From NCBI RefSeq assembly GCF_000722635.1, contig NZ_JOKH01000001.1:1362574-1426573 (forward strand): a stretch of DNA of 64,000 nucleotides, given 5' to 3'. Below are positions 1 to 64,000 of the stretch, one piece after another. Both the position numbers and the translations under genes were made by a program. This DNA is from Endozoicomonas numazuensis (lineage in GTDB: Bacteria > Pseudomonadota > Gammaproteobacteria > Pseudomonadales > Endozoicomonadaceae). The notes beneath the pieces are model-generated. The model had not been told where the DNA came from. It worked only from the letters and a program-made list of their open reading frames with translations, and did not search any database. How positions within the stretch are numbered: the first letter of the stretch is position 1; each line of letters opens with the position of its first letter.

Positions 1-417
1 AAAGAAACCGATGAAAAGGCTGCCGTTCCGATCATCCGGGCAACCAAAGCCGCCTTTCCATCTTTGAGCGTTTGCAGTTTTGATAAAGGGTTTCACTCAC
101 CATCCAACCAAAAAGATTTGCTGAAATACCTGACTATGGTCGTATTACCAAAAAAGGGACGACGAACCCGGGCCGAGCAGGAGCGGGAAAACGACCCGGA
201 ATTCAAAGCGGCTAAAAGAAAGCACTCGGCGGTAGAATCAGCGATCAATGCACTTGAGTCTCACGGGTTGGATAAATGCGCGGATCACGGAATAGATGGA
301 CTGAAACGCTATGTTGCTCTCGGAGTTCTTGCCAGGAATTTTCAGAAGATGGGGGCAGAGCTTCAGAAAATAGAACGAAAGAGCGCAAAAAAACGACAAC
401 TTCGACTCTGTGGCTGA
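1..417 (+). CDS. Transposase C-terminal part (ISNCY/IS1202-like DDE), cut by window edge
   Basis: The frame is open from base 1 and stops with TGA at 415-417, so this is the C-terminal ~138 residues of a longer protein whose start lies outside the window. The segment HSAVESAINALE, followed by GLDKC and a RYVALGVLARNF stretch, is typical of the end of ISNCY-type DDE transposases, where the Glu of HSAVES would be the last catalytic acid. The C-terminus is basic. The family assignment is from motif memory; intactness of the element cannot be judged. I could not identify the right inverted repeat in the 235 bases that follow, which hold no gene. Confidence 0.7.
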   Translation, partial: KETDEKAAVPIIRATKAAFPSLSVCSFDKGFHSPSNQKDLLKYLTMVVLPKKGRRTRAEQERENDPEFKAAKRKHSAVESAINALESHGLDKCADHGIDGLKRYVALGVLARNFQKMGAELQKIERKSAKKRQLRLCG

Positions 418-652
418 AAGCACTGACGGTTAATTCGAAAAAAGAATAAAATCAGTAAAGACTGAGGTCGTCGCTTGTCTTGAAATTGCAGAAATGACGA
501 GTTTGGTAAGAAAATTACGATGAAACTGGCAAATCAGAAAGTCTATTGATCGATTATTCAAATATCTGGCTTATGAAGGCTGAACTTCGAACAGAAAAGA
601 GCATTTTCCGTTCGGGCACTAAATAGCAAATTCATTCAGGGAAGCAAATAAT

Positions 653-1822
653 ATGGATGTCACAAGCAAACCCCTCTCTGTCCATTCCAACATGCCTGAA
701 CAAGGTTCTGTTCATGTGAAGAGTACAAGTACAGGGCAAAATACAGTTACTCAGGCCTCGACGGTAGCTACAACAGGCCTAAAGACTGGGGTTGCTGGTG
801 CAGCTTTTGAAGACCCTTTTCAGCAACAACGAAAACATCTGGAAATATTTGCTCGTGAAGTCAATCTTCCTTCCCAGAAAATGCAGAGATTAGGACAAGG
901 AAGTTGGGGGACTGTTTACAAGGTGACCACTCAAGCAGGAAGTGAGTCGGCCTTGAAAGTTAACCGGGCACCTGGATTAGAGGCAGAGCTGCGAGTTGAC
1001 CCAAACCGTGCCGAGGTGCTAGCGCTTGGGCTGCCTCCACATCCCAATGTTATGAAAGTTGAGTCTTTCATGATTGGACACAGGAAGACGCACGACTACA
1101 AGGTGATCTCTGACCCCAGCCAGCTGCGTACACTGAATTTAGAAGACTATTTCATCGCAGGTGTGCGGACTGAGGTGGCCAAAGGCGAGTCCCTTTATCG
1201 TTTGGGATACTGCATAACCGCTCACTGTGTGGAGAGGGTATTTTATCAGTTGGCCGAAGCGCTCTCTCATCTTCACAGTTACCAGTGTGCCCATAGGGAT
1301 ATTTCCGTTCTCAATATTGTGGTGAATCCCGAAACGTATGAGCTGAAATTGATTGATATGGGTAGCGCTAAAACCACATTGCAACGCTCAGAGTCCTATG
1401 TGGGGGCGTCGCAGTTATTAGAGTCAGAAGGCTATAGCCCATTGTTTAAGCCAAAGCCTCATAACGCAATGGCACTGGATTTATGGGAGATGGGATGCGT
1501 TATGTTTTTTTGTCTGACCAAAAGACCTATTGAGAACTTTAATTCGCGAACCCGTTGCCTGGATGCTCCAAGATCCCTAAAGGAAGGAGAGGAAAATAGA
1601 CCTATGTATCCCAGTCACAACGCAAAGAATTTTGCAGAACTGAGTGATCAAGATAAGAAAGCGATCATTTTCTCTTATATGAATCGAGAAATGCGGGGCT
1701 ATTTGGACCCCGTGTGTTTAGAGCTGGTGGCAGGGCTTTTACGTTTTGATCCTTCCAAACGCCCTTCAGCAGCAACAGTAAAGAGTCGGTTGGAAAGCAG
1801 ACGTATTGGTCAAACTCATTGA
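653..1822 (+). CDS. Eukaryote-like Ser/Thr protein kinase, possible secreted effector
   Basis: A 389-residue protein with one kinase domain at about residues 75-385. The glycine loop GQGSWGTV is at 81-88, the ATP-binding Lys of ALKV at 102, the catalytic HRD at 214-216 with Asn221, and the metal-binding DMG (a DFG variant) at 235-237, so it should be catalytically competent. The first ~70 residues are Ser/Thr/Gln-rich with no predicted fold and no Sec signal, which resembles a type III secretion leader; secretion is inference. There is no transmembrane segment or PASTA domain, unlike housekeeping PknB-type kinases. A purine-rich Shine-Dalgarno (AGGGAAG) precedes the ATG. It stands alone, downstream of a transposase remnant, about 2.5 kb from a PP2C-type phosphatase with metG in between. 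Confidence 0.85.
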   Translation: MDVTSKPLSVHSNMPEQGSVHVKSTSTGQNTVTQASTVATTGLKTGVAGAAFEDPFQQQRKHLEIFAREVNLPSQKMQRLGQGSWGTVYKVTTQAGSESALKVNRAPGLEAELRVDPNRAEVLALGLPPHPNVMKVESFMIGHRKTHDYKVISDPSQLRTLNLEDYFIAGVRTEVAKGESLYRLGYCITAHCVERVFYQLAEALSHLHSYQCAHRDISVLNIVVNPETYELKLIDMGSAKTTLQRSESYVGASQLLESEGYSPLFKPKPHNAMALDLWEMGCVMFFCLTKRPIENFNSRTRCLDAPRSLKEGEENRPMYPSHNAKNFAELSDQDKKAIIFSYMNREMRGYLDPVCLELVAGLLRFDPSKRPSAATVKSRLESRRIGQTH

Positions 1823-1945
1823 CTTGTTATCAAGCCTGAAATTTTCAGATATTTTGAAAAAGAAAATTTAAGTCAGGATATGCCGAGACTTTTTTTGACT
1901 CAGTGCTATCGAAAGGTAGTGAGCGTGATAAAAGGTTGATAGGAA

Positions 1946-1982
1946 ACTGACGCTTCCCATTTTGAGAATGAGAAGAGTCAGT
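1946..1982 (-). terminator. Intrinsic terminator hairpin after metG
   Basis: On the minus strand a long stem opens with ACTGAC and closes with GTCAGT, with a further near-perfect inner stem (CTTCTCATT against AATGGGAAG, one G-U pair). It is followed by TTTCC and starts 8 bases past the metG stop codon. Confidence 0.6.
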
Positions 1983-1990
1983 CGGTGGGG

Positions 1991-4054
1991 TTACATCACA
2001 CGCATTCCTGGCTGTGCACCTTCATGAGGCTCAAGAATCCACAAGTCTTTACCCCCAGGGCCAGCCGCCAGAACCATGCCTTCACTGACGCCAAACTTCA
2101 TTTTGCGAGGTGCCAGGTTAGCGACCATGACTGTGTACTTACCGGTCAGGGCTTCAGGGGAATAAGCTGACTTGATACCGGCAAATATATTGCGTGGTTC
2201 TGCTTCGCCGATATCCAGCGTCAGGCGTAGCAGTTTGCCTGCCCCTTCTATGTGCTCGGCATTGACGATTTTGGCAATGCGTAGATCGACTTTGGCAAAG
2301 TCATCGAAGTTAATCTGTTCAGCAACGGGCTCTTTTTCCAGCCACTCATTGCTGGCAGCAGTTTTAGCGGGTTTTTGCTCAGGCTGTATTGGTTCTGACA
2401 GTTTAGCAAGCACCTCTTTGCTGGCTTCGATCATGGCCTCGACTTTATCAGACTCAACACGGGTCATCAGAGGTTTGAACTTGTTCACCTCGTGATCCAG
2501 AAGCAGGGTCTGGCTGTCCGTCCAGATCATAGGTTCAACATTCATGAATGCTTCTGCTTTGGTTGCCATGGCTGGCAGAACCGGTTTCAGATAAATCATC
2601 AGAAGACGGAACAGGTTGATGCCTGCAGAACAGATGTCGTGCAGTTCCTGATCTTTGCCTTCTTCTTTGGCAACGACCCAGGGTTTAACCTCGTCAATCC
2701 AGGCATTGGCCTTGTCGGCCAGAGCCATGATTTCGCGCATGGCTTTGCCGAACTCACGACCTTCATAAAGCTCGGCAATGTGCTTGCCAGTTGCCTGAAA
2801 GTCAGCCGTCAGATCAGGGATCATATTGCTGGCAGAAAGCTTTCCACCATAGCGCTTCTTGATAAAGCCAGCGTTACGGCTGGCGATGTTGACTACTTTT
2901 CCGACCAGATCAGAATTAACACGTTGAACCAGGTCTTCGGTGTTCAGATCCAGATCATCAATCCGGCTGGACAGTTTAGCAGCGTAGTAATAACGCAAAT
3001 ACTCCGGATCCAGATGTTCCAGATATGTCCGGGCCGTGATGAAGGTACCACGGGACTTGGACATTTTTTCACCGTTTACCGTCAGGTAGCCGTGAACATT
3101 AACGGAGGTTGGTGTGCGGTAGTCGGTGCCATTGAGCATGGCTGGCCAGAACAGGCAGTGGAAATTAACAATGTCCTTACCGATGAAGTGATGCACTTCG
3201 CAGTCACTGTCTTTTTTCCAGTAGTCGTCAAAGTTCAGGTCATCTCTTCTTTGACACAGGTTTTCAAAAGAAGCCATGTAACCGATAGGCGCATCCAGCC
3301 AGACATAGAAGAACTTGCCGGGTTCGCCGGGAATTTCAAAACCGAAATAGGGGGCGTCACGGGAAATATCCCAGTCCTGCAGGCCAGAATCCAGCCATTC
3401 GGCCAGTTTGTTGGCAATTTCATCAGAAATGGTGCCGGAGCGGGTCCATTCTTTCAGGAACCCATCGAAGTCTGACAGTTTGAAGAAGAAGTGCTCGCTT
3501 TCCTTCTCTATCGGAACGGCTCCGGAAATGGCTGATCTCGGATTTTTCAGATCTGTTGGTGAGTAGGTGGCACCACACTGCTCACAGTTATCACCGTACT
3601 GGTCATCTGCTCCACACTTGGGGCATTCACCCTTGATGTAACGATCTGCCAGAAACATCTGCTTTTCAGGGTCGAAAGCCTGAGTGATGTTACGGCTGGC
3701 GATGTGACCATTTTCCTTGAGTTTCAGGTAAATGGCTTCGGAGAGCTTGCGGTTTTCTTCAGAATGAGTGGAGTGGTAGTTGTCGAACTCCACCAGAAAG
3801 TCACCGAAATCACGGATGCGCTCTTTATTGATCAGGGCTACAGATTCTTCTGGTGTAATGCCCTGCTTTTCAGCGTGCAGACTGATGGCCGTGCCATGAG
3901 CATCGTCGGCGCAGACGTAAGTGCATTGGTTGCCGAACAGCTTCTGAAAACGAACCCAGATATCGGTTTGAATGTATTCCACCAGATGCCCCATGTGCAG
4001 AGGACCATTGGCATAAGGCAGGGCGCTGGTGACAAGTATTTTACGTTGGCTCAT
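1991..4054 (-). CDS. metG: Methionyl-tRNA synthetase
   Basis: Charges tRNA-Met with methionine in the cytoplasm. The 687-residue product from the ATG at 4054 has the HIGH-type motif HMGH at 20-23, a zinc knuckle with two CxxC pairs (CPKC...CEQC), the KMSKS loop at 330-334 and a C-terminal EMAP/Trbp111-type tRNA-binding domain (about residues 585-687, [20 protein letters not shown]). This is the full-length, dimeric proteobacterial form. The frame stays open upstream for 43 more codons, but that extension is hydrophobic and unlike the family, so the inner ATG before [16 protein letters not shown] is chosen. In related genomes metG is divergent from mrp/apbC; here about 4 kb with a PP2C gene, a MITE and two replication-type genes has come between them. 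Confidence 0.97.
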
Positions 4055-4210
4055 TCGAGTACTGTGTTGCTGGAAAAGTGGAAGAGGGTAAAGGGAGAGT
4101 ATACGATAATTCCCATCATTTAGGCTAAGACAAAGATAAAGATGATGGGGAAGGCGCAGGAAAGTAATGGCAATGGGTCGCATACCATTACTTTGATGAC
4201 GCCCTGCGGC

Positions 4211-4282
4211 CAGGAGCCTGTCGCTCTACTGAATTTTATGCTCGGCCACTATGCTCGACCACTATCCTCGGTCAGCCTCCTA
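4211..4282. repeat. Internally deleted MITE copy that overlaps the PP2C stop codon
   Basis: Read on the minus strand, this 72-base stretch starts with TAGGAGGCTGAC, contains a 22-base segment nearly identical to 6320-6341 (CGAGCAT-AAATTCAGTAGAGC) and ends with GACAGGCTCCT. These are the two termini and one internal block of the full MITE at 6295-6461, with most of the middle missing. Inside it a ~13-base unit (TCGAGCATAGTGG and variants) is repeated about three times. The TAG of the left terminus is the stop codon of the phosphatase gene. Confidence 0.6.
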
Positions 4283-6172
4283 GAGTTTTTTCAGGCTGCT
4301 GATCGGGGAGCCTGTGATAACAATGTTATCTTTGGGGTAAAGATTACACGCCAGATCCCGGATCTTTTCTACTATGACCCGTTGTCCCTTATGGAAGTAC
4401 TTGTTGGCTACTTCTCCTATCTGTTTTGTAGTGAGTGCGTCTGTGACGCCATCACTCATTTGTAGCACCAGGCTGCCTTCAGGGATCTCTTCAAGGGGAA
4501 TGCTGACGACGGTAGGCTTGGCAGACAGCACACCATTATGTTGATGGTCCCCAAGGGATGTCGCTGTAGAGGTGCCTCGATCAATACCCGGTCCAGCGAC
4601 CCTGACCAGCTCAAAAGCCCCGGATTTAGGGTCTCTCTGAGTTTTCATTCGGCCACCTCTTTCATGAACTAGTTGGTTAAAGTGGCTGTTTTTCGCATCT
4701 TCCCGTTGTTGTGATGACCCTTCATCTTCTGGCAGCAGTTTTGCATCTTCTGAAATCTGAACGCACTCACCTTCCGGTGTTACCAGAAGGGCTCTGCTGT
4801 CTCCAACATTGGGTATATAGATGCGATTTCCAATGATCATCGCGGCATTGAAGGTGGTACCTGTTTCATCGAAGTGCTCGATCCGGTCGAGATCCGTTGT
4901 AGCTGCAACAATAGCGCAATGAATGCCGGTATCGGTCAGTTTGACCGGGCAGGTCTCTTCCAATCGGATTTTCAGTCTTTCGGAAAAAGCCTTGGCGCAA
5001 TGTCTGGCGGCCACTTCGCTGCCATGTCCATCCAGGACCGCTGTAAAACGAACGGGTAACCAATGGGATCCTGCTCTACAGAAAACAAGAGGACTGGTGC
5101 AAACATCTTCCATACTCATGCCGCCACCCAGTGTTTCAGCAAAAACAACGCCCGGGTTGTCCTTAAAACTGGCTGAGTTGAAGCCTACATCTTTCATATG
5201 ACGAGACTGGGGGCAGTCTTTATCTAGCAGCTCTCTGAATTTTTTCTCCTGATCCGGAATGCTTTTTCCAGGGTCAGTGGCCTGGGCAGTGAGTGCTCTC
5301 TGACGGTTAGCATCCAGCATTTGAATCAGGGCCTCTGGCTGGGTTTCAACCTGATATTCGAGTGCGTTCCATTGCTCTGTCGTCAGCTTGGGGTTCTTCA
5401 GGTCGTATCTGGGCTTTAGCGGCGTGGCCAGTGTTGTGATTGTTTGTCCTGTTGCAGAGGCTGTAGAAACGACCACTTCTCCGCGAAGTTCCTCTGACAC
5501 AACGTCAGGTGTTGATTTTGGTAGTGAATAGTTTGCAGTCTTGCAGGCTTCAGTCAGATCTCTGTATAGGCTCCGGATTTCAGAACTGTTTATATCCGCT
5601 TTACCATTGATGCGTCCGGATAATTCATTGGTTTTATCAGAGTCCAGATTATACATTTCAATGGCCAGTCTTCGGGCATCTCCGGAACTGAGATTCTTTC
5701 CCTGTTCCTGAAGAAAAATACTGAGTTCATCCACCTGGGCCAGAGTCAGGCTGGGAATACTGTCCGAAATGCTGGAAAACTGTGGCATTTGTGAAAGTAC
5801 ACTAGAGGCGGAGTGAACTTCTGAGAGAGTGGGGGTGTTAGAGACACTGATTTTCCTGATAGTTCTATCGCCCAATGTTCCTTGGGGGCGGTAATGCTCC
5901 AGAGCCTTTTGCATGTTGTTCTGACAGTTCTCAAATGTTTCGTCCGTTTTCTTGTCTTTGATGGTGCCTACATTAACCAGCCCCCATGTCCAGCTACTCA
6001 AGGCGCTGTTGTCGTTATCAAACTGGGCTTTGGTCAGTATCCGACCATCCCGGGTCAGACCTACAGGCGTATTTTCCGGGTTGCTGGCTTCTAGGTCGGC
6101 AACTGTATTCTTCAAGACACTGAGTCGTGGAAAGTGAATCGAGCCTGAGACGGGGTCGTAACCGGTGGCCAT
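4280..6172 (-). CDS. PP2C-family (PPM) Ser/Thr phosphatase with long N-terminal region
   Basis: A 630-residue protein. The C-terminal half carries PPM phosphatase motifs: LDGHG with the metal-binding Asp381 and Gly382, NVGDSRALL in the middle, SDGVTD with another metal-ligand Asp, and a terminal KDNIVI whose Asp-Asn matches the last PP2C motif. The first ~330 residues resemble nothing I know; they are Ser/Thr-rich and soluble, without signal peptide or membrane segment. Known PPM enzymes remove phosphate from Ser/Thr using two Mn/Mg ions. The presence of a eukaryote-like kinase 2.5 kb away suggests, without proof, a signalling or host-directed role. The stop codon lies in a MITE end, so the original C-terminus may have been changed. 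Confidence 0.85.
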   Translation of the reverse strand: MATGYDPVSGSIHFPRLSVLKNTVADLEASNPENTPVGLTRDGRILTKAQFDNDNSALSSWTWGLVNVGTIKDKKTDETFENCQNNMQKALEHYRPQGTLGDRTIRKISVSNTPTLSEVHSASSVLSQMPQFSSISDSIPSLTLAQVDELSIFLQEQGKNLSSGDARRLAIEMYNLDSDKTNELSGRINGKADINSSEIRSLYRDLTEACKTANYSLPKSTPDVVSEELRGEVVVSTASATGQTITTLATPLKPRYDLKNPKLTTEQWNALEYQVETQPEALIQMLDANRQRALTAQATDPGKSIPDQEKKFRELLDKDCPQSRHMKDVGFNSASFKDNPGVVFAETLGGGMSMEDVCTSPLVFCRAGSHWLPVRFTAVLDGHGSEVAARHCAKAFSERLKIRLEETCPVKLTDTGIHCAIVAATTDLDRIEHFDETGTTFNAAMIIGNRIYIPNVGDSRALLVTPEGECVQISEDAKLLPEDEGSSQQREDAKNSHFNQLVHERGGRMKTQRDPKSGAFELVRVAGPGIDRGTSTATSLGDHQHNGVLSAKPTVVSIPLEEIPEGSLVLQMSDGVTDALTTKQIGEVANKYFHKGQRVIVEKIRDLACNLYPKDNIVITGSPISSLKKL

Positions 6173-6294
6173 GTGGGATGCTCTTTGGATTAAGGGTGGA
6201 TAATGAGAGAGCTATCGGCGAATAGAGTGAAAGGATAATAGAGGCCTGAAAAAGTCAGCTGACCTGAAATAAGCGCAGGGTTTGTCGCAGGAGC
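6173..6294. other. Upstream region of the PP2C gene
   Basis: A short leader region between the phosphatase start and the MITE. No clear sigma70 promoter could be read with confidence. Together with the MITE and the 326 bases after it, it forms a 615-base stretch without genes. Confidence 0.4.
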
Positions 6295-6461
6295 TAGGAG
6301 CCTGTCGGACTTAAGCTTTCGAGCATGAAATTCAGTAGAGCGAGTCAGCTTTTTCGTTGGATTTGTGCGAATAGTTGACCTATTTAAGCGAATTCAACGG
6401 AAAAGATGGCCGCTCTTGCTGGATTTCAGGCCGAAATTGTCTTAAATCCGACAGGCTCCTA
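6295..6461. repeat. MITE with 21-bp terminal inverted repeats and TA target duplication (IS630/mariner-like)
   Basis: The left end 6295-6315 (TAGGAGCCTGTCGGACTTAAG) and the right end 6441-6461 are reverse complements with a single mismatch. The outermost TA on both sides fits a TA target-site duplication, the hallmark of IS630/Tc1-mariner transposition. The 163-base interior has no reading frame, so the element would be mobilised in trans. A shrunken relative lies at 4211-4282. Confidence 0.75.
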
Positions 6462-6787
6462 GGTAAGTCTCGCTTGGAGGCGGAGGGCTAAAGAAAGTAA
6501 AAATACCGCTGTTCAATTCTGGTTTACTGACGTTAAAATACACGGCTCTCCGTTGAAAATATGGAGAGGTGTCGGGGGCAAGTGAGTTCTGTCCGGTCTG
6601 GTTTCAGGCTCCCGGCGGGTTTCAATTCCCTGAAAAAATATTTTGATCAGGTCCCTGTTTTTAACTGAATAGACGGACTTTTCTCTGGCTGGCGTCTCCG
6701 CCTATGGCCTTTTTACCTAACAGCTCAAGGCTGTTTCATTATTACAACCGGTAGACCGGAACCGGGAAGGCAGGTATTGTTAATTTC
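6462..6787. other. Intergenic region before the DnaT-like gene
   Basis: 326 bases with no reading frame I can support. It contains a few short complementary stretches (for example CCGGTAGACCGG at 6749-6760). The promoter of the following gene pair should be here, but no good -35/-10 pair is visible. Confidence 0.4.
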
Positions 6788-7246
6788 ATGACTGACGAGG
6801 ATCAGAAGCGGTATATCCGGCAAAGAAATGCTGGAGCCTTGCCTTGGGAACTGGAAGATGCTTCCCATCAGAAGGCAGAGGAACATCCGGTATTCGGCCA
6901 GCAAACGACTCAGTCGAATACGCTGGTGGAAGGTGCCCGGGTACAGCCATTGCCACAAGATTTTGTACCTGATCCGGTCTATATCGAGTTTCTTGAAGAG
7001 CACCATGGTATTCCTGCAGACTACGCTCTGGCGCAGTTGCCTGAATTCAAGCTTTATTGGCTGGAAACGGGAGAGGCCCGTAAGGCCTGGCAGAACAAGT
7101 TCAAGAACCATGTGATCTATCAGTGGAAGCGGAGCCAAAGTGAAACAGGGCAGCGAGCTAATCGATCAACAGCTGAAAAGCTTACAGACACCAGCTGGGC
7201 AGACGGCCTCCAAGTCGACTTCGACGACTCAGACGAGCAGCCATGA
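6788..7246 (+). CDS. DnaT-like replication accessory protein (dopC-like candidate)
   Basis: A 152-residue acidic protein. Residues ~55-115 read DFVPDPVYIEFL, then GIPADYA, LPEFKLYW and a W..KF..HVIYQW ending. This is the pattern of the DnaT single-strand DNA-binding domain that also occurs in phage primosome proteins. It overlaps the next gene by 107 bases in another frame, so the two are translationally linked. The next product resembles phage lambda P. From memory, a pair of domesticated lambda O/P-derived genes (dopC, dopE) was proposed as the helicase matchmaker in gammaproteobacteria lacking DnaC, DnaI and DciA; this pair fits that description, but the assignment of this member to dopC is less sure than its partner's. 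The ATG lacks a close Shine-Dalgarno. Confidence 0.65.
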   Translation: MTDEDQKRYIRQRNAGALPWELEDASHQKAEEHPVFGQQTTQSNTLVEGARVQPLPQDFVPDPVYIEFLEEHHGIPADYALAQLPEFKLYWLETGEARKAWQNKFKNHVIYQWKRSQSETGQRANRSTAEKLTDTSWADGLQVDFDDSDEQP

Positions 7247-7946
7247 GCCGGTAAAGGGCCACCGTCAGGATAATCCTGAAGGTGATCACTCGGGTGCAAA
7301 CAGTGCTGAACTGAAGCAGCAGTACCGGTATGCCATCAATGGTCTGTTTACCTTACTGGAAGATGCCTATCCCCTGAAGTTCCGACGGGCCTTCCCTACC
7401 GATGAAGACCTCAGTCGGGCCAAAAGGGTCTGGTATCAATCCCTTCGAGAGTTCAGCCCTCGTCGTATTATCCAGGCTGGCCAAAAGGCACTGGATACCA
7501 CTAAATTTTTCCCTGACCTAAGTGAAATTCGTGAGCTCTGTAAACTCCGTTATGATGAAATGGGGTTGAAAGAACCATTGCAGGCCTATTATGAAGCCTG
7601 TTTTGCACCGCAGCAGACACGTGAATATCGTTGGTCTCACATTGCCGTCTATCTGGCTGCCCGTGAGACGGGCTGGATCACTCTGAGAAGCGAAGAGCAA
7701 AGAGTGGCTTTTCCCATCTTTGAAAGAAACTATAACATTGTCTGTAACCGGGTTCTTGACGGTGAAGACCTTGAAGCTTCGATCATGAAAGGTATTGAAG
7801 ACAGCCGCTCGAAAGAGGCTGTCCGAGTAGCCGATGAACAAGCAGAGCAATCTTTACGAAAAGAGATGGAAAAACAGGGAATTGATCCTGATTCCGGACG
7901 CACTGCGTTTGAGAAGTTGAAGCAATCGTTAACCGGTAGTCAGTAA
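7140..7946 (+). CDS. Lambda-P-like replication protein (helicase loader candidate, dopE-like)
   Basis: A 268-residue protein starting at a GTG with GCGGAG 6-7 bases upstream. After a ~55-residue Gln/Ser/Thr-rich linker comes a domain resembling phage replication protein P (YRYAINGLFTLLEDAYPLKFRRAFP, then FFPDLSEIRELC). Lambda P recruits and loads the DnaB helicase at an origin. Standing in a housekeeping cluster next to apbC with no other phage genes, it is more likely a domesticated chromosomal loader than prophage debris. The gene overlaps the DnaT-like frame by 107 bases. Family recognition is fairly firm; the chromosomal loading role is inferred from literature memory and context. Confidence 0.7.
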   Translation: MKQGSELIDQQLKSLQTPAGQTASKSTSTTQTSSHEPVKGHRQDNPEGDHSGANSAELKQQYRYAINGLFTLLEDAYPLKFRRAFPTDEDLSRAKRVWYQSLREFSPRRIIQAGQKALDTTKFFPDLSEIRELCKLRYDEMGLKEPLQAYYEACFAPQQTREYRWSHIAVYLAARETGWITLRSEEQRVAFPIFERNYNIVCNRVLDGEDLEASIMKGIEDSRSKEAVRVADEQAEQSLRKEMEKQGIDPDSGRTAFEKLKQSLTGSQ

Positions 7947-8021
7947 ATTCGGTTTTTACTGGAAGAATAACAACGAAATCATTAGTCTATCCGCCATTCT
8001 ATTGGTTGGAGTCTGACGCCC

Positions 8022-9116
8022 ATGAGTGTCTTAGATCGTGCTGCGGTTGAAGCCGCTGTTCAAGGCTATCACGATCCCTTTCTTAAGCAGGACCTGATCT
8101 CTGCAGGTTGTATCCAAGCGCTTTCCATCGAGTCTGGTAAAGTCACCCTGAAGGTTGAGCTGGGGTATCCTGCTGATGGTTTTAAGGGAGGCATAGAGCA
8201 ACTCTTGTCTGCCAAGATTGAAAATCTTCCGGGTGTTGAAAGTGCCAAAGTTTCGGTGAACTGGAGCGTTGCCAGTGCACCGGTTCAGGGTGAGCTGGAA
8301 GCGATGTCCGGGGTTAAAAACATTATTGCAGTAGCGTCCGGAAAAGGCGGTGTGGGTAAGTCCACAACCACCGTTAATCTGGCTTTAGCCATGGCAGCAG
8401 AAGGGGCCAGGGTTGGTATTCTGGATGCTGATATTTATGGACCCAGTATCGGCATGATGCTGGGTCTGCCAGATGGCACCCGTCCTGAAGTAAAGAATGA
8501 AAAGTTTTTCATGCCCATTGAGGCTCATGGCATACAGGCAATGTCCATGGCTTTTCTGGTGACAGAAGATACACCTGTTGTTTGGCGTGGCCCAATGGTG
8601 AGTGGTGCTTTGCAGCAACTGCTGACCCAGACTCTGTGGAATGATCTCGATTACCTGTTTATCGATATGCCTCCTGGTACTGGAGATATCCAGCTGACAC
8701 TGGCTCAGAAAGTCCCTGTTACGGGCAGTGTAATTGTCACCACGCCACAGGATCTGGCCTTGATTGATGCGAAAAAAGGCATCGAGATGTTCAACAAGGT
8801 GAATATCCCTGTATTGGGTGTTGTGGAAAATATGGCCATTCATATTTGCTCAGAATGCGGTCATACCGAGCATCTGTTTGGTGAAGGAGGCGGAACGCGA
8901 ATTGCTGATCAGTTCGGTGTCGATCTTCTGGGAGCGCTACCCTTGTCCATGATGATTCGTGAACAGTCTGATGAGGGTGTGCCAACGGTGGTTTCTGAGT
9001 CAGACTCGCAGATCGCCATGATCTACAGAGATATGGCCAAAAGAGTGGCTGCTGAACTGGCATTGAAAAATGCTGAGCAATCCAAAGCGCCAACTATCTC
9101 GTTCAGTGATGACTGA
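8022..9116 (+). CDS. apbC: Fe-S cluster carrier ATPase Mrp/ApbC
   Basis: A 364-residue cytoplasmic P-loop ATPase that holds and transfers Fe-S clusters to apoproteins. The first ~90 residues form the MIP18/DUF59-type domain. The deviant Walker A GKGGVGKST is at 107-115, followed by LDADIYGPSIG, IDMPPGTGD and the cluster-binding CSEC motif near residue 272 (HICSECGH). The length is normal for the family, and the motifs are complete. The ATG at 8022 is 75 bases downstream of the P-like gene and probably has its own promoter in that gap. Confidence 0.96.
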   Translation: MSVLDRAAVEAAVQGYHDPFLKQDLISAGCIQALSIESGKVTLKVELGYPADGFKGGIEQLLSAKIENLPGVESAKVSVNWSVASAPVQGELEAMSGVKNIIAVASGKGGVGKSTTTVNLALAMAAEGARVGILDADIYGPSIGMMLGLPDGTRPEVKNEKFFMPIEAHGIQAMSMAFLVTEDTPVVWRGPMVSGALQQLLTQTLWNDLDYLFIDMPPGTGDIQLTLAQKVPVTGSVIVTTPQDLALIDAKKGIEMFNKVNIPVLGVVENMAIHICSECGHTEHLFGEGGGTRIADQFGVDLLGALPLSMMIREQSDEGVPTVVSESDSQIAMIYRDMAKRVAAELALKNAEQSKAPTISFSDD

Positions 9117-9122
9117 ATGAGC

Positions 9123-9143
9123 CAGGGGAGTCAAACTCCCCTG
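9123..9143. terminator. Hairpin between convergent apbC and the flavoprotein gene
   Basis: A 9-bp perfect stem (CAGGGGAGT / ACTCCCCTG) with a 3-base loop, 6 bases after the apbC stop and 4 bases from the stop of the opposing gene. The T-run is poor on both strands, so it may act weakly or in both directions. Confidence 0.5.
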
Positions 9144-9147
9144 TCCT

Positions 9148-9723
9148 TCAAAAGCGTTGCAGATGCTTACCGACTTTTTCCATAAACTGCTTCCGGTCTT
9201 CCTCGGTATTCTTATCCATGCTGTAAAGCGCCAGCCACTTTATATCTTTGCACTTGGATATCGCCTTCAGGGAGAGCTTGAACATCTTTCTGGGAGGGTT
9301 GCCAACCAGAGCCATCCGCCAGTGAGATGACCCCTGAGTGGTAATGATCATAAACTTTTTAATGTTCGTCAGACCGGGTTGAACCCCGTTGGGGCCAAAG
9401 GTTGCTACAACTCCGGGCAGCCAGACACGGTCAAGCCAGCCTTTCAAAATAGCCGGTGGCCCCATCCACCAGGTGGGATAAACAAAAACCACCGCTTCTG
9501 CCCATCTGAGTTTGGCAACATGATCTTCTATCCCGTTAGTGTTGTCCTTGGTCATATAATTAACTCTTTCTTCACAGGACATCCGTGCTTCGAAGTCAAT
9601 CTCATAAAGATCCAGAGGGTGTATATTGTGTCCAGCCCGGGTGAGCTGTTCACAAGTCTGCTTGAACAGAGCTGCGTTGTAGCTTTCCGGGTTGGGGTGG
9701 GCATAAACAACTAGAACGTTCAT
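9148..9723 (-). CDS. NAD(P)H-dependent flavin oxidoreductase, quinone reductase (MdaB/KefF-like)
   Basis: A 191-residue flavodoxin-fold protein from the ATG at 9723; the frame extends three codons to a TTG, but the family begins at MNVLVVYAHPNPES, the FMN/FAD phosphate loop. FVYPTWWMGPPAILKGWLDRV is the second flavin-contact segment typical of NAD(P)H:quinone oxidoreductases. It would reduce quinones by two electrons in the cytoplasm and so protect from redox stress. A single gene, convergent with apbC. The GAGGA element is 11 bases before the ATG, slightly far. Confidence 0.85.
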   Translation of the reverse strand: MNVLVVYAHPNPESYNAALFKQTCEQLTRAGHNIHPLDLYEIDFEARMSCEERVNYMTKDNTNGIEDHVAKLRWAEAVVFVYPTWWMGPPAILKGWLDRVWLPGVVATFGPNGVQPGLTNIKKFMIITTQGSSHWRMALVGNPPRKMFKLSLKAISKCKDIKWLALYSMDKNTEEDRKQFMEKVGKHLQRF

Positions 9724-9957
9724 GCTAAACAATGTCCTCGGGATGGGGCGACGATAGATGCTTAATTGCGTTTCTGATTTTCTTTGTGTCAGGGATCATA
9801 AAGCAATGGTTCTGGCAATTAAAGCAGACAAAGTAGAGAAAACGAGGAGGGGACTACCGTGTGTGATTGTCAGGCACGTATAATGTCCCTTAATAACCTT
9901 CTGAAGGGTGTGGCATCTGGTTCAGTCACCTCCTTCCTGCTGCTGGAAAAATAGACC

Positions 9958-10542
9958 ATGAGACTTTGTGATCGGGATATAGAAGCTTGCCTGGACAGTG
10001 GACAAATCATTATTGAGCCTCGTCCTGGTACGGACAAGATCAATGGGGTCAGTGTCGACCTGACTCTGGGAAACAGTTTCAGGGTTTTCAATGATCATGC
10101 AGCGCCTTTTGTTGATATCAGTGGCCCCAGAGAAGAGATCAACCGGGTGTTGGACTCCATTATGAGTAAGGAAATTGCTCTGGCAGATGGAGAGGCCTTC
10201 TTTCTTCATCCGGGTGAACTGGCTTTGGCTGTTACCCGAGAGTCCATAACCCTGCCGGATGATATTGTTGGTTGGCTGGACGGACGTTCTTCTTTGGCGC
10301 GGCTAGGACTGATGGTCCATGTGACGGCTCACAGGATTGATCCTGGCTGGAGCGGTCAGATCGTGCTGGAGTTTTTTAACGGCGGAAAACTGCCTTTGGC
10401 TCTGAGACCGGGCATGGGGATTGGTGCTATAAATTTTGAAACCATGAGCAGTTCTGCTGCACGCCCTTATAACAAACAAAAAAATGCCAAGTACAAAGAG
10501 CAAAACAGTGCTGTGGCCAGCCGTATTGCTGAGGATCAATAA
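9958..10542 (+). CDS. dcd: dCTP deaminase
   Basis: Deaminates dCTP to dUTP, feeding dTMP synthesis. The 194-residue length matches the trimeric bacterial enzyme. Motifs seen: the N-terminal [22 protein letters not shown], the [17 protein letters not shown] active-site loop and [10 protein letters not shown] with the catalytic Glu. The C-terminus is Lys/Asn-rich, as in other Dcd proteins. The position near apbC is conserved in several marine gammaproteobacteria as far as I recall. The upstream 234 bases contain no gene. Confidence 0.96.
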
Positions 10543-10663
10543 AGACCGCGTTCAGCATACTCCTTAACTTGTTTATTGTCTGCATGAGGGTCTTGACCTG
10601 CGTCAGCATACTGGCTCGTTGAGTTGGTACATACTGTGACCAGGTTGTTAAGGAGAGAAGATC

Positions 10664-11152
10664 ATGGCTCAGGATAATCCATTGCAGACAGTAACTGCTG
10701 AGCAGATCATGACACCCGGGGTAATGACGATTCCCTGTGACTGGAGTGTTGAGAGACTGGCAAGGTTTCTCACCGATAAGAGTATTTCAGGAGCTCCGGT
10801 GGTGGATCAGTCAGGGCGATTAATGGGGGTGGTGACACTCTCTGATATTGTCCGTCATGCGGGGTCTGGTACGGCTGATATAAACCGCCGCGACGACCAT
10901 TTTTACCAGACAATGACGGATACTAATCTGTCTGATGAAGATCTGAGTGCTTTTCATGAAGCGATAGATCAGGCTGTTCTGGTGGATGACATCATGACAC
11001 CTATGGTGTTTGAAGTGTCTCCGAAAACGCCTTTACTCAATGTGGCTGAAGCTATGGTGAGAGGCCGAATTCATCGGGTGCTGGTCACTGAACATCATCA
11101 GCTGAAGGGGATTATCAGTGCACTGGATCTTCTGAAAGTGATGACGGATTAG
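10664..11152 (+). CDS. CBS-domain pair protein
   Basis: A 162-residue cytoplasmic protein made of two CBS domains, residues ~11-66 (AEQIMTPGVMTIP ... LMGVVTLSDIV) and ~100-160 (VDDIMTPMVFEVSP ... LKGIISALDLLKVM). CBS pairs form a Bateman module that binds adenosine nucleotides and usually regulates a partner. No partner domain is attached and no operon neighbour is obvious. AGGAGAG lies just ahead of the ATG. The function beyond nucleotide sensing is unknown. Confidence 0.88.
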   Translation: MAQDNPLQTVTAEQIMTPGVMTIPCDWSVERLARFLTDKSISGAPVVDQSGRLMGVVTLSDIVRHAGSGTADINRRDDHFYQTMTDTNLSDEDLSAFHEAIDQAVLVDDIMTPMVFEVSPKTPLLNVAEAMVRGRIHRVLVTEHHQLKGIISALDLLKVMTD

Positions 11153-11170
11153 TTTTCATTACGCAAAAAT

Positions 11171-11193
11171 AAACCCCGGGCAGGCCGGGGTTT
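11171..11193. terminator. Bidirectional terminator hairpin
   Basis: A 9-bp stem AAACCCCGG / CCGGGGTTT with a 5-base loop, 18 bases after the CBS gene and 17 bases from the stop of the opposing OmpA-like gene. The A/T tails built into the stem suit both strands. Confidence 0.7.
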
Positions 11194-11210
11194 AGGCAGT
11201 CAGGCTGATA

Positions 11211-11807
11211 TCATTTCAACATGATTTCAGCGCGACGGTTTTCTTGTCTCATCTCATCGGTTTCATTGCCGCGAACCGGGCGATCTTCACCTTCGCCTTT
11301 CACGGAAATATTCTCTTCAGGAATTCCCCTGTCCATCAGGTAGTCTCTGACAGCCTCAGCTCTTCTTTCTGAGAGTTTCTGGTTATAGGTTCTGGAGCCA
11401 ATTTCACAGGCATGACCAACAATTTCAATTTGACTGTCCTGATCCAGCTGACCAATTAACTTGTTGAGCTTTTCCAGATCGTCCGATTTCAGTTTCGAAG
11501 AATCAAAGTCAAAGTTAACGGTAGACATCCCTTCTACGCCAGGAATCCCCATAGGGGTATCAGGCTTGGCAACAGGGTCCAGCATGGCGCAGGCTGTACC
11601 ACCGATCAGGGCACCGGCTACAAAAGCCACGCCACCGGTTGCCATATTGTAAGCCGCTCCGGGGATACCCATCACTGCACCGCCTTTGGCCATACAGGTA
11701 GTCCAATGAGACTTCTGAGGTTGGGTCTGGGAAGAGGTGGTAGAACAACCTGCTGTGAACAGCAGAGAAAAAACGAGAGCGAATGTGCTCAGCATCCTTG
11801 CAGACAT
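11211..11807 (-). CDS. OmpA-family peptidoglycan-binding lipoprotein
   Basis: A 198-residue protein starting at the ATG at 11807, chosen because AGGAG sits 7 bases upstream and a signal peptide follows at once; the frame extends 63 codons further without such features. Residues 1-20 are a lipoprotein signal ending FTAG with Cys21 as the lipidated residue. A glycine-zipper stretch (~residues 40-75, TGGVAFVAGALIGGTACAML) precedes the C-terminal OmpA domain (FDFDSSKLK ... GHACEIGSRTYNQKLSERRAEAV ... NRRAEI), which binds peptidoglycan. It probably anchors the outer membrane to the wall. Glycine zippers of this type also occur in YiaD/SlyB-like envelope proteins. Confidence 0.88.
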   Translation of the reverse strand: MSARMLSTFALVFSLLFTAGCSTTSSQTQPQKSHWTTCMAKGGAVMGIPGAAYNMATGGVAFVAGALIGGTACAMLDPVAKPDTPMGIPGVEGMSTVNFDFDSSKLKSDDLEKLNKLIGQLDQDSQIEIVGHACEIGSRTYNQKLSERRAEAVRDYLMDRGIPEENISVKGEGEDRPVRGNETDEMRQENRRAEIMLK

Positions 11808-12222
11808 GGTACAACTCCTATCCATGGTTTTTACAACTTGGCCTGTTGATCTATCAGGTCGAAAGATCTCAAGCCATTTCCAGTTGATTATAGGGAGGGA
11901 TAGGTTGTCTTCTTGATGACTGTTTTTTAGTGATTTGGTTTCAATCACGAAGGCAGCAAATAACAAGGATGCTTTTTTGACAAATTCAGGAGCCAAAGGT
12001 GCTTTTTCACTGAAGAGTGGTCACTTTCTTAATGTGTCTCTCTGACGCTCTCTGCCCGGGTTGAAGTTGTGCTTAATTTTGTTCGTTATCAGTAGCCGAT
12101 GAAGGGTTGGAATTCAGAGATCAACGTCGCTTATATCCATACAACTACGCATTCTCAGAGCTCCCGGCAAGAGTAAACTGAAACGGTAATAAGCGATTAA
12201 AAATTAAGTCTGAAGAAAGAAG
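11808..12222. other. Intergenic region between divergent OmpA-like and Cys-motif genes
   Basis: 415 bases that should hold both divergent promoters. An open frame on the minus strand continues the OmpA-like gene upstream to 11996 but has no ribosome site or family match. No clear hairpin, repeat or gene seen. Confidence 0.4.
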
Positions 12223-12486
12223 ATGAAACCCAATACCCAGACAGTCATGCAGGAACTTATCGAACAGGTCAGGGGAGCCGTTCCGTTTGATAGGCCCGAA
12301 GCAGAAATCTGCACAGGAAAATGTGTTGGTTGTCCAAAAAAATTACTGGAGTTTCTTGATCAGGAACTGACTGACTGGGAAATCCGACTTAAGGATGAAG
12401 AGACACCCAAGCTTGGCGAGATCAGTCGACTGGCCAAAACCTCTAAGAAAGTTCATAAGGCTTTGGCCAGAAATGGACTGGTCTGA
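12223..12486 (+). CDS. Small conserved protein with CxxxCxxC motif
   Basis: An 87-residue soluble protein. Cys30, Cys34 and Cys37 lie in CTGKCVGCPKK, a compact arrangement that could hold zinc or an Fe-S cluster. The rest is helical and charged with a Lys-rich end (AKTSKKVHKALARNG). I have a sense of similar short hypothetical proteins in Pseudomonas and marine relatives but no named family. GAAGAAAGAAG precedes the ATG as a purine-rich ribosome site. It stands alone, followed by a MITE-containing gap. Confidence 0.65.
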   Translation: MKPNTQTVMQELIEQVRGAVPFDRPEAEICTGKCVGCPKKLLEFLDQELTDWEIRLKDEETPKLGEISRLAKTSKKVHKALARNGLV

Positions 12487-12577
12487 TCAGTACGCAACCT
12501 GAGTCGAACGTTTACGAATATCCTTTATCAATACCACGGCGACATTAAGGTGCAAAAAAAGGCGATGGCCAGGCTTA

Positions 12578-12753
12578 TACCAATCGCACTTTCAAAATCC
12601 CCTACTGTGCAGCCATTTGAGTCCAATATTCTGCGTTGGGGATCGTCCCCATAGCTAAGGCTATGACTCCTCACCCCGCCTTTATGCCCTGTGGGTATTG
12701 CCTATTGGACTCAAATGGCTTGCTCATAACGGGGTTTGAAAGTTTGATTGGTA
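12578..12753. repeat. Nested-palindrome MITE with TA flanks
   Basis: The outer arms (TACCAATCGCACTTTCAAAA... at 12578 and ...TTTGAAAGTTTGATTGGTA ending at 12753) are imperfect reverse complements. A second perfect pair lies inside: GCCATTTGAGTCCAATA at 12612-12628 against 12703-12719. A small hairpin CATAGC-TAAG-GCTATG is at 12650-12665. TA on both edges fits an IS630/mariner target duplication. No internal gene. The sequence is different from the 6295 element, so it is a second family. Confidence 0.7.
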
Positions 12754-13093
12754 TTAATCAAATCAAGAGTGTACTGGGTGAAAAAGCGTTTAATGATTTG
12801 GTACAGCAGTTTCCGGTAAATCACGGGGTGTCTTCAGAAGTGCTTACCCGAGGTTTTAATAGTCAAATTGAGTAGGATGAAAGGCTGGCATGGTTCAGCC
12901 AGGCGGCGGGTCAATTGACTTTGATGCCTTTCTATACCCATGCGAGAAAGGATATAGGTGTTGTACCGCATCTCAGAAAATGACAGCCTTTTGCCCAGAT
13001 CAAGGTCATCCTGATCGTTACAAAGGAGTGCCGGGAAGAGTCGCAAGCGTATTCTGGAGTTGACTATTTACTGGTTGAGCACTGAAGTAATAG
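12754..13093. other. Intergenic stretch with possible gene remnant next to the MITE
   Basis: The first ~120 bases can be read as a short frame ending at TAG 12873-12875 (IKSVLGEKAFNDLVQQ... to ...NSQIE), which looks protein-like but has no start of its own outside the MITE. It may be the 3' remnant of a gene interrupted by the element, or chance. The remaining ~220 bases show nothing I can support. Confidence 0.3.
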
Positions 13094-13121
13094 AGAGGCA
13101 GGACGGATGAGCCCTGCCTCT
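13094..13121 (-). terminator. Hairpin after dapD
   Basis: A 9-bp perfect stem AGAGGCAGG / CCTGCCTCT with a 10-base loop, 6 bases past the dapD stop on the minus strand. The tail following is only moderately U-rich. Confidence 0.5.
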
Positions 13122-13127
13122 GGCACA

Positions 13128-14165
13128 TCAGTTATGAGCGTGCAGTTCTTCGTTAAGAGTAATGGCAGACTTGTTGGTCAGGCATTCAATCGCACCGGAG
13201 ATTGAATTGCGGCGGAACAGCAAGTCAGATTGTCCACTGAGTTGACTGGCTTTGACCGATTCCACAACGTTTTTCTGGTCGTCTAGCACATTCACCTTGC
13301 TGCCTGCAGTCAGGTAAAGACCCGCTTCAATGGTGCAACGATCGCCCAGTGGAATGTTGATGCCGGCATTAGCGCCAATCAGACAGTTTTCACCCAGTGA
13401 AACGACAATGTCGTTACCGCCGGACAGTGTGCCCATAGTGCTGCAGCCACCGCCCAGATCAGAACCTTCACCAATCATGATGCCGGCAGAGATACGACCT
13501 TCAATCATACTCTTGCCTTCGGTACCGGCATTAAAGTTGATGAAACCTTCGTGCATGATGGTAGTGCCTTCTCCAACGTAAGCTCCCAGACGAACACGGG
13601 CTGCATCGGCAATACGTACGCCGGCAGGTACAACGTAGTCCGTCATTTTCGGAAACTTATCCACAGAGTCAACGCTGATGTAGCGGCCTTCAGCACGGGC
13701 TTTCAGCTGGCGCTCAGGCAGTTCTGCCAGATCGATTGCGCCTTCATTGGTCCAGGCAACGTTAGGCAGCAGAGGGAAAATACCCTGCAGGTTAACGCCA
13801 TGAGGTTTAACCATACGGTGTGAGAGCAGGTGTAGCTTCAGGTAAGCTTCAGGTGTGCTGTTCAGTGTATCGTCTGTTTCCAGAAAAGTAATAACACGAG
13901 GCTGATCACTTTCTTCGAGACTGAGCATCATTTTTGCCAGAGCTTCTTCGCCCAGGTTGACGAAAGATTCTTCCAGCGCGTGACAGGTTGTGCTGTCCAG
14001 CTCAACACAGGTGTTACCGTCTTTGTAGTCAACGATTTCAGTAATTGCTGCAACCAGCTTTTCAGACGGACTGAGCAGAGGCATTGGGTAGAATACTTCC
14101 AGCCAGTCACCTTTAGTGTTTTTGCTGCCTACGCCGATGGCAAGACTGAAAAGAGTTTGGCTCAT
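13128..14165 (-). CDS. dapD: 2,3,4,5-tetrahydropyridine-2,6-dicarboxylate N-succinyltransferase
   Basis: Catalyses the succinyl-CoA-dependent step of lysine/meso-diaminopimelate synthesis in the cytoplasm. The 345-residue length is that of the Pseudomonas-type enzyme, longer than the 274-residue E. coli form. The middle and C-terminal part shows hexapeptide left-handed beta-helix texture (RIADAARVRLGAYVGEGTTIM, then GRISAGIMIGEGSDLGGGCSTMGTL, SLGENCLIGANAGINIPLGD). AGGGGAACC lies 8 bases before the ATG at 14165. It is followed upstream by the ArsC/Spx-like gene, a pairing also seen in other gammaproteobacteria. Confidence 0.96.
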   Translation of the reverse strand: MSQTLFSLAIGVGSKNTKGDWLEVFYPMPLLSPSEKLVAAITEIVDYKDGNTCVELDSTTCHALEESFVNLGEEALAKMMLSLEESDQPRVITFLETDDTLNSTPEAYLKLHLLSHRMVKPHGVNLQGIFPLLPNVAWTNEGAIDLAELPERQLKARAEGRYISVDSVDKFPKMTDYVVPAGVRIADAARVRLGAYVGEGTTIMHEGFINFNAGTEGKSMIEGRISAGIMIGEGSDLGGGCSTMGTLSGGNDIVVSLGENCLIGANAGINIPLGDRCTIEAGLYLTAGSKVNVLDDQKNVVESVKASQLSGQSDLLFRRNSISGAIECLTNKSAITLNEELHAHN

Positions 14166-14256
14166 TAATAGGTTCCCCTGATTCGCAAGTCAATATGGAA
14201 GTAGCCCAGTGCTATTGGTGCAAAAGGCTTTATTCTTTTGCCTGTTAGTCAGGCGT

Positions 14257-14601
14257 TTACTGGAAGAGTTCTTGGTACTGCTTTTCTGAAAAGCCAAGGA
14301 CTCTTATGGAGCCGGTATCAAGCAGTGGTCGCTTGATCATAGCGGGCTGCGCCAGCATCAATTCGATGGCGGATGTCCCATCGACAGACGCTTTTTGTTC
14401 TTCTGGCAGCTGTCTCCAGGTCGTACCACGACGGTTCAACAGTGCTTCCCAACCGAGTTCATCTGACCAACTCTGAAGTGAAGCCTCGTCGAGCCCGTCT
14501 TTACGGTAGTCATGAAAGCGGTAATCAATACCGGCAGCAGTAAGCCACTTTCGGGCCTTTCGAATAGTGTCGCAGTTGCTGATTCCGTAAAGGGTAATCA
14601 C
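14257..14601 (-). CDS. ArsC/Spx-like reductase family protein (YffB)
   Basis: A 114-residue thioredoxin-fold protein. [20 protein letters not shown] at the N-terminus has the single Cys of the Spx/YffB group, and RGTTWRQL plus IKRPLLD are the remaining signature blocks. The start is set at the GTG at 14601 because the family begins at M/VTLYGI; an in-frame ATG at 14637 would add 12 residues with no homologous counterpart. An AGG nine bases upstream can serve as ribosome site. The function of YffB proteins is not settled; they are often next to dapD/dapE. Confidence 0.85.
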
Positions 14602-14753
14602 GGGGGCTAACCTGTCTTTTCTGCTGTAAACAGCCATGAACAATAAAAACTGGCTTTATCTCCCTGGGAGATCGAAGCTAGTTCACGGTAATAGTAGTCA
14701 AGCGGCTTAGGATACACTTCTGGGTTTTAAATTGCATGAGCAGTGCTGCCATT

Positions 14754-16001
14754 TCACCAGGACAGAAGGTGTATACCGTTAACGATTATCTGGCAAGCTA
14801 TTTGTGCTGTAGCCTGGTTTGAGTAGACGGTTTCAGGCTTTTCAGCGTCTCGACTATAAATTGTGAGGGCTGCCTGACAGAAATAAACCAGTATGGGTAC
14901 ATAAACAGCGCCTGGTGTCACGCTCTGACTTCTTTGACTTCTTTGTCTTCTGAATTCGGGCTCTCTTTTATTGACTGTATCCAATTCTGAATCAGAGTTG
15001 GATTTTTCTCGCTTGTGCATGCTTTGGTGAGAGTTGCTGGCTGTTGATTTAGTAGCTTTTCTCTGCTTTTGCTTTAAGTCAAAGTAAGAACGAATAAATA
15101 AAAGCGAGTTGTAGGTATTGCTGGAACTTAGTCTCCATCCCAGGAATTTTCCTTGATGCTCAGTCCCTCTTTGTCCTCTTAAAAGCTCCAGGATTCCTAA
15201 AGGATGTCCTGAAACAGGCATGAAGGTTTCAGCGGTCAGTTGGTAATGGAGAGAAGTTTGATTACATGTCTGGGGTTGAACCTGTGGGTCCATGGTATAA
15301 ATACTACGGGTTGATGCTTCTGTAATCATGCTCAAGGAGTGAGAGGCGGGTGCCATGACCGAAGGCGTGATGTTTCTGAAGGCAGAAGCCTCGGTTCCCC
15401 AGAGGAGTTCGGTAAAGCTGAAAAAAATATTATTGGATGAACTGCTGAATGGTATGACTATGTTGGCGGTTGTAGAAAAACTGCTTTTGCGTTCATGGAT
15501 GTTGCTGGTGGCTTCCAGCTCCAATTCGTAAAGGTCAATGGATAGCTTTTTGCCCGTAGAGAATGTCAATTTCAGAAAGTGTGGATGGTGCTGGCAATCG
15601 AACCAATTCAAGCTGATGATGGATGTCAGTTTGAAAGGTATAAATATGTATTTTGAAACTTCTTCCAGCTGAAGCGTTGAGTAATTGAGTGCCGAGATCA
15701 GGTCGCTGAGCATGGTGATTTGCAGGAGTTCTTCTGCGCTGGGGGTTTCATATTGGCAGTGCTGGTTGTTCAGGCTGGCTTTCAGTGTGTATTTCGAGTG
15801 TGAGGGGGTATCCATTCTGTCCAGGTAGGCGCTGCCTGCCAGCTCGGTTTCACTTCTGAAGAACCCCCTGTAGACCTCGTAGATTTCTGAGCCAAAAGAA
15901 AATGCAGGGAATACAAAGAGAATAAATGTAAGCAAATATTTATTAAGTAGGGCCACGTTCCTTTCTAAGGGAAGGTAGACGTGTAGCTTAATTTGACTCA
16001 T
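14754..16001 (-). CDS. Unrecognised secreted protein
   Basis: A 415-residue frame. A hydrophobic segment at residues ~18-36 (LLNKYLLTFILFVFPAFSFG) followed by SEIYE looks like a cleavable Sec signal; a GTG at 15956 with AAGGA almost adjacent is an alternative start that gives a shorter leader. The mature part is Ser/Thr-rich beta-like sequence with one basic, low-complexity stretch near residues 320-350 (RKATKSTASNSHQSMHKREK) and a second around EPEFRRQRSQRSQS. I recognise no family. Its start is head to head with a frame on the other strand beginning at 16000. Lineage-specific envelope or exported protein is the best guess. Confidence 0.6.
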   Translation of the reverse strand: MSQIKLHVYLPLERNVALLNKYLLTFILFVFPAFSFGSEIYEVYRGFFRSETELAGSAYLDRMDTPSHSKYTLKASLNNQHCQYETPSAEELLQITMLSDLISALNYSTLQLEEVSKYIFIPFKLTSIISLNWFDCQHHPHFLKLTFSTGKKLSIDLYELELEATSNIHERKSSFSTTANIVIPFSSSSNNIFFSFTELLWGTEASAFRNITPSVMAPASHSLSMITEASTRSIYTMDPQVQPQTCNQTSLHYQLTAETFMPVSGHPLGILELLRGQRGTEHQGKFLGWRLSSSNTYNSLLFIRSYFDLKQKQRKATKSTASNSHQSMHKREKSNSDSELDTVNKREPEFRRQRSQRSQSVTPGAVYVPILVYFCQAALTIYSRDAEKPETVYSNQATAQIACQIIVNGIHLLSW

Positions 16002-16074
16002 GCCATCAATACTTCTGATTCTTATGCCGATACAGTGTAGGAGTACTTATTCAAAAACTTTGGGCTATTTTGTC

Positions 16075-17061
16075 ATGCTGGTTAAAAATGACCATGAATG
16101 TGGTTATATCGGTGAGCGATCAGGACCCTGCAAAGAGGCTGCTTCCGAAGGCAGTCATTATTGTTTTTGGCACGACATTAAAGCGGATAAATCCGGTGAT
16201 AATGTCAGGGTATTATTAGAAGAGCGGGCTCATAAAGGCCCCCCAATGGAGGGGTTTTGTCTTAAAGGTGCCAACCTCGATAATCTCGACCTTGTGAGTC
16301 CTGAGGGTAAAGCGTATCAACTTATCAACAGTGATTTGAGCCGATGCAGTCTGGTCAGGGCTCACCTCTATCGGGCTGACCTTTCAGGCAATAATTTATT
16401 GAAAGCTGATTTAAGTCGGGCCAATCTTCATAGAACCAGCTTGATAGGAGCAAACCTTCTTGGCGTGAATTTTAAGGCGGCCCGAATTGAACATGTTAAT
16501 TTTGGAGATGCTTTTTTACAGGAAGAGAAAGCGCGTCAGGAAAGACAGAATGGCGATGAACTTAAAGCCAGAGAGCTGTTTGAAGAAGCTGAAGAGGTGG
16601 CTCGAAATATTCGTAAACATTGTGAAGCTCAGGGACTGTTTCATAATGCAGGAGAGTTTTTTCACCGGGAAATGACCTTTCACCGATATCGGTTTCCCTG
16701 TCTCTCTTGGCATAGAATGGTATCCAAGGTGGTGGACTTGCTCAGTGGCTATGGTGAAAAGCCAGAAAGGGTTGTCTTGTTTTCTGCCTCTTTCATCGTC
16801 TTCTGCTCCCTTTTTTACTTTTTTCTTGGCATTGAGGATGGTGATGTTCCGGTTCACTATCAGGCAGGCCAACCCTTTTATAATAATCTGATTAACTGGT
16901 TGGAAACCTTGTACTTTAGTGTGGTGACATTCACGACGCTGGGCTATGGAGACTTAACCCCTATTGGTCTTTCAAGACTTGTTGCCGCCATAGAGGCCTT
17001 TATTGGCAGTTTTACCCTGGCGCTTTTTGTTGTGGTTTTTGTGAAGAAAATGACCCGTTGA
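16075..17061 (+). CDS. Pentapeptide-repeat and two-TM potassium channel fusion protein
   Basis: From the ATG at 16075 the product has 328 residues; an in-frame ATG at 16000 would add 25. Residues ~8-35 hold a Cys/His cluster (CGYIGERSGPC ... HYCFWHD), perhaps a zinc knuckle. Residues ~62-150 show pentapeptide texture (ANLDNLDL, DLSRCSLVRAHLYRADLSG, ADLSRANLHRTSLIGANLLG). A charged helical linker follows. The C-terminal ~95 residues form an ion-channel module: a TM helix (VVLFSASFIVFCSLFYFFLG), a pore loop with the K+ filter TTLGYGD, and a second TM helix ending KKMTR. The cytosolic repeat domain probably gates or localises the channel. Architecture is seen directly; potassium selectivity follows from the filter. 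Confidence 0.85.
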   Translation: MLVKNDHECGYIGERSGPCKEAASEGSHYCFWHDIKADKSGDNVRVLLEERAHKGPPMEGFCLKGANLDNLDLVSPEGKAYQLINSDLSRCSLVRAHLYRADLSGNNLLKADLSRANLHRTSLIGANLLGVNFKAARIEHVNFGDAFLQEEKARQERQNGDELKARELFEEAEEVARNIRKHCEAQGLFHNAGEFFHREMTFHRYRFPCLSWHRMVSKVVDLLSGYGEKPERVVLFSASFIVFCSLFYFFLGIEDGDVPVHYQAGQPFYNNLINWLETLYFSVVTFTTLGYGDLTPIGLSRLVAAIEAFIGSFTLALFVVVFVKKMTR

Positions 17062-17165
17062 AGTCAGCTTTCTGCGGTCATATGTCCCCGCCATTGGAAA
17101 TGTGAGTGCAGTCAGTGACCTCACATCTTCAATGGTGATGGGTATAGCGGTTTCAGTCATTCCTT

Positions 17166-17660
17166 TCAGGTGTTGTAGGCGTCCATTTCGTCCGGGTCAC
17201 AACTGATAGCTGCATGCTCCTCTCCATGCAATAGCTCTTTGAACTGACTGCGATTCATATGAATCAATTCACGATGATTACCTGCTTCCAGGTAAAGGTC
17301 CTGTACTGAGTTCAGCTCATCATCCCAGCAGGTAGTCATTCCATAGGCCGTTCCGATGGGAGGAACGGCTCCGTCTTCGCAATCCGGAAACAGATGTTTG
17401 AGCTCCTGTTCCGAGACCAGATTCAGATGCCGATCCAGTTTGGTATTGATCCAGCGCAGCATGAGTTTATTCATGGAAGGCATGACAGCAATGACATAGC
17501 CTTGGGGATCTCTTAGAACAACCGCCTTTGTCATGTTTTTGACGGGAATGCAGGCGGAATGAGCCGTATTCATTGCTCTTTCCGAGTATGGATGGGAAAC
17601 AAGTTCATATTCAGCATTATGTTCGTTCAGAAACATGTGTAGTTTCCGGGCGATGTTCAT
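17166..17660 (-). CDS. YbaK/ProX-type aminoacyl-tRNA deacylase domain protein
   Basis: A 164-residue protein from the ATG at 17660 (GGGGA 7 bases upstream); a TTG two codons earlier is less likely. The YbaK fold shows as LNEHNAEYELVSHPYS near the N-terminus, MTKAVVLRDPQGYVIAVMPSMNKL with a Lys in the position of the conserved catalytic lysine, and GTAYGMTTCWDDEL. Such proteins hydrolyse mischarged Cys- or Ala-tRNAs in trans. The very acidic C-terminus (SCDPDEMDAYNT) is unusual. Substrate cannot be told from sequence. Confidence 0.82.
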   Translation of the reverse strand: MNIARKLHMFLNEHNAEYELVSHPYSERAMNTAHSACIPVKNMTKAVVLRDPQGYVIAVMPSMNKLMLRWINTKLDRHLNLVSEQELKHLFPDCEDGAVPPIGTAYGMTTCWDDELNSVQDLYLEAGNHRELIHMNRSQFKELLHGEEHAAISCDPDEMDAYNT

Positions 17661-18040
17661 CTTCAAGTCCCCGTACGAAGGTTAGAGAAATAGGAATTAA
17701 AAAAGTCTACGTCCAAGTTTATATGGAATATTTCAGAGTGCTGTGCCCGTAGGCTTAAATAGTAAGATGAAAATTGTATATAAAAGTCAGTTGTAATCCG
17801 TTTCTACTCTTTAATGAGTGTATTTTTTGTCTTGAGCGCAAGGATGGTTGTCTATTTCAGAGTCCCGTCATAAGTTTTAATATTGATTGAAGATTTTCAA
17901 TTTCTAGCAGACAAGTATTTTGAAATCAGTCGATTAGCTCAAAAATTGGTAATAGTAGCGGTTGGCTTATTGGCATTGAATCAGTATCCTTTTGCGGCTT
18001 TCTAGGCTTCTGACTGATTAAATAATTAAAGGAAATCATT
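17661..18040. other. AT-rich intergenic region upstream of nhaD
   Basis: 380 bases between the YbaK-like start and nhaD. AAGGAAA 8 bases before the GTG at 18041 is the nhaD ribosome site. The long AT-rich leader could carry salt- or pH-responsive control, but I see no clear hairpin or riboswitch fold. Confidence 0.45.
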
Positions 18041-19447
18041 GTGAATTTCTCTGGATTGAGGCGATCCTCCCTGCTCGCTGGAACGGGACTGTTCGCTCTG
18101 CCGCAAACCTCTTTTGCGGCAGAAGAATTGTTGAGAATGACAACTCACCCTATCGCCTGGCTGTGTATTGTTGTTTTCACCCTGGCCTATATCGCCGTAA
18201 TGGCGGAAGAGAAATTGCATCTCAAGAAGTCTAAACCGGTTATTCTGGCTGCAGGTATCATCTGGGCTCTGATTGCCTGGCTGGCCACAGGGCAGGGCGT
18301 ATCTCACGAAAGTTTATCCATTGCAGTCATGCATGATCTGGAAGAATACTCGGCTATGTTCCTGTTTTTGCTGGTGGCGATGACCTATATCAATGCCATG
18401 GAAGAGCGGCAGGTATTTGATTCACTGCGTAGCTGGCTGATTCGAAAAGGCTTTAGCTATCGACAGCTTTTCTGGGTAACAGGTGTGCTGGCCTTCTTTA
18501 TTTCACCTATTGCAGATAACCTGACCACTGCCTTGTTGATGGGGGCTGTGATCATGTCTGTAGGGCAGGGACGTCCTGCGTTCGTCACTATGGCGATGAT
18601 CAATGTAGTTGTGGCAGCCAATGCCGGGGGAGCCTTCAGTCCCTTTGGCGATATCACGACACTGATGGTGTGGCAGGCTGACAAGGTTGAGTTTTTTCAA
18701 TTCTTTTCACTGTTTTTGCCTTCTGTCGTGAACTTTATTGTTCCGGCAACCATTATGAATTTCTTTATTGAAAAAGGACGCCCTGCTGCTCTGGATGATC
18801 ATTCCGGTATCCGTCGGGGGGGAATCGGCATTTGTATACTGTTCCTGGTCACTATCGTGCTGGCCGTATCTTTTGAGAACTTTTTCGGATTACCTCCTTT
18901 TATGGGGATGATGACGGGTCTGTCTCTGCTGATGTTTTATACCTACTTCCTGCAATTGAGAGGGCTGACCAGCAGTCGTCCCATTCCTGTAATGGGGGAG
19001 GGTAAAAAAGAAGAAGATCTGGATATATTTAAGCGGGTGGCCCATGCAGAGTGGGATACTTTATTGTTCTTCTTTGGCGTAATCTTCTCTGTCGGTGGTC
19101 TGAGATATTTGGGCTATCTGGAAGTGATATCCGAAACCATGTACACCGGAGTGGGGCCAACCTGGACCAATATTGCAGCAGGTGTCTTCTCCGCCGTTGT
19201 GGATAACATTCCTGTTATGTTTGCCATCCTGGGTATGAGCCCCGAGATGGATGTATTCCAGTGGTTGTTGATTACCCTGACCGCAGGGGTTGGTGGCAGT
19301 TTGCTGTCAGTCGGTTCTGCTGCGGGGGTGGCTCTGATGGGAACGGCGAAAGGCAGGTATACCTTCCTGAGTCATTTGCGTTGGAGTTGGGCTATTGCCC
19401 TGGGATATGCCGCCAGTATTGCAACACACTTTCTGGTAAACGGCTAA
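18041..19447 (+). CDS. nhaD: Na+/H+ antiporter NhaD
   Basis: A 468-residue inner-membrane antiporter exchanging Na+ or Li+ for protons, typical of marine and alkaliphilic bacteria. It starts at GTG with a good AAGGAAA site. An N-terminal signal-like segment ending FAAEELL is followed by about eleven hydrophobic helices. Conserved NhaD blocks visible: FISPIADNLTTALLMGAVIMSVG, ANAGGAFSPFGDITTLMVW and AGVFSAVVDNIPVMFAILGM, the last two containing the Asp residues expected for ion binding. Monocistronic, ending at a strong hairpin. Confidence 0.95.
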   Translation: MNFSGLRRSSLLAGTGLFALPQTSFAAEELLRMTTHPIAWLCIVVFTLAYIAVMAEEKLHLKKSKPVILAAGIIWALIAWLATGQGVSHESLSIAVMHDLEEYSAMFLFLLVAMTYINAMEERQVFDSLRSWLIRKGFSYRQLFWVTGVLAFFISPIADNLTTALLMGAVIMSVGQGRPAFVTMAMINVVVAANAGGAFSPFGDITTLMVWQADKVEFFQFFSLFLPSVVNFIVPATIMNFFIEKGRPAALDDHSGIRRGGIGICILFLVTIVLAVSFENFFGLPPFMGMMTGLSLLMFYTYFLQLRGLTSSRPIPVMGEGKKEEDLDIFKRVAHAEWDTLLFFFGVIFSVGGLRYLGYLEVISETMYTGVGPTWTNIAAGVFSAVVDNIPVMFAILGMSPEMDVFQWLLITLTAGVGGSLLSVGSAAGVALMGTAKGRYTFLSHLRWSWAIALGYAASIATHFLVNG

Positions 19448-19467
19448 GCAAGCATTGATGGGAGTCA

Positions 19468-19498
19468 GATCCTGTTCTTAGTGAGTGAGAACAGGATC
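19468..19498. terminator. Bidirectional terminator hairpin between nhaD and the lipoprotein gene
   Basis: An 11-bp perfect stem GATCCTGTTCT / AGAACAGGATC with a 9-base loop, 20 bases past the nhaD stop. Its centre contains the stop codon of the convergent lipoprotein gene (19478-19480), so one hairpin may serve nhaD while overlapping the other gene's end. Confidence 0.6.
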
Positions 19499-19846
19499 TC
19501 CCTGATACACAATATAAGGTGAGCAGTTGCCTGATGTCCTTATATTAATGATTGCGTTATAACGGGTATTAACAGTAGATGTTCGTCTATTGTTGCTGAT
19601 AGACATTTCAAGATCATCGGGTTCAATGTCGTATTGATTGAACCATGCTAGATCCTGCTTTACATCCGGTTGGAAGATCAGTTCAGCAAAGTCACCATCG
19701 ACCTCAGTAAAAACAAGCGTTCCTCTAATGGGCTGATAGTGGCAGCTGAGTGACTCCAGAGGACTGACACAGCCTGTGAGTATCAGGGGGGGCAGTATCC
19801 ATGCCCCGAGACAAAAAGTTTTTTTGTAATAAGCAGAGCGTTTCAA
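19478..19846 (-). CDS. Small putative lipoprotein
   Basis: A 122-residue protein starting at TTG 19846, supported by AAGGAG 8 bases upstream. Residues ~10-25 form a hydrophobic signal ending LILTGC, a good lipobox. The mature protein is ~97 residues with two further Cys that could pair (LSCHYQ and GNCSPY). No family recognised. Its 3' end lies inside the nhaD terminator hairpin. Confidence 0.7.
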   Translation of the reverse strand: MKRSAYYKKTFCLGAWILPPLILTGCVSPLESLSCHYQPIRGTLVFTEVDGDFAELIFQPDVKQDLAWFNQYDIEPDDLEMSISNNRRTSTVNTRYNAIINIRTSGNCSPYIVYQGDPVLTH

Positions 19847-19940
19847 ATTTGAAGCTCCTTGTTTTATTTATCACTGGCATCCACTTCTCTTAAGAGAATC
19901 TCATACCAGTGCTATTTATTTTATTAATTATTACATCAGC

Positions 19941-20291
19941 TCAATGGCTTTGAAACCTTCGCTTAGTGTTTCTCAGTATCAGGTAGAAAGCAGGTGTCAT
20001 TAATGTGGCTATGACAATCACTGCGAGCATGCCCCAGAATATCGGAGTTCCCAGAGATTTACGTGCCTGCATGCCAGCGCCGTGTGTATAGAGTAGGGCA
20101 TAACACTCATGATAAAGGACAGTCCAATCCTGAAAAGTGCAGTCCCAGTAAGGCTCCGACCATGGAAATAGGGTGACCTGAGGGTATTCCAGCGTTGGAA
20201 TTAAAGGCAGACAAAGTAAACCGCTGATTAGAATCACCAGTGCGATGACCTGAGCCAATCGGGGGCGGCGCAGAAAGAACGGTGTAAACAT
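19941..20291 (-). pseudogene. Collapsed RND efflux permease remnant
   Basis: A 116-codon open frame whose first ~38 residues (FFLRRPRLAQVIALVILISG ... PTLEYPQVT) match the N-terminus of HAE-type RND permeases and whose last ~42 residues (HGAGMQARKSLGTPIFWGML ... TPAFYLILR) match their very C-terminus. Between them only ~100 bases remain; in a neighbouring frame these read MVGALLGLHFSGLD, resembling the RND helix near residue 880. So roughly 900 codons have been lost by at least two deletions plus a frameshift. It lies immediately downstream of the intact RND pair and on the same strand, probably the ghost of a second permease gene. Confidence 0.85.
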
Positions 20292-20371
20292 GAGAACCCG
20301 TCATTTATTTTGGAAGTGCTGTAATCTCTGGCGCGTGCTTGTTTGCGATCCTTTCAATAATAGGCGGGATA

Positions 20372-20398
20372 TAAAAAAGCCCCTGAAGACAGGGGCTT
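20372..20398 (-). terminator. Intrinsic terminator of the RND operon
   Basis: On the minus strand a 9-bp stem AAGCCCCTG / CAGGGGCTT with a 4-base loop is followed by a run of Ts, 9 bases past the permease stop codon. Confidence 0.85.
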
Positions 20399-20406
20399 GA
20401 AGCGGA

Positions 20407-23400
20407 TCAGCTGTTGGCTTTATCAGGGTTGAAGTGCTCACGCATTTTTTGCAGTAGATAGTAAAACAGTGGAATCAGAAGGGTGCCGAATATAGTGGCG
20501 GCCAGCATCCCCGACATTACTGTCGTACCAATAATCCGGCGGCTTGCGGCACCGGCACCACTGGCAAATACCAGAGGTAACACACCCAGTACGAAAGAAA
20601 GGGCTGTCATCATTACAGCACGGAAGCGCAGCTCAGCAGCATCGGCTGCCGCATCAAAGATGCTTTTGCCCGCTTGCCTCTGCACCATGGCAAACTCTAC
20701 GATCAGAATCGCTGTCTTGGCTGCAATACCAATCAGTAAGACCATGCCTATCTGAGCATAGATATCATTAGCTATCGAAGGTATCAGTAGCCGGAGCAGA
20801 TTAATTCCGGCAAAGGCTCCGAACGTGGCAATGGGAACGGCCACAATAATAGCCAGGGGCATGGTCCAGCTCTCGTACTGTGCCACGAGGAACAGGTAAA
20901 CGAACAGGAAGGCCAGTGCAAACAGCAGTGGTGCTACGCTACCTGCCTGAATTTCCTGTAGCGATTGCCCGGACCACTCGAAGGTATATCCATCTGGCAG
21001 TGTTTTAGCCAGCTGCTCCATGGCTCCAATGGCATCACCTGAGCTGAATCCCTGGTTTGCCTTGCCGCTGATGCTGACAGAGCGATACAGGTTGTAGTGA
21101 TCAATACTGCTGGGGCCAAGGATCGGTTTCAGCGATGCAACGGTGGTCAGGGGAACCATCTGATTGTCCAGGTTTCGGACATAGAACTTGCTCAAATCAG
21201 AAGGGTTGGCCCGGTATTCACTCTCAGCCTGCAGCTTTACCTGATAGGTGCGACCAAATTTACTGAAGTCATTGACATACAGTGAGCCCAGTTGGGTCTG
21301 CAGAGTCATGAAAATTTCAGATAAAGGAATGCCCTGAGCCTTGGCTTTGTTTCGATCAACTTCCAGAAAGTATTGCGGTACATTGGCACGATAAGTACTG
21401 AATACCTGACTCAGTTCAGGCTTCTGGTTAGCCTCATAAACCAGACCGTTCATGATCTGACCGAGTTCTTGTGGCGAGCGCCCCAAGGTGTCTTGCAGGC
21501 GGAAATCAAAGCCTCCGGAAGACCCAAGGCCTGGTATAGGAGGAAAGGCAAAAGCTCTGACCTGAGCTTCAGGCAGAGTCCAGAGTTTACCCTGCAGCTT
21601 TCTCATGACCACTTGCTGGTGTTGCATAATATCAGGACGGTCTATCCAGTCCTTGAGTACAACAATAGCCATGGCATTATTGGAGTTGGAGCCACCAATG
21701 ATGCTGAAGCCGGAGACGGTAATAACACTATCAACGTCGGGCTCTGTGCGAATGATGTTGGTGATATTCTTCATTGCCGCCTGAGTTCTGTTCAGGGACG
21801 CCGCATCAGGAAGTTGAACGTCGACAACAAAAAAGCCCTGGTCTTCATCGGGTACGAAGCCTGATGGAGTGCTGTTAAACAGGAAACCGGTAGAAGCCAT
21901 CATGATGGCAAATAGTCCGATGCCCAGAATGCCTCTTCTTAGCAGCAGGGTTACCCAGCTCTTGTAGCCTCCAGTGAGCCTGTTGATAAAGTTATCAACA
22001 GGAAGCAGCCATTTGATGTGTCCCATTTTGCCTTGTTTCAGCAAAGTAGCGCACAGGGCTGGGCTCAACGTCAGAGCGTTAATAGAAGAGATTAATACGG
22101 CGACAGAAATAGTGACCGCAAACTGGGAGTAAAGTCCCCCCGTTATACCCGGCATGAAGGCTACCGGGACGAAAACCGCGAGTAATACCAGTGTGGTTGC
22201 AACTATGGGCCCCGAGACTTCCTTCATGGCCTTGCTGGTGGCTTCGACCGGCCCCAGTCCTTCTTTGGACATCAGCCGTTCCACGTTCTCGATGACCACA
22301 ATGGCATCATCCACTACGACCCCTATAGCCAGTACCAGGCCAAACAGGGTTATGGTGTTGATTGAGAACCCAAGGATTTTCATGACCGCAAAGGTGCCAA
22401 TCAGAGAAACCGGAATAGCAATAGCCGGAATCAGGGTGGCGCGCCAGTTTTGCAGGAACAGGAATACTACCAGCACCACCAGGGCTACGGCCTGAAGAAG
22501 GGTGATGACCACTTCCTGGATGGACTGATCGATAAACTTGGTGGTGTCGAACTTGATCTCGTAATCGATACCTTCTGGCATGCGAGTGGCCAGTTCAGCC
22601 ATAGTGTCTTTGACACCCTTGGCCACTTCCATGGCGTTGGCATCAGGCTGCTGGTAGATAACCAGGAAGGCAGTATCATCATTGTTGAACTTGGCTTCGC
22701 CATCATAGCTCTGGGAACCCATTTCTACCCGGGCTATGTCTTTGAGGCGAACATAAGAGCCGTCAGGATTGGCCTTGATAATGATGTTTTCAAACTGATC
22801 CGGATCACTCAGCCGGCCTTTGGTTTTGATGGTATAGGTGAACTGCTGGTCTGCCTGATTGGGAGCCTGCCCTAGCTTACCGGCAGCAACAATAACGTTT
22901 TGTTCATTCAGTGCATTGGATACATCAGAAGTGGTGAGCTCCAGTGAAGCCATATGTTCCGGGTCAAGCCAGACACGCATGCTGTAAACCAGAGAGCCAA
23001 GAATATCTGCAGAGGCCACACCGTTGATACGGGCCATAGGCTCTTTAAGATAATTATTGGCATAGTTATTCAGGTAGATACCATCGTATTCACCTCCGTG
23101 AGAAATCAGGTTGATACCCAATAACATGCTGGAAGATTTTTTACTGACCGTGACTCCTGTCCGCCTCACTTCTTCTGGTAGCGAAGACTCAGCAACCGCA
23201 ACACGGTTCTGCACATTGACCAGAGCAAGATCCTGATCAATCCCCGACTCGAAGGTAATCGTGATACTGGCACTGCCATCATTACCTGCAGAGGAATTGA
23301 TGTAGAGCATATCCTCTACGCCATTGACCTGCTCTTCGATAGGTCGTATCACCGACTCTTCGATTGTTTCAGCATCAGCCCCCGGGAATACAGCATTAAT

Positions 23401-23535
23401 ATTGACCTGAGGAGGGGTGATTTCCGGAAACTGAGCCACAGGCAGGGTCAGCATGGAAATCATACCCACCAGGGTTATGACTATCGATATGACAAAGGCA
23501 AACTTGGGCCTGTGAATAAAAAACTGACTGATCAT
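20407..23535 (-). CDS. RND multidrug efflux permease (HAE1, AcrB/MexB type)
   Basis: A 1042-residue inner-membrane proton/drug antiporter, the full family length. It begins [20 protein letters not shown] as HAE1 pumps do. The proton-relay pair Asp409-Asp410 lies in [16 protein letters not shown]. The C-terminal repeat ends [36 protein letters not shown]. It follows the membrane-fusion gene by 5 bases, so they are one operon. No outer-membrane channel gene is present; a TolC homologue elsewhere would be needed. No TetR or MarR repressor adjoins, but a palindrome at 24933-24958 and a divergent CpxR-like regulator are close. Confidence 0.96.
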
Positions 23536-23540
23536 CTCAG

Positions 23541-24770
23541 TTACCCTTGCTTGTTAGCCTGGCTGCCTTGCTGTTGACCTGGGTCTTGATGAGGGCTGGG
23601 CGGCTGAGCCTCTATGCCACCGGTTTCGGGGTTGATAGTGACCATGCTGGGGGTGACTTTAACACCGGGACGGACTTTCTGAAGTCCCTCAACAATAATG
23701 TGCTCACCCGTTTTAAGACCTGAGTTAACGACCCACATAGGACCCATGCGTCGGCCAAGGTCGACCTGGCGGGTTTCTACTGAGTTGTCTTGTTTGACAA
23801 CCAGTACGAACCGACCCGACTGGTTTTCCTGTACGGAAGACTGAGGAATGACAGGGTGGACAGTTTTGTTCTTGCTTTCCATGATTAAGCTAACATACAG
23901 ACCTGGAACAATAATGCCCTGGGGGTTAGGGAATTCAGCACGTAGGGTCAAGGTTCCAGTCGTTTCATCAACCTTGGTGTCTGCGAAGTTGAAGAGGCCT
24001 TTGTGGTCGTAATCACTGCCATTGGGCAGGCGAAGACGCATTTCAAACTCTTGCTCTTCTGGTATCCGGTTGCCCGAACTTTCCTGCAAATGGCTGATGA
24101 TTTGCTTCTCATTGACCTGGAAGTTGACATAAATGGGATCAATAGAGGTCAGTGTGGCCAGAGGCTCACTGGTAGGGCCCACCAGATTGCCTACGCTGTA
24201 TTTAGCGCGGCCTATCTGACCTTTGAAAGGCGCCTTGATATTGGTGTAGCTGAGATCCAGTTTTGCTGTATCGATCTGAGCTTCTGCTGCTTGAACAGAC
24301 GCTTCAGCCTGAGCTTCTTTACTGGTCTGAGTATCCAGGTCAGCTTGACTAATGTGGCCTTTCTTGTATAGGTCTTTGCTACGCTGAAGATCTTTTTTAG
24401 ATTTATTCAGCTCTGCCTTGGTACTGGCCAGGTCAGCTTCTGCCTTTTTCAGATTGGCGACATAGGGTTTAGGATCAATTTCGAAAAGCAGTTGGTCTTT
24501 TTCAACGGTCTGTCCTTCCGTGAAGTCTCTCTGGGCTAAGAAACCTTCAACTCTTGCTCTCAGGTCGACAGTGTTAACCGCTTCAGTACGAGCAACATAT
24601 TCTTGGTAATCGCCAACGGGTTGTTCTGTCACACTAATCACAGAAACGGCGGGCGGAGGCATTTGTCTTTGTTCCTGCTTTTGATTACAGCCAGACAGTG
24701 CCAATACGGATGCGACAAGCAAGCCGAAAGGGAGCAGGGATCGTTGTCTGTTTATGATGATTGATTTCAT
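23541..24770 (-). CDS. RND periplasmic adaptor (membrane fusion) lipoprotein, AcrA type
   Basis: A 409-residue adaptor from the ATG at 24770 (GGAG 7 bases upstream); the frame extends 9 codons more without support. Residues 1-28 are a lipoprotein signal ending LALSGC. Then come the lipoyl/barrel-sandwich half ([33 protein letters not shown]), a long alpha-hairpin ([31 protein letters not shown]), the second lipoyl half ([17 protein letters not shown]) and beta-barrel and membrane-proximal parts. The tail is Gln/Pro-rich. It bridges the permease to an outer-membrane channel. Confidence 0.94.
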
Positions 24771-25010
24771 CGATGGCTCCGAGAGAAAGAGTCTCAAGTT
24801 CAGATTTCCGGCCCAAGGTCAGAGCCCATTGGTAAGAGTGTGCCGATACGGAGTTTTCTCCGGAAAGCAATACACAAGCAATTCTAGCCTGTAAATTGTC
24901 TTGACTGTCTGCACAGACTTTATTCAGGTATGAATACTGACATTAAAGGGTCAGTATTTACCTGTCTTTAATTCAGCGTGACCACCACCATTGAGTACTG
25001 AGGAAGGTGA
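24771..25010. other. Divergent regulatory region upstream of the RND operon
   Basis: 240 bases that should contain the RND promoter on the minus strand and possibly a plus-strand promoter for the small frame at 25011. It contains the palindrome listed at 24933-24958. TTGACT at 24901 resembles a -35 box on the plus strand, but the spacing to an AT-rich -10 is not ideal. Confidence 0.4.
24933..24958. promoter_or_regulatory. Candidate operator palindrome upstream of RND operon
   Basis: A perfect 9-bp inverted repeat AATACTGAC - 8 bases - GTCAGTATT. The symmetry and spacing suit a dimeric TetR- or MarR-type repressor. It is 163 bases upstream of the adaptor start. The regulator is not encoded nearby. 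Confidence 0.45.
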
Positions 25011-25133
25011 ATGCAAACATTACTTATGGGAGCGTTTACATCCAAAATCATCAGTTCTTCTGTAGTTGGAGCAGTGTTGTGCAGAGCTGGGCATACTCAT
25101 GCCGGAAAAGTGATGGGTATTGTACTCAGCTAA
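25011..25133 (+). CDS. Possible 40-residue hydrophobic small protein
   Basis: ATG at 25011 preceded directly by AGGAAGGTGA, a strong Shine-Dalgarno, and ended by TAA at 25131-25133. The peptide begins MQTLLMGAFTSKIISSSVVG and is mostly hydrophobic with a His/Gly-rich patch (CRAGHTHAGK). It could be a stress-induced membrane peptide, given the neighbouring CpxR-like regulator and RND pump, or a chance frame. A terminator about 310 bases downstream suggests this strand is transcribed. No homology recognised. Confidence 0.3.
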   Translation: MQTLLMGAFTSKIISSSVVGAVLCRAGHTHAGKVMGIVLS

Positions 25134-25444
25134 AGGCCGATTCATACCATAATATTAAAATGCAGCATTTGTTTTACAGGATGTTTACTTCGAATGCGAA
25201 TAAAACTTTTGGCTGGTTGTTTACACGGTGCTTACTGACTCTAACCCCAAGGTATATACGGGCTTCAATACACTGTAGCCATTGTTTAGATGATGAAGGT
25301 TTTCAAAAAAGAATGGATCAAATGAAACGAAAGTCTTCCTGAATTTTGAGTACTGTTTTTTGCTTCAAAATGATTTATTGGTTCATGAATGAATTGTCTG
25401 CTGACAGACTCTCTGTAAATTTTGTACCCTGTGCTGTACCTTTA
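25134..25444. other. Untranslated stretch upstream of the CpxR-like terminator
   Basis: 311 AT-rich bases ending at a strong intrinsic terminator. It may be the tail of a transcript starting upstream of 25011 or an independent small RNA. A long frame from a GTG at 25007 crosses it, but its composition is not protein-like. Confidence 0.35.
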
Positions 25445-25477
25445 ACCCCGCCATTGCCCCCGCGGGGTCTTTTTTTA
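25445..25477 (+). terminator. Intrinsic terminator just before the response-regulator gene
   Basis: Stem ACCCCGC / GCGGGGT with a 10-base loop followed by eight Ts. It ends 14 bases before the response-regulator ATG, so it either stops an upstream transcript or acts as an attenuator in the leader of the two-component operon. Confidence 0.75.
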
Positions 25478-25491
25478 TTGCGGAGCTGCCA

Positions 25492-26190
25492 ATGAGTAAT
25501 GAAAATCTAGAGCTTCTGTTAATAGACGATGATATTGAGCTCTGTGAATTATTGATCGAGTACCTTGCTACAGAAGGCTACTCTGTAAAGGCTGTTCATG
25601 ATGGTGAGTCAGGTGTGCATGCGGCCCTGTCAGGAGAGTATCAGCTGGTTCTGCTGGATGTTACCTTGCCGAAACTGAATGGGTTTGATGTTCTGAAAAA
25701 AATCCGTCAAACGTCGGATATCCCGGTATTGATGCTGACTGCTCGTGGTGACGATGTTGATCGTATCATCGGATTGGAAATCGGAGCGGATGATTATCTG
25801 CCCAAGCCCTACAACCATCGTGAGCTGGTGGCCAGAATCAAGGCGATCCTGAGGCGAGGTCGAACACCTGGTGCCGAAGCCAGTAATAAAGTCCTGTCTA
25901 TTGATGATATCACTTTGAATCTGGCAAACCGTGAAGCCAAGATAGGTGATGTTCTGCTTGAGCTGACAGCCACTGAATTTATGGTGCTTAAAGCTTTGAT
26001 TGAAAAAGCCGGTGAGCTGATTTCCAGAGATGAACTGACTCAGATAGCATTGAATCGTCGTCTGACACTGTATGATCGTGCGATCGACATGCACGTGAGT
26101 AATGTACGCAAGAAAATTGGCATACGACCAGATGGCTCACCCAGAATCAAAACTGTGCGTGGTGCTGGCTATTTCTATATACGACCATGA
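25492..26190 (+). CDS. OmpR-family response regulator, CpxR-like
   Basis: A 232-residue two-domain regulator. Receiver domain residues ~5-120: acidic pair in IDDD (12-14), phospho-acceptor Asp56 (LLDVTLP), Thr83, Lys105 in LPKPYNHREL. The C-terminal winged helix (~135-232) ends [25 protein letters not shown]. Overall texture resembles CpxR, the envelope-stress regulator. Its stop overlaps the kinase start by 4 bases (ATGA). GGAG lies ahead of the ATG. It lies divergent to an RND pump, a common CpxR target; that link is inferred. Confidence 0.9.
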   Translation: MSNENLELLLIDDDIELCELLIEYLATEGYSVKAVHDGESGVHAALSGEYQLVLLDVTLPKLNGFDVLKKIRQTSDIPVLMLTARGDDVDRIIGLEIGADDYLPKPYNHRELVARIKAILRRGRTPGAEASNKVLSIDDITLNLANREAKIGDVLLELTATEFMVLKALIEKAGELISRDELTQIALNRRLTLYDRAIDMHVSNVRKKIGIRPDGSPRIKTVRGAGYFYIRP

Positions 26191-27581
26191 TGAATCAAGT
26201 CCGGAGAATGCTGGCATGGCCATTCCAGAGTTTGTTCTGGAAACTGTTTCTATGGTTTTGGCTGACTATGGTATCGATGATGGCCGCCATGGTTGTAACG
26301 GTGGCCATAACAGTGGATCCCTCCGATTTTTTGTCTGAGCGAAGAGAGCTGTTTCGAGAACTGGAGATTGTTTCCAGAAAAGTTGAGCGCATGGCCTCTG
26401 GCTGGGCATCTCATACACCTTTCCCACAGTTTACTGGTAGCTATTTCTATCTCTTTGACCCTGCTGGTGAAGTGGTGGGCAGGCGAGCTGTACCGGATGA
26501 GCTGATGTCAGCTTATGATCGAACCCATGATCGGAGTGAGCCCACGATTACATTCAGAAGTGGTGTAGTGGTGGTTGGTCCCAGAAAAGTCTGGATCGGA
26601 CGAGTTCCATATGACCTATTTCTGACTAAAGAAATGCCCAGGCTGGTTCATTGGCGAGTGACCAAAGTACTTTCTCAACAGTGGCATCTGGTTATTATTG
26701 CACTGGCGGTCAGTTTCCTGCTTTGCATTTTGTTGGCTCGTTACCTGGTCGTACCGATCAGGAGATTGCAGGGAACCTCTAGAAAACTGGCGAAAGGCGA
26801 GCTTTCTACCCGAGTGGATGCTTCTGTCCGGCAGAGAGGTGATGAGCTGGGAGATTTCGCCCGTGACTTCGATCATATGGCGGAGCAGCTTGAAACTCTG
26901 GTCAACAATAAGGAAATTTTGCTGAGGAATGTTTCTCATGAGCTGCGTTCTCCTCTGACACGACTGCAGATTTCTTTGGCACTTGCTCGCAGAAAAAGCC
27001 CTGAGGCAGATGCTGAACATGCGCGTATAGAAAGAGAAATTGAACGCCTTGATGAACTGATCGGTGAAATTATTCGCTTTTCCCGAATACAGCATGGTTT
27101 GAGTGAAGTTGCTTGCGAGCAGGTCAACCTGGAGCAGTTGCTGAAACAGCTGGTCGAGGATGGTGATTTTGAAGCTCAGGCCCAGAACAAAGGGGTTGAT
27201 CTGATTAAAAGCCAGCCGCTTGAGATTTGTGGTGTGCGTGACTGGCTGAGCAGTGCCGCTGAAAATATCATTCGTAATGCTATCCGGTTTACCCCGGAAG
27301 GTAGCAATGTTGAGGTGTCACTGGAGCAGTATCGGCGGAATGTGATCATCAAGGTGCGTGATAAAGGTCCCGGTGTTCCTGAAGAGGTACTGGAATCCAT
27401 GTTCGAACCTTTTTTCAGAGTGGATGAAACACGAGGGAAAGAGAACGATGGATTTGGGTTGGGTACTGCTATAGCAATGGGGGCTATTGCTAATCATGAT
27501 GGTCTTATATCGGCCAGGAATGCCCATCCAGGTCTTGAAGTGACTATAAAAATACCACTGGATAACAAGCTTAATGTATAA
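26187..27581 (+). CDS. Sensor histidine kinase, CpxA-like
   Basis: A 464-residue inner-membrane kinase. One TM helix near the N-terminus ([22 protein letters not shown]), a ~110-residue periplasmic domain, a second TM ([23 protein letters not shown]), HAMP, HisKA with the phospho-His in [17 protein letters not shown], and HATPase with N box [11 protein letters not shown]1 DKGPGVP and G2 GFGLGTAIA. All catalytic motifs are intact. Co-translated with the response regulator; its 3' end overlaps the endonuclease V gene by 8 bases, so the three probably form one operon. Confidence 0.92.
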
Positions 27582-28245
27582 CTGGGACCTCACTCCGGTT
27601 GAGGCCAGAAAGTCTCAGTTGGAGTTGTCCAGACAGGTTATCCAGAAAGATAATCTGTCTGAAGTCAGATGGGTTGCTGGTGTTGATGTGGGCTTTGAGC
27701 AACAAGGTTCGGTGACTCGTGCAGCCGTAGCATTGCTAGACTTCCCCAGTCTGGCGCTGAAAGGTTTCGTAATACATCGTGAACCTACCCGAATGCCTTA
27801 TATTCCGGGTCTCCTCTCTTTTCGTGAATGTCCAGCTATTATTGAGGCTCTGGGACAGTTGAATACTGCGCCAGATCTGATCCTTTGTGATGGCCAGGGC
27901 ATAGCTCACCCTCGCAGACTCGGTGTGGCTTGTCATCTGGGAGTATTGACAGGTTTGCCTGCCATTGGCGTTGCCAAAAGTCGGTTGTGTGGTCAGCATG
28001 ATGCCCTTGCAGAAGCAAAGGGCAGTCAGGTTGATTTGGTTGATAAAGGTGAAGTGATTGGTCGGGTCATCCGTAGCAGAAAAGGTGTGCGTCCACTTTA
28101 TGTTAGTATCGGGCACAAAGTTTCACTGACAACGGCTGTTGATTATGTTCTCGCTTGCCTTACCCAATACCGATTACCGGAAACAACTCGCTGGGCTGAT
28201 GCCCTGGCTTTAGAGGGTGTCGCAAAACCTACTACAAGCCGGTAA
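27574..28245 (+). CDS. nfi: Endonuclease V, C-terminus altered by IS insertion
   Basis: Cuts DNA next to deoxyinosine and starts alternative excision repair. The core is complete: [13 protein letters not shown] with the catalytic Asp, [39 protein letters not shown] and GVAKSRLCG. The reading frame runs into the IS1182-type element at 28212, so the last residues [11 protein letters not shown] are encoded by the element. On the far side of the element the sequence can be read SNRGKALEKARKQIEKIP then stop, in phase with WADALA, and gives a natural ending. The protein has lost ~18 native C-terminal residues but keeps the catalytic fold, so it may still work. Confidence 0.88.
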
Positions 28246-29937
28246 TCTGTATATTCAAGTAGCTTTACCGGCTTCAGCATGACGACAAGAACTCAAATAA
28301 AAATTAATACTGCTCCACAGCTCGATATTTTTTCAGGTACAGCCAGTAGTTCTGATCACAAAAAACAGGATGAATCCAAAAGATCAGCCAACAAAACAGG
28401 CAAACGACGTTTTGTTGCTCCTGACCCCAACGCAATCACTCTTGGCAACACTAACCTGAAAGAGCACCTTGAACTAACCGGTCAAAAAACACCTTTTACC
28501 GTTGCATCCCTTCTTGATGAACAGGACTGGTCTGATTTTGAGCAAAGGTATGCATTAGAAGGACGTCCTCCTTATTCACCCCGTAATATGATGGGTTTGA
28601 TTCTCTATGGCATTATGCAAGGCATTACCTCGTTGAGAACTCTGGAACGATTAGCCCGTGTCGATCTTGGCTGTATGTGGGTTACCGGAGGGATTTTTCC
28701 AGACCATGCCATTATTGGTCGCTTCATCAATATGCACAGCGAGTCCATGACCGGTGCTTTCTTTGAAAGCCTGACACGAGCCGTTCTCAAAAAAACAGAC
28801 TCCGATGGAAGTTGTCTGGCTGGTGATGGGACCGTTATAGAAGCCGCTTGCTCAAATTACAACCTGATGAAGCAGGAAGCTGCGCAACAGGTGCATGAAG
28901 CAGCACAAACGCAAGCTGACAACCATCCAGATTGCCCTGAAAGCCAAAAGAATCTGGAGATGGCCAGCAGTGCTCTCGAAGCAGTCGTTGAACGCAACGC
29001 GAAGCGAAAGAAGAACGGTAAGTCAGAAAGTGCTGTCGTAAGCCCTACAGAGCCTGAAGCTGTTGTCCAAAAGATGAAACGGGGGCGAGGGTACACAACG
29101 AGTTACAAGCCATCCGTATTAGCTAATAACAAGCGGGTGGTACTGGCTCAGGCTGTAGACCCTACCAATGAAACTACTGTCGTAAATCCAATGCTTGATC
29201 AGTCAATGCAGATCACGGGTAAACCAGTCGATGAAATGCTATTGGATGCTGGTTATTTTAATGATGAAGTCATTGCAACCAGTCTGGAGCACGATATCAG
29301 CCTGCTATGCCCTGAGGGTAAAGAACCAGGCAAACCCAAAGAATCCAAAAAGTTCCAGAAGGGACATTTTTATTACGATGAAACCAATGACGTTTATCGT
29401 TGCCCTGCAGGAAAAGAGTTGACTCCCATTGGTAAGATAAAAGGGAGCGCTCGCACAAAGGAGCAGAAGATATATGGCAATGGGCCTTGCGAAGGCTGCC
29501 TTCTCAAAGATAAATGCACGAGCAATAAGAAGGGGCGGCGCATAAAGCGCTATGCAATGGATGATGCTAAAGATGCACTGAGGCAGGTTATGCAGCATCC
29601 GAAAGCCAAAAAGTCTTTCAGCAAAAGGAAGGCGATGGTTGAACCTGTGTTTGCCTATTTACGGGATGTACAGGGATTAAACCGCTTCCGTCGCAAGGGG
29701 CTGGAAAAGGTTAAACTGGAATTTGGTTTGCACTTGCTGGCTTACAACCTGAGTAGGGCTGTAAAGGCCAATATTTACGCTATTTTATGGTACAACTGGC
29801 TTCTCTGGGCGTTGTTTGAGAAGTGTCACCCATTTATAGAAAAAATGGACAGCTGGGAAAGAGTCCCAATGAAGTGTCATTCTACACCGAGCAAAGCGCC
29901 TCACTGGGTTTGAATTTTGGCTTTTAAGACACCCTCT
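28212..29937 (+). mobile_element. IS1182-family insertion sequence
   Basis: Bounded by inverted ends: AGAGGGTGTC at 28212-28221 and GACACCCTCT at 29928-29937, with the match continuing imperfectly inwards (CAAAACC against TAAAAGCC). The flanks CTT before and CTT/TT after suggest a 2-3 base target duplication. It contains one full-length transposase gene, so it looks active or recently active. It sits in the 3' end of nfi, in the same orientation. Confidence 0.82.
28279..29913 (+). CDS. IS1182-family transposase
   Basis: A 544-residue DDE transposase, full length for the family. Seen: the N-terminal DUF772-like block (YSPRNMMGLILYGIMQGITSLRTLERLARVDLGCMWVTGG), GDGTVIEAACSNY with the first Asp, MLLDAGYFNDEVI with the second, a Cys-rich insert (GPCEGCLLKDKCTSN) and KRKAMVEPVFAYLRDVQGLNRFRRKGLEKVKLEFGLHLLAYNL with the Glu. 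It starts at the ATG at 28279, 67 bases inside the left end. Confidence 0.92.
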   Translation: MTTRTQIKINTAPQLDIFSGTASSSDHKKQDESKRSANKTGKRRFVAPDPNAITLGNTNLKEHLELTGQKTPFTVASLLDEQDWSDFEQRYALEGRPPYSPRNMMGLILYGIMQGITSLRTLERLARVDLGCMWVTGGIFPDHAIIGRFINMHSESMTGAFFESLTRAVLKKTDSDGSCLAGDGTVIEAACSNYNLMKQEAAQQVHEAAQTQADNHPDCPESQKNLEMASSALEAVVERNAKRKKNGKSESAVVSPTEPEAVVQKMKRGRGYTTSYKPSVLANNKRVVLAQAVDPTNETTVVNPMLDQSMQITGKPVDEMLLDAGYFNDEVIATSLEHDISLLCPEGKEPGKPKESKKFQKGHFYYDETNDVYRCPAGKELTPIGKIKGSARTKEQKIYGNGPCEGCLLKDKCTSNKKGRRIKRYAMDDAKDALRQVMQHPKAKKSFSKRKAMVEPVFAYLRDVQGLNRFRRKGLEKVKLEFGLHLLAYNLSRAVKANIYAILWYNWLLWALFEKCHPFIEKMDSWERVPMKCHSTPSKAPHWV

Positions 29938-29956
29938 TCAAACCGGGGAAAAGCAC

Positions 29957-30553
29957 TTGAGAAAGCCAGAAAGCAGATTGAGAAAATCCCTTTATAACTT
30001 TGTTGTCATGTCTTTGCTGTTATTTCTTGCAGGTTGTAGCCAAAATAAATATCACACCTTTGATCAACAACAGTTAAATGAACTGATTAGTCAAAACTAC
30101 CTCTCTCCCCAGATTCGTGTCATGGAATTAATGCCGCTGGTTAATGTTCAGGTTTATCTGGATACACCTGTTCTGCGTATTAATGGTGATGGTGAGCCTC
30201 TGTCTTTTTCTTTTGATGGAACAGTGGATGCAGACTTACTGGGTAATACCGTTTCTGAACCCATTCCTATACAGGTGACCGGTGAAGCCCTGCTCAGGTA
30301 TGACGGCAATGACCATACTTTCTATCTGACTGATCTGAAACTGAAAGAAGCACGTGTTGATCTTGAGTTGGCCATGATTCAGGCGTTGGTGATTGAGCAA
30401 TTCCAAAAAGTTTTGTCAGAAGAGTTGCTGACGTTGCCGATAATACCCTTGAAAGAGGGAACTGATCTTTATCAGGCTTTAGCGCAGGGCGAATACTCAA
30501 CCGGGGTTGAGAAAGGAAAATGGGTTGTTTCACCTGCTGATTCTGAAAAATAG
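29957..30553 (+). CDS. DUF1439-type lipoprotein
   Basis: A 198-residue protein that starts at TTG 29957 with CGGGGA 7 bases upstream; an ATG at 30008 is an alternative but would leave a very short signal. Residues ~11-26 end LLFLAGC, a good lipobox. The mature part has the two-layer fold texture of DUF1439/YceB-like lipoproteins (VYLDTPVLRING, then FDGTVDADLLG, LYLTDLKLKEARVDLE-like segments). The start region originally overlapped the end of nfi; the IS now separates it from that operon, so its transcription may depend on the element. Confidence 0.78.
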   Translation: MRKPESRLRKSLYNFVVMSLLLFLAGCSQNKYHTFDQQQLNELISQNYLSPQIRVMELMPLVNVQVYLDTPVLRINGDGEPLSFSFDGTVDADLLGNTVSEPIPIQVTGEALLRYDGNDHTFYLTDLKLKEARVDLELAMIQALVIEQFQKVLSEELLTLPIIPLKEGTDLYQALAQGEYSTGVEKGKWVVSPADSEK

Positions 30554-30618
30554 TACTGTCCTGAATAGCCGGTGGTTCCGGTCAGGCAGGTAGATAACAC
30601 CGGGAAACAAATAAGTTC

Positions 30619-32604
30619 ATGCATGGATCGCATTTTTTTCAGTCTGGAAAGTGGCTGGTAGGATTCTTTCTTCTGGCACTTGGACTCTCTCCTCAGGTCA
30701 TGGCTCATCCATCACTTGAGCCTACCGTCATAACTGAAAACACCGAGAAGTTAAATCTGGTCATGATTGCTGAGTATCTGGAAGATACTCAGGGTGTTTT
30801 AAGGGTTGAGGAGCTTGAAAAGCCAGAATATTCACGGCAGTTCAAGCCTGTTGATCATGGAGCTTTGGACTCAGGGATCTCTCAGGCCGTTATCTGGCTT
30901 CGTTTTGATTTGAAATACATTTCTTATGTCGGAGAGGAATCTGGAGAGTGGTTGATTGAAGTAGCTTATCCTGCGCTTGATCTGGTGACACTTTATCTTA
31001 TGGGCTTTGAAGGGGTTTTTCAGGAATACAACAGCGGAGATAAGTATCCTTTCGATATTCGTACCGTGGCTCACCCCAGCTTCATTTTTCCTATTGAAAT
31101 CTATAACGGCGATACCACTCACTTCTACTTAAGGGTGGAAACAACGGGATCTATGCAGATTCCTGTAAAACTCTGGTCGCCACTGGCCTATCTGGAGCAG
31201 TCAAACCGAGCGGATACGCTTTACGGTGCTATCTACGGTATTTTATTGGTGATGTTATTTTATAACCTGATGCTGTTTATTCGTATCAGGGAGCAAAGTT
31301 ATTTCTATTATGTCATCTATATAGCAGGTTTTTTACTTTACTTATTATCAATCAATGGCACGGGAATGGCGCATTTCTGGCCGGACTATCCCATGATTAA
31401 TAGCGGTGCGCCTTTCTTTATGAGTATTGCTGGTGTGAGTGGTGTGCTCTTCGCTCAGTCGTTTTTGAAACTGGCAGAAAAGTCAGCTGTTATGAATCGT
31501 TTTTATACAGCTATGCTGATGGCCGGTTTACTGATCGTTCCATTTACTCTGATTACCCATAACGGCCTGGCTTCCAGACTGGTTATGATTCAGGTCTTAC
31601 CTACATTACCGGTGATGATGCTGACTGGCTTGTACTTCTGGCTTTTCAAAGGTGACCGGTCTGCTCGTTTCTTCTTTTTTGCATTTGCTACGTTTTTGAC
31701 CGGGGCGGGTATCTATAGTTTGATGCTTTTGGGATTACTTCCCAGTAATGCTTTGACAAGAAATATTATTCCCATTGGTCTGTCCATTGAAGTAACTCTT
31801 CTTTCTTTGGCATTGGCGAGCCGGATTCGGGGGGTTAGAGAAGACAGAGTGTTGGTGGAGCAAAGAGCAAGGCAGGAGCAGGATAAGACCAATCAAAGAT
31901 TACTGGAGGCAGGACGCTTGAAAGATGAATTTCTCAGTGCGGTATCCAGGGAGCTGAAAACGCCTTTAAATACATTAAAAAAGACGCTTGATCAGATGGA
32001 ATCAGACAGTCAGAAAGAAATGATTCAGTCTGCAAGGCATTCTGTAAGAGATATGAGTGGGATTATCAGTAACTTGCTGTCGCTGAGTGAAATTCAATCG
32101 GGCTCTGTGTCAGTGAAAAACTCGCCTTTTAATATTCGAAGGCAACTCAAGATTATGGAAGATCAGTTCAGTTCACTCTGTGTAAAAAAAGGGTTGAGCT
32201 TTGATACGTCGGTTAAGGAAATGCCGGAAACGCTTTATGGAGATTCCCAGAAGTTATTTAAAGCTTTATCTCTGGTGCTTGAAAATGCCATCAAGTTTAC
32301 GGATGAGGGGGGGGTTTCCCTGAGTGCGAGCACTCGACCGCATGAGCAGCCAGGCAAAATAAGGTTGCAGATCATTGTTGATGATACCGGTGTTGGTATT
32401 GATCCTTCCTCAAGCAGAGATATATTTCAGGCGTTCCAGAAGCTGGAGAATACCGGAGACAGTCAATCGGCAGGGCCTGGCTTAGGGCTGACCATCTGCC
32501 GACAGCTTATGCATATGATAGGAGGAACGGTTTCTTACAATAGCCGTTCTGAAGGTGGAAGCCGGTTTGAACTGAGTGTCACCTGCCTTGTTGAATTACA
32601 TTGA
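30619..32604 (+). CDS. 7TMR-DISM sensor histidine kinase-like protein lacking the phospho-acceptor His
   Basis: A 661-residue protein: signal peptide (~1-30), extracellular 7TMR-DISM sensory domain (~40-185, carbohydrate-binding-like), seven TM helices (~195-400), then HisKA-like and HATPase domains. The H box reads FLSAVSRELKTPLN: the usual His of SHEL is Arg444. The ATPase keeps N box LVLENAIKF, G1 DDTGVGID and G2 GPGLGLTIC. So ATP binding is likely but autophosphorylation at the standard site is not. It could be a phosphatase, a decoy partner or a heterodimer subunit. There is no receiver domain and no adjacent response regulator. Confidence 0.88.
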   Translation: MHGSHFFQSGKWLVGFFLLALGLSPQVMAHPSLEPTVITENTEKLNLVMIAEYLEDTQGVLRVEELEKPEYSRQFKPVDHGALDSGISQAVIWLRFDLKYISYVGEESGEWLIEVAYPALDLVTLYLMGFEGVFQEYNSGDKYPFDIRTVAHPSFIFPIEIYNGDTTHFYLRVETTGSMQIPVKLWSPLAYLEQSNRADTLYGAIYGILLVMLFYNLMLFIRIREQSYFYYVIYIAGFLLYLLSINGTGMAHFWPDYPMINSGAPFFMSIAGVSGVLFAQSFLKLAEKSAVMNRFYTAMLMAGLLIVPFTLITHNGLASRLVMIQVLPTLPVMMLTGLYFWLFKGDRSARFFFFAFATFLTGAGIYSLMLLGLLPSNALTRNIIPIGLSIEVTLLSLALASRIRGVREDRVLVEQRARQEQDKTNQRLLEAGRLKDEFLSAVSRELKTPLNTLKKTLDQMESDSQKEMIQSARHSVRDMSGIISNLLSLSEIQSGSVSVKNSPFNIRRQLKIMEDQFSSLCVKKGLSFDTSVKEMPETLYGDSQKLFKALSLVLENAIKFTDEGGVSLSASTRPHEQPGKIRLQIIVDDTGVGIDPSSSRDIFQAFQKLENTGDSQSAGPGLGLTICRQLMHMIGGTVSYNSRSEGGSRFELSVTCLVELH

Positions 32605-32610
32605 GGCTTT

Positions 32611-33012
32611 TCAGGTGTTCAGCTCCTGCGACAAAGACCAGCGCCAACTGAGCGGTGGCAGGCGCTTCCAAACAGGAATAGTGAAGATATACAGAGCTAT
32701 TCCTGCCAGATCTGCAAAAAGGTCTGCCAAAGAGAAAAAGCGATAGTCAGTTTGTAACTGCAGCCATTCAATCAAGAGGCCATAGAGCATCAGGCAGCCT
32801 ACCTTCCAGACATTAAAAGATTTTTCAGGGGTACTGGCGTCGATCAGGAAAGCCAGTACCAGAAAGGCAGTAATATGTTGAAGCTTATCGCTGACTTCTG
32901 GAAGAGGGGCTTTATCCAGAGGCAGTAAGGCTAAAACCACGATAGAAATCATGGCCGTAATAAGGCCAAGCCGGGCAAGGGTTGTGTAATGTGTCCTGAT
33001 AAATACTATCAA
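32611..33012 (-). CDS. VanZ-like membrane protein
   Basis: A 133-residue protein from TTG 33012 with AGGAAGG upstream. Four hydrophobic helices; DKLQHITAFLVLAFL and IEWLQLQTDYRFFSLADLFADLAGIALY are the VanZ-like signature. The role of small VanZ proteins outside vancomycin clusters is unknown. It is convergent with the sensor kinase, 6 bases away, and follows rluE on the same strand. Confidence 0.83.
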   Translation of the reverse strand: MIVFIRTHYTTLARLGLITAMISIVVLALLPLDKAPLPEVSDKLQHITAFLVLAFLIDASTPEKSFNVWKVGCLMLYGLLIEWLQLQTDYRFFSLADLFADLAGIALYIFTIPVWKRLPPLSWRWSLSQELNT

Positions 33013-33046
33013 GTGATCCTTCCTGTTGATGACCTAGGATTTGTTT

Positions 33047-33778
33047 TTAACGTCTGTCAGGCTTTTTAGCAGGGTGCTTGAAAGTCCCCTTTCGAGCCTG
33101 TTTACGGACGTTGGTTTGTTTTTTGGCCATGCTACTGTTTGATAATTGTATCTTTAAAGTGTCTGGTACATCTATTTCTCGCCAATGTCCGGATTCAAGC
33201 CCATCCAACGTCCATTCACCTATGCGATAACGAATCAGCCTCAGCGTGGGGTAGCCAACAGCAGCAGTCATTCGACGAACTTGCCGGTTACGGCCTTCAC
33301 GGATAGTGAGCTCGAGCCAGCAGTCAGGGATGGACTTTCGCTCCCTGATGGGTGGGGTTCTGGGCCATATTGCCGGGGCCTCTATGATTCTTGCTCTTGC
33401 CGGTAATGTTACTCCGTCCTTGAGCTCTATTCCTTGCCTCAGTTTATTCAGTGCCTGTTCATCGGGTATGCCTTCTACCTGAACCCAATAGGTTTTTTCC
33501 ATCTTGTGAAGAGGAGAGCTGACCTTGTGCTGAATTTGCCCGTTGTTTGTTAACAGCAGTAGACCCTCGCTGTCTCTGTCCAGACGTCCTGCAGGGTAAA
33601 CAGCAGGTATAGGAATGTATTCCTTGAGCGTTTGACGCCCTTGTGAGTCAGTGAATTGAGTCAGGACGTCGTAGGGCTTGTTAAACAGAATCAGCCTTGG
33701 AATAGAAGAGGGTTCTGTTTTATACCTTTTGGGGCGAGGTTTTGGGTCGGGTCGAACTGACATTTGGCGCAGTCTCAT
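33047..33778 (-). CDS. rluE: 23S rRNA pseudouridine synthase RluE
   Basis: A 243-residue RsuA-family enzyme that isomerises a uridine in 23S rRNA (position 2457 in E. coli). [14 protein letters not shown], the catalytic-Asp motif [18 protein letters not shown] and [27 protein letters not shown] are all present. No S4 domain, as in RluE. The N-terminal ~25 and C-terminal ~30 residues are basic tails ([19 protein letters not shown]). Assignment to RluE rather than RluB/F is by length and tail composition. Confidence 0.9.
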
Positions 33779-34036
33779 TTACGTTGGCAGGCATTATAAA
33801 TTTATTGAAACAGAACAAAAGCCCTGAACTAAACTCTAAATGTTTAATCTCATGTAAGAGCCACTTTGACATTGTTAAAAGTGAGAGATCTGTGTGCTTG
33901 AGTCTGGACTCTGATCGCTAAGTCAGAGTTCACAGGCATAGGGATGCAACTCAAAGAGCCTGTCAGATAATGATGTGGAACGTTTGTTTTGGTTAAAGGA
34001 TGACCTAAAAAACTTTAAAAATTATAGAGGTATGCT

Positions 34037-35479
34037 TTGTCTGCTACATCTTCTTCATTACAGCAATTCAGTCTGTTTCAGCCTGTCAGGCTAATGCGCT
34101 TTATAGCTCCTTTCCTGCTGGGTATTGTTCTCTGGCACTGCCAGGTGCCTGAAGGTATGGATGTAAAAGGCTGGCAGGTCATGATCATTTTCTTCAGTAC
34201 GCTATTAGGCGTAATGGTCATGCCTCTACCCATGTCTGCAGTGACTTTTATGGGGGTTGCTGCCTTGGGAGTGACGCAGACATTGACACTCAAGCAGGCT
34301 CTGGCTGGTTATTCAGAGCCTATTACCTGGCTAATCATGCTGGCTTTCTTTATCTCCCATGGTTTTATAAAAACAGGCTTGGGTTTGCGAATGGCCTACT
34401 GCTTTATGCGTCTTCTGGGCAAAAAAACGGTGACCCTGGGTTATGGTCTTACTTTGACGGATGTAATGCTGGCACCGGCTATGCCTAGCATCACGGCAAG
34501 AGCAGGGGCCGTAGTTTCTCCCATTATGAAATCGATTGCAGAAGTTTATGAAAGCTATCCGGGCGAGACTGCAAAGCGAATGGGAACCTTTCTGACTTTG
34601 GTGGTTTTCCATGCGAATGCTATTTCCAGTGGTATGTTTCTCACTGCGATGGCAGGCAACCCTCTGGTGGTTAAGCTAGCCGCAGATCAGGATATCGACA
34701 TTACCTGGGGAGGCTGGGCTCTTGGGGCATTAGTGCCCAGTTTGCTCTGCTTGCTGGTTATGCCTTTATTACTTTCTCGTATTGCTCCACCCACTATTCG
34801 TGAAACGCCTAAAGCGGTTTCACTTGCCGATGAGAAGCTCAAAGCGCTGGGGGATTTGAAGCGCGATGAGTGGATTATGGGTGCCACTTTTGTGGGGTTG
34901 CTGACCCTTTGGGTAGGCGGCCGATATTTGGGACTGGCACCTACATTGGTTGCTATGGTGGGGGTTTGCATCCTCTTGCTCTGTGGTGTGCTGAACTGGG
35001 ATGAGATCAAAGGTAATAAAGGTGCCTGGGATACCATGATCTGGTTTGGAGCCTTTGTCACCATGGCTCATTATCTCAGTGCCTATGGTGTTGTGTCCTA
35101 TATGAGTCAGTACATTGGGCTCTGGTTTGACGGCATGCCTGCGGCAGTCAGTGTTGTGGCTATCTGTATCATTTATTATTTCGCACATTATTTCTTTGCT
35201 GCTACAACGGCTCAAATCAGTGCAATGTATGCCAGCTTTCTGGTGATATTACTGGCTACAGGCATACCGCCCCTGGGTGCAGCCTTGCTGTTGGCTTATC
35301 TCAGTAATATCTGTGCCGTAGTGACTCATTATGGCAATGGTCCAGCCCCCATTTTATTCGGTTCAGGTTACGTACCGCTGAAAATTTGGTGGAAAGCCGG
35401 CTTCATCATGAGCATTGTCTATCTGACCATCTGGCTGACCATAGGGACTTCTTGGTTGTCCTGGCTTGGCTACCTCTAA
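34037..35479 (+). CDS. DASS/SLC13-family anion:sodium or dicarboxylate transporter
   Basis: A 480-residue inner-membrane carrier with about twelve hydrophobic helices. It starts at TTG with AGAGG 7 bases before. Blocks such as PLPMSAVTFMGVAALGV, LAFFISHGFIKTGLGLRMAY, PSITARAGAVVSPIM and LSNICAVVTHYGNGPAPILFGSGY are characteristic of the CitT/SdcS branch. It would exchange or symport di- or tricarboxylates. The substrate cannot be read. The 258 bases upstream have no gene; a partial MITE-end-like string occurs near 33955. Confidence 0.9.
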   Translation: MSATSSSLQQFSLFQPVRLMRFIAPFLLGIVLWHCQVPEGMDVKGWQVMIIFFSTLLGVMVMPLPMSAVTFMGVAALGVTQTLTLKQALAGYSEPITWLIMLAFFISHGFIKTGLGLRMAYCFMRLLGKKTVTLGYGLTLTDVMLAPAMPSITARAGAVVSPIMKSIAEVYESYPGETAKRMGTFLTLVVFHANAISSGMFLTAMAGNPLVVKLAADQDIDITWGGWALGALVPSLLCLLVMPLLLSRIAPPTIRETPKAVSLADEKLKALGDLKRDEWIMGATFVGLLTLWVGGRYLGLAPTLVAMVGVCILLLCGVLNWDEIKGNKGAWDTMIWFGAFVTMAHYLSAYGVVSYMSQYIGLWFDGMPAAVSVVAICIIYYFAHYFFAATTAQISAMYASFLVILLATGIPPLGAALLLAYLSNICAVVTHYGNGPAPILFGSGYVPLKIWWKAGFIMSIVYLTIWLTIGTSWLSWLGYL

Positions 35480-35797
35480 TTAATGTGAATGTGTTTCATA
35501 ACACAATAAATATGAGGGATCCTGGCCACTGTATGTAGGTTCAAGGTGGTTGAATCAGTGAGAATGAGTAGCGCTGCGTCAGGATTGCGCCGTTTCAAGT
35601 GATAAGTGCGTGTTAAGTGGTGAGTGAGTCTGACCTTTTCTGGACCACTGAGGTGTTTTTACGGATTCTGATTTAAAGGGATAGAGGCAAAATAAGCGGC
35701 AGATAAGCTGCTCCGTAACTTATCTCTTGTCATGGAGTGTTGACTTGCTCCGGCAGATTGCCTGTCAATCTGTTCATTTGTCATGTTCGTTCTTTTT
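35480..35797. other. Long intergenic region ending at a terminator; possible small RNA
   Basis: 318 bases after the transporter gene and before a strong plus-strand terminator. This may be a long 3' UTR or an independently transcribed small RNA. A 41-codon frame on the opposite strand (ATG at ~35784, beginning MTNEQIDRQSAGASQ) is present but lacks a ribosome site. Confidence 0.35.
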
Positions 35798-35827
35798 AAA
35801 TCCGGGTTTTTGACCCGGATTTTTTTT
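35798..35827 (+). terminator. Strong intrinsic terminator
   Basis: A 10-bp perfect stem AAATCCGGGT / ACCCGGATTT with a 5-base loop followed by a T-run. It lies 320 bases after the transporter stop and is oriented for plus-strand transcripts. Confidence 0.85.
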
Positions 35828-35870
35828 GCCTGCGTGATGGGATATTCCAACTAGGTACTCAGTGCAGTAT

Positions 35871-36071
35871 TTAACCGCCAATAGTCTTCATTAAGACACC
35901 TTTCAGGACAAATCCCAGTACCCCGAAGCATAAAGCTCCAAAAAGAACCATTGTTCCAAACTTTCCCGCTTTCGACTTTTTAGCCAGATCATAGACAATG
36001 AAACCCATAAACAGCACCAGAGCTGTTAACAGGACTTTCATCATCAGGCTTTCAAAATTGTCGATATCCAT
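35871..36071 (-). CDS. DUF2788 family small membrane protein
   Basis: A 66-residue protein with two TM helices (VLLTALVLFMGFIVYDLAKKSKAGKFG and TMVLFGALCFGVLGFVLKG). The pattern with YDLAKKSKAGKFGT between the helices is that of the DUF2788 family found in pseudomonads and Oceanospirillales. GGAG is 8 bases before the ATG at 36071. Function unknown. Confidence 0.82.
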   Translation of the reverse strand: MDIDNFESLMMKVLLTALVLFMGFIVYDLAKKSKAGKFGTMVLFGALCFGVLGFVLKGVLMKTIGG

Positions 36072-36263
36072 AACCTGTACTCCAGCGAATAAGCCTGCAC
36101 ATTCTATCTCCGATGAATTCTATGTCTACACTGAAATAAGAAGAACCGGCAGTTGTAAACGGGAAGTAGCGTTGAGCTGGGGAGAATTCAAAGTGCCATA
36201 GTGAGAAATAGCCATTGATAAGGGAGTGCATGGCTGGTTTCTTCGCCAACAGGAGAGAAATTC

Positions 36264-36626
36264 ATGGCCTCCCGTATCAGATTGATCGACGTCACCAAGA
36301 TGAAGAAGTCGTCCTGGCTTGTTCAGCAAGAATCCGAAGTTATAGTAAAATCCGCCAAAGAAGGTATTAACAGGCAGAAAGGTTTTATGGACTCCGTGGG
36401 CATGGATAAAAAGAAGCTGCGCGAGTTTATTAACGGTGATGCCTGGCCTGCAAACTTTAAACACAAAGCCCGGCAGGAATTGATTAAGTTCAATGATGAG
36501 CTTAAGAGTGACCTTTCTCATGAAGCCTCACTGAAACGCAAAGAGATACGACTGGCTAATCGACTACTGAAACCCAAGACAAGTTCAAGATCTTCCGGAA
36601 GGCGGCATCGGACCGGTTTTGTCTGA
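36264..36626 (+). CDS. Unrecognised small basic protein
   Basis: A 120-residue, Lys/Arg-rich helical protein (MKKSSWLVQQESEVIVKSAKEG ... LRKLR-like stretches) ending in a basic tail KTSSRSSGRRHRTGF. No signal or membrane segment. A GGAGAG element precedes the ATG. It lies 84 bases before a secreted-looking protein and could be its chaperone or regulator, but its high basic charge is unlike acidic type III chaperones. DNA or RNA binding is an alternative. No family recognised. Confidence 0.6.
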   Translation: MASRIRLIDVTKMKKSSWLVQQESEVIVKSAKEGINRQKGFMDSVGMDKKKLREFINGDAWPANFKHKARQELIKFNDELKSDLSHEASLKRKEIRLANRLLKPKTSSRSSGRRHRTGFV

Positions 36627-36710
36627 TCGTTTGAAAATAGTGGTGGGTCAATAAAAAAGAAGCTCGTGCTTTTTACTGAACATTAATATGGATGATAGGG
36701 GTGGATTTTA

Positions 36711-37817
36711 ATGGCTACCGTTAATGGAGTTAACAATAATAACAACATTAATATTGTTGATTCTTCCCAGCTCAGTCAGCAGGATTTTATTTCGGCCGTT
36801 TATCTGGAACGGGGAAATATGCTGGATTCGGAAGTCCGCAGGATTGTTGGAGAGATAGAAACCTCTAACCAATTACTGGTTAATGTTAATAATCTAATCA
36901 ATAAATCCAACATTGCCCAATATGGTACCAGTCAGTACACAGAGACCTCCTGGACTACTAATGGCAATAACATTGTATTGGATAATGGTTATGGAATTGC
37001 CCTTCAGCCCGATGCAGAAGGCAATACCACCTTTACCCTGGTAGATGCTGAAGGCAACCAGCTCAACTATCAGAATCAGACTTTGGTGCCTGTTGCTCAG
37101 GGCTCTATATCAGACGCAAATCAGGTTGGGATACCTGTGATGAATGATATGACGATGGTGTTAGACGATGGGACAGAGATAACCTTCCAGACTTCTGCAT
37201 CAGGCACGCCTTTCGATCCTTCCAATTTGTCGGGTGGGTTGGCAGACATTACCGGGATTTCCATTACCAGGGGGAATCAGGGCTTGTCTGTAACCAATTT
37301 GAATACTGCTAACCCTGTTATCGGAACACCCAACCTTGATGGCACTACACTCGATGCAGCCAGTAACGATGGTTACGTATTGTTGGAAGCGGGTGGGCTT
37401 CATTCATGGGAATACGATGGTGTTAATACGAATCAGATTAGCCGTCAGGATCCTCATGACCCCAACGCAACCCTCAGTGGATATGCTGCTCGAAAAGTAG
37501 CTTTCCAAAACAGCTTCACCAATGAGGTGACCGGAGGCATGCCGGCGTTGACACAGGAAGAGCGTGATATTCTCAGTAATGTGTTAAAAATCAATTTCTC
37601 TGATGCCAGTGGAACCGGCAATTTGACACCAGAGGAATGGGCTTCTCTGAAGACATCTCTCAATGCAGCAAAAGAGAACCTGACAGGGAGCAATCAGTTG
37701 CAAACGGTTCAGCTGCAGAGGGCGATGGCAACCTATAATCAGAACTTTGATGCGATGTCTAACTCACAGAACAAAATTTATTCACTCCTCAGGGATATTA
37801 TCAATAATGTGAAATGA
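36711..37817 (+). CDS. Secreted-type protein with DUF1521-like region, EF-hand loop and helical tail
   Basis: A 368-residue protein, Asn/Gln/Thr-rich, without a Sec signal and without cysteine. Residues ~85-200 (NNIVLDNGYGIALQ ... MTMVLDDGTEITFQTS ... GISITRGNQGLSVTNL) resemble DUF1521, a metal-dependent autocleavage fold known from rhizobial type III effectors; the cleavage motif itself is not obvious. Residues 298-309 (DASGTGNLTPEE) match a canonical EF-hand calcium loop. The tail from ~335 (QLQRAMATYNQNFDAMSNSQNKIYSLL) is a heptad-like helix as in EspA/SseB or needle proteins. AGGGGTGG is ahead of the ATG. A type III-secreted, calcium-responsive protein is a reasonable but unproven reading. 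Confidence 0.7.
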   Translation: MATVNGVNNNNNINIVDSSQLSQQDFISAVYLERGNMLDSEVRRIVGEIETSNQLLVNVNNLINKSNIAQYGTSQYTETSWTTNGNNIVLDNGYGIALQPDAEGNTTFTLVDAEGNQLNYQNQTLVPVAQGSISDANQVGIPVMNDMTMVLDDGTEITFQTSASGTPFDPSNLSGGLADITGISITRGNQGLSVTNLNTANPVIGTPNLDGTTLDAASNDGYVLLEAGGLHSWEYDGVNTNQISRQDPHDPNATLSGYAARKVAFQNSFTNEVTGGMPALTQEERDILSNVLKINFSDASGTGNLTPEEWASLKTSLNAAKENLTGSNQLQTVQLQRAMATYNQNFDAMSNSQNKIYSLLRDIINNVK

Positions 37818-37821
37818 TGGT

Positions 37822-38427
37822 TCAATCCAGGCCGATGCCAATGTGACTAATACCTTCATTTTTTGCCAAAGTTCTGATCTGTTTCATCGTGTCAGGGCTT
37901 TGTTTACACCTGCTGATTTGATCAAGTACTTCCTGAATAAAGGCTATTTGCTGTTGATAAAGTTCATGCTGCTCAACATATTGTTGAAGCTCAGTACCTT
38001 TAAGTTCTTCCGCTTCTGTGTATTTGATAAATTTACCAATAGTGCTCAGTGAGAGCGTCAGGGCGCTGGCTGCTTCACCGGCATCGGGCTCCATGGCGCA
38101 GTTAACAGCACAGATCATACTGACGACAGCGTCATGAGCAGGAATCGCTCCAAACATATCCAATTCGTCCAGATCGGGAACGTTGGGTTCCAGCTTCTCA
38201 AGAAGGCGCTCGAAATTTTTGGCTGACTGATGGCCGGCGACATTATCCCAGAGCATATTCATGCAGTGTCGAGCGTCTTCAGGCTGGCCAAACTCAGCCA
38301 GTTCTGCAAACAGAGCAAAGTTGGGCCAGCTTCTCTCACAAACGGATGTAGTGACCGCAGTGAGCTTCCAGGCTGGAAGTTTGTCGAGTTGACGCAGGAA
38401 TTGAGCGTATTGTTTGTGTGTATTCAA
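37822..38427 (-). CDS. DUF416 (YjaG) family protein
   Basis: A 201-residue protein from TTG 38427, supported by GAGG 7 bases upstream. FLRQLDKLPAWKLTAVTTSVCERSWPNFALF and HDAVVSMICAVNCAMEPDAGEAASALTLSLSTIGKFI fit the YjaG/DUF416 pattern. Soluble, all-helical, function unknown. Its stop is 4 bases from the stop of the preceding convergent gene. Confidence 0.85.
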   Translation of the reverse strand: MNTHKQYAQFLRQLDKLPAWKLTAVTTSVCERSWPNFALFAELAEFGQPEDARHCMNMLWDNVAGHQSAKNFERLLEKLEPNVPDLDELDMFGAIPAHDAVVSMICAVNCAMEPDAGEAASALTLSLSTIGKFIKYTEAEELKGTELQQYVEQHELYQQQIAFIQEVLDQISRCKQSPDTMKQIRTLAKNEGISHIGIGLD

Positions 38428-38554
38428 GGTGAAACCTCAGACCAGAATATCTGGAGAGAGATTCTAGCGGGATTATTCCGCGAAGGCACTGATGTAGAGG
38501 AAATCTTAAGGAGAGAGGGTGGTTGGCAGGGCTATAGACATCAAAGCCCTGTTA

Positions 38555-39103
38555 TTAAAGTTGCCATTTGAAGTTGACAGTAAAGGAGTCCAATTTGTAA
38601 TCGGAATTGAGTTCAATCTTTGAGTTATCAAACATACAGGTTTCAGCTTTGACTTTGCTGCTGAATCGAACCTTTCCACAATCGCCAAATTCGAACTGGG
38701 TTTTCTCTTTGATGAAATCCATGCCTTCTTTTAAAGGTCTGGCAACACCGATGTAGTCAAGTCCTAAAATGGCAGCACTGGTGGCGGCCTGTTCAGCTAA
38801 CTTCTTGGGATCAGTGACTGCTTTATATATGAAAGAGCTGACTTTTTTCTGATTGACTTTGGATTTTTCTCGAATAGACAGTTCTGGCATTCTACTGACA
38901 CTCTTTCCCCGGTTGATGGTTCGGGTAGAAAAAGGGTCAATAATTGAAACGTCATGAGAGTAGGCGGTACTGTAATGCGGAATCCCGGAGTGATAATTTC
39001 TATCCGAATCACATGATCCCGATACTGGGAATAGGGTAATTATCAAGCATGATCCCCATTTGCAACACGTATTACAGCTGTTTAAAGACTTGCTTCCATC
39101 CAT
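38555..39103 (-). CDS. Unrecognised exported protein, possible lipoprotein
   Basis: The ATG at 39103 is chosen because AAGGA lies 8 bases upstream; a longer in-frame start at 39145 has no such site. The 182-residue product has a hydrophobic N-terminal segment (WGSCLIITLFPVSGSC) that could be a weak lipoprotein signal. The C-terminal ~90 residues (KAVTDPKKLAEQ ... FGDCGKVRFSSKVKAETC ... YKLDSFTVNFKWQL) look like a small beta-rich domain with paired Cys. No family recognised. A palindrome lies upstream at 39115-39129. Confidence 0.55.
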   Translation of the reverse strand: MDGSKSLNSCNTCCKWGSCLIITLFPVSGSCDSDRNYHSGIPHYSTAYSHDVSIIDPFSTRTINRGKSVSRMPELSIREKSKVNQKKVSSFIYKAVTDPKKLAEQAATSAAILGLDYIGVARPLKEGMDFIKEKTQFEFGDCGKVRFSSKVKAETCMFDNSKIELNSDYKLDSFTVNFKWQL

Positions 39104-39114
39104 GGTGCTAATCC

Positions 39115-39129
39115 TTAGCGCAGCGCTAA
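39115..39129. promoter_or_regulatory. Palindrome upstream of the exported protein
   Basis: TTAGCGC-A-GCGCTAA, a perfect 7-bp inverted repeat, immediately upstream of the Shine-Dalgarno of the gene starting at 39103. It could be an operator or a short 5' hairpin controlling translation. Confidence 0.35.
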
Positions 39130-39310
39130 CAACGCTTTCATTCAATTATACTGCCAGTCTATACACCATGCTGGCAAGAGAAAGACTCTTGTTAAGTAAG
39201 TTAAGCATGCTCAGGCTAATGTGCCTTGAATTTCTGGGCTAATATAGCGACATAATATATGTATCTTTTGTCATTATAATATTGTGAAATAATTGCTCAG
39301 GATGGTCAGG

Positions 39311-39754
39311 ATGAACGGTATAAAAAAGGAAAATCGATTCATAATTCACTGGTTCTTTTCCCTTGTTTTATTCGGCTTTCTATTAGCTTTTTCCCTGAGT
39401 TTTGAAATTTATAAGAAATTTCCAGTATTTGGCTTTATCGGCTACGGATTAGTCATCTTGAACCTGTTATGGGCTCTTAGTCAGGCTATTAAGCCCTGGC
39501 ATTTTATTGCTATTAGTCTGTTCCTGGTTCTATTTGGAACGCTGGGGTCGTTGGATATTGTTCTATCAAAAGATGAAATGCTAGAGACACTTCTGTTACT
39601 TAATCATGAATGGCTGTTGTTATCGGGTTTGAATGCTCAGACATTGGATGACTATGTCAATGTACTGGTATTACTCTTGAATGTTTTTACCAGTGCACTG
39701 GCAGGCAGTGCACTGTTTTATGGACTAAATCGCAGAAATTTTGAAAAACAGTAA
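39311..39754 (+). CDS. Unrecognised inner-membrane protein
   Basis: A 147-residue protein from the ATG at 39311, which has AGGA 8-9 bases upstream; in-frame starts at 39302 (ATG) and 39293 (TTG) are possible. Four hydrophobic helices are visible: WFFSLVLFGFLLAFSLSF, GFIGYGLVILNLLWALSQ, FIAISLFLVLFGTLG and VLVLLLNVFTSALAGSALFYG. Short acidic loops. No family recognised. Convergent with the EF-P-like gene, 16 bases away. Confidence 0.6.
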   Translation: MNGIKKENRFIIHWFFSLVLFGFLLAFSLSFEIYKKFPVFGFIGYGLVILNLLWALSQAIKPWHFIAISLFLVLFGTLGSLDIVLSKDEMLETLLLLNHEWLLLSGLNAQTLDDYVNVLVLLLNVFTSALAGSALFYGLNRRNFEKQ

Positions 39755-39770
39755 GCAGGGTGATCCAGAG

Positions 39771-40337
39771 TTAGGCTCTGGACATAAACTTACCTGTCTC
39801 TGTATTGACCTTGATGATTTCTCCAGTACTCAGATATTCCGGAACCTGAACTTCCAGGCCGGTGCTCAGTTGAGCCGTTTTGGTTCGGGCTGCAGCAGAA
39901 GCACCTTTAATAGCCGGCGAAGTTTCAGTAATTTCAAGGGCGATGGATGAAGGCAGCTCGATGGCTAGCAATTGACCATCTACCAGCAGAGCAATCAGGC
40001 CTTCCATGCCATCGGACATGTAAGGAAGCTGTTCTTCAATGGTGCTTGAGTTCACCAGATACTGACTGTAGTCCTCGCTGTCCATAAAGGTGAATTCATC
40101 TCCTTCACGATACAGAAGTGAGACTGTGCGACGGAGTAAGTCAACATCAGAAAACGGGTCATCACCTGTACAGGTCATTTCCAGCTTCTGACCACCGGGA
40201 ACAGAGCTGAATCGAAATTTGTAGAGGGTTGAGGCTCCACGAGCTGACGGGCTCTTCGCTTCCTGTTGTCGGACAATGTAGTACTGGTTTTCAATCTGAA
40301 CAATTTGACCTTTCTTCAGATCTTTGGCGTAGGCCAT
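39771..40337 (-). CDS. yeiP: Elongation factor P-like protein EfpL (YeiP)
   Basis: A 188-residue three-domain OB-fold protein that helps ribosomes through difficult peptide bonds. MAYAKDLKKGQIVQIENQYYIV begins the KOW-like domain; the tip loop SPSARGAST carries Arg33 where canonical EF-P has the modified Lys, the hallmark of EfpL. The C-terminal domain ends GLEVQVPEYLSTGEIIKVNTETGKF. GAGG is 9 bases before the ATG. Monocistronic. Confidence 0.93.
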   Translation of the reverse strand: MAYAKDLKKGQIVQIENQYYIVRQQEAKSPSARGASTLYKFRFSSVPGGQKLEMTCTGDDPFSDVDLLRRTVSLLYREGDEFTFMDSEDYSQYLVNSSTIEEQLPYMSDGMEGLIALLVDGQLLAIELPSSIALEITETSPAIKGASAAARTKTAQLSTGLEVQVPEYLSTGEIIKVNTETGKFMSRA

Positions 40338-40548
40338 TTATTTCAACCTCGGTTCAAAGGGACTGGGCAAATTCTATCACAGGACAGAAATTGCCATAAA
40401 TTCGTGAATAGTTTGCATCTGATGGGACTGAAACAATTTATGGCCAGGAGGCTGACCGAGAATAATCAGCCGTCCTCGCTAAGAACGCTTGCTCAGTCAG
40501 ACTTCTGGAATAAGAAACGAAGTAAAGTCTCATATGTCAAAGTGGCGG

Positions 40549-40971
40549 TTAGTGTCGCGTGCCCCGATAGTTTGCAAGGTCCACTACGTTGGAAGGATTG
40601 TTGTTTTTAGGCTGGGTGTCTTCTGAATACTCAGTAGACATAATAAGGTTGGAGGTTTGTTGTTCTTCTGGGCCAGTGTACTGCAGGTCCATCACCTGCA
40701 AATATTTGCCGAGTAAACGGATATGGCCTGGATAGCGCTGAATTCCGTTGGGAGTAAATTCAAAACTGAAATCTCTGGCAAGGCACATCTGGCCACCAGG
40801 ACCCCGCTTGAAGCGAGTAGAGTAACGTACAACAGTCCCATCTAGAAGTTGCAGGTTCATATCTTTGCAGGCACGCCTGCCGTGCATGATCGCGACTTCT
40901 CTCGCTTTTGTGGTATCTGCCCAGTACCAGGCAACAGCTGCCCCGAGCAGCATCCAGATGATAATGTCCAT
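40549..40971 (-). CDS. DUF3301 family protein
   Basis: A 140-residue protein with one N-terminal TM helix (IIIWMLLGAAVAWYWADTTKARE) and a soluble part containing HGRRACKDMNLQLLDGTVV and FSFEFTPNGIQRYPGHIRLLG. These blocks define DUF3301. The tail is polar. Function unknown. The 211 bases between it and the EfpL gene contain no gene. Confidence 0.85.
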   Translation of the reverse strand: MDIIIWMLLGAAVAWYWADTTKAREVAIMHGRRACKDMNLQLLDGTVVRYSTRFKRGPGGQMCLARDFSFEFTPNGIQRYPGHIRLLGKYLQVMDLQYTGPEEQQTSNLIMSTEYSEDTQPKNNNPSNVVDLANYRGTRH

Positions 40972-41066
40972 GAGGGCATTCTATAGCCAAGCCTGTTACA
41001 AAAGCTATGATTCCATGGCTTTCTTTTTATAAGTCAGTGAGTATTTCCAGAATCATAGTCAGGCAA

Positions 41067-41255
41067 TCAGTGTAAGTGCTTTGGATTACTGGCTTTACCA
41101 ACAGGTTTTCCATCCTGGCTAATAATGTTCTCTCTGGCATCCAGTCTGTAAATTCTTCTGTAATACTCTGCCGACAGGGCTTTCTGATCAACAAACTGAT
41201 TGATATCTACGCCAATTCGGTTCAGGTATTCAAGCATAAAAATTGTATCGGGCAC
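41067..41255 (-). CDS. Small conserved hypothetical protein
   Basis: A 62-residue soluble protein starting at GTG 41255, fixed by a perfect GGAGG 5 bases upstream. Sequence features: MLEYLNRIGVDINQF, ALSAEYYRRIYRLDARENI and a terminal GKPVGKASNPKHLH. It recalls short hypothetical proteins of pseudomonads, but I cannot name a family. Located 95 bases upstream of the DUF3301 gene on the same strand. Confidence 0.6.
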   Translation of the reverse strand: MPDTIFMLEYLNRIGVDINQFVDQKALSAEYYRRIYRLDARENIISQDGKPVGKASNPKHLH

Positions 41256-41607
41256 ATCAGCCTCCAGCTATTGGCTCCTTACAGTGAGTCTCCACCATCC
41301 CGGTAGTCCATTCCGGGCTGTCAGATTGAGTAGTAACTCCCGAAATTCGAGGGAAGAATAGCACTGACATATTTCGTTTTTTTGACTTGAGGCATGCTTT
41401 TTCGAGCTTTTTACAGAGCTTTACAGATTCCTGAATTGTTTCTATTTGTTAAAAGTTGACAAAATTCTGGGTTTTGGTGATTTTGTTTGTGGGTGTGAGC
41501 TTTTTAGAGAAACCTGCCAAAATCAAAATTAAATAAGGATATTCTCCTGCCACAAAGGCCATATACTGGAATATAACTGCTAGGCAAAGCTCAGACTGGA
41601 GGAATAT
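41256..41607. other. AT-rich promoter region of ald
   Basis: 352 bases. TTTACAGA occurs twice, 10 bases apart (41410-41417 and 41420-41427), one helical turn, as an Lrp- or activator-type site might. TTGACA at 41456-41461 is a good -35, but the -10 at 17 bases spacing (GATTTT) is poor. GGAGG at ~41599 is the ald ribosome site. No gene seen. Confidence 0.4.
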
Positions 41608-42729
41608 ATGCTGGTAGGTGTGCCAAAAGAAATTAAAAATCATGAGTATCGAGTCGGGCTAACGCCTGCTGCAGTTCAGGAACTCGTGGAGCAGGGACAT
41701 GAAGTTATTGTTGAGATGAATGCCGGAGCAGGTATCGGTTTCACCAATGACTGTTATCAAAATGCTGGAGCTACAATTGTAGACAGTGCCGAGGCTGTAT
41801 TTGAACAGGCTGAGATGATCGTCAAGGTTAAGGAGCCTCAGGCCGTTGAAAGAGCCAGACTGCGCCCTCATCATACTCTCTTTACCTACCTCCATCTCGC
41901 GCCCGATGTTCCCCAGACTCAAGATCTAATTGAGTCGGGAGCTACCTGCATTGCCTATGAAACTGTGACGGATGCAAATGGTCGTTTGCCATTATTGGCG
42001 CCTATGTCAGAAGTGGCCGGACGTATGTCTATTCAGGCTGGTGCTCACTGTCTGGAGAAATCCCAGTCTGGTCGTGGTGTATTAATGGGCGGTGTTCCTG
42101 GCGTTGATCCAGCTAAAGTCGTCATTATTGGTGGCGGTGTTGTTGGCCAGAATGCAGCAGCCATGGCTGTGGGTATGGGGGCCGATGTCGTTGTTCTGGA
42201 TCGCTCTGTAGATACCCTGAGGATGCTTGATGCCAGATATGGTAACCGGATCAAAACAGTATTCTCTACCCACCATTCTATTGAAGAGCATGCCCTGACT
42301 GCAGACTTGCTGGTGGGTGGAGTTCTGCTACCTGGTGCAGCCGCTCCAAAGCTGGTGACCAAAGATCTGATCAGCAGAATGAAGCGTGGCTCTGTTATCG
42401 TTGATGTCGCAATTGACCAGGGCGGTTGTGTTGAAACATCCAGGCCTACCACTCATGACGATCCAACGTTTATCGTAGATGGTGTTGTGCATTATTGTGT
42501 GGCTAACATGCCTGGAGCTGTAGCGAGAACATCAACAGTTGCACTGACTAACGCAACGCTGCCTTATATTGTTGAAATCGCCAATAAAGGCACTCGAAAA
42601 GCTCTGCAGGATAATCCACATCTGCTGGAAGGCCTGAACGTTTGTAAGGGCGTAGTGACTTGCGAGAGCGTAGCGCAGGTGCAAAACCTGGCTTATAGAC
42701 CTGCTACTGAGATGCTGTCTGAAATCTGA
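41608..42729 (+). CDS. ald: Alanine dehydrogenase
   Basis: NAD-dependent interconversion of L-alanine and pyruvate plus ammonia. The 373-residue length is standard. [20 protein letters not shown] with substrate-binding Arg, [12 protein letters not shown] with the catalytic-region His, and the Rossmann motif [28 protein letters not shown] are present, as is [20 protein letters not shown]. Strong GGAGG. Monocistronic, ending in an intrinsic terminator. Confidence 0.96.
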
Positions 42730-42750
42730 TTAACAGGCTTCTAAATCTAA

Positions 42751-42786
42751 AAAACTCTGGTTTGCTCCTGGCAGCCAGAGTTTTTT
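42751..42786 (+). terminator. Intrinsic terminator of ald
   Basis: A 10-bp stem AAAACTCTGG / CCAGAGTTTT with a 14-base loop and a T-run, 21 bases past the ald stop. Confidence 0.8.
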
Positions 42787-42831
42787 CATTTTAACCCTTG
42801 AGAGATTGTTCAGTGAGCAGGATACTTTGAA

Positions 42832-43350
42832 GTGAAAAAGAGATTCATATACTCACTTAATGGCTTTGGGTTGGAGTTGGATTTGATACATTGGCAGTGG
42901 TCAAGGTTTGAAGAGCTTTCCGGGCAAGAAGTTTATAGTATTTTAAAAGCCCGTCAGGATGTTTTTATCGTTGAGCAGGATTGTCCATATCACGATGCGG
43001 ATGATCTTGATCAGGTTTCTCTGCACTTGTCAGGCTGGGGCAAAGATCGAAGTGATCTTGCGGCTTATCTCCGAGTGATACCTCCTTCACCCACAAATGA
43101 TGTGGTGGCTATTGGTCGTGTTATTACCACTTCTGCTTATCGAGGCAGCGGCCTTGGTAAAGAGCTGATGGAAGTAGCTGTAAAACAGGCTCTGGATATG
43201 TTTCCTGAAAATGATCTGTATCTTAGTGGTCAGGCTCACCTTCAGGCATTCTATAGCGCTTACGGCTTTGAACCAGAAGGTGAAATCTATGAAGAAGACG
43301 GTATTCCTCATATTGCCATGTTTTTAAGAAGGTCTGGTGAGGTAGCTTAA
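42832..43350 (+). CDS. elaA: GNAT acetyltransferase, ElaA family
   Basis: A 172-residue protein from GTG 42832 (AGGA about 10 bases upstream); E. coli ElaA would align from residue ~16, so a downstream start is possible. The core RQDVFIVEQDCPYHDADDLD, VAIGRVITTSAYRGSGLGKELM (acetyl-CoA loop) and YLSGQAHLQAFYSAYGFEPEGEIYEEDGIPHIAM is the ElaA signature. Substrate unknown. The last 27 bases overlap the end of the convergent Ap4A phosphorylase gene. Confidence 0.88.
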   Translation: MKKRFIYSLNGFGLELDLIHWQWSRFEELSGQEVYSILKARQDVFIVEQDCPYHDADDLDQVSLHLSGWGKDRSDLAAYLRVIPPSPTNDVVAIGRVITTSAYRGSGLGKELMEVAVKQALDMFPENDLYLSGQAHLQAFYSAYGFEPEGEIYEEDGIPHIAMFLRRSGEVA

Positions 43351-44166
43351 TACCTTACTGGGTTGTTGGTGAAGTAACGTTTCAAACCTCTCTCTATTCT
43401 TCACCAACAATAAACCTGCAAAGCCCAAGGCATTGACTGAGATCGATTCGAACCGACCCTCTGTTCGTGGGATGATCATCATCCATTGGTCAGTCATAAG
43501 AAAATTATAAGGCTTTAGTCGGCCATCTGCCTTCCGTAGCTTCAGGTGGTCAATCATCTGTTGATAGATGTGAAGCCAATCTTCAGGCTGATGATTGATC
43601 TTCAGATTCAGACGAACAATTAAATGTTCATAAGGTAAGGTTTCCAGCCTGGCTGGATTATCTGGAATGTCAGTCAGAGCTGGGTCAATGGGTAGCCCAT
43701 CTATCGGGAGTGATTGAAGGTGCCGGTGCGGTTGACTGGCGCCCGCATCCCTACCGGAATTGTAAAACACTAATTGAGGGAATTCGGGTAGTACCTGGGC
43801 GACGGCTTCAAACTCTTTCAACTCAAAAGCTTCTTCCTGATCCTCGTACTTTTGAGTAATGATCAAATAGTGATTGTCTACAACATTGAATTTGTTGAGT
43901 AGCAAGACATGGCCTGTGTTCAGGTCCGCTACATGCATAGCAGGGTCGAAGGGTAGAAACGGGTTGGCATGATCTGATGTGGAAGAGTTTCGGTTGGGCT
44001 TTTTTCTTAACTCGCTAAGAATACGCACTTCGTAGGCAAGCCCATCTTGAATGATTTTAACTTCGGTTTTGCTGGACTTCAGGTGTCCGCTGGATCGGGC
44101 TGAATCGGATACTTCAGATAATCGATTCCACAGTGTTCCAGGAATAAAAGTGTCGAGGGTATTCAT
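43324..44166 (-). CDS. ATP adenylyltransferase (Ap4A phosphorylase)
   Basis: A 280-residue HIT-superfamily enzyme of the Apa1/Apa2 type: phosphorolysis of diadenosine tetraphosphate to ATP and ADP. Seen: NPFLPFDPAMHVADLNTGHVLLLNKFNVVDNHYLIIT and the active-site motif GASQPHRHLQSLP, where the first His is the nucleophile. C-terminal part PYNFLMTDQWMMIIPR ... SVNALGFAGLL. This branch is best known from fungi and cyanobacteria; most gammaproteobacteria use the unrelated ApaH hydrolase, so its presence is noteworthy. Upstream 60 bases from mmsA. Confidence 0.88.
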   Translation of the reverse strand: MNTLDTFIPGTLWNRLSEVSDSARSSGHLKSSKTEVKIIQDGLAYEVRILSELRKKPNRNSSTSDHANPFLPFDPAMHVADLNTGHVLLLNKFNVVDNHYLIITQKYEDQEEAFELKEFEAVAQVLPEFPQLVFYNSGRDAGASQPHRHLQSLPIDGLPIDPALTDIPDNPARLETLPYEHLIVRLNLKINHQPEDWLHIYQQMIDHLKLRKADGRLKPYNFLMTDQWMMIIPRTEGRFESISVNALGFAGLLLVKNRERFETLLHQQPSKVLSYLTRPS

Positions 44167-44226
44167 TCTGTTTATCCGACTCTGGTGTTGCGACCGAAGA
44201 ATACCCCCGTGACTATAAAATTAAAA

Positions 44227-45720
44227 TCACTTCATAGTGGGAATGACAAACTCAGCCCCTGCTCTTATGCCGGTAGGCCATCTGGAAGTAATGGCTTTAC
44301 GTCGTGTATAAAACTTGACGCCTTCCATACCGTGCATATGCAAAGGTCCAAACAATGAGCGTTTCCAGCCGCCAAAGCTATGGAATGACATTGGGACAGG
44401 GATGGGTACATTGATACCCACCATGCCGATCTGAATGTCATGGGCAAATTGTCGGGCACTGTCACCATCGCGGGTGAAAATTGAAGTGCCGTTACCGTAT
44501 TCATGATCATTGATCATGCTGACCGCGGTCTCATAGTCAGGCACACGCACAACGGATAACACTGGGCCGAATATTTCCTCGCGATAAATCGACATGTCTG
44601 TGGTGACATTGTCAAAGAGGCAGCCACCGAGAAAATAACCTTCTTCATGGCCTTCAACAGAATAGTTTCTTCCATCGACAACCAGTTTGGCGCCCTGGCT
44701 TATTCCGGCATCAACATAACCTGATACCTTGCTGCGGTGTTCCTGGCTGATAAGAGGCCCCAGTTCAATGCCAGGCTCCAAACCATTGCCTACTTTCAAA
44801 GCTTCAACTCTGGGTGATAAGCGTTCGATCAGTGCATCAGCTACGTCACCCACGGCTACAGCAACAGAAATTGCCATACAGCGTTCACCGGCAGAACCAT
44901 AAGCAGCACCTACCAGTGCATCAACGGCCTGATCGAGATCGGCGTCAGGCATGATAACCATATGGTTTTTGGCTCCACCCAGGGCCTGCACCCGCTTTCC
45001 GTGGTGGCAACCGTTCTGATAAATGTACTCTGCCACCGGGGTTGAACCCACAAAGCTCACGGCCTGAATGTCTGGAGAACTGAGAATGGTATCAACCGCT
45101 TCTTTGTCACCATTGACAACATTCAGTACTCCGTCTGGAAGACCGGCTTCTTTCATTAACTCAGCCAGACGGAAAGGAACAGAGGGTGCCTTTTCTGAAG
45201 GCTTCAGAATAAAAGTGTTACCGCAGGCAATCGCCAGAGGGAACATCCACATGGGCACCATGGCAGGGAAGTTAAAAGGAGTAATTCCAGCAACTACACC
45301 TAAAGGTTGACTGACAGACCAGGCATCAACATCCGTGCCCACGTTTTCGGTAAATTCACCTTTTAAAAGGTGTGGGATTCCACAGGCGAATTCAACGACT
45401 TCGAGCCCCCGGGTAATATCACCCTGGGCGTCATCCAGTACTTTTCCGTGTTCTCTGGTCAGCATCTCAGCCAGTTCATCACGGTGTCTTTCAACTAATT
45501 CCTTGAACTTGAAAAGGACTCTGGCGCGCTTCAGAGGTGTGATATTTCGCCACTTTTCAAAAGTCTGTTTGGCTGTGGCTATAGCAACCTCTACTTCCAT
45601 AGCACTGGCCAATGAAACAGAAGCTTCCTGCTGTCCTGTAGCAGGGTTAAATACAGGCAGCTGGCGCTCGCTGGGAGCCGAGGGCAGGCCTGCGATAAAA
45701 TGGTTTATTTGAGCACTCAT
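44227..45720 (-). CDS. mmsA: Methylmalonate-semialdehyde dehydrogenase (CoA-acylating)
   Basis: Converts methylmalonate semialdehyde to propionyl-CoA in valine and pyrimidine catabolism. The 497-residue product starts at the ATG at 45720 with AAGGAG 8 bases upstream; seven earlier codons are in frame but unsupported. Motifs: GVVAGITPFNFPAMVPMWMFPLAIACGN, FVGSTPVAEYIY, and GSAGERCMAIS with the catalytic Cys. Ends KFYTRRKAITSRWP as this subfamily does. No mmsB neighbour; catabolism genes for leucine lie further along the same strand. Confidence 0.93.
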   Translation of the reverse strand: MSAQINHFIAGLPSAPSERQLPVFNPATGQQEASVSLASAMEVEVAIATAKQTFEKWRNITPLKRARVLFKFKELVERHRDELAEMLTREHGKVLDDAQGDITRGLEVVEFACGIPHLLKGEFTENVGTDVDAWSVSQPLGVVAGITPFNFPAMVPMWMFPLAIACGNTFILKPSEKAPSVPFRLAELMKEAGLPDGVLNVVNGDKEAVDTILSSPDIQAVSFVGSTPVAEYIYQNGCHHGKRVQALGGAKNHMVIMPDADLDQAVDALVGAAYGSAGERCMAISVAVAVGDVADALIERLSPRVEALKVGNGLEPGIELGPLISQEHRSKVSGYVDAGISQGAKLVVDGRNYSVEGHEEGYFLGGCLFDNVTTDMSIYREEIFGPVLSVVRVPDYETAVSMINDHEYGNGTSIFTRDGDSARQFAHDIQIGMVGINVPIPVPMSFHSFGGWKRSLFGPLHMHGMEGVKFYTRRKAITSRWPTGIRAGAEFVIPTMK

Positions 45721-46226
45721 GTCAGGGCTCCTTAAATACATTATTTTTATTGTCAGAGTGATACCAGGATCTTGTTGAGATTACGGGTATCGGCTCTCTG
45801 AGTGAAGAGATTTGTAATCTCATGATCAATGATCTGCTGACATGTTTCGTCAGCAGAAAAGTCGTCCAGTAAAAAAAGCCATGAGCGACTCAAGTCATTT
45901 TTCGACACATTACAGAGCGAAAGATAGCTCACGATAAGAGTATGACCGAGAATCTTGATATGAATCAATATATCTCACTCAAGGGTTTTTGGATTCAGGC
46001 GGTATGAAGGTAAGCTGACAAGAAAGAATGGTAATTAGAGGCTCGGAGAAGCCTTTTGGAAATATTCTGTAAATAGAATAGATTCAGTTGTTACAGTATG
46101 AGAGCGTTTTCATTCCTGTGACGCTAAAGAGCCTTGGGCCGAAGTGCCGGAGACATTTGAAGTTTTGTTAAGACTTCTTTCAGGGCCGGCATTTCATAAT
46201 AAAAAGAACAATAGAGGAACAGTGCC
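45721..46226. other. Divergent promoter region of mmsA and the hemerythrin gene
   Basis: 506 bases. A TATTCT-6-AGAATA inverted repeat is at 46063-46080. A 71-codon frame from a TTG (45968-45753, minus strand) ends 32 bases before mmsA; it has no ribosome site or family match and is not called. An AGGAACAG element precedes the hemerythrin ATG. Confidence 0.4.
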
Positions 46227-46811
46227 ATGTCGTTGTTGATCGATAGACTTGTGAAGGATCATGAGCAACTTTTGCGCTTGCTCGATTGTCTGGATCACGA
46301 AGTGTCTGGTTACAGAGATGACAGTCAGCATACGCCAAAAGTCTGGCTGATCCTTGATGCGCTGGACTACTTGCATAATTATCCAGACAGTTTTCACCAT
46401 CCATTGGAATCTCGATTATTATCCCGATTACGCCCACGACTGACGGATGCTGACCAGCGAGCAGCTATAGAAGAAGTGGAAGCTGAGCATGAAGAAATAC
46501 ATCAACTGACCACCAGTCTGATTGATCGCTTCAGTGCACTGACCATGGATCAGATTATTCCTATCAATCAACTGCTGGCGGATTATCAAAAGTATGTTGA
46601 ATTGCAAAGGGCTCATATTCAGAAGGAAAACAGGGTGTTGATTCCGGCTATGAAAACCATTTTAACGGAAGAAGACTTCAAACTGGTGAACGAGACTCTG
46701 AAGGATACACCAGACCCACTGTTTGGGTCCCATGTCTGGGAATCTTATGAAAACTTGTATCAGTTTGTAGTGGGAGCTCCAGTCGATCAGTTGGCTACCA
46801 ACGCACACTAA
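46227..46811 (+). CDS. Hemerythrin-domain protein
   Basis: A 194-residue four-helix protein. Iron-ligand-like residues are spaced as in hemerythrin/HHE domains: His12 in LVKDHEQLL, His-His in SFHHPLESRLL, EAEHEEIHQLT and QRAHIQKENRVLIPAM. Such proteins bind a di-iron centre and sense or store O2 or NO, or help Fe-S repair. No second domain. Its stop codon touches the terminator of the opposing aacS gene. Confidence 0.88.
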   Translation: MSLLIDRLVKDHEQLLRLLDCLDHEVSGYRDDSQHTPKVWLILDALDYLHNYPDSFHHPLESRLLSRLRPRLTDADQRAAIEEVEAEHEEIHQLTTSLIDRFSALTMDQIIPINQLLADYQKYVELQRAHIQKENRVLIPAMKTILTEEDFKLVNETLKDTPDPLFGSHVWESYENLYQFVVGAPVDQLATNAH

Positions 46812-46837
46812 AAAGCTGCCGCAAAAAAGGCGGCAGC
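46811..46837 (-). terminator. Intrinsic terminator of aacS
   Basis: On the minus strand the stem GCTGCCGC / GCGGCAGC (8 bp, 7-base loop) is followed by TTTTT, 23 bases past the aacS stop. It overlaps the last base of the hemerythrin gene. Confidence 0.8.
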
Positions 46838-46859
46838 ACAGCACTCGAAAACCGTGCTG

Positions 46860-48854
46860 TTAATGTATGAGTTCAGGCCGTTTTCGAAAGTAATCCAGGG
46901 CTTCCGGATTTGCCAGAGCATCGGTGTTGGCAACCGGTTTGTCATGGACCACATCCCTGACGGCCAACTCCACAATCTTGCCACTGATGGTTCTCGGAAT
47001 GTCCGGTGTCTGCAGAACAACAGCAGGGACATGCCGGGGCGTCGTATTGGCTCGAATGGTCTGTTTGATTTTGTTGATGAGTTCGTCGGCCAATGAGACA
47101 CCTTCTCTTAACTTAACAAAAAGAATAACCCTGACATCGCCATCCCACTCCTGGCCAATGGCAATGCTTTCGAGTACCTCTTCGACCTTCTCAACCTGTC
47201 GGTAAATTTCTGCAGTACCGATTCTTACTCCACCCGGGTTCAGGACCGCATCAGCCCGACCATGGATGATAACGCCCTTATTTTCGGTAAGCTCGCCGAA
47301 ATCACCATGAGCCCAGACGCCTGGGAACTGGCTGAAATAGGCTTTGTGATACTTTTTATCCTCAGGATCATTCCAGAATCCTATGGGCATGGAAGGGAAG
47401 CTGGTCTGACAGGTCAGCTCTCCTTTTTCTCCATGCAAGGGCTTGCCTTCAGGATTGACGAATTGAACATCCATGCCTAACCCTCGACATTGCAGCTCCC
47501 CTTTGTTGACAGGCAAAATAGGGCACCCCAAAGCAAAACAGGAAACAATGTCAGTGCCGCCGGAAATAGAAGACAAGCACAGATCTTTTTTGATATCCCT
47601 GTAAACGTAATCAAAGCTTTCGTGAAGCAGAGGGGAGCCGGTAGACAGAATGGCTTTCAGCTTTGGCAGAGCGTGAGACTCAGCCGGCTTTACCCCTGCT
47701 TTTTCCAAAGCAGCAATATATTTTGCACTGGTACCAAAAATACTGATGGCTTCTTCTTCCGCCATATCTATCAGGCTACGTGGTTCAGGGTAGAAAGGTG
47801 AACCATCATAAAGAACCACCGTGGCTCCCAGAGCTAAAGATGAAACCAGCCAGTTCCACATCATCCAACCACAGGTGGAAAAATAGAAGATAGTGTCTTC
47901 GGGTTTTAAGTCTGTGTGTAAGGACAGTTCCTTCAAGTGTTGCAAAAGTGTTCCACCATGACCATGTACAATACACTTTGGAACCCCGGTCGTGCCGGAA
48001 GAGTACATAATGAACAGGGGATGATTGAACGACACGGGAACAAACTCAGGTGTATTCTTAGTCGGAATAATAAAATGGTCGTATAAGCTGGATTTTGTCA
48101 AAGCACTGATATCTGCTTTGCCTTCAAGAAAAGGCACAATGACTGTTTGCTCAATAGAAGGGATTTGCTCCTGAATTGACTGAACCTTTTTAAGGCACTG
48201 AATTTTTTTGCCACCATAAAAGTAGCCGTCAATACTTAACAGCACTTTGGGGGCAATCTGCCCAAAGCGGTCCAGAACACCCTGGATACCAAAGTCAGGG
48301 GAGCAGGACGACCAGATGGCACCAAGTGCTGTAGTGGCCAACATCATGATCAGGGTTTCCGGGCAGTTAGGCATAAAAGCGGCAACTCTGTCACCTTTGA
48401 CAACCCCAACCGCTTTGAGACCTGCTTGTACAGCAGCGACCGCTTTCAGCAGCTCACTGTAAGTCAAAGTTGTGCGGTGACCATCTTCTCTTCGAAATAT
48501 CAGTGCTTTCTTTTTACTCTGAGCTGTTTTTTGGCTCAAGACTGTATCTGCACCATGCCGTAGCATATGTTCGGCATAGTTCAGGGTAGAGTCCGGGAAC
48601 CACTGTGCTCCGGGCATTACATCATTACGGCAAGTGTCAGAAGGTTGATTGTGAAATTGGATATCGACAAACTTTGCGAGACTTTCCCAGAAAGCATTAC
48701 GATCACTGACACTCCAGTCATAGAGGGAGTGATAGTCAGTCAATTTTTCTTTCGCTATGGGCATTTGAGCGGTGCTGTCATTGACTGACTGAATGAATGC
48801 ATGAAGATTTGATGATTGAACCCGGCTCTCGTCAGGTGTCCAGAGCTGCGTCAT
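46860..48854 (-). CDS. aacS: Acetoacetyl-CoA synthetase
   Basis: Activates acetoacetate with ATP and CoA to acetoacetyl-CoA. The 664-residue ANL-superfamily enzyme has the P-loop YSSGTTGVPKCIVHGHGG, the STCGWMMWN and SISGGTDIVSCFA blocks of the acetoacetate ligase group, and the terminal catalytic Lys motif RTISGKIVE. AGGA lies 6 bases before the ATG. In many genomes it directly follows the liu leucine genes, whose end product is acetoacetate; here a three-gene cassette separates them, all on the same strand. Confidence 0.94.
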   Translation of the reverse strand: MTQLWTPDESRVQSSNLHAFIQSVNDSTAQMPIAKEKLTDYHSLYDWSVSDRNAFWESLAKFVDIQFHNQPSDTCRNDVMPGAQWFPDSTLNYAEHMLRHGADTVLSQKTAQSKKKALIFRREDGHRTTLTYSELLKAVAAVQAGLKAVGVVKGDRVAAFMPNCPETLIMMLATTALGAIWSSCSPDFGIQGVLDRFGQIAPKVLLSIDGYFYGGKKIQCLKKVQSIQEQIPSIEQTVIVPFLEGKADISALTKSSLYDHFIIPTKNTPEFVPVSFNHPLFIMYSSGTTGVPKCIVHGHGGTLLQHLKELSLHTDLKPEDTIFYFSTCGWMMWNWLVSSLALGATVVLYDGSPFYPEPRSLIDMAEEEAISIFGTSAKYIAALEKAGVKPAESHALPKLKAILSTGSPLLHESFDYVYRDIKKDLCLSSISGGTDIVSCFALGCPILPVNKGELQCRGLGMDVQFVNPEGKPLHGEKGELTCQTSFPSMPIGFWNDPEDKKYHKAYFSQFPGVWAHGDFGELTENKGVIIHGRADAVLNPGGVRIGTAEIYRQVEKVEEVLESIAIGQEWDGDVRVILFVKLREGVSLADELINKIKQTIRANTTPRHVPAVVLQTPDIPRTISGKIVELAVRDVVHDKPVANTDALANPEALDYFRKRPELIH

Positions 48855-48953
48855 ATTCGATCCTGATTGTTTTTGTTCTATTTCAGGTTAATTGAGATTG
48901 TTTAAGTATCAAGCGCTGGCCCCTGAAATCAAGGACCAGTGTCGCTGTATCTA

Positions 48954-50573
48954 TTATCTAAGAAGCTCGTAATCATCTACGCCTGGGGTATGCAAACGCT
49001 CAGCAATCTTGCTGGAAACCCTCTGGGCAAACGGTAGCTTCAAATTGGCGACCCATCGAAAAAATAAAGTTTTTCCCTCTTCAATTTCAGATTCAAAAAA
49101 GTAGTTTGCCCGACTGCTTTCTCCCGTCGGCTTGCTCTCTTTTCCTTCCACTGTTCCATGTGATGACCCCTTGAAGGGATACATCAATATATCCATTGGG
49201 TTCTTGCCTACCTTGCACCATACTTTTTCAGCCTGATCAGGTAAGCAAAAGTCAGGTATATTATTCATGTTGAACCCAACTTGACGAAGTGGAATAAATG
49301 GAAAGGCTCTTCCTTCCGTTGGTGAAATTCTTACTGAGTCACATAAAGGCTGTATGCATAGCAAGTAACGATTATCATTCGTAGCAATAATCGTTCCTAG
49401 AGATAATTTCGGAATCGATTGAAGAATTTTTGATGAGTTGGAGCACTGAATCTTTGTCAGCATACTCATTTCTGCATGATTCTCTACATCACATAACGTC
49501 TCTAAAACCGTTCTTCTTGCCTGTTTTACCTTGATTACAGGATCACTATTCTGATTGATCAGAACAGTTTTGTCAGAATGGTATTGACTTGTAGCCGCTT
49601 TAGACCAAAGTTTATGTTGTCTTTCTGATTCTGATGAGAACTTGTCATCTAGCCACTGACCAACTCTATTGGGCGATAATGCTTCAGAAACAGTAGGGTT
49701 TGAAAGTAGGACTGATATTTCATCAGAGATCAGATTTGTAATGTATGTTTCAGCGTCATTTGGGTCAGGAATAAGGCATTTGTGGGCTACAACTGATCCA
49801 TCTAGGTCAGAGCCAAACTTTGCAAGCAAATGATGAGTCTTCTCCCTTAGTGTAGAGATCGCACTGACGGCTGTTATTGGCAAAATACCTTCAATGAGGT
49901 TGGTAAAATGGCCAATAACAATTTCAGGTAGCTGATCATAACTTGTCAGCTTGACTTCACTACAGGAAACTCCTTCAGGTTTTCCAATGAAAACTATTTT
50001 TGTAGATCCATGTTTTAACTCATATGATCCAGGAGTACGAGAGAAGTGTAAATCAGAAAGCTTCTGTGTCAAAGTTGATAAGACTCCTTCTTCCTTTTCG
50101 CCACTAAAAATGACAATAAGCCTTAGTCTGCCGCCACCTTCCTGGTCATTTCGTAAGATCTCAACGATTGCATCTCCTATGAGAGTGGTTTTGTATTCAT
50201 CACTCAAGTTTTCAAGTTGCCAGTCAAGAAGCATGATGTCTGCGGCCATTGACATAGTCACAATCTGGCGTTTTGCATCAAGGGGTTCATCTGATGTTTT
50301 AATGACAGAACATTGGATACCCTTAGCAGCAAATGAACCTGTCAATTCTTGTGCATTCAAGCTGTGACTTTGTATATCAGTCAGCTCAGCGGTATCTTCA
50401 ACTTCTGATATGTCGGAAAAACTGTCTTCTGAATCATCGAAACCACTTCCAGGCAAACTGGCTACCATATTTGGCCCTAGAAGAGAGTCTTCATAGGCCT
50501 GATCATCAAAGCAAACGACGGTTTTCAAAAACTGCTCAGTTCTTGATTTATAGAACTCTTTAAGTGCTTCCAT
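48954..50573 (-). CDS. Receiver-domain protein with large insertion, third gene of Dcm-GHKL cassette
   Basis: A 539-residue protein from the ATG at 50573; a TTG at 50585 overlapping the previous stop is also possible, and either way translation is coupled. Residues ~18-200 are a modified response-regulator receiver: acidic pair Asp23-Asp24 (VVCFDDQ), phospho-acceptor Asp117 (IMLLDWQLE), Ser157 (VIFSGEK) and Lys198 (VFIGKPEG). About 60 extra residues, very acidic (GFDDSEDSFSDISEVEDTAE), are inserted after the first strand. The remaining ~340 residues match no family I know and hold no obvious nuclease or DNA-binding motif. They are the likely output part. Probably phosphorylated by, or docking to, the preceding ATPase. 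Confidence 0.75.
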   Translation of the reverse strand: MEALKEFYKSRTEQFLKTVVCFDDQAYEDSLLGPNMVASLPGSGFDDSEDSFSDISEVEDTAELTDIQSHSLNAQELTGSFAAKGIQCSVIKTSDEPLDAKRQIVTMSMAADIMLLDWQLENLSDEYKTTLIGDAIVEILRNDQEGGGRLRLIVIFSGEKEEGVLSTLTQKLSDLHFSRTPGSYELKHGSTKIVFIGKPEGVSCSEVKLTSYDQLPEIVIGHFTNLIEGILPITAVSAISTLREKTHHLLAKFGSDLDGSVVAHKCLIPDPNDAETYITNLISDEISVLLSNPTVSEALSPNRVGQWLDDKFSSESERQHKLWSKAATSQYHSDKTVLINQNSDPVIKVKQARRTVLETLCDVENHAEMSMLTKIQCSNSSKILQSIPKLSLGTIIATNDNRYLLCIQPLCDSVRISPTEGRAFPFIPLRQVGFNMNNIPDFCLPDQAEKVWCKVGKNPMDILMYPFKGSSHGTVEGKESKPTGESSRANYFFESEIEEGKTLFFRWVANLKLPFAQRVSSKIAERLHTPGVDDYELLR

Positions 50574-50581
50574 AGCGATGA

Positions 50582-53500
50582 TCAAAACTCCAGCTCAAGT
50601 GAAGGGTTGTCTGATTCATTAATTTCGTGGGTGACATGGACTAAAAATTTTGGGTGCACATTTTTACCAGCTTGCAAAAGCTCCAAATCCATACCTTCAT
50701 GACGCAATGCTTTACGAGAGATGCTCAACCCCATGCCTCTACCATTCTCCTTAGTAGAAAAGCCAAAATCAAAAATAGTATCAGCATGGCGGGCATCGAT
50801 CCCTGGACCATAGTTCTCAACTAGGAGGCCATCAGGATGATAGTCAAGTTTGATAATGCGACTTTCTTTTTCAGTATTTTCTAACCAGTGACAGGCATTG
50901 TCGACGAGATTGACAAATACTGGCAATATGCTTGAAATGTATGTGTTTACAACGGTTCCACGGAATTTATCTGTAACTTCAAACTTTATGCCTTTCTGTT
51001 CAAAACGCTCTCCAAAAAGATCCAGAAGGTACTTCCTGATTTCATCACCAACCAGCGTCGTTTTATTTCTATTGAGCCTTCTGTCCATAGGGGCAAAAAG
51101 GCGAAGATATTCTTCAAGGTGCATAAAGCCGGAACTGAGCTCCTTGTATAACTGGCGAAGAGGAGGAGTGCCTTTTGCCCAGACTTGGAGCTGTCTGATA
51201 TTTCGCTTTATTTTTCGGACGGTGCTGTTGAACTCATGCTGAACTATCCCCAGGGCCATACCAACTTGGGCCCATTGTAGTGAGCTTTCCAATTCCTCTT
51301 TCAGAGCTTCATTATTTTGTTCAAGTGCAGACGTTACATCGTCAGGTAATACGTCTTCTGACAAATATCTGCTCCAATTGTCGAGCTGCTTGTGCAAGCT
51401 GTCGAGATAGGCTCGCTCTTTTTCAGCTGTGCTTTCCAATCGCTCTTCTAACAAAGATCTAAAGCTGGCTAGCTCGCTACTTGGCATTTGAGATAAGTTT
51501 GCACGCTCAAAGTCAGAGAGTATGGTAGCCATTTCATTGCTTAACCGACTCTTACTCTCTCTGATGCTTTTACGAATGATATCCTGTGTTTTTAGCAACT
51601 CAGTGTTTGCCATCTTCTGGCTTTTCTGAACAGACTTTGTCAGCTGTTCTTTCCTTTCGCTGATCGCTGAGTGTATAAGTTGACGCTTATCGACAGCTTT
51701 TTGATGTTTATCAATAAACTCAGTAAGCTTGCTTTCAACATGTCGATTGGCAGGATCAAGGCTGTTTAGTTTCAGTTCAGAACTTATTCTCTGATAAGCG
51801 TGCCAGTCATCTTGTAAGCTTTTGTTGAGACCAAGTCCCTGTGGTTTGGAGACTTGAAATTGTTTCTTTAAGTTTTCTAAAGCTTTTTGAGTGTTTTGCT
51901 CGAGGTTGTGTAAATGTTCTGGCAGGCTATCACTCTCAACTTTATATAAAGCATCCAATTTAGAGTCAAACTTGGCAATGATCTCATCAAGTTCTTTTGT
52001 ATATTGCTCATCCTCAATAGCTTTGAAAAAAGAATCTAAAGACTTGATAAATGCGCTTTTCTGAGTATTGACAAGTTTTTCTCTCTTTTTTAAAAGCTCG
52101 TTCTGAGCTTTGAACTCATCTTTCAGCAACCAGAACTCATCACTCTGGATACCTTTCTTTCTGTAAAAATCCCTTGCCACAGCAATAAACAAATTAATGA
52201 GAATTTCTTTGAACTGTCTATATGGGATGGTTTCAATGAATCCCTCCCTGCCCGCCTTCTCTTTGAGAGCGCTATTTTGATCAGAAGAAATCTCTATCGC
52301 TCCTAGAATGCGGCGGTATGAGAAAAAATAATCTTTTGCAGATTTCGTGCGACGACTCTCTATCCCAAGGAAGTCATAGTCTGAATCACCATAAGGTAAA
52401 ACACGCACCCCGTTTCTAAATATATAGAGGCCACCTATCCTAGAAAGTTTTGTGTCCATCAAAGTCCATTCTTCAGCAGGAAGAGTGCTTTCATGTTTTA
52501 ACCCCATCATGTAGCCAAATCGGATGCTAAATGGACCACATTTGATTTTCTCGCCTTTGCCTCTACTCCAGTTCAGAGTGTACGGCACAGGTTCATGATC
52601 ATAGACTTTAACCAACCCTTGGAACTGACCATACTCATCGAATTTACCTTCAATAATCTGATCAGCGCTCAGGTACTCTTCTGGAGTAAAGAAAGCCCGC
52701 TCACTGATAAAGTCTTCAATCTCACCATTAAGATTATGCTTTCTGAAATAGGTTTTGATTGGAGGAGCTTCATTTCCAGGTAGCATAGTGTTGCTGAAGC
52801 CAGTTAGAAGCTTCTGAAGTCGAGACGCTGTTTTGCCTTCTGTATCTTCCGTCTCAAGGTCTTCATCAAGCACTGCGTCATAAGGTCTGACAATGAAAGC
52901 AGTACCGTGGGAATCCCCCTCCAGTGAAATTTCTCCGCAGCTAGCCATAACCTTTGATGGCTCAAACGTCATCAGTTCCAGGTCACTGGCAATTTGTTTT
53001 TTTGTTGCATCGGGTACCATGACTCCCAATTCATTGAGCCCTTCCATTATGCTCTTACCCATTACAGCTAGATCCTCTTGCTTAGGAAGAATTCCGCCTG
53101 GGAAAGTTTTTACAGGTATACGAATTTGCTCAAGGTTCAGTCCAGGCAGTTCAAAAATACCCCAATGAATCAGACATGCCACTGTATCGTGTAGACCATC
53201 CTCACGTTTTGCTCGAGTGATTACCAGCACAGCCGGGCCAATAGTGGCTATGGCTAATCGTCCAATACCTTTCTCACCCAAGGTCCAGCGGGGTTCTTTG
53301 CCATAATCTCCCAGCCAGTCCGCAGTGTGCTTGAGCTGCCCAACCTTGCTTTCTGTGCCAAGCGTCAGCCAACGTTCTTTGAAATCTTTTTCAGTCATAC
53401 CAAAGCCATCATCCCTGAGAATCAAGGCTCGGTCCTTTACCAAGAGGTCAACTTCTACTTTACGAGCAAAAGCATCATAAGCAATTTTAAAAAGCTCATG

Positions 53501-53593
53501 GAGTGCGTTAGGTATCCCTGCGATCTGTTGCCTGCCAAGCAAATCGACCGCTCTGGCACGGACTTTTATTGAGGCTGAATCAGAGGTTTCCAT
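50582..53593 (-). CDS. Double-GHKL ATPase / histidine-kinase-like protein with central coiled coil
   Basis: A 1003-residue protein from the ATG at 53593 (a GTG at 53620 is in frame). Residues ~10-290: a MORC/MutL/HSP90-like GHKL ATPase with G1 RDDGFGM, WLTLGTESK and G2 GEKGIGRLA, but with Ile36 where the N-box Asn should be (ELFKIAYDA). Residues ~480-760: long charged coiled coil. Residues ~780-990: a histidine-kinase-like end with His786 in GIVQHEFNSTV, N box LVDNA with Asn899, G1 written ENYGPGI with Asn927 in place of Asp, and G2 GRGMGLSIS. No membrane segment. It sits between a cytosine methyltransferase and a receiver protein, so it is probably the sensor or switch of that cassette. Confidence 0.8.
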   Translation of the reverse strand: METSDSASIKVRARAVDLLGRQQIAGIPNALHELFKIAYDAFARKVEVDLLVKDRALILRDDGFGMTEKDFKERWLTLGTESKVGQLKHTADWLGDYGKEPRWTLGEKGIGRLAIATIGPAVLVITRAKREDGLHDTVACLIHWGIFELPGLNLEQIRIPVKTFPGGILPKQEDLAVMGKSIMEGLNELGVMVPDATKKQIASDLELMTFEPSKVMASCGEISLEGDSHGTAFIVRPYDAVLDEDLETEDTEGKTASRLQKLLTGFSNTMLPGNEAPPIKTYFRKHNLNGEIEDFISERAFFTPEEYLSADQIIEGKFDEYGQFQGLVKVYDHEPVPYTLNWSRGKGEKIKCGPFSIRFGYMMGLKHESTLPAEEWTLMDTKLSRIGGLYIFRNGVRVLPYGDSDYDFLGIESRRTKSAKDYFFSYRRILGAIEISSDQNSALKEKAGREGFIETIPYRQFKEILINLFIAVARDFYRKKGIQSDEFWLLKDEFKAQNELLKKREKLVNTQKSAFIKSLDSFFKAIEDEQYTKELDEIIAKFDSKLDALYKVESDSLPEHLHNLEQNTQKALENLKKQFQVSKPQGLGLNKSLQDDWHAYQRISSELKLNSLDPANRHVESKLTEFIDKHQKAVDKRQLIHSAISERKEQLTKSVQKSQKMANTELLKTQDIIRKSIRESKSRLSNEMATILSDFERANLSQMPSSELASFRSLLEERLESTAEKERAYLDSLHKQLDNWSRYLSEDVLPDDVTSALEQNNEALKEELESSLQWAQVGMALGIVQHEFNSTVRKIKRNIRQLQVWAKGTPPLRQLYKELSSGFMHLEEYLRLFAPMDRRLNRNKTTLVGDEIRKYLLDLFGERFEQKGIKFEVTDKFRGTVVNTYISSILPVFVNLVDNACHWLENTEKESRIIKLDYHPDGLLVENYGPGIDARHADTIFDFGFSTKENGRGMGLSISRKALRHEGMDLELLQAGKNVHPKFLVHVTHEINESDNPSLELEF

Positions 53594-53635
53594 TTTTAAA
53601 CCCGCTGTTAATCCTTCCACTGTGAGAGAGGTGGC

Positions 53636-54679
53636 TTACTTTGATGATGAGAGGCAATCCATAATAGACGATGCCATGCGGCATATCATATTAACTGGGA
53701 CAGCATTGCCAATCTGGCGTGCAATTTGACCGGAATTACCATAAAAGGAGTATTCACGAGGAAACGTCTGAAGTAAGGCTGCTTCTCTGAGAGAGATAGC
53801 TCGATCATCTTCAGGGTGAGCAAAGCGACCTCTGGTTATATCTGTACAGCCAGTAGTGAGTGTTGGCGCAACATCATCCCATTTCATTCTGCCATATACA
53901 TCGGGATATGCTTTAGTGTCTTTATGACAATTAAGCTGAAGCTCATAAGGTATCGAAAACCTTGAACCACCATCCTTTTCTATATAAGAAAGCCTTTTTA
54001 GAGCAATTTCCGAGTGATTTCTGGCAAAGTGCAATTTATCTTTGGGGTCTTTCTGGCCTGCTGCAAGAGAGCGCAATCCTGAAATTGCATCTCGAACAGT
54101 AACCTTTGAGGAAGGCTTCAAGGATGCATAGAACTGTTCAGTCAGCTCTCGGCTTTTTGACGCCACCATGATGCTTCTCACTCTTCTTTGTGGCACGTTA
54201 TAATGAGCAGCGTTCAAAGTTCTGGGCTCACCGAGGTAGTAACCATACTCAGACAGTTTTGTACTCAGCTTTTTGCTGACTCCACTAAGAGCTATTCCAG
54301 GGACATTCTCAAAAAAAACCACATTAGGAGTGAGCTGTTCAACGAACTTAATACATTCTAATACTAGATCTGAGCGTGGGTCATCAGATCCACGTAGACG
54401 ATTTTGGCTGCTGAAGGGTTGGCAAGGAGCACAAACTACAAGCAAATCGATACTTTTATTTTGGCAAACATCAGCTGCTTTGAGGCTTCTGATATCACCC
54501 TCTGCAAGATTGACTTCAGGGTGATTCATACGGTAGGTCTTGCAAGCAACTGGGTCATTATCTACTGCCGCCAAGACCTTAAATCCTACTTGCTTAAGAC
54601 CTTGGCTGACTGCCCCAGACCCACAATATAGGTCAACTGCCGTCCAAACTTTTTCTAGATTCCTTCTATTTTCCACCAC
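53636..54679 (-). CDS. DNA (cytosine-5-)-methyltransferase
   Basis: A 347-residue C5 methyltransferase starting at GTG 54679. Motif I VDLYCGSGAVSQGL (AdoMet), motif IV CAPCQPFSSQNR with the catalytic Cys86, motif VI FFENVPG, motif VIII NVPQRRVRSIM, and motif X RQIGNAVPV are all present, so it should be active. The target-recognition region between VIII and X is short, ~120 residues; the site it modifies cannot be read. First gene of the cassette, 42 bases before the GHKL ATPase. There is no restriction endonuclease next to it, so methylation may instead mark self DNA for the ATPase/receiver pair. Confidence 0.93.
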   Translation of the reverse strand: MVENRRNLEKVWTAVDLYCGSGAVSQGLKQVGFKVLAAVDNDPVACKTYRMNHPEVNLAEGDIRSLKAADVCQNKSIDLLVVCAPCQPFSSQNRLRGSDDPRSDLVLECIKFVEQLTPNVVFFENVPGIALSGVSKKLSTKLSEYGYYLGEPRTLNAAHYNVPQRRVRSIMVASKSRELTEQFYASLKPSSKVTVRDAISGLRSLAAGQKDPKDKLHFARNHSEIALKRLSYIEKDGGSRFSIPYELQLNCHKDTKAYPDVYGRMKWDDVAPTLTTGCTDITRGRFAHPEDDRAISLREAALLQTFPREYSFYGNSGQIARQIGNAVPVNMICRMASSIMDCLSSSK

Positions 54680-55011
54680 AATGCCTATAAAAAATGATCA
54701 GAGACCCCAGATATGGAATTTTATCCATTGTATCAGCTCTGAGTATTCCTCTCTCATATTATTATTAGTCATAAAAGTATGAGAATTTTACAGCAATCAT
54801 GAGAAAAACCACAATTTATACACTTGGATTGACTGGCTTTTCATCAATAACATAGGTATCCGAAACAGATTAAATACTAAAGCTTTAATAGTAGTCTTGT
54901 TATTATTTATTCGTATCATCTAACTGAGTCTTTGGCTTGAGGTTTTCCTTTCCTAAGCTAGAAGAACTTCGTGTAACCAGAAAGGAAAACCTAATATCCA
55001 GACTATTTTAC
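54680..55011. other. AT-rich junction between liuE and the methyltransferase cassette
   Basis: 332 bases, clearly more AT-rich than the flanking leucine genes. It should contain the cassette promoter (minus strand). A CTCATA ... TATGAG pair with a 19-base spacer lies at about 54752-54782 and may be an operator. The liuE-proximal side holds the perfect inverted repeat at 54940-54992. No gene seen. Confidence 0.5.
54940..54992. repeat. Perfect 13-bp inverted repeat after liuE
   Basis: AGGTTTTCCTTTC at 54940-54952 and its exact reverse complement at 54980-54992, with a 27-base spacer, 19 bases past the liuE stop. Without a T-run it is a weak terminator; it may mark the edge of the inserted cassette. 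Confidence 0.65.
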
Positions 55012-55917
55012 TTAGCCGCTACTATGTGGTTTCAGTGCCAGCCCTGTGCTTGAGCGAGAACGGATGCCTAGTTGTTTGCAGATGAATGTAGCTGCTTTCA
55101 GAAGCTTGTCCATCTGAATACCGGTTTTTATATTAAGGCCTTCCATCAGATAGAGCACATCTTCAGTGGCAACATTACCTGACGCTCCTGGTGCATAGGG
55201 GCAGCCACCGAGTCCTGCTACTGCTGAGTCTACGACAGCCAGACCTTCCTCCAGAGAAGCATAAATATTGGCCAGGGCCTGCCCATAAGTGTTGTGATAA
55301 TGAGCAGCAAGGTGTTCCATGGGAACATTTCGGTTGCAGGCTTCCAGTACTTTTTTAACTCGTAGAGGGGTTCCGGTACCTACCGTATCTCCAAGAGACA
55401 CTTCGTAGCATCCCATTTGATACAACGCTTTGGTCACTTCGGCCACTTGTTGAGGAGTTGTTTCGCCGTCATACGGGCAACTGATAATGCAGGAAACATA
55501 GCCTCTGACAGGGATATTGTGCTGTTTGGCCAGCTCCATAACCGGTTCGAAACGCTTGAGGCTTTCGGCAATGGAGCAGTTAATGTTTTTCTGGCTGAAA
55601 CCTTCGGAAGCCGAAGCAAACACGGCTGCTTCGTTTGCGCCGGCTTTAAGAGCGTCTTCCATGCCCCTCAGGTTGGGGGTTAATGCCGCATAAACGACGT
55701 TGTCCTGTCTGTAAATGGTCTGAAAAACCTGATCTGATTCTGCCATCTGGGGAACAGACTTAGGGGAGACGAAACTGCCAGTTTCAATATGTCGAAGACC
55801 GGATTGAGACAATAAATCGACCAGTTGCGCTCTGATTTCCGGAGAAACAGGTGTAGGCAGGTTCTGGAGTCCATCACGGGCACCGACTTCCACAATACGG
55901 ACTGAATCAGGCAGCAT
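55012..55917 (-). CDS. liuE: Hydroxymethylglutaryl-CoA lyase
   Basis: Splits HMG-CoA to acetoacetate and acetyl-CoA, the last step of leucine degradation. The 301-residue product starts at the ATG at 55917, supported by AAGGAGG 9 bases upstream; the frame extends 26 codons into liuD without support. VEVGARDGLQN carries the catalytic Arg/Asp, and GLGGCPYAPGASGNVATEDVLY is the family signature with the active-site Cys. Overlaps liuD by 11 bases. Confidence 0.95.
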   Translation of the reverse strand: MLPDSVRIVEVGARDGLQNLPTPVSPEIRAQLVDLLSQSGLRHIETGSFVSPKSVPQMAESDQVFQTIYRQDNVVYAALTPNLRGMEDALKAGANEAAVFASASEGFSQKNINCSIAESLKRFEPVMELAKQHNIPVRGYVSCIISCPYDGETTPQQVAEVTKALYQMGCYEVSLGDTVGTGTPLRVKKVLEACNRNVPMEHLAAHYHNTYGQALANIYASLEEGLAVVDSAVAGLGGCPYAPGASGNVATEDVLYLMEGLNIKTGIQMDKLLKAATFICKQLGIRSRSSTGLALKPHSSG

Positions 55918-57910
55918 TGTCGCTTTCCTCCTTGTAAGCCATGAGGGATGAACCCGCATCCACTCTGTCGCCGGCCTGGTAAAAGACGGATTCAATAATT
56001 CCGTCGCAGGGAGCGTTGATCGTGTGCTCCATTTTCATAGCTTCCATGACCAACAATGCGGTTCCAGCTTTGACCTGCTGACCTTCAGAGACCATGACAG
56101 AGCAGACGGTACCATTCATGGGTGCAGACATGGCTTCAGAACCATCGTGAGCGGCCAGGCATTGTCCTGAGAGGTCCAGTTCAATGCTGAATGACGGGAA
56201 GAAGAGCTTCAGCTTTGAGTCAGGTAAGTAAACAGCTCGATATCTAAACGTCTGTTGGCCAATAATGAGATTACCGGTTAGACGATCAGCTTCCCACTCA
56301 ATGGATTCGATTTGTGCGAAACATTCTCCATCTGGCAGCTGAATGTCATAACCAGAACGGCTCTGGTTAATTTTTAGCGTATGTTGTTTGCCGTCATAAA
56401 ACAGGGTTACTTGTGAAAAAAATGGAGCGGCTGGTAAAGTGCCATAGTAAGAAAGCCTGTCGTATTGAAGGAGGCCTGCTGTTACCAATGCAATCCGTAT
56501 CTGATCAGGAGTCAGCTCAGTTGGTGGGTATTGATCAATAAAGTGTGTGGATAACTCAGCCTTTCTGAAGGCAGGCTCATTGACTAAATGCAGCAGGAAA
56601 TCTCGATTATCACTTAAACCTGCCTGTTGATAATCAGACAAAGCCTGAGACATTTTATCGATAGCTGCTTCACGGCTTTCGGCCCAGACCACCAGTTTTG
56701 CCAGCATAGGGTCATAGTTGCTGGAGATATGATCACCTTGCTGAACACCGGTGTCGATACGGACATAATTCTTAGCCTGAGGCCACTGTAGATCCATAAT
56801 TTTACCAGAGGAAGGTAAAAAATCGTGATCGGGGCTTTCGGCATAAATTCGAGCTTCAAGAGCATGACCATGACACTGGAGCTGCTCTTGAGATAAAGGT
56901 AAAGGGGCACCTGCTGCTATGGCCAGCTGCCATTCAACCAGATCCTGTCTGGTAATGGCTTCAGTCACAGGGTGTTCGACCTGCAGTCGTGTGTTCATTT
57001 CCATGAAGTAAAAACGTTCACCGTCGACCAGAAACTCAACTGTTCCTGCTCCCCGATACTGGATCGCTTTGCCGGCAGCGACTGCCGCTTCTCCCATGCT
57101 TTTCCGCATAGAGTCGGGGAGGTTAGGGGCGGGGGCTTCCTCAATGACCTTCTGGTGACGACGCTGCAATGAGCAGTCTCGGTCAAACAGATAAACGCCG
57201 GCATTGTGTCGATCGAAAAAGATTTGTACTTCTACATGGCGAGGTCTGGAAATGTAAGACTCGAGCAGCAAGTGGTCATCGCCAAAACTTTTCCGGGCTT
57301 CTCTTCGGGCAGCCTGCAGACCTTCCTGCAATTGCTCTGCATGTTCAATAATTCTCATGCCCTTGCCGCCACCACCAAGAGCGGCTTTGACCATCAGGGG
57401 ATAGCCAATGCGTTCAGCCTCCAGGGTCAGGGTTTCATCAGACTGGTCGTCACCATGATAGCCGGGACAAATAGGAACACTGGCTTTTTCCATCAAAGCT
57501 TTGGCTTCACTTTTTGACCCCATGGCTCGGATAGCTTCGTGCCCGGGCCCAATGAAGTGAATACCGGCCTCATGGCAGGCCTGTGCAAATTCTGCATTCT
57601 CAGACAGAAAGCCATAGCCCGGATGTACTGCCTGTGCGCCGGATTGTTGGGCTACTTCAATCAGCTTGTCGGTGCGAAGGTAGCTTTCCTGAGCGGGAGA
57701 AGAGCCAATGTAATAAGCCTCATCGGCCAGGGTTTTATGAAGTGCCTGGTAATCCGCATCGGAATAAACGGCTACTGTCTTGATTCCCAGTTTTCTGGCG
57801 GTTGCTATCACCCGGCAGGCGATTTCACCCCGGTTGGCAATGAGAATCTTATCGAAATGTTTCACGTTCTGGAGGCGGTTATTCGAGCTCATGACGGTAT
57901 TCTGACTCAT
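55907..57910 (-). CDS. liuD: Methylcrotonyl-CoA carboxylase biotin-containing (alpha) subunit
   Basis: A 667-residue biotin carboxylase plus biotin carrier. KILIANRGEIACRVI opens the biotin carboxylase domain, KAALGGGGKGMRI is the ATP-grasp loop, EMNTRLQVEHPVTE lies in the active site, and VMEAMKMEH carries the biotinylated Lys near the C-terminus. With LiuB it carboxylates 3-methylcrotonyl-CoA. GGAGG is 6 bases before the ATG, which overlaps the liuC stop by 4 bases. Confidence 0.95.
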   Translation of the reverse strand: MSQNTVMSSNNRLQNVKHFDKILIANRGEIACRVIATARKLGIKTVAVYSDADYQALHKTLADEAYYIGSSPAQESYLRTDKLIEVAQQSGAQAVHPGYGFLSENAEFAQACHEAGIHFIGPGHEAIRAMGSKSEAKALMEKASVPICPGYHGDDQSDETLTLEAERIGYPLMVKAALGGGGKGMRIIEHAEQLQEGLQAARREARKSFGDDHLLLESYISRPRHVEVQIFFDRHNAGVYLFDRDCSLQRRHQKVIEEAPAPNLPDSMRKSMGEAAVAAGKAIQYRGAGTVEFLVDGERFYFMEMNTRLQVEHPVTEAITRQDLVEWQLAIAAGAPLPLSQEQLQCHGHALEARIYAESPDHDFLPSSGKIMDLQWPQAKNYVRIDTGVQQGDHISSNYDPMLAKLVVWAESREAAIDKMSQALSDYQQAGLSDNRDFLLHLVNEPAFRKAELSTHFIDQYPPTELTPDQIRIALVTAGLLQYDRLSYYGTLPAAPFFSQVTLFYDGKQHTLKINQSRSGYDIQLPDGECFAQIESIEWEADRLTGNLIIGQQTFRYRAVYLPDSKLKLFFPSFSIELDLSGQCLAAHDGSEAMSAPMNGTVCSVMVSEGQQVKAGTALLVMEAMKMEHTINAPCDGIIESVFYQAGDRVDAGSSLMAYKEESDNAA

Positions 57911-58692
57911 GGCTGCCTCCAGGATGGGTGGCGTTTTTCAAGAAACGAGGCCAGACCTTCCTGGCCTTCGGGCGAGACCCGAACCCGGGCTATTTCCCGG
58001 CAAGCCATTTCAACGAACTCATCATCAATAGGTCTGTTATGAACTTTGTGCAACATGCTTTTTGCCAGTCGGGTTGCTGACGGGCCATTACCAAGAATCT
58101 GTTGTGTCAGTTCATCGGCTTTGGCATTGAGCTCTGATAGCGGAACCAGTTCATGAAGCAACTCCAGTTCAAGCGCTTTTTCGCCAGAAAATACTTCCGC
58201 CGTGAGAAAGTACCGACGAGCCTGACGTGTACCAATGGCCTGCCCGACATAGGCGCTGATGACCGCAGGAATCAGACCAATCTTGACTTCGCTGAGGCTG
58301 AACCGGGTGTTTTCCGCACCGACTGCAATATCGCAGGCGGAAATTAACCCAATAGCACCACCAAAGGCGGCGCCCTGTACCACCGCCATAGTAGGCGCAG
58401 GGAAGTGATTCAAGGTGTAAAGCAGTTCCGATAGCGTACGAGCGTCGTCGTAATTTTCCTGCTCACTGAGATGAATGGAGTTCTTCATCCAGTTAAGGTC
58501 ACCTCCGGCAGAAAAATGTTTGCCGGAGCCTCTCAGTTGCAGCAGTCGTGTCTCTTCACCAGACAGTTGTTTCAGTGCATCAATCAGTTCGCTGATCAGC
58601 TCTGCATTAAAGGCATTGCCCACTTCCGGACGGTTCATGGTGATGCTGGCAACGCCATTGCTGGCTGTTTCGATAATTAGAGGGTTACTCAT
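57907..58692 (-). CDS. liuC: Methylglutaconyl-CoA hydratase (enoyl-CoA hydratase family)
   Basis: A 261-residue crotonase-fold enzyme that hydrates 3-methylglutaconyl-CoA to HMG-CoA. Oxyanion-hole blocks GSGKHFSAGGDLNWM and VQGAAFGGAIGLISACDIAVG are present. The assignment among crotonases is by operon position between liuB and liuD. 17 bases after liuB. Confidence 0.92.
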   Translation of the reverse strand: MSNPLIIETASNGVASITMNRPEVGNAFNAELISELIDALKQLSGEETRLLQLRGSGKHFSAGGDLNWMKNSIHLSEQENYDDARTLSELLYTLNHFPAPTMAVVQGAAFGGAIGLISACDIAVGAENTRFSLSEVKIGLIPAVISAYVGQAIGTRQARRYFLTAEVFSGEKALELELLHELVPLSELNAKADELTQQILGNGPSATRLAKSMLHKVHNRPIDDEFVEMACREIARVRVSPEGQEGLASFLEKRHPSWRQP

Positions 58693-58709
58693 GGTATTAC
58701 TTCCCTGCC

Positions 58710-60317
58710 TTACATTCTGAAAATGCCGAAGCGAGTCTCTTCAATGGGAGCGTTCAGGGTTGCAGAAAGACTCTGGCCCAGAACATCACGGGTATCGGCG
58801 GGGTCAATAATGCCATCGTCCCAGAGTCTGGCACTGGCGTAGATAGGATTACCCTTGAGGTCATAAGTCTCAACAACGGGGTTTTTGATGGCGGCTTCTT
58901 CTTCCGCTGAAAGTGTTTCGCCCTTTCTTGCCAGACTGTCTTTTTTAACTTGAGCTAATACTTCAGCAGCTTGTTCTCCGCCCATGACCGAGATTCTTGC
59001 ATTGGGCCAGGTCCACAGGAATCTTGGATCATAAGCCCGACCACACATGCCATAGTTTCCGGCACCAAAACTGCCGCCAATAATGACAGTGAACTTTGGG
59101 ACAGCGGCGCAGGCTACAGCATTAACCATCTTGGCTCCGTCTTTAGCAATACCCCCTGCTTCATACATTGAACCCACCATAAAGCCCGTGATGTTTTGCA
59201 AGAAAACCAGAGGTATACGTCTCTGACAACACAGTTCAATGAAGTGAGCACCTTTTTGGGCAGACTCAGAGAAAAGAACACCGTTGTTGGCCAGAATGCC
59301 AACCGGATGACCATGTATTCTGGCAAAGCCGCAGACCAGTGTATTGCCATAGCTGGCTTTAAATTCATCGAATTCAGAGCCGTCGACGATCCGGGCAATG
59401 ACTTCACGAACGTCGTAGTTTTGCTTCAGGTCAGAAGGAATCAGGCCATAGAGCTCGCTGGGGTCATAGACAGGAGCAACGGGCTTTTCTACCGGAATGG
59501 AATTGTTTTTCTTTTTGTTTAACCTGCCAATGGAGCGTCTGACGAGCTCAAGGGCATGGGCATCATTTTCCGCCATATGATCAGCCACACCAGACTGTTC
59601 GCAATGAACCTTGGCGCCGCCCAGTTCTTCAGCCGTCACTTCTTCCCCGGTGGCTGCTTTTACCAGCGGTGGGCCAGCCAGAAAGATGGTGCCCTGGCTT
59701 CTGACAATGATGGTTTCATCGGCCATGGCGGGTACATAAGCACCGCCTGCGGTACAAGATCCCATAACCGCTGCAATTTGGGGGATACCTTTGGCAGACA
59801 TGTTGGCCTGATTAAAGAAAATTCGGCCAAAATGCTCTCGGTCTGGAAAGACTTCATCCTGGTAGGGGAGGTTGGCGCCTCCGGAATCCACCAGATAGAT
59901 GCAGGGCAAATGATTTTGTTCGGCAATCGTCTGGGCACGCAGGTGTTTTTTTACAGTGAGTGGAAAGTAACTGCCGCCTTTCACAGTGGCATCGTTGGCG
60001 ACGATCATGCACTCGATACCGGCTACGAAGCCAATACCTGCAACAACACCGGCACAAGGTGCATCATTATTGTAAATGTCAGCGGCTGCAAAACGACCGA
60101 CTTCAAGAAAGGGGGAGTTGGGGTCAAGCAGTTGTGCAATACGATCCCTGGCTAACAGTTTGCCTCTGGCAATATGGTTTTCTCTGGACCTTGGACTGCC
60201 GCCCTGAGCAATGGTCTCAAAGCGTGAGTTGATTTGATCAACAAGAGCCTGCATATGTCGGCGGTTCTTGTGAAATTCGGGACTGTCGGGTGCCACTTTT
60301 GAAGATAATACGGGCAT
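58710..60317 (-). CDS. liuB: Methylcrotonyl-CoA carboxylase carboxyltransferase (beta) subunit
   Basis: A 535-residue carboxyltransferase. Two crotonase-like halves: [40 protein letters not shown] in the first and [34 protein letters not shown] in the second; [31 protein letters not shown] is typical of methylcrotonyl-type rather than propionyl-type enzymes. Partner of LiuD. 166 bases separate it from liuA, a gap with no gene. Confidence 0.95.
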
Positions 60318-60483
60318 ATCGATCGCCTGTGATGAAACAGTTTCTTTTGCTCATGATCTTGCAGCGTTGCGATTAGAGGTTAGATCACATACCGCATAGC
60401 AAGGTCATGGCTGTTTCAGATTTCTTATTATTGTTTTGGCAGCATTACCCCCCCAAAGAGGTCAGCAATGCTGCAAGGCGCTG

Positions 60484-61647
60484 TTAGCGAGATTCCTGAA
60501 ACAGTTCCCTGCCAATCAGCATACGACGGATTTCTGATGTTCCGGCACCAATCTCATAAAGTTTGGCATCCCTGAGCAAGCGGCCTGTCGGGTAGTCGTT
60601 GATATAGCCATTGCCACCCAGAATTTGAATCGCATCCAGAGCCATCTGGGTAGCACGTTCAGCGCAATAAAGAATGACACCTGCTGCGTCTTTACGGGTG
60701 CTTTCTCCACGGTCACAGGCGGCAGCCACTGCATAAAGATAGGCTTTACTGGCGTTCATCTGACTGTACATGTCGGCTACTTTGCCCTGAATCAGTTGAA
60801 ATTCACCAATAGATTGACCGAACTGCTTTCGGTCATGAATGTAGGGGATCACGATATCCATGCAGGATTGCATGATACCGGTAGGGCCACCAGACAAAAC
60901 AACCCGTTCGTAATCGAGACCGCTCATGAGAACAGCTACGCCCTCATTAACGGTACCCAGCACATTTTCTTCGGGGACTTCACAATCCTCAAAAACCAGT
61001 TCGCAGGTGTTTGAACCTCTCATGCCCAGTTTGTCGAGCTTTTGGGCACGAGAGAAACCTTTGAAGTCCCGCTCTACGATAAAGGCCGTTATGCCTCGTG
61101 AGCCTTTTTCGGGTTCAGTTTTTGCGTAAATAACATAGGTATGGGCATCAGGACCGTTGGTGATCCACATTTTGTTGCCATTAAGAATATATCTGTCGTT
61201 TTTCTTCTCGGCTTTCAACTTCATGCTGACAACATCTGAGCCTGCATTGGGCTCACTCATGGCCAGTGCGCCGATATGCTCGCCAGAGATTAATTTGGGA
61301 AGGTACTTTTGCTTCTGAGCTTCGTTGCCATTTCGTTTGATCTGGTTGACACACAGATTGGAGTGAGCGCCGTAACTGAGAGCTACCGATGCAGACGCCC
61401 GGCTGATCTCTTCCATGGCAATGGCATGAGCGAGGTACCCCATACCAGATCCCCCGTATTCCTCTTCTACCGTGATGCCCAGTAATCCCATTTCTCCGAA
61501 CTTCTGCCAGAGATCCATGGGGAATTGGTTGCTGCGGTCGACTTCCTGGGCACGAGGGGCAATTTCATTGTCGCAAAACTGTTTGACCTGCTCTCTCAGC
61601 ATGTCATTGGTTTCACCCAGATTAAAGTTGAATGTCAGGTAACTCAT
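60484..61647 (-). CDS. liuA: Isovaleryl-CoA dehydrogenase
   Basis: FAD-dependent oxidation of isovaleryl-CoA to 3-methylcrotonyl-CoA, passing electrons to ETF. The 387-residue acyl-CoA dehydrogenase has [35 protein letters not shown] and the catalytic Glu in [13 protein letters not shown], the position characteristic of isovaleryl-CoA dehydrogenases. Ends [20 protein letters not shown]. First gene of the liu cluster; no MerR-type LiuR regulator is adjacent. Confidence 0.95.
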
Positions 61648-61676
61648 CGAACGTCTCTTTGCTTATATTATTTTTG

Positions 61677-61703
61677 GCTATAGGCAGTGTTTAGCTATAG
61701 GCA
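61677..61703. promoter_or_regulatory. Tandem GCTATAGGCA repeats upstream of liuA
   Basis: GCTATAGGCA occurs at 61677-61686 and again at 61694-61703, 17 bases apart, about 30-55 bases upstream of the liuA start. It may be an activator or repressor site for the leucine operon; the binding protein is unknown. Confidence 0.35.
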
Positions 61704-61876
61704 TTGTGAATTCGTTGGCTGCAATCCAGAAGGTTGTCCCGGAATACGCCTGAACCTGCAGTTACAGGGTAAGCAACTGCACAATATGAGATCGGTCAAG
61801 CGATAGTGTTTCACTTCTCAGAGTAAACGTAAATGCCCATTGTCGAAAGGCAGAATTTCCAGAGCAGAGGGACGCG

Positions 61877-62944
61877 TTATCTGTGCTTGCCAGCATAACG
61901 GTTATGGCTATTCCATGAGCTGCCATAATCAAAATGATCAATAGCAATGGCATCAGGGTATTTAATGCATGGAAAGAGGTAGAAGAGACCTGATGTACCA
62001 TTGACTGTCAGGTATCGCATTTCTTTTAAATACATCTGGGGGAATTTATACTGAGGATCGGCTTCGGCAACACAAGAGTCATACCCCGCTTCTCTTAATT
62101 TCAAAGCGGTTTCTGCCAGGGTGGTGTCAGACGAAAAATCCTCCTCCCTGGGTGCCCAGTCTATATAGGGGTAAATTTTTGAATGAGGGAGCATAAGCCA
62201 GCCCAGTTGTTGATCAGGTGCTGCAGATCTGAACCAGCTCTCAATTTCTTTAAGGAAAAAGCCAGGGCCAAAAATGTCAACTTTTGAGTAGGCAATCTTG
62301 GCTTCCAGGCTGTGGATCGAAGACAGCATCTTGGATAATGCCGGGTGGTCAGGCTCCGCAGCAAAAAAACCGTTGCTTAAATAGCCTTTCTGAGAGCTTG
62401 AAAATGCAAACTCGTTGGCCGTGATCAGATTGTAAATGGACTGTGTAATCAGATCGCTCAGTTCCTCTGGTTTGAGTAACTCAAATTTCATGTCAAAGTA
62501 GAATCCACCAAAGTCATAGATAATACGATACCGCAGTGTGTCGCCGAGGCTGGCAAGGTGATTATCTTTGGATGTTTTATGTCGTTCCAGAATAGCCAGA
62601 ATGGTCGAATACTCATTATCAAACAGTTCACCTATGTAGTATTCTTTCGTAGAATAGCCTGACTCGGTCCAGGTGTGTCGGATGATTTTTCCATTCTGTT
62701 CAAAAAAGTTGTTCTGAGTGGCTCGCCACAGGTTATACTCCCAGCCTTTGACCTTTTTAAAACTCTGGCTGATGATATGCAGGTATTCGGGTAGTTTATC
62801 GCCAATCCAGATTTGATGAATCTTACCCGGAATTGCTGCTTCGGTGCAGCCTGAAAGCAAGGCAAACAATAAAATGAGTGACCGACAAACACTAAAAAGT
62901 GCAGGGTTAGCCCCATTTTTTATACTTATCAATTTGGAATCCAT
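61877..62944 (-). CDS. OCH1-like glycosyltransferase-fold lipoprotein with altered DXD motif
   Basis: A 355-residue protein. Residues 13-33 form a lipoprotein signal ending LLSGC (Cys33). The mature part begins IPGKIHQIWIGDKLPEYL and continues DTLRYRIIYDFGGFYFDMKFELL, the pattern of the Gly_transf_sug/OCH1 family, whose DXD motif binds nucleotide sugar and metal. Here the DXD reads Asp151-Met-Lys153, so metal binding may be lost or changed. An extracytoplasmic location is odd for a sugar-nucleotide enzyme; related domains occur in bacterial effectors that act on host proteins. Function is therefore open: effector, adhesin-like fold or dead enzyme. Confidence 0.75.
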   Translation of the reverse strand: MDSKLISIKNGANPALFSVCRSLILLFALLSGCTEAAIPGKIHQIWIGDKLPEYLHIISQSFKKVKGWEYNLWRATQNNFFEQNGKIIRHTWTESGYSTKEYYIGELFDNEYSTILAILERHKTSKDNHLASLGDTLRYRIIYDFGGFYFDMKFELLKPEELSDLITQSIYNLITANEFAFSSSQKGYLSNGFFAAEPDHPALSKMLSSIHSLEAKIAYSKVDIFGPGFFLKEIESWFRSAAPDQQLGWLMLPHSKIYPYIDWAPREEDFSSDTTLAETALKLREAGYDSCVAEADPQYKFPQMYLKEMRYLTVNGTSGLFYLFPCIKYPDAIAIDHFDYGSSWNSHNRYAGKHR

Positions 62945-63267
62945 TTTTTAACCGGTGCAGTAGAATTAAAACTTCAGCTCCAAGTGGAGTTCGTCCCAAA
63001 AGGCCTTAGATGTTAAGCTGGCGTTTTATTTGAGGGGTTGTTCGCAGTTGTTTCAAACAGCTTTGAGCAGAAAATGTCGGCATTATACCAATACCAGAAT
63101 GGGCAAAGAGTTTTAATGGCCAGCATTTCAATGCAAATAATTGAGATAATATAGACAGGCTTTTGACAACTGGCAGCCTATATAACTGAACTGACCAGTT
63201 TTTATTTAAATGAAATTAAAGCGAGTAATCTAATTAAGTTAATTAACTTAATATTTATGGCACCATT
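62945..63267. other. Divergent promoter region of the OCH1-like and TetR genes
   Basis: 323 AT-rich bases containing the palindrome at 63233-63252. TTGACA at about 63163 is followed by TATATA but at too short a spacing for a standard promoter. No gene seen. Confidence 0.4.
63233..63252. promoter_or_regulatory. Perfect 20-bp palindrome, candidate TetR autoregulatory operator
   Basis: ATTAAGTTAATTAACTTAAT reads the same on both strands and ends 15 bases before the TetR start codon, the usual place for an autorepressor site. Confidence 0.65.
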
Positions 63268-63918
63268 ATGAATGCAATTATACAGCTGACAGACGCTAAG
63301 GAAGCACTGGTAAAGGCAGCGGAAAAGCTAATAGCCGAAAGAGGGCTAGATGCTGTTTCAGATCGTGAAATAGCCAGAGCCGCAGGACAGAAAAATAATT
63401 CTGCCGTTCAGTACCATTTTGGTGACCGGGCCGGATTGATAAACGCCATTCTGGATTACCGGATGATTCCCCTCAATCAGAAGCGTCATGAGATGCTTGA
63501 TGAAATTCTCAGTGGAGACGAGGCTCCAACCACTAGAGATCTGGTGAAAGTTCTGGTGATCCCTTATATGGAACACCTGAAAGCGTCCAGAGAGGAGAGC
63601 TCCTATACCAGTCTTATCAGTCAACTTTTCCAGCGTGGCAATCAGCAGATTGTTGCCATGGATACCGCCAGGAGTAGTTCTCTGGTTCGTATGACTGAAG
63701 CATTTGAGGCGGTTTTGCCAGAACTGAGTATTAAAGAGCTCTATGCCAGACTGACATTCATGGGATCGATGGTGATACATACGGTCGCTCGCTGGGATCA
63801 GCAGTGCAGGTTGGATCCACAGACCTGGACACCGGAGCATCTTGGTGAGCAGTCTCAATTCTTGATCGAGTTTATAGCCGGTGGTATGGATCAGGATGCC
63901 CTGCCAGGTGTTGTATAA
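63268..63918 (+). CDS. TetR-family transcriptional regulator
   Basis: A 216-residue regulator. Residues ~10-60 are the TetR helix-turn-helix (ALVKAAEKLIAERGLDAVSDREIARAAG, then SAVQYHFGDRAGLINAIL). The C-terminal domain is helical and ligand-binding, without recognisable specificity. It probably represses itself through the 20-bp palindrome just upstream; whether it also controls the OCH1-like gene or the leucine operon is unknown. The remaining 82 bases of the window hold no gene. Confidence 0.9.
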   Translation: MNAIIQLTDAKEALVKAAEKLIAERGLDAVSDREIARAAGQKNNSAVQYHFGDRAGLINAILDYRMIPLNQKRHEMLDEILSGDEAPTTRDLVKVLVIPYMEHLKASREESSYTSLISQLFQRGNQQIVAMDTARSSSLVRMTEAFEAVLPELSIKELYARLTFMGSMVIHTVARWDQQCRLDPQTWTPEHLGEQSQFLIEFIAGGMDQDALPGVV

Positions 63919-64000
63919 CCTCTGAAAGAAACAGGTATGGCTACTAAAAGTGCTGGATAGCGTTTCTCTCTACCTCTTAGGATTAAATCATCCTCTTCCC

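Follow-up and report, generated by a model that had tools for sequence, protein, structure and literature searches.

The HEF_HK and Response_reg_2 domains were defined by comparative genomics (Bellieny-Rabelo et al., 2021, PMC8011034). In the excerpts of that paper, the two are linked in 91.6% of 644 regions, a C5 cytosine methylase gene is frequently upstream, and Vsr genes, where present, are most often downstream. The kinases are reported to be soluble; 174 of 222 have the order HATPase_c_3, HEF_HK, HATPase_c (group 1), and 34 of the 222 lack HATPase_c_3. The authors proposed a two-component-like system controlling restriction-modification (R-M) systems. According to the same excerpts, their search covered bacteria only, and the C-terminal half of the regulator was given no output domain.

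Other GHKL ATPases are found in comparable settings. Iyer, Abhiman and Aravind (2008, PMC2292703) placed paraMORC proteins in R-M operons, which in the excerpted text carry an N-terminal GHKL ATPase, a cytosine methylase and sometimes Vsr; MORC-like ATPases, the type that partners the methylase here, are described there as kin of eukaryotic chromatin factors. In the VcSduA/paraMORC3 Shedu system, which is experimentally antiphage, a GHKL ATPase is proposed to control the defence effector, a fused PD-(D/E)XK nuclease, and the excerpts describe no methylase, kinase or receiver (PMC12137116). We found no matching system in the accessible parts of PMC9523054 or PMC12839542, and neither experiments on the HEF_HK module nor a defence name for it in the open-access literature, to which subscription papers and preprints mostly do not belong.

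Here we describe a trio of this kind from Endozoicomonas numazuensis, within a stretch of 64 kb that is referred to as the window. An earlier note on this DNA knew of no named system with these three genes; the trio was in fact published in 2021 (PMC8011034, in its excerpted text), but we indeed found no defence name for it in the open-access literature. The window trio is an ordinary member of the published HEF_HK/Response_reg_2/C5-methylase module, in its commonest architecture. It matches the excerpted description in both domains, the group 1 architecture, gene adjacency, the upstream methylase and the phosphotransfer residues, and differs from it in having no Vsr and an isoleucine at ATPase motif I. 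The ATPase, the methylase and, at some loci, Vsr are as in the excerpted paraMORC/MORC operons; unlike in those operons, the window ATPase is fused to a histidine-kinase half and has a receiver partner, and the cassette lacks genes for a helicase or an RE-fold nuclease. What was already known, from genome comparisons, is the trio; what is new is a set of predictions concerning the DNA target and the output end. As a member, the window copy is routine and possibly impaired.

Gene organization and domain structure

The three ORFs all lie on the minus strand, uninterrupted and operon-like in the translated 64-kb window, at the positions where three intact genes had been described earlier (Table 1). 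The trio is real and intact. The gaps of 42 and 8 bases given in the earlier note result if translation is taken to begin at internal ATG codons; counted from the first start codons, methylase and kinase are 15 bases apart and kinase and regulator overlap by 4 bases. Its key residues, Cys86, His786 and Asp117, are right in its own numbering, and counted from the first starts they become Cys86, His795 (GTG start) and Asp121 (TTG start). Pfam agreed with the description of a C5 methyltransferase (PF00145) followed by a protein with MORC/MutL-like and kinase-like ATPases (HATPase_c_3, HEF_HK and HATPase_c). The third protein had been described as a receiver bearing an insertion: its phosphotransfer residues are indeed conserved, but the receiver is already a named Pfam family, Response_reg_2, at residues 19-205.

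Table 1. Features of the window and the evidence on which each is based
Feature	Position	Strand	Details	Basis
C5 cytosine DNA methyltransferase	53636..54679	-	347 aa; PF00145, 208 bits	Pfam
Methylase target-recognition region	53810..54112	-	residues 190-290 (limits set in this analysis)	identity comparison
Hybrid double-GHKL protein (kinase)	50582..53620	-	1012 aa; GTG start	ORF; Pfam
HATPase_c_3	53201..53509	-	kinase residues 38-140; Glu42 kept, residue 46 Ile	Pfam
HEF_HK phosphoacceptor domain	51068..51268	-	kinase residues 785-851; His795-Glu796	Pfam, alignment
HATPase_c kinase domain	50693..50920	-	kinase residues 901-976; Asn904, Asn908, G938, G960, G962, G964 kept	Pfam
Response_reg_2 response-regulator protein	48954..50585	-	543 aa; TTG start	ORF; Pfam; structure model
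Receiver domain	49971..50531	-	regulator residues 19-205; D27, D28, D116, phosphoacceptor D121, S161, K202	
Helical bundle (modelled)	49452..49970	-	regulator residues 206-378; R247, D262 conserved, H268 mostly	structure model
MazF-like beta-barrel + helix (predicted)	48957..49430	-	regulator residues 386-543; conserved G397, C410, C415-D416, R419	predicted structure
Cassette-holding interval between genes read as AACS and HMG-CoA lyase	48855..55011	.		translations, tblastn
Leader, HMG-CoA lyase to methylase	54680..55011	.	perfect 13-bp inverted repeat 54940-54952/54980-54992	

By Pfam, the kinase runs from an N-terminal paraMORC-type ATPase through a variable middle to the HEF_HK phosphoacceptor and the kinase ATPase. 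The window kinase matches HEF_HK (PF19191) with 94.7 bits against a cut-off of 24.1, and His795 is present in all 95 aligned kinase rows. The GHKL domain is in place, but the asparagine of motif I, part of the paraMORC ATP-binding motif, is missing: residue 46 is Ile in the window copy and Asn in 93 of 93 other aligned copies, with one further row gapped. In GHKL ATPases this Asn helps to hold Mg-ATP. The agreement is partly by construction, because this Asn is part of one of the two peptide patterns with which 80 loci were recruited; no such bias affects the 14 loci that came from the search with two Pfam families, and these have Asn at position 46. Ile46 may have arisen by sequencing error, may be tolerated, or may be a true natural defect, and the window copy may be weak or inactive because of it. 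Departures at near-invariant columns number three in the kinase, one in the regulator and one in the methylase, within the range of the other rows.

In PADLOC, kinase residues 13-129 weakly match a type II enzyme (E 2.9e-5), and the middle of the protein matches ZorA twice, also weakly. Membership of the BbrUII/HgiDII family was rejected: the NCBIfam match to kinase residues 19-140 is partial, with 51 bits against a cut-off of 550, and we read it as the shared GHKL domain. Assignment to a named defence system through the methylase was likewise rejected, the best 25 of 64 PADLOC matches being generic methylase models.

Conservation and distribution of the trio

The analysis covered 95 loci, namely the window, 14 from a genome search with two Pfam families and 80 relatives recruited through the kinase alignment; L013, L038 and L039, which have weak family matches and no convincing kinase match, were dropped before counting. 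Without the duplicates L045, L079, L089 and L101 there are 91 distinct loci. Kinases are aligned in 95 rows, regulators and methylases in 92 rows each.

The order methylase-kinase-regulator is found in 80 of the 91 distinct loci, archaea included, so the linkage that the earlier note had proposed to check across genomes is present. Because the same three families recur in the same order in so many distinct loci (the window counted), their grouping is not due to chance. Among the exceptions, seven have the methylase just behind the regulator, two have kinase and regulator with no methylase in the fetched DNA, L037 is divergent, and L083 ends at a contig edge. The median kinase-regulator junction is an overlap of 4 bases. 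The hosts carry 17 phylum labels and include relatives of Methanosarcina and Methanoperedens. Within the window's own phylum, 14 of 398 sampled genomes have the kinase domain (the window's included; 13 over the cut-off), and the loci in two of the 14, L038 and L039, later proved unconvincing.

The three parts are linked and jointly inherited. Pairwise distances over 86 loci correlate at 0.915 for kinase and regulator, 0.67 for kinase and methylase, and 0.63 for regulator and methylase (0 of 2000 permutations as high), values that a distant clade of six probably inflates. In the main clade (80 loci), receiver distances still follow those of the kinase half when the kinase N-terminus is allowed for (partial r 0.335, 0 of 300 permutations).

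Three of the loci may be described further. The divergent trio of L037 (6591-11578) consists of a 745-aa kinase and a 400-aa receiver-like protein, with an HNH-like gene further on. The kinases of L044 and L045 are identical over their last 800 residues and come from metagenome-assembled genomes (MAGs) that share an isolate prefix, one labelled Actinomycetes and the other Solibacter; they are perhaps one sequence binned twice.

Insertion site and mobility

Of 95 genomes searched with the Response_reg_2 profile, only that of the window gave a match; the 94 relatives, 10 of which are of the same genus, gave none. The cassette lies between genes read from their translations as HMG-CoA lyase and acetoacetyl-CoA synthetase (AACS), a leucine-catabolism operon, which are 6157 bases apart. 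These two genes adjoin in 8 of 12 relatives, with 16-149 bases between them (tblastn ends); in the other four, the fetched stretch has no HMG-CoA lyase. Six junctions were read at this site. The G+C content is 0.418 in the insert and 0.466 in the window, and at third positions it is 0.35-0.40 in the trio genes against 0.47-0.49 in four flanking genes. Among ORFs of at least 100 aa, the insert has no integrase. The cassette is horizontally acquired. The 13-bp inverted repeat (54940-54992) lies directly behind the HMG-CoA lyase gene, at the upstream edge of the insert, and might be a terminator or a regulatory site.

Ten other window ORFs were scanned and gave transport, signalling and similar functions, with one DDE transposase 19 kb away. 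An endonuclease V gene is found beside a DDE transposase gene at 27574-29913 of the window, and two sensor histidine kinases occur in the stretch. Elsewhere, a fragment of another C5 methylase, with an internal stop, lies at G000:C3:813801-814019 (L003), and a complete one at G000:C5:289117-290256.

Among 72,556 plasmid records, the kinase was found in four (E 1e-30) and the regulator in two (E 1e-5); the 50,697 phage records gave no match to either protein. On a Pantoea dispersa plasmid the trio is found amid transport genes, standing by itself as in the window, and a Rhizobium plasmid has the order kinase-regulator-methylase-Vsr.

Neighbouring genes and nucleases

A family read from sequence as Vsr is present at 40 of the 95 loci (38 of the 91 distinct ones), 30 of the 40 genes lying within 300 bp of the trio, and a family read as HNH is present at 9 of 95. 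The window genome has no match to PF03852 (Vsr), and no restriction endonuclease was recognised in the cassette by ORF translation, Pfam or PADLOC. From these sequences, a separate nuclease does not appear to be a constant part of the trio.

Of 126 nearest neighbours listed for 70 loci, 119 were scanned (all except two of L056 and those of L063, L085, L088, L096 and L104). The raw counts include six phage integrases, six HNH_2, two type I specificity proteins and two N6/N4 methylases; the best 25 of 270 PADLOC families are mostly ATPases and HNH. The defence-island context of the trio loci is mixed: the setting proposed earlier holds for some trios, which lie beside R-M genes, but the window cassette stands alone between the genes read as leucine catabolism. 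The broader description, of a conserved trio of methylase and phosphorelay type with an output half of unknown function, was borne out, and the trio is patchy, horizontally acquired and sometimes beside R-M genes.

The gene behind the regulator at L035 (11327-12103) and L037 (5066-5845) resembles, by eye, an Mrr-type restriction nuclease. In the Bacteroidota trios L114, L117, L118 and L103, an OLD-like ATPase of about 600 aa, of one family, is found right behind the regulator.

The methylase and its DNA target

The catalytic motifs of the methylase (Cys86 in PCQ, ENV at 124-126 and QxRxR at 164-168) are conserved in the trio rows, with Cys86 in 91 of 92 aligned rows and the remaining row gapped there. 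The target-recognition region is also conserved. In the main clade, its mean identity is 0.446, against 0.428 for the catalytic core (3562 pairs), while in 28 control C5 methylases it is 0.204 against 0.433 (377 pairs), the former figure being lowered because unlike regions align poorly. As controls we took the top-scoring PF00145 protein of each genome, a set of mixed descent, neither random nor orthologous, with a usable ORF at 28 of 30 loci. At a core identity of 0.35-0.40, the recognition region is 0.380 identical between trio methylases (1518 pairs), 0.128 between controls (79 pairs) and 0.247 between trio and control (300 pairs); among controls with core identity above 0.60 it climbs to 0.591 (50 pairs). 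Because the recognition region is conserved as much as the catalytic core, we infer that trio methylases probably share one target sequence or have almost identical targets, which would set them apart from ordinary R-M methylases. Beyond shared history, this region shows no coupling to the C-terminus of the regulator (partial r -0.03, a value reached in 233 of 300 permutations).

The closest solved proteins to a 25-row methylase profile are DNMT1 (E 2e-54), 3g7u (1.3e-46), HaeIII (4.5e-43) and HhaI (1.3e-36). With the window methylase alone, HaeIII comes first (E 1e-22), followed by 3g7u and DNMT1 (2e-21); the eukaryotic DNMT1 enzymes thus lead the solved matches only with the 25-row profile.

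The regulator and its C-terminal half

The regulator matches Response_reg_2 (PF19192) with 125.3 bits against a cut-off of 27, the match spanning residues 19-205 only, and Asp121 is present in all 92 aligned rows. Behind the receiver, the structure model places a helical bundle and then a barrel. The C-terminus is predicted to be a MazF/CcdB-like barrel, a likeness in predicted shape only. In a Foldseek search with the whole regulator, no row reached E 0.001, and a MazF entry ranked 21. MazF/PemK toxins have no detectable sequence similarity to the regulator, and the regulator barrel is fused behind a receiver. The conserved residues of MazF differ from those of the barrel. PF02452 (MazF/PemK) has no match to the window regulator and is absent from the best 25 of 39 Pfam families over 71 regulators (70 ORFs of 500-620 aa from 80 loci, plus the window). 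Comparison with a PemK profile failed (hhalign 0.2%), the PemK side consisting of the 20 of 30 PemK loci that passed the pattern.

Searches for other known effectors gave little. No nuclease family is among the same best 25 of 39 Pfam families, and a PDB sequence search with the regulator profile gave one chance match, glomulin (E 0.073), and no nuclease. PADLOC 2.0.0, one of the checks proposed in the earlier note, has no family that matches the window regulator with an E of 1 or below, and over the 71 regulators at E 0.1 it gave only six stray families, with one member each. PorX combines a receiver with a PglZ-type phosphodiesterase; no PglZ is among the best 25 Pfam families of the trio regulators, and a single weak PADLOC match (E 0.018) was seen in 1 of 71 members. 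The view that the cassette has no nuclease agrees with the sequence searches, but the barrel is predicted to have a fold that includes endoribonucleases.

The C-terminal profile search missed the regulators of a divergent clade (G722, G489, G816, G606), whose genomes were found through their kinases and which show the same C/C-D motif by eye. The C-terminal domain can be called exclusive to the trio only within limits, because the profile is insensitive.

Proposed mechanism and alternatives

The earlier interpretation, of a self-marking methylase with a phosphorelay, is partly supported, and can be developed as follows. The methylase would mark one fixed target on host DNA and thereby license the cell. 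The paraMORC-histidine kinase would handle and sense DNA through its N-terminal ATPase; on meeting DNA that is foreign or lacks the mark, or when the mark is lost, it would signal by autophosphorylation at His795. Transfer of the phosphate to Asp121 would allow the receiver, via the helical bundle, to release the MazF-like barrel, and the freed barrel would act on nucleic acid, most likely by cutting RNA, so that growth or the invader is stopped. We tentatively favour a methylation-licensed, phosphorelay-gated module of abortive or addiction type with a MazF-fold effector, as opposed to restriction with a separate nuclease; this is quite possible, though short of probable. That a DNA-sensing paraMORC-kinase reads the absence of a fixed methylation mark, and that the phosphorylated receiver then unleashes a diverged MazF-type RNase, is somewhat unlikely in all its particulars.

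An epigenetic regulator that does not kill would have a barrel that binds nucleic acid or protein, the relay tuning transcription or methylation by DNA state. The apparently fixed specificity of the methylase, the lack of a constant nuclease next to the trio, the location in the window among genes read as metabolic and the 2021 authors' speculation of R-M control (PMC8011034, excerpts) are all compatible with it. We nevertheless consider it rather unlikely, since the trio is patchy, mobile and dispensable, occurring in none of the 94 relatives and in 14 of 398 genomes from the phylum, and a regulator of host genes is not expected to work in bacteria and archaea alike. It is distinctly improbable that the trio is a variant of R-M, with the cutting done by a linked nuclease (Vsr-like or HNH) or by an unlinked one, under licence from the relay. 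The frequency and closeness of the Vsr-read genes (38 of 91 loci; 30 of 40 within 300 bp) and the HNH-read genes (9 of 95) speak for such a variant, as does the fitness loss reported in excerpts of a 2026 paper for Caulobacter without its solitary cytosine methylase and expressing a Vsr-like protein (PMC12907096). However, at 53 of the 91 loci none of the examined genes is a Vsr (some stretches being shortened by contig ends), the window genome has no PF03852 match, and Vsr is expected beside a C5 methylase anyway, as mismatch repair.

In a purely selfish addiction module, the methylase would quiet the relay and loss of the cassette would trigger the MazF-like output, giving persistence and not defence. 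The predicted output fold fits, as do the stand-alone insertions in the window and, amid transport genes, on the Pantoea plasmid, but the trio is rare on plasmids (4 of 72,556 records), and we regard this as improbable; it overlaps with the abortive or addiction-type reading that we favour and is indistinguishable from it here. The remaining concern is with the window copy, which could be non-functional through Ile46 or carry an assembly error at that residue. Set against the Asn of 93 of 93 other aligned kinases are the absence of any further sign of decay, the near-invariant departures (3/1/1) being in the range of other rows, and the 34 of 222 kinases that have no HATPase_c_3 at all (PMC8011034, excerpts). 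Because these published kinases do without the domain, the relay may work without it, and loss of function in the window copy seems doubtful.

The trio is of interest for its MazF-like output and its fixed target, two predictions that are open to direct test at the bench. With them, the module of 2021, which had no assigned output, becomes a concrete model in which phosphorylation, not an antitoxin, would gate an RNase-like effector licensed by DNA methylation. If the model is true, histidine-kinase signalling would be joined to methylation-based self recognition; and if the RNase reading in particular is true, bacteria and archaea would share an immune or addiction system whose antitoxin is replaced by covalent phosphorylation.
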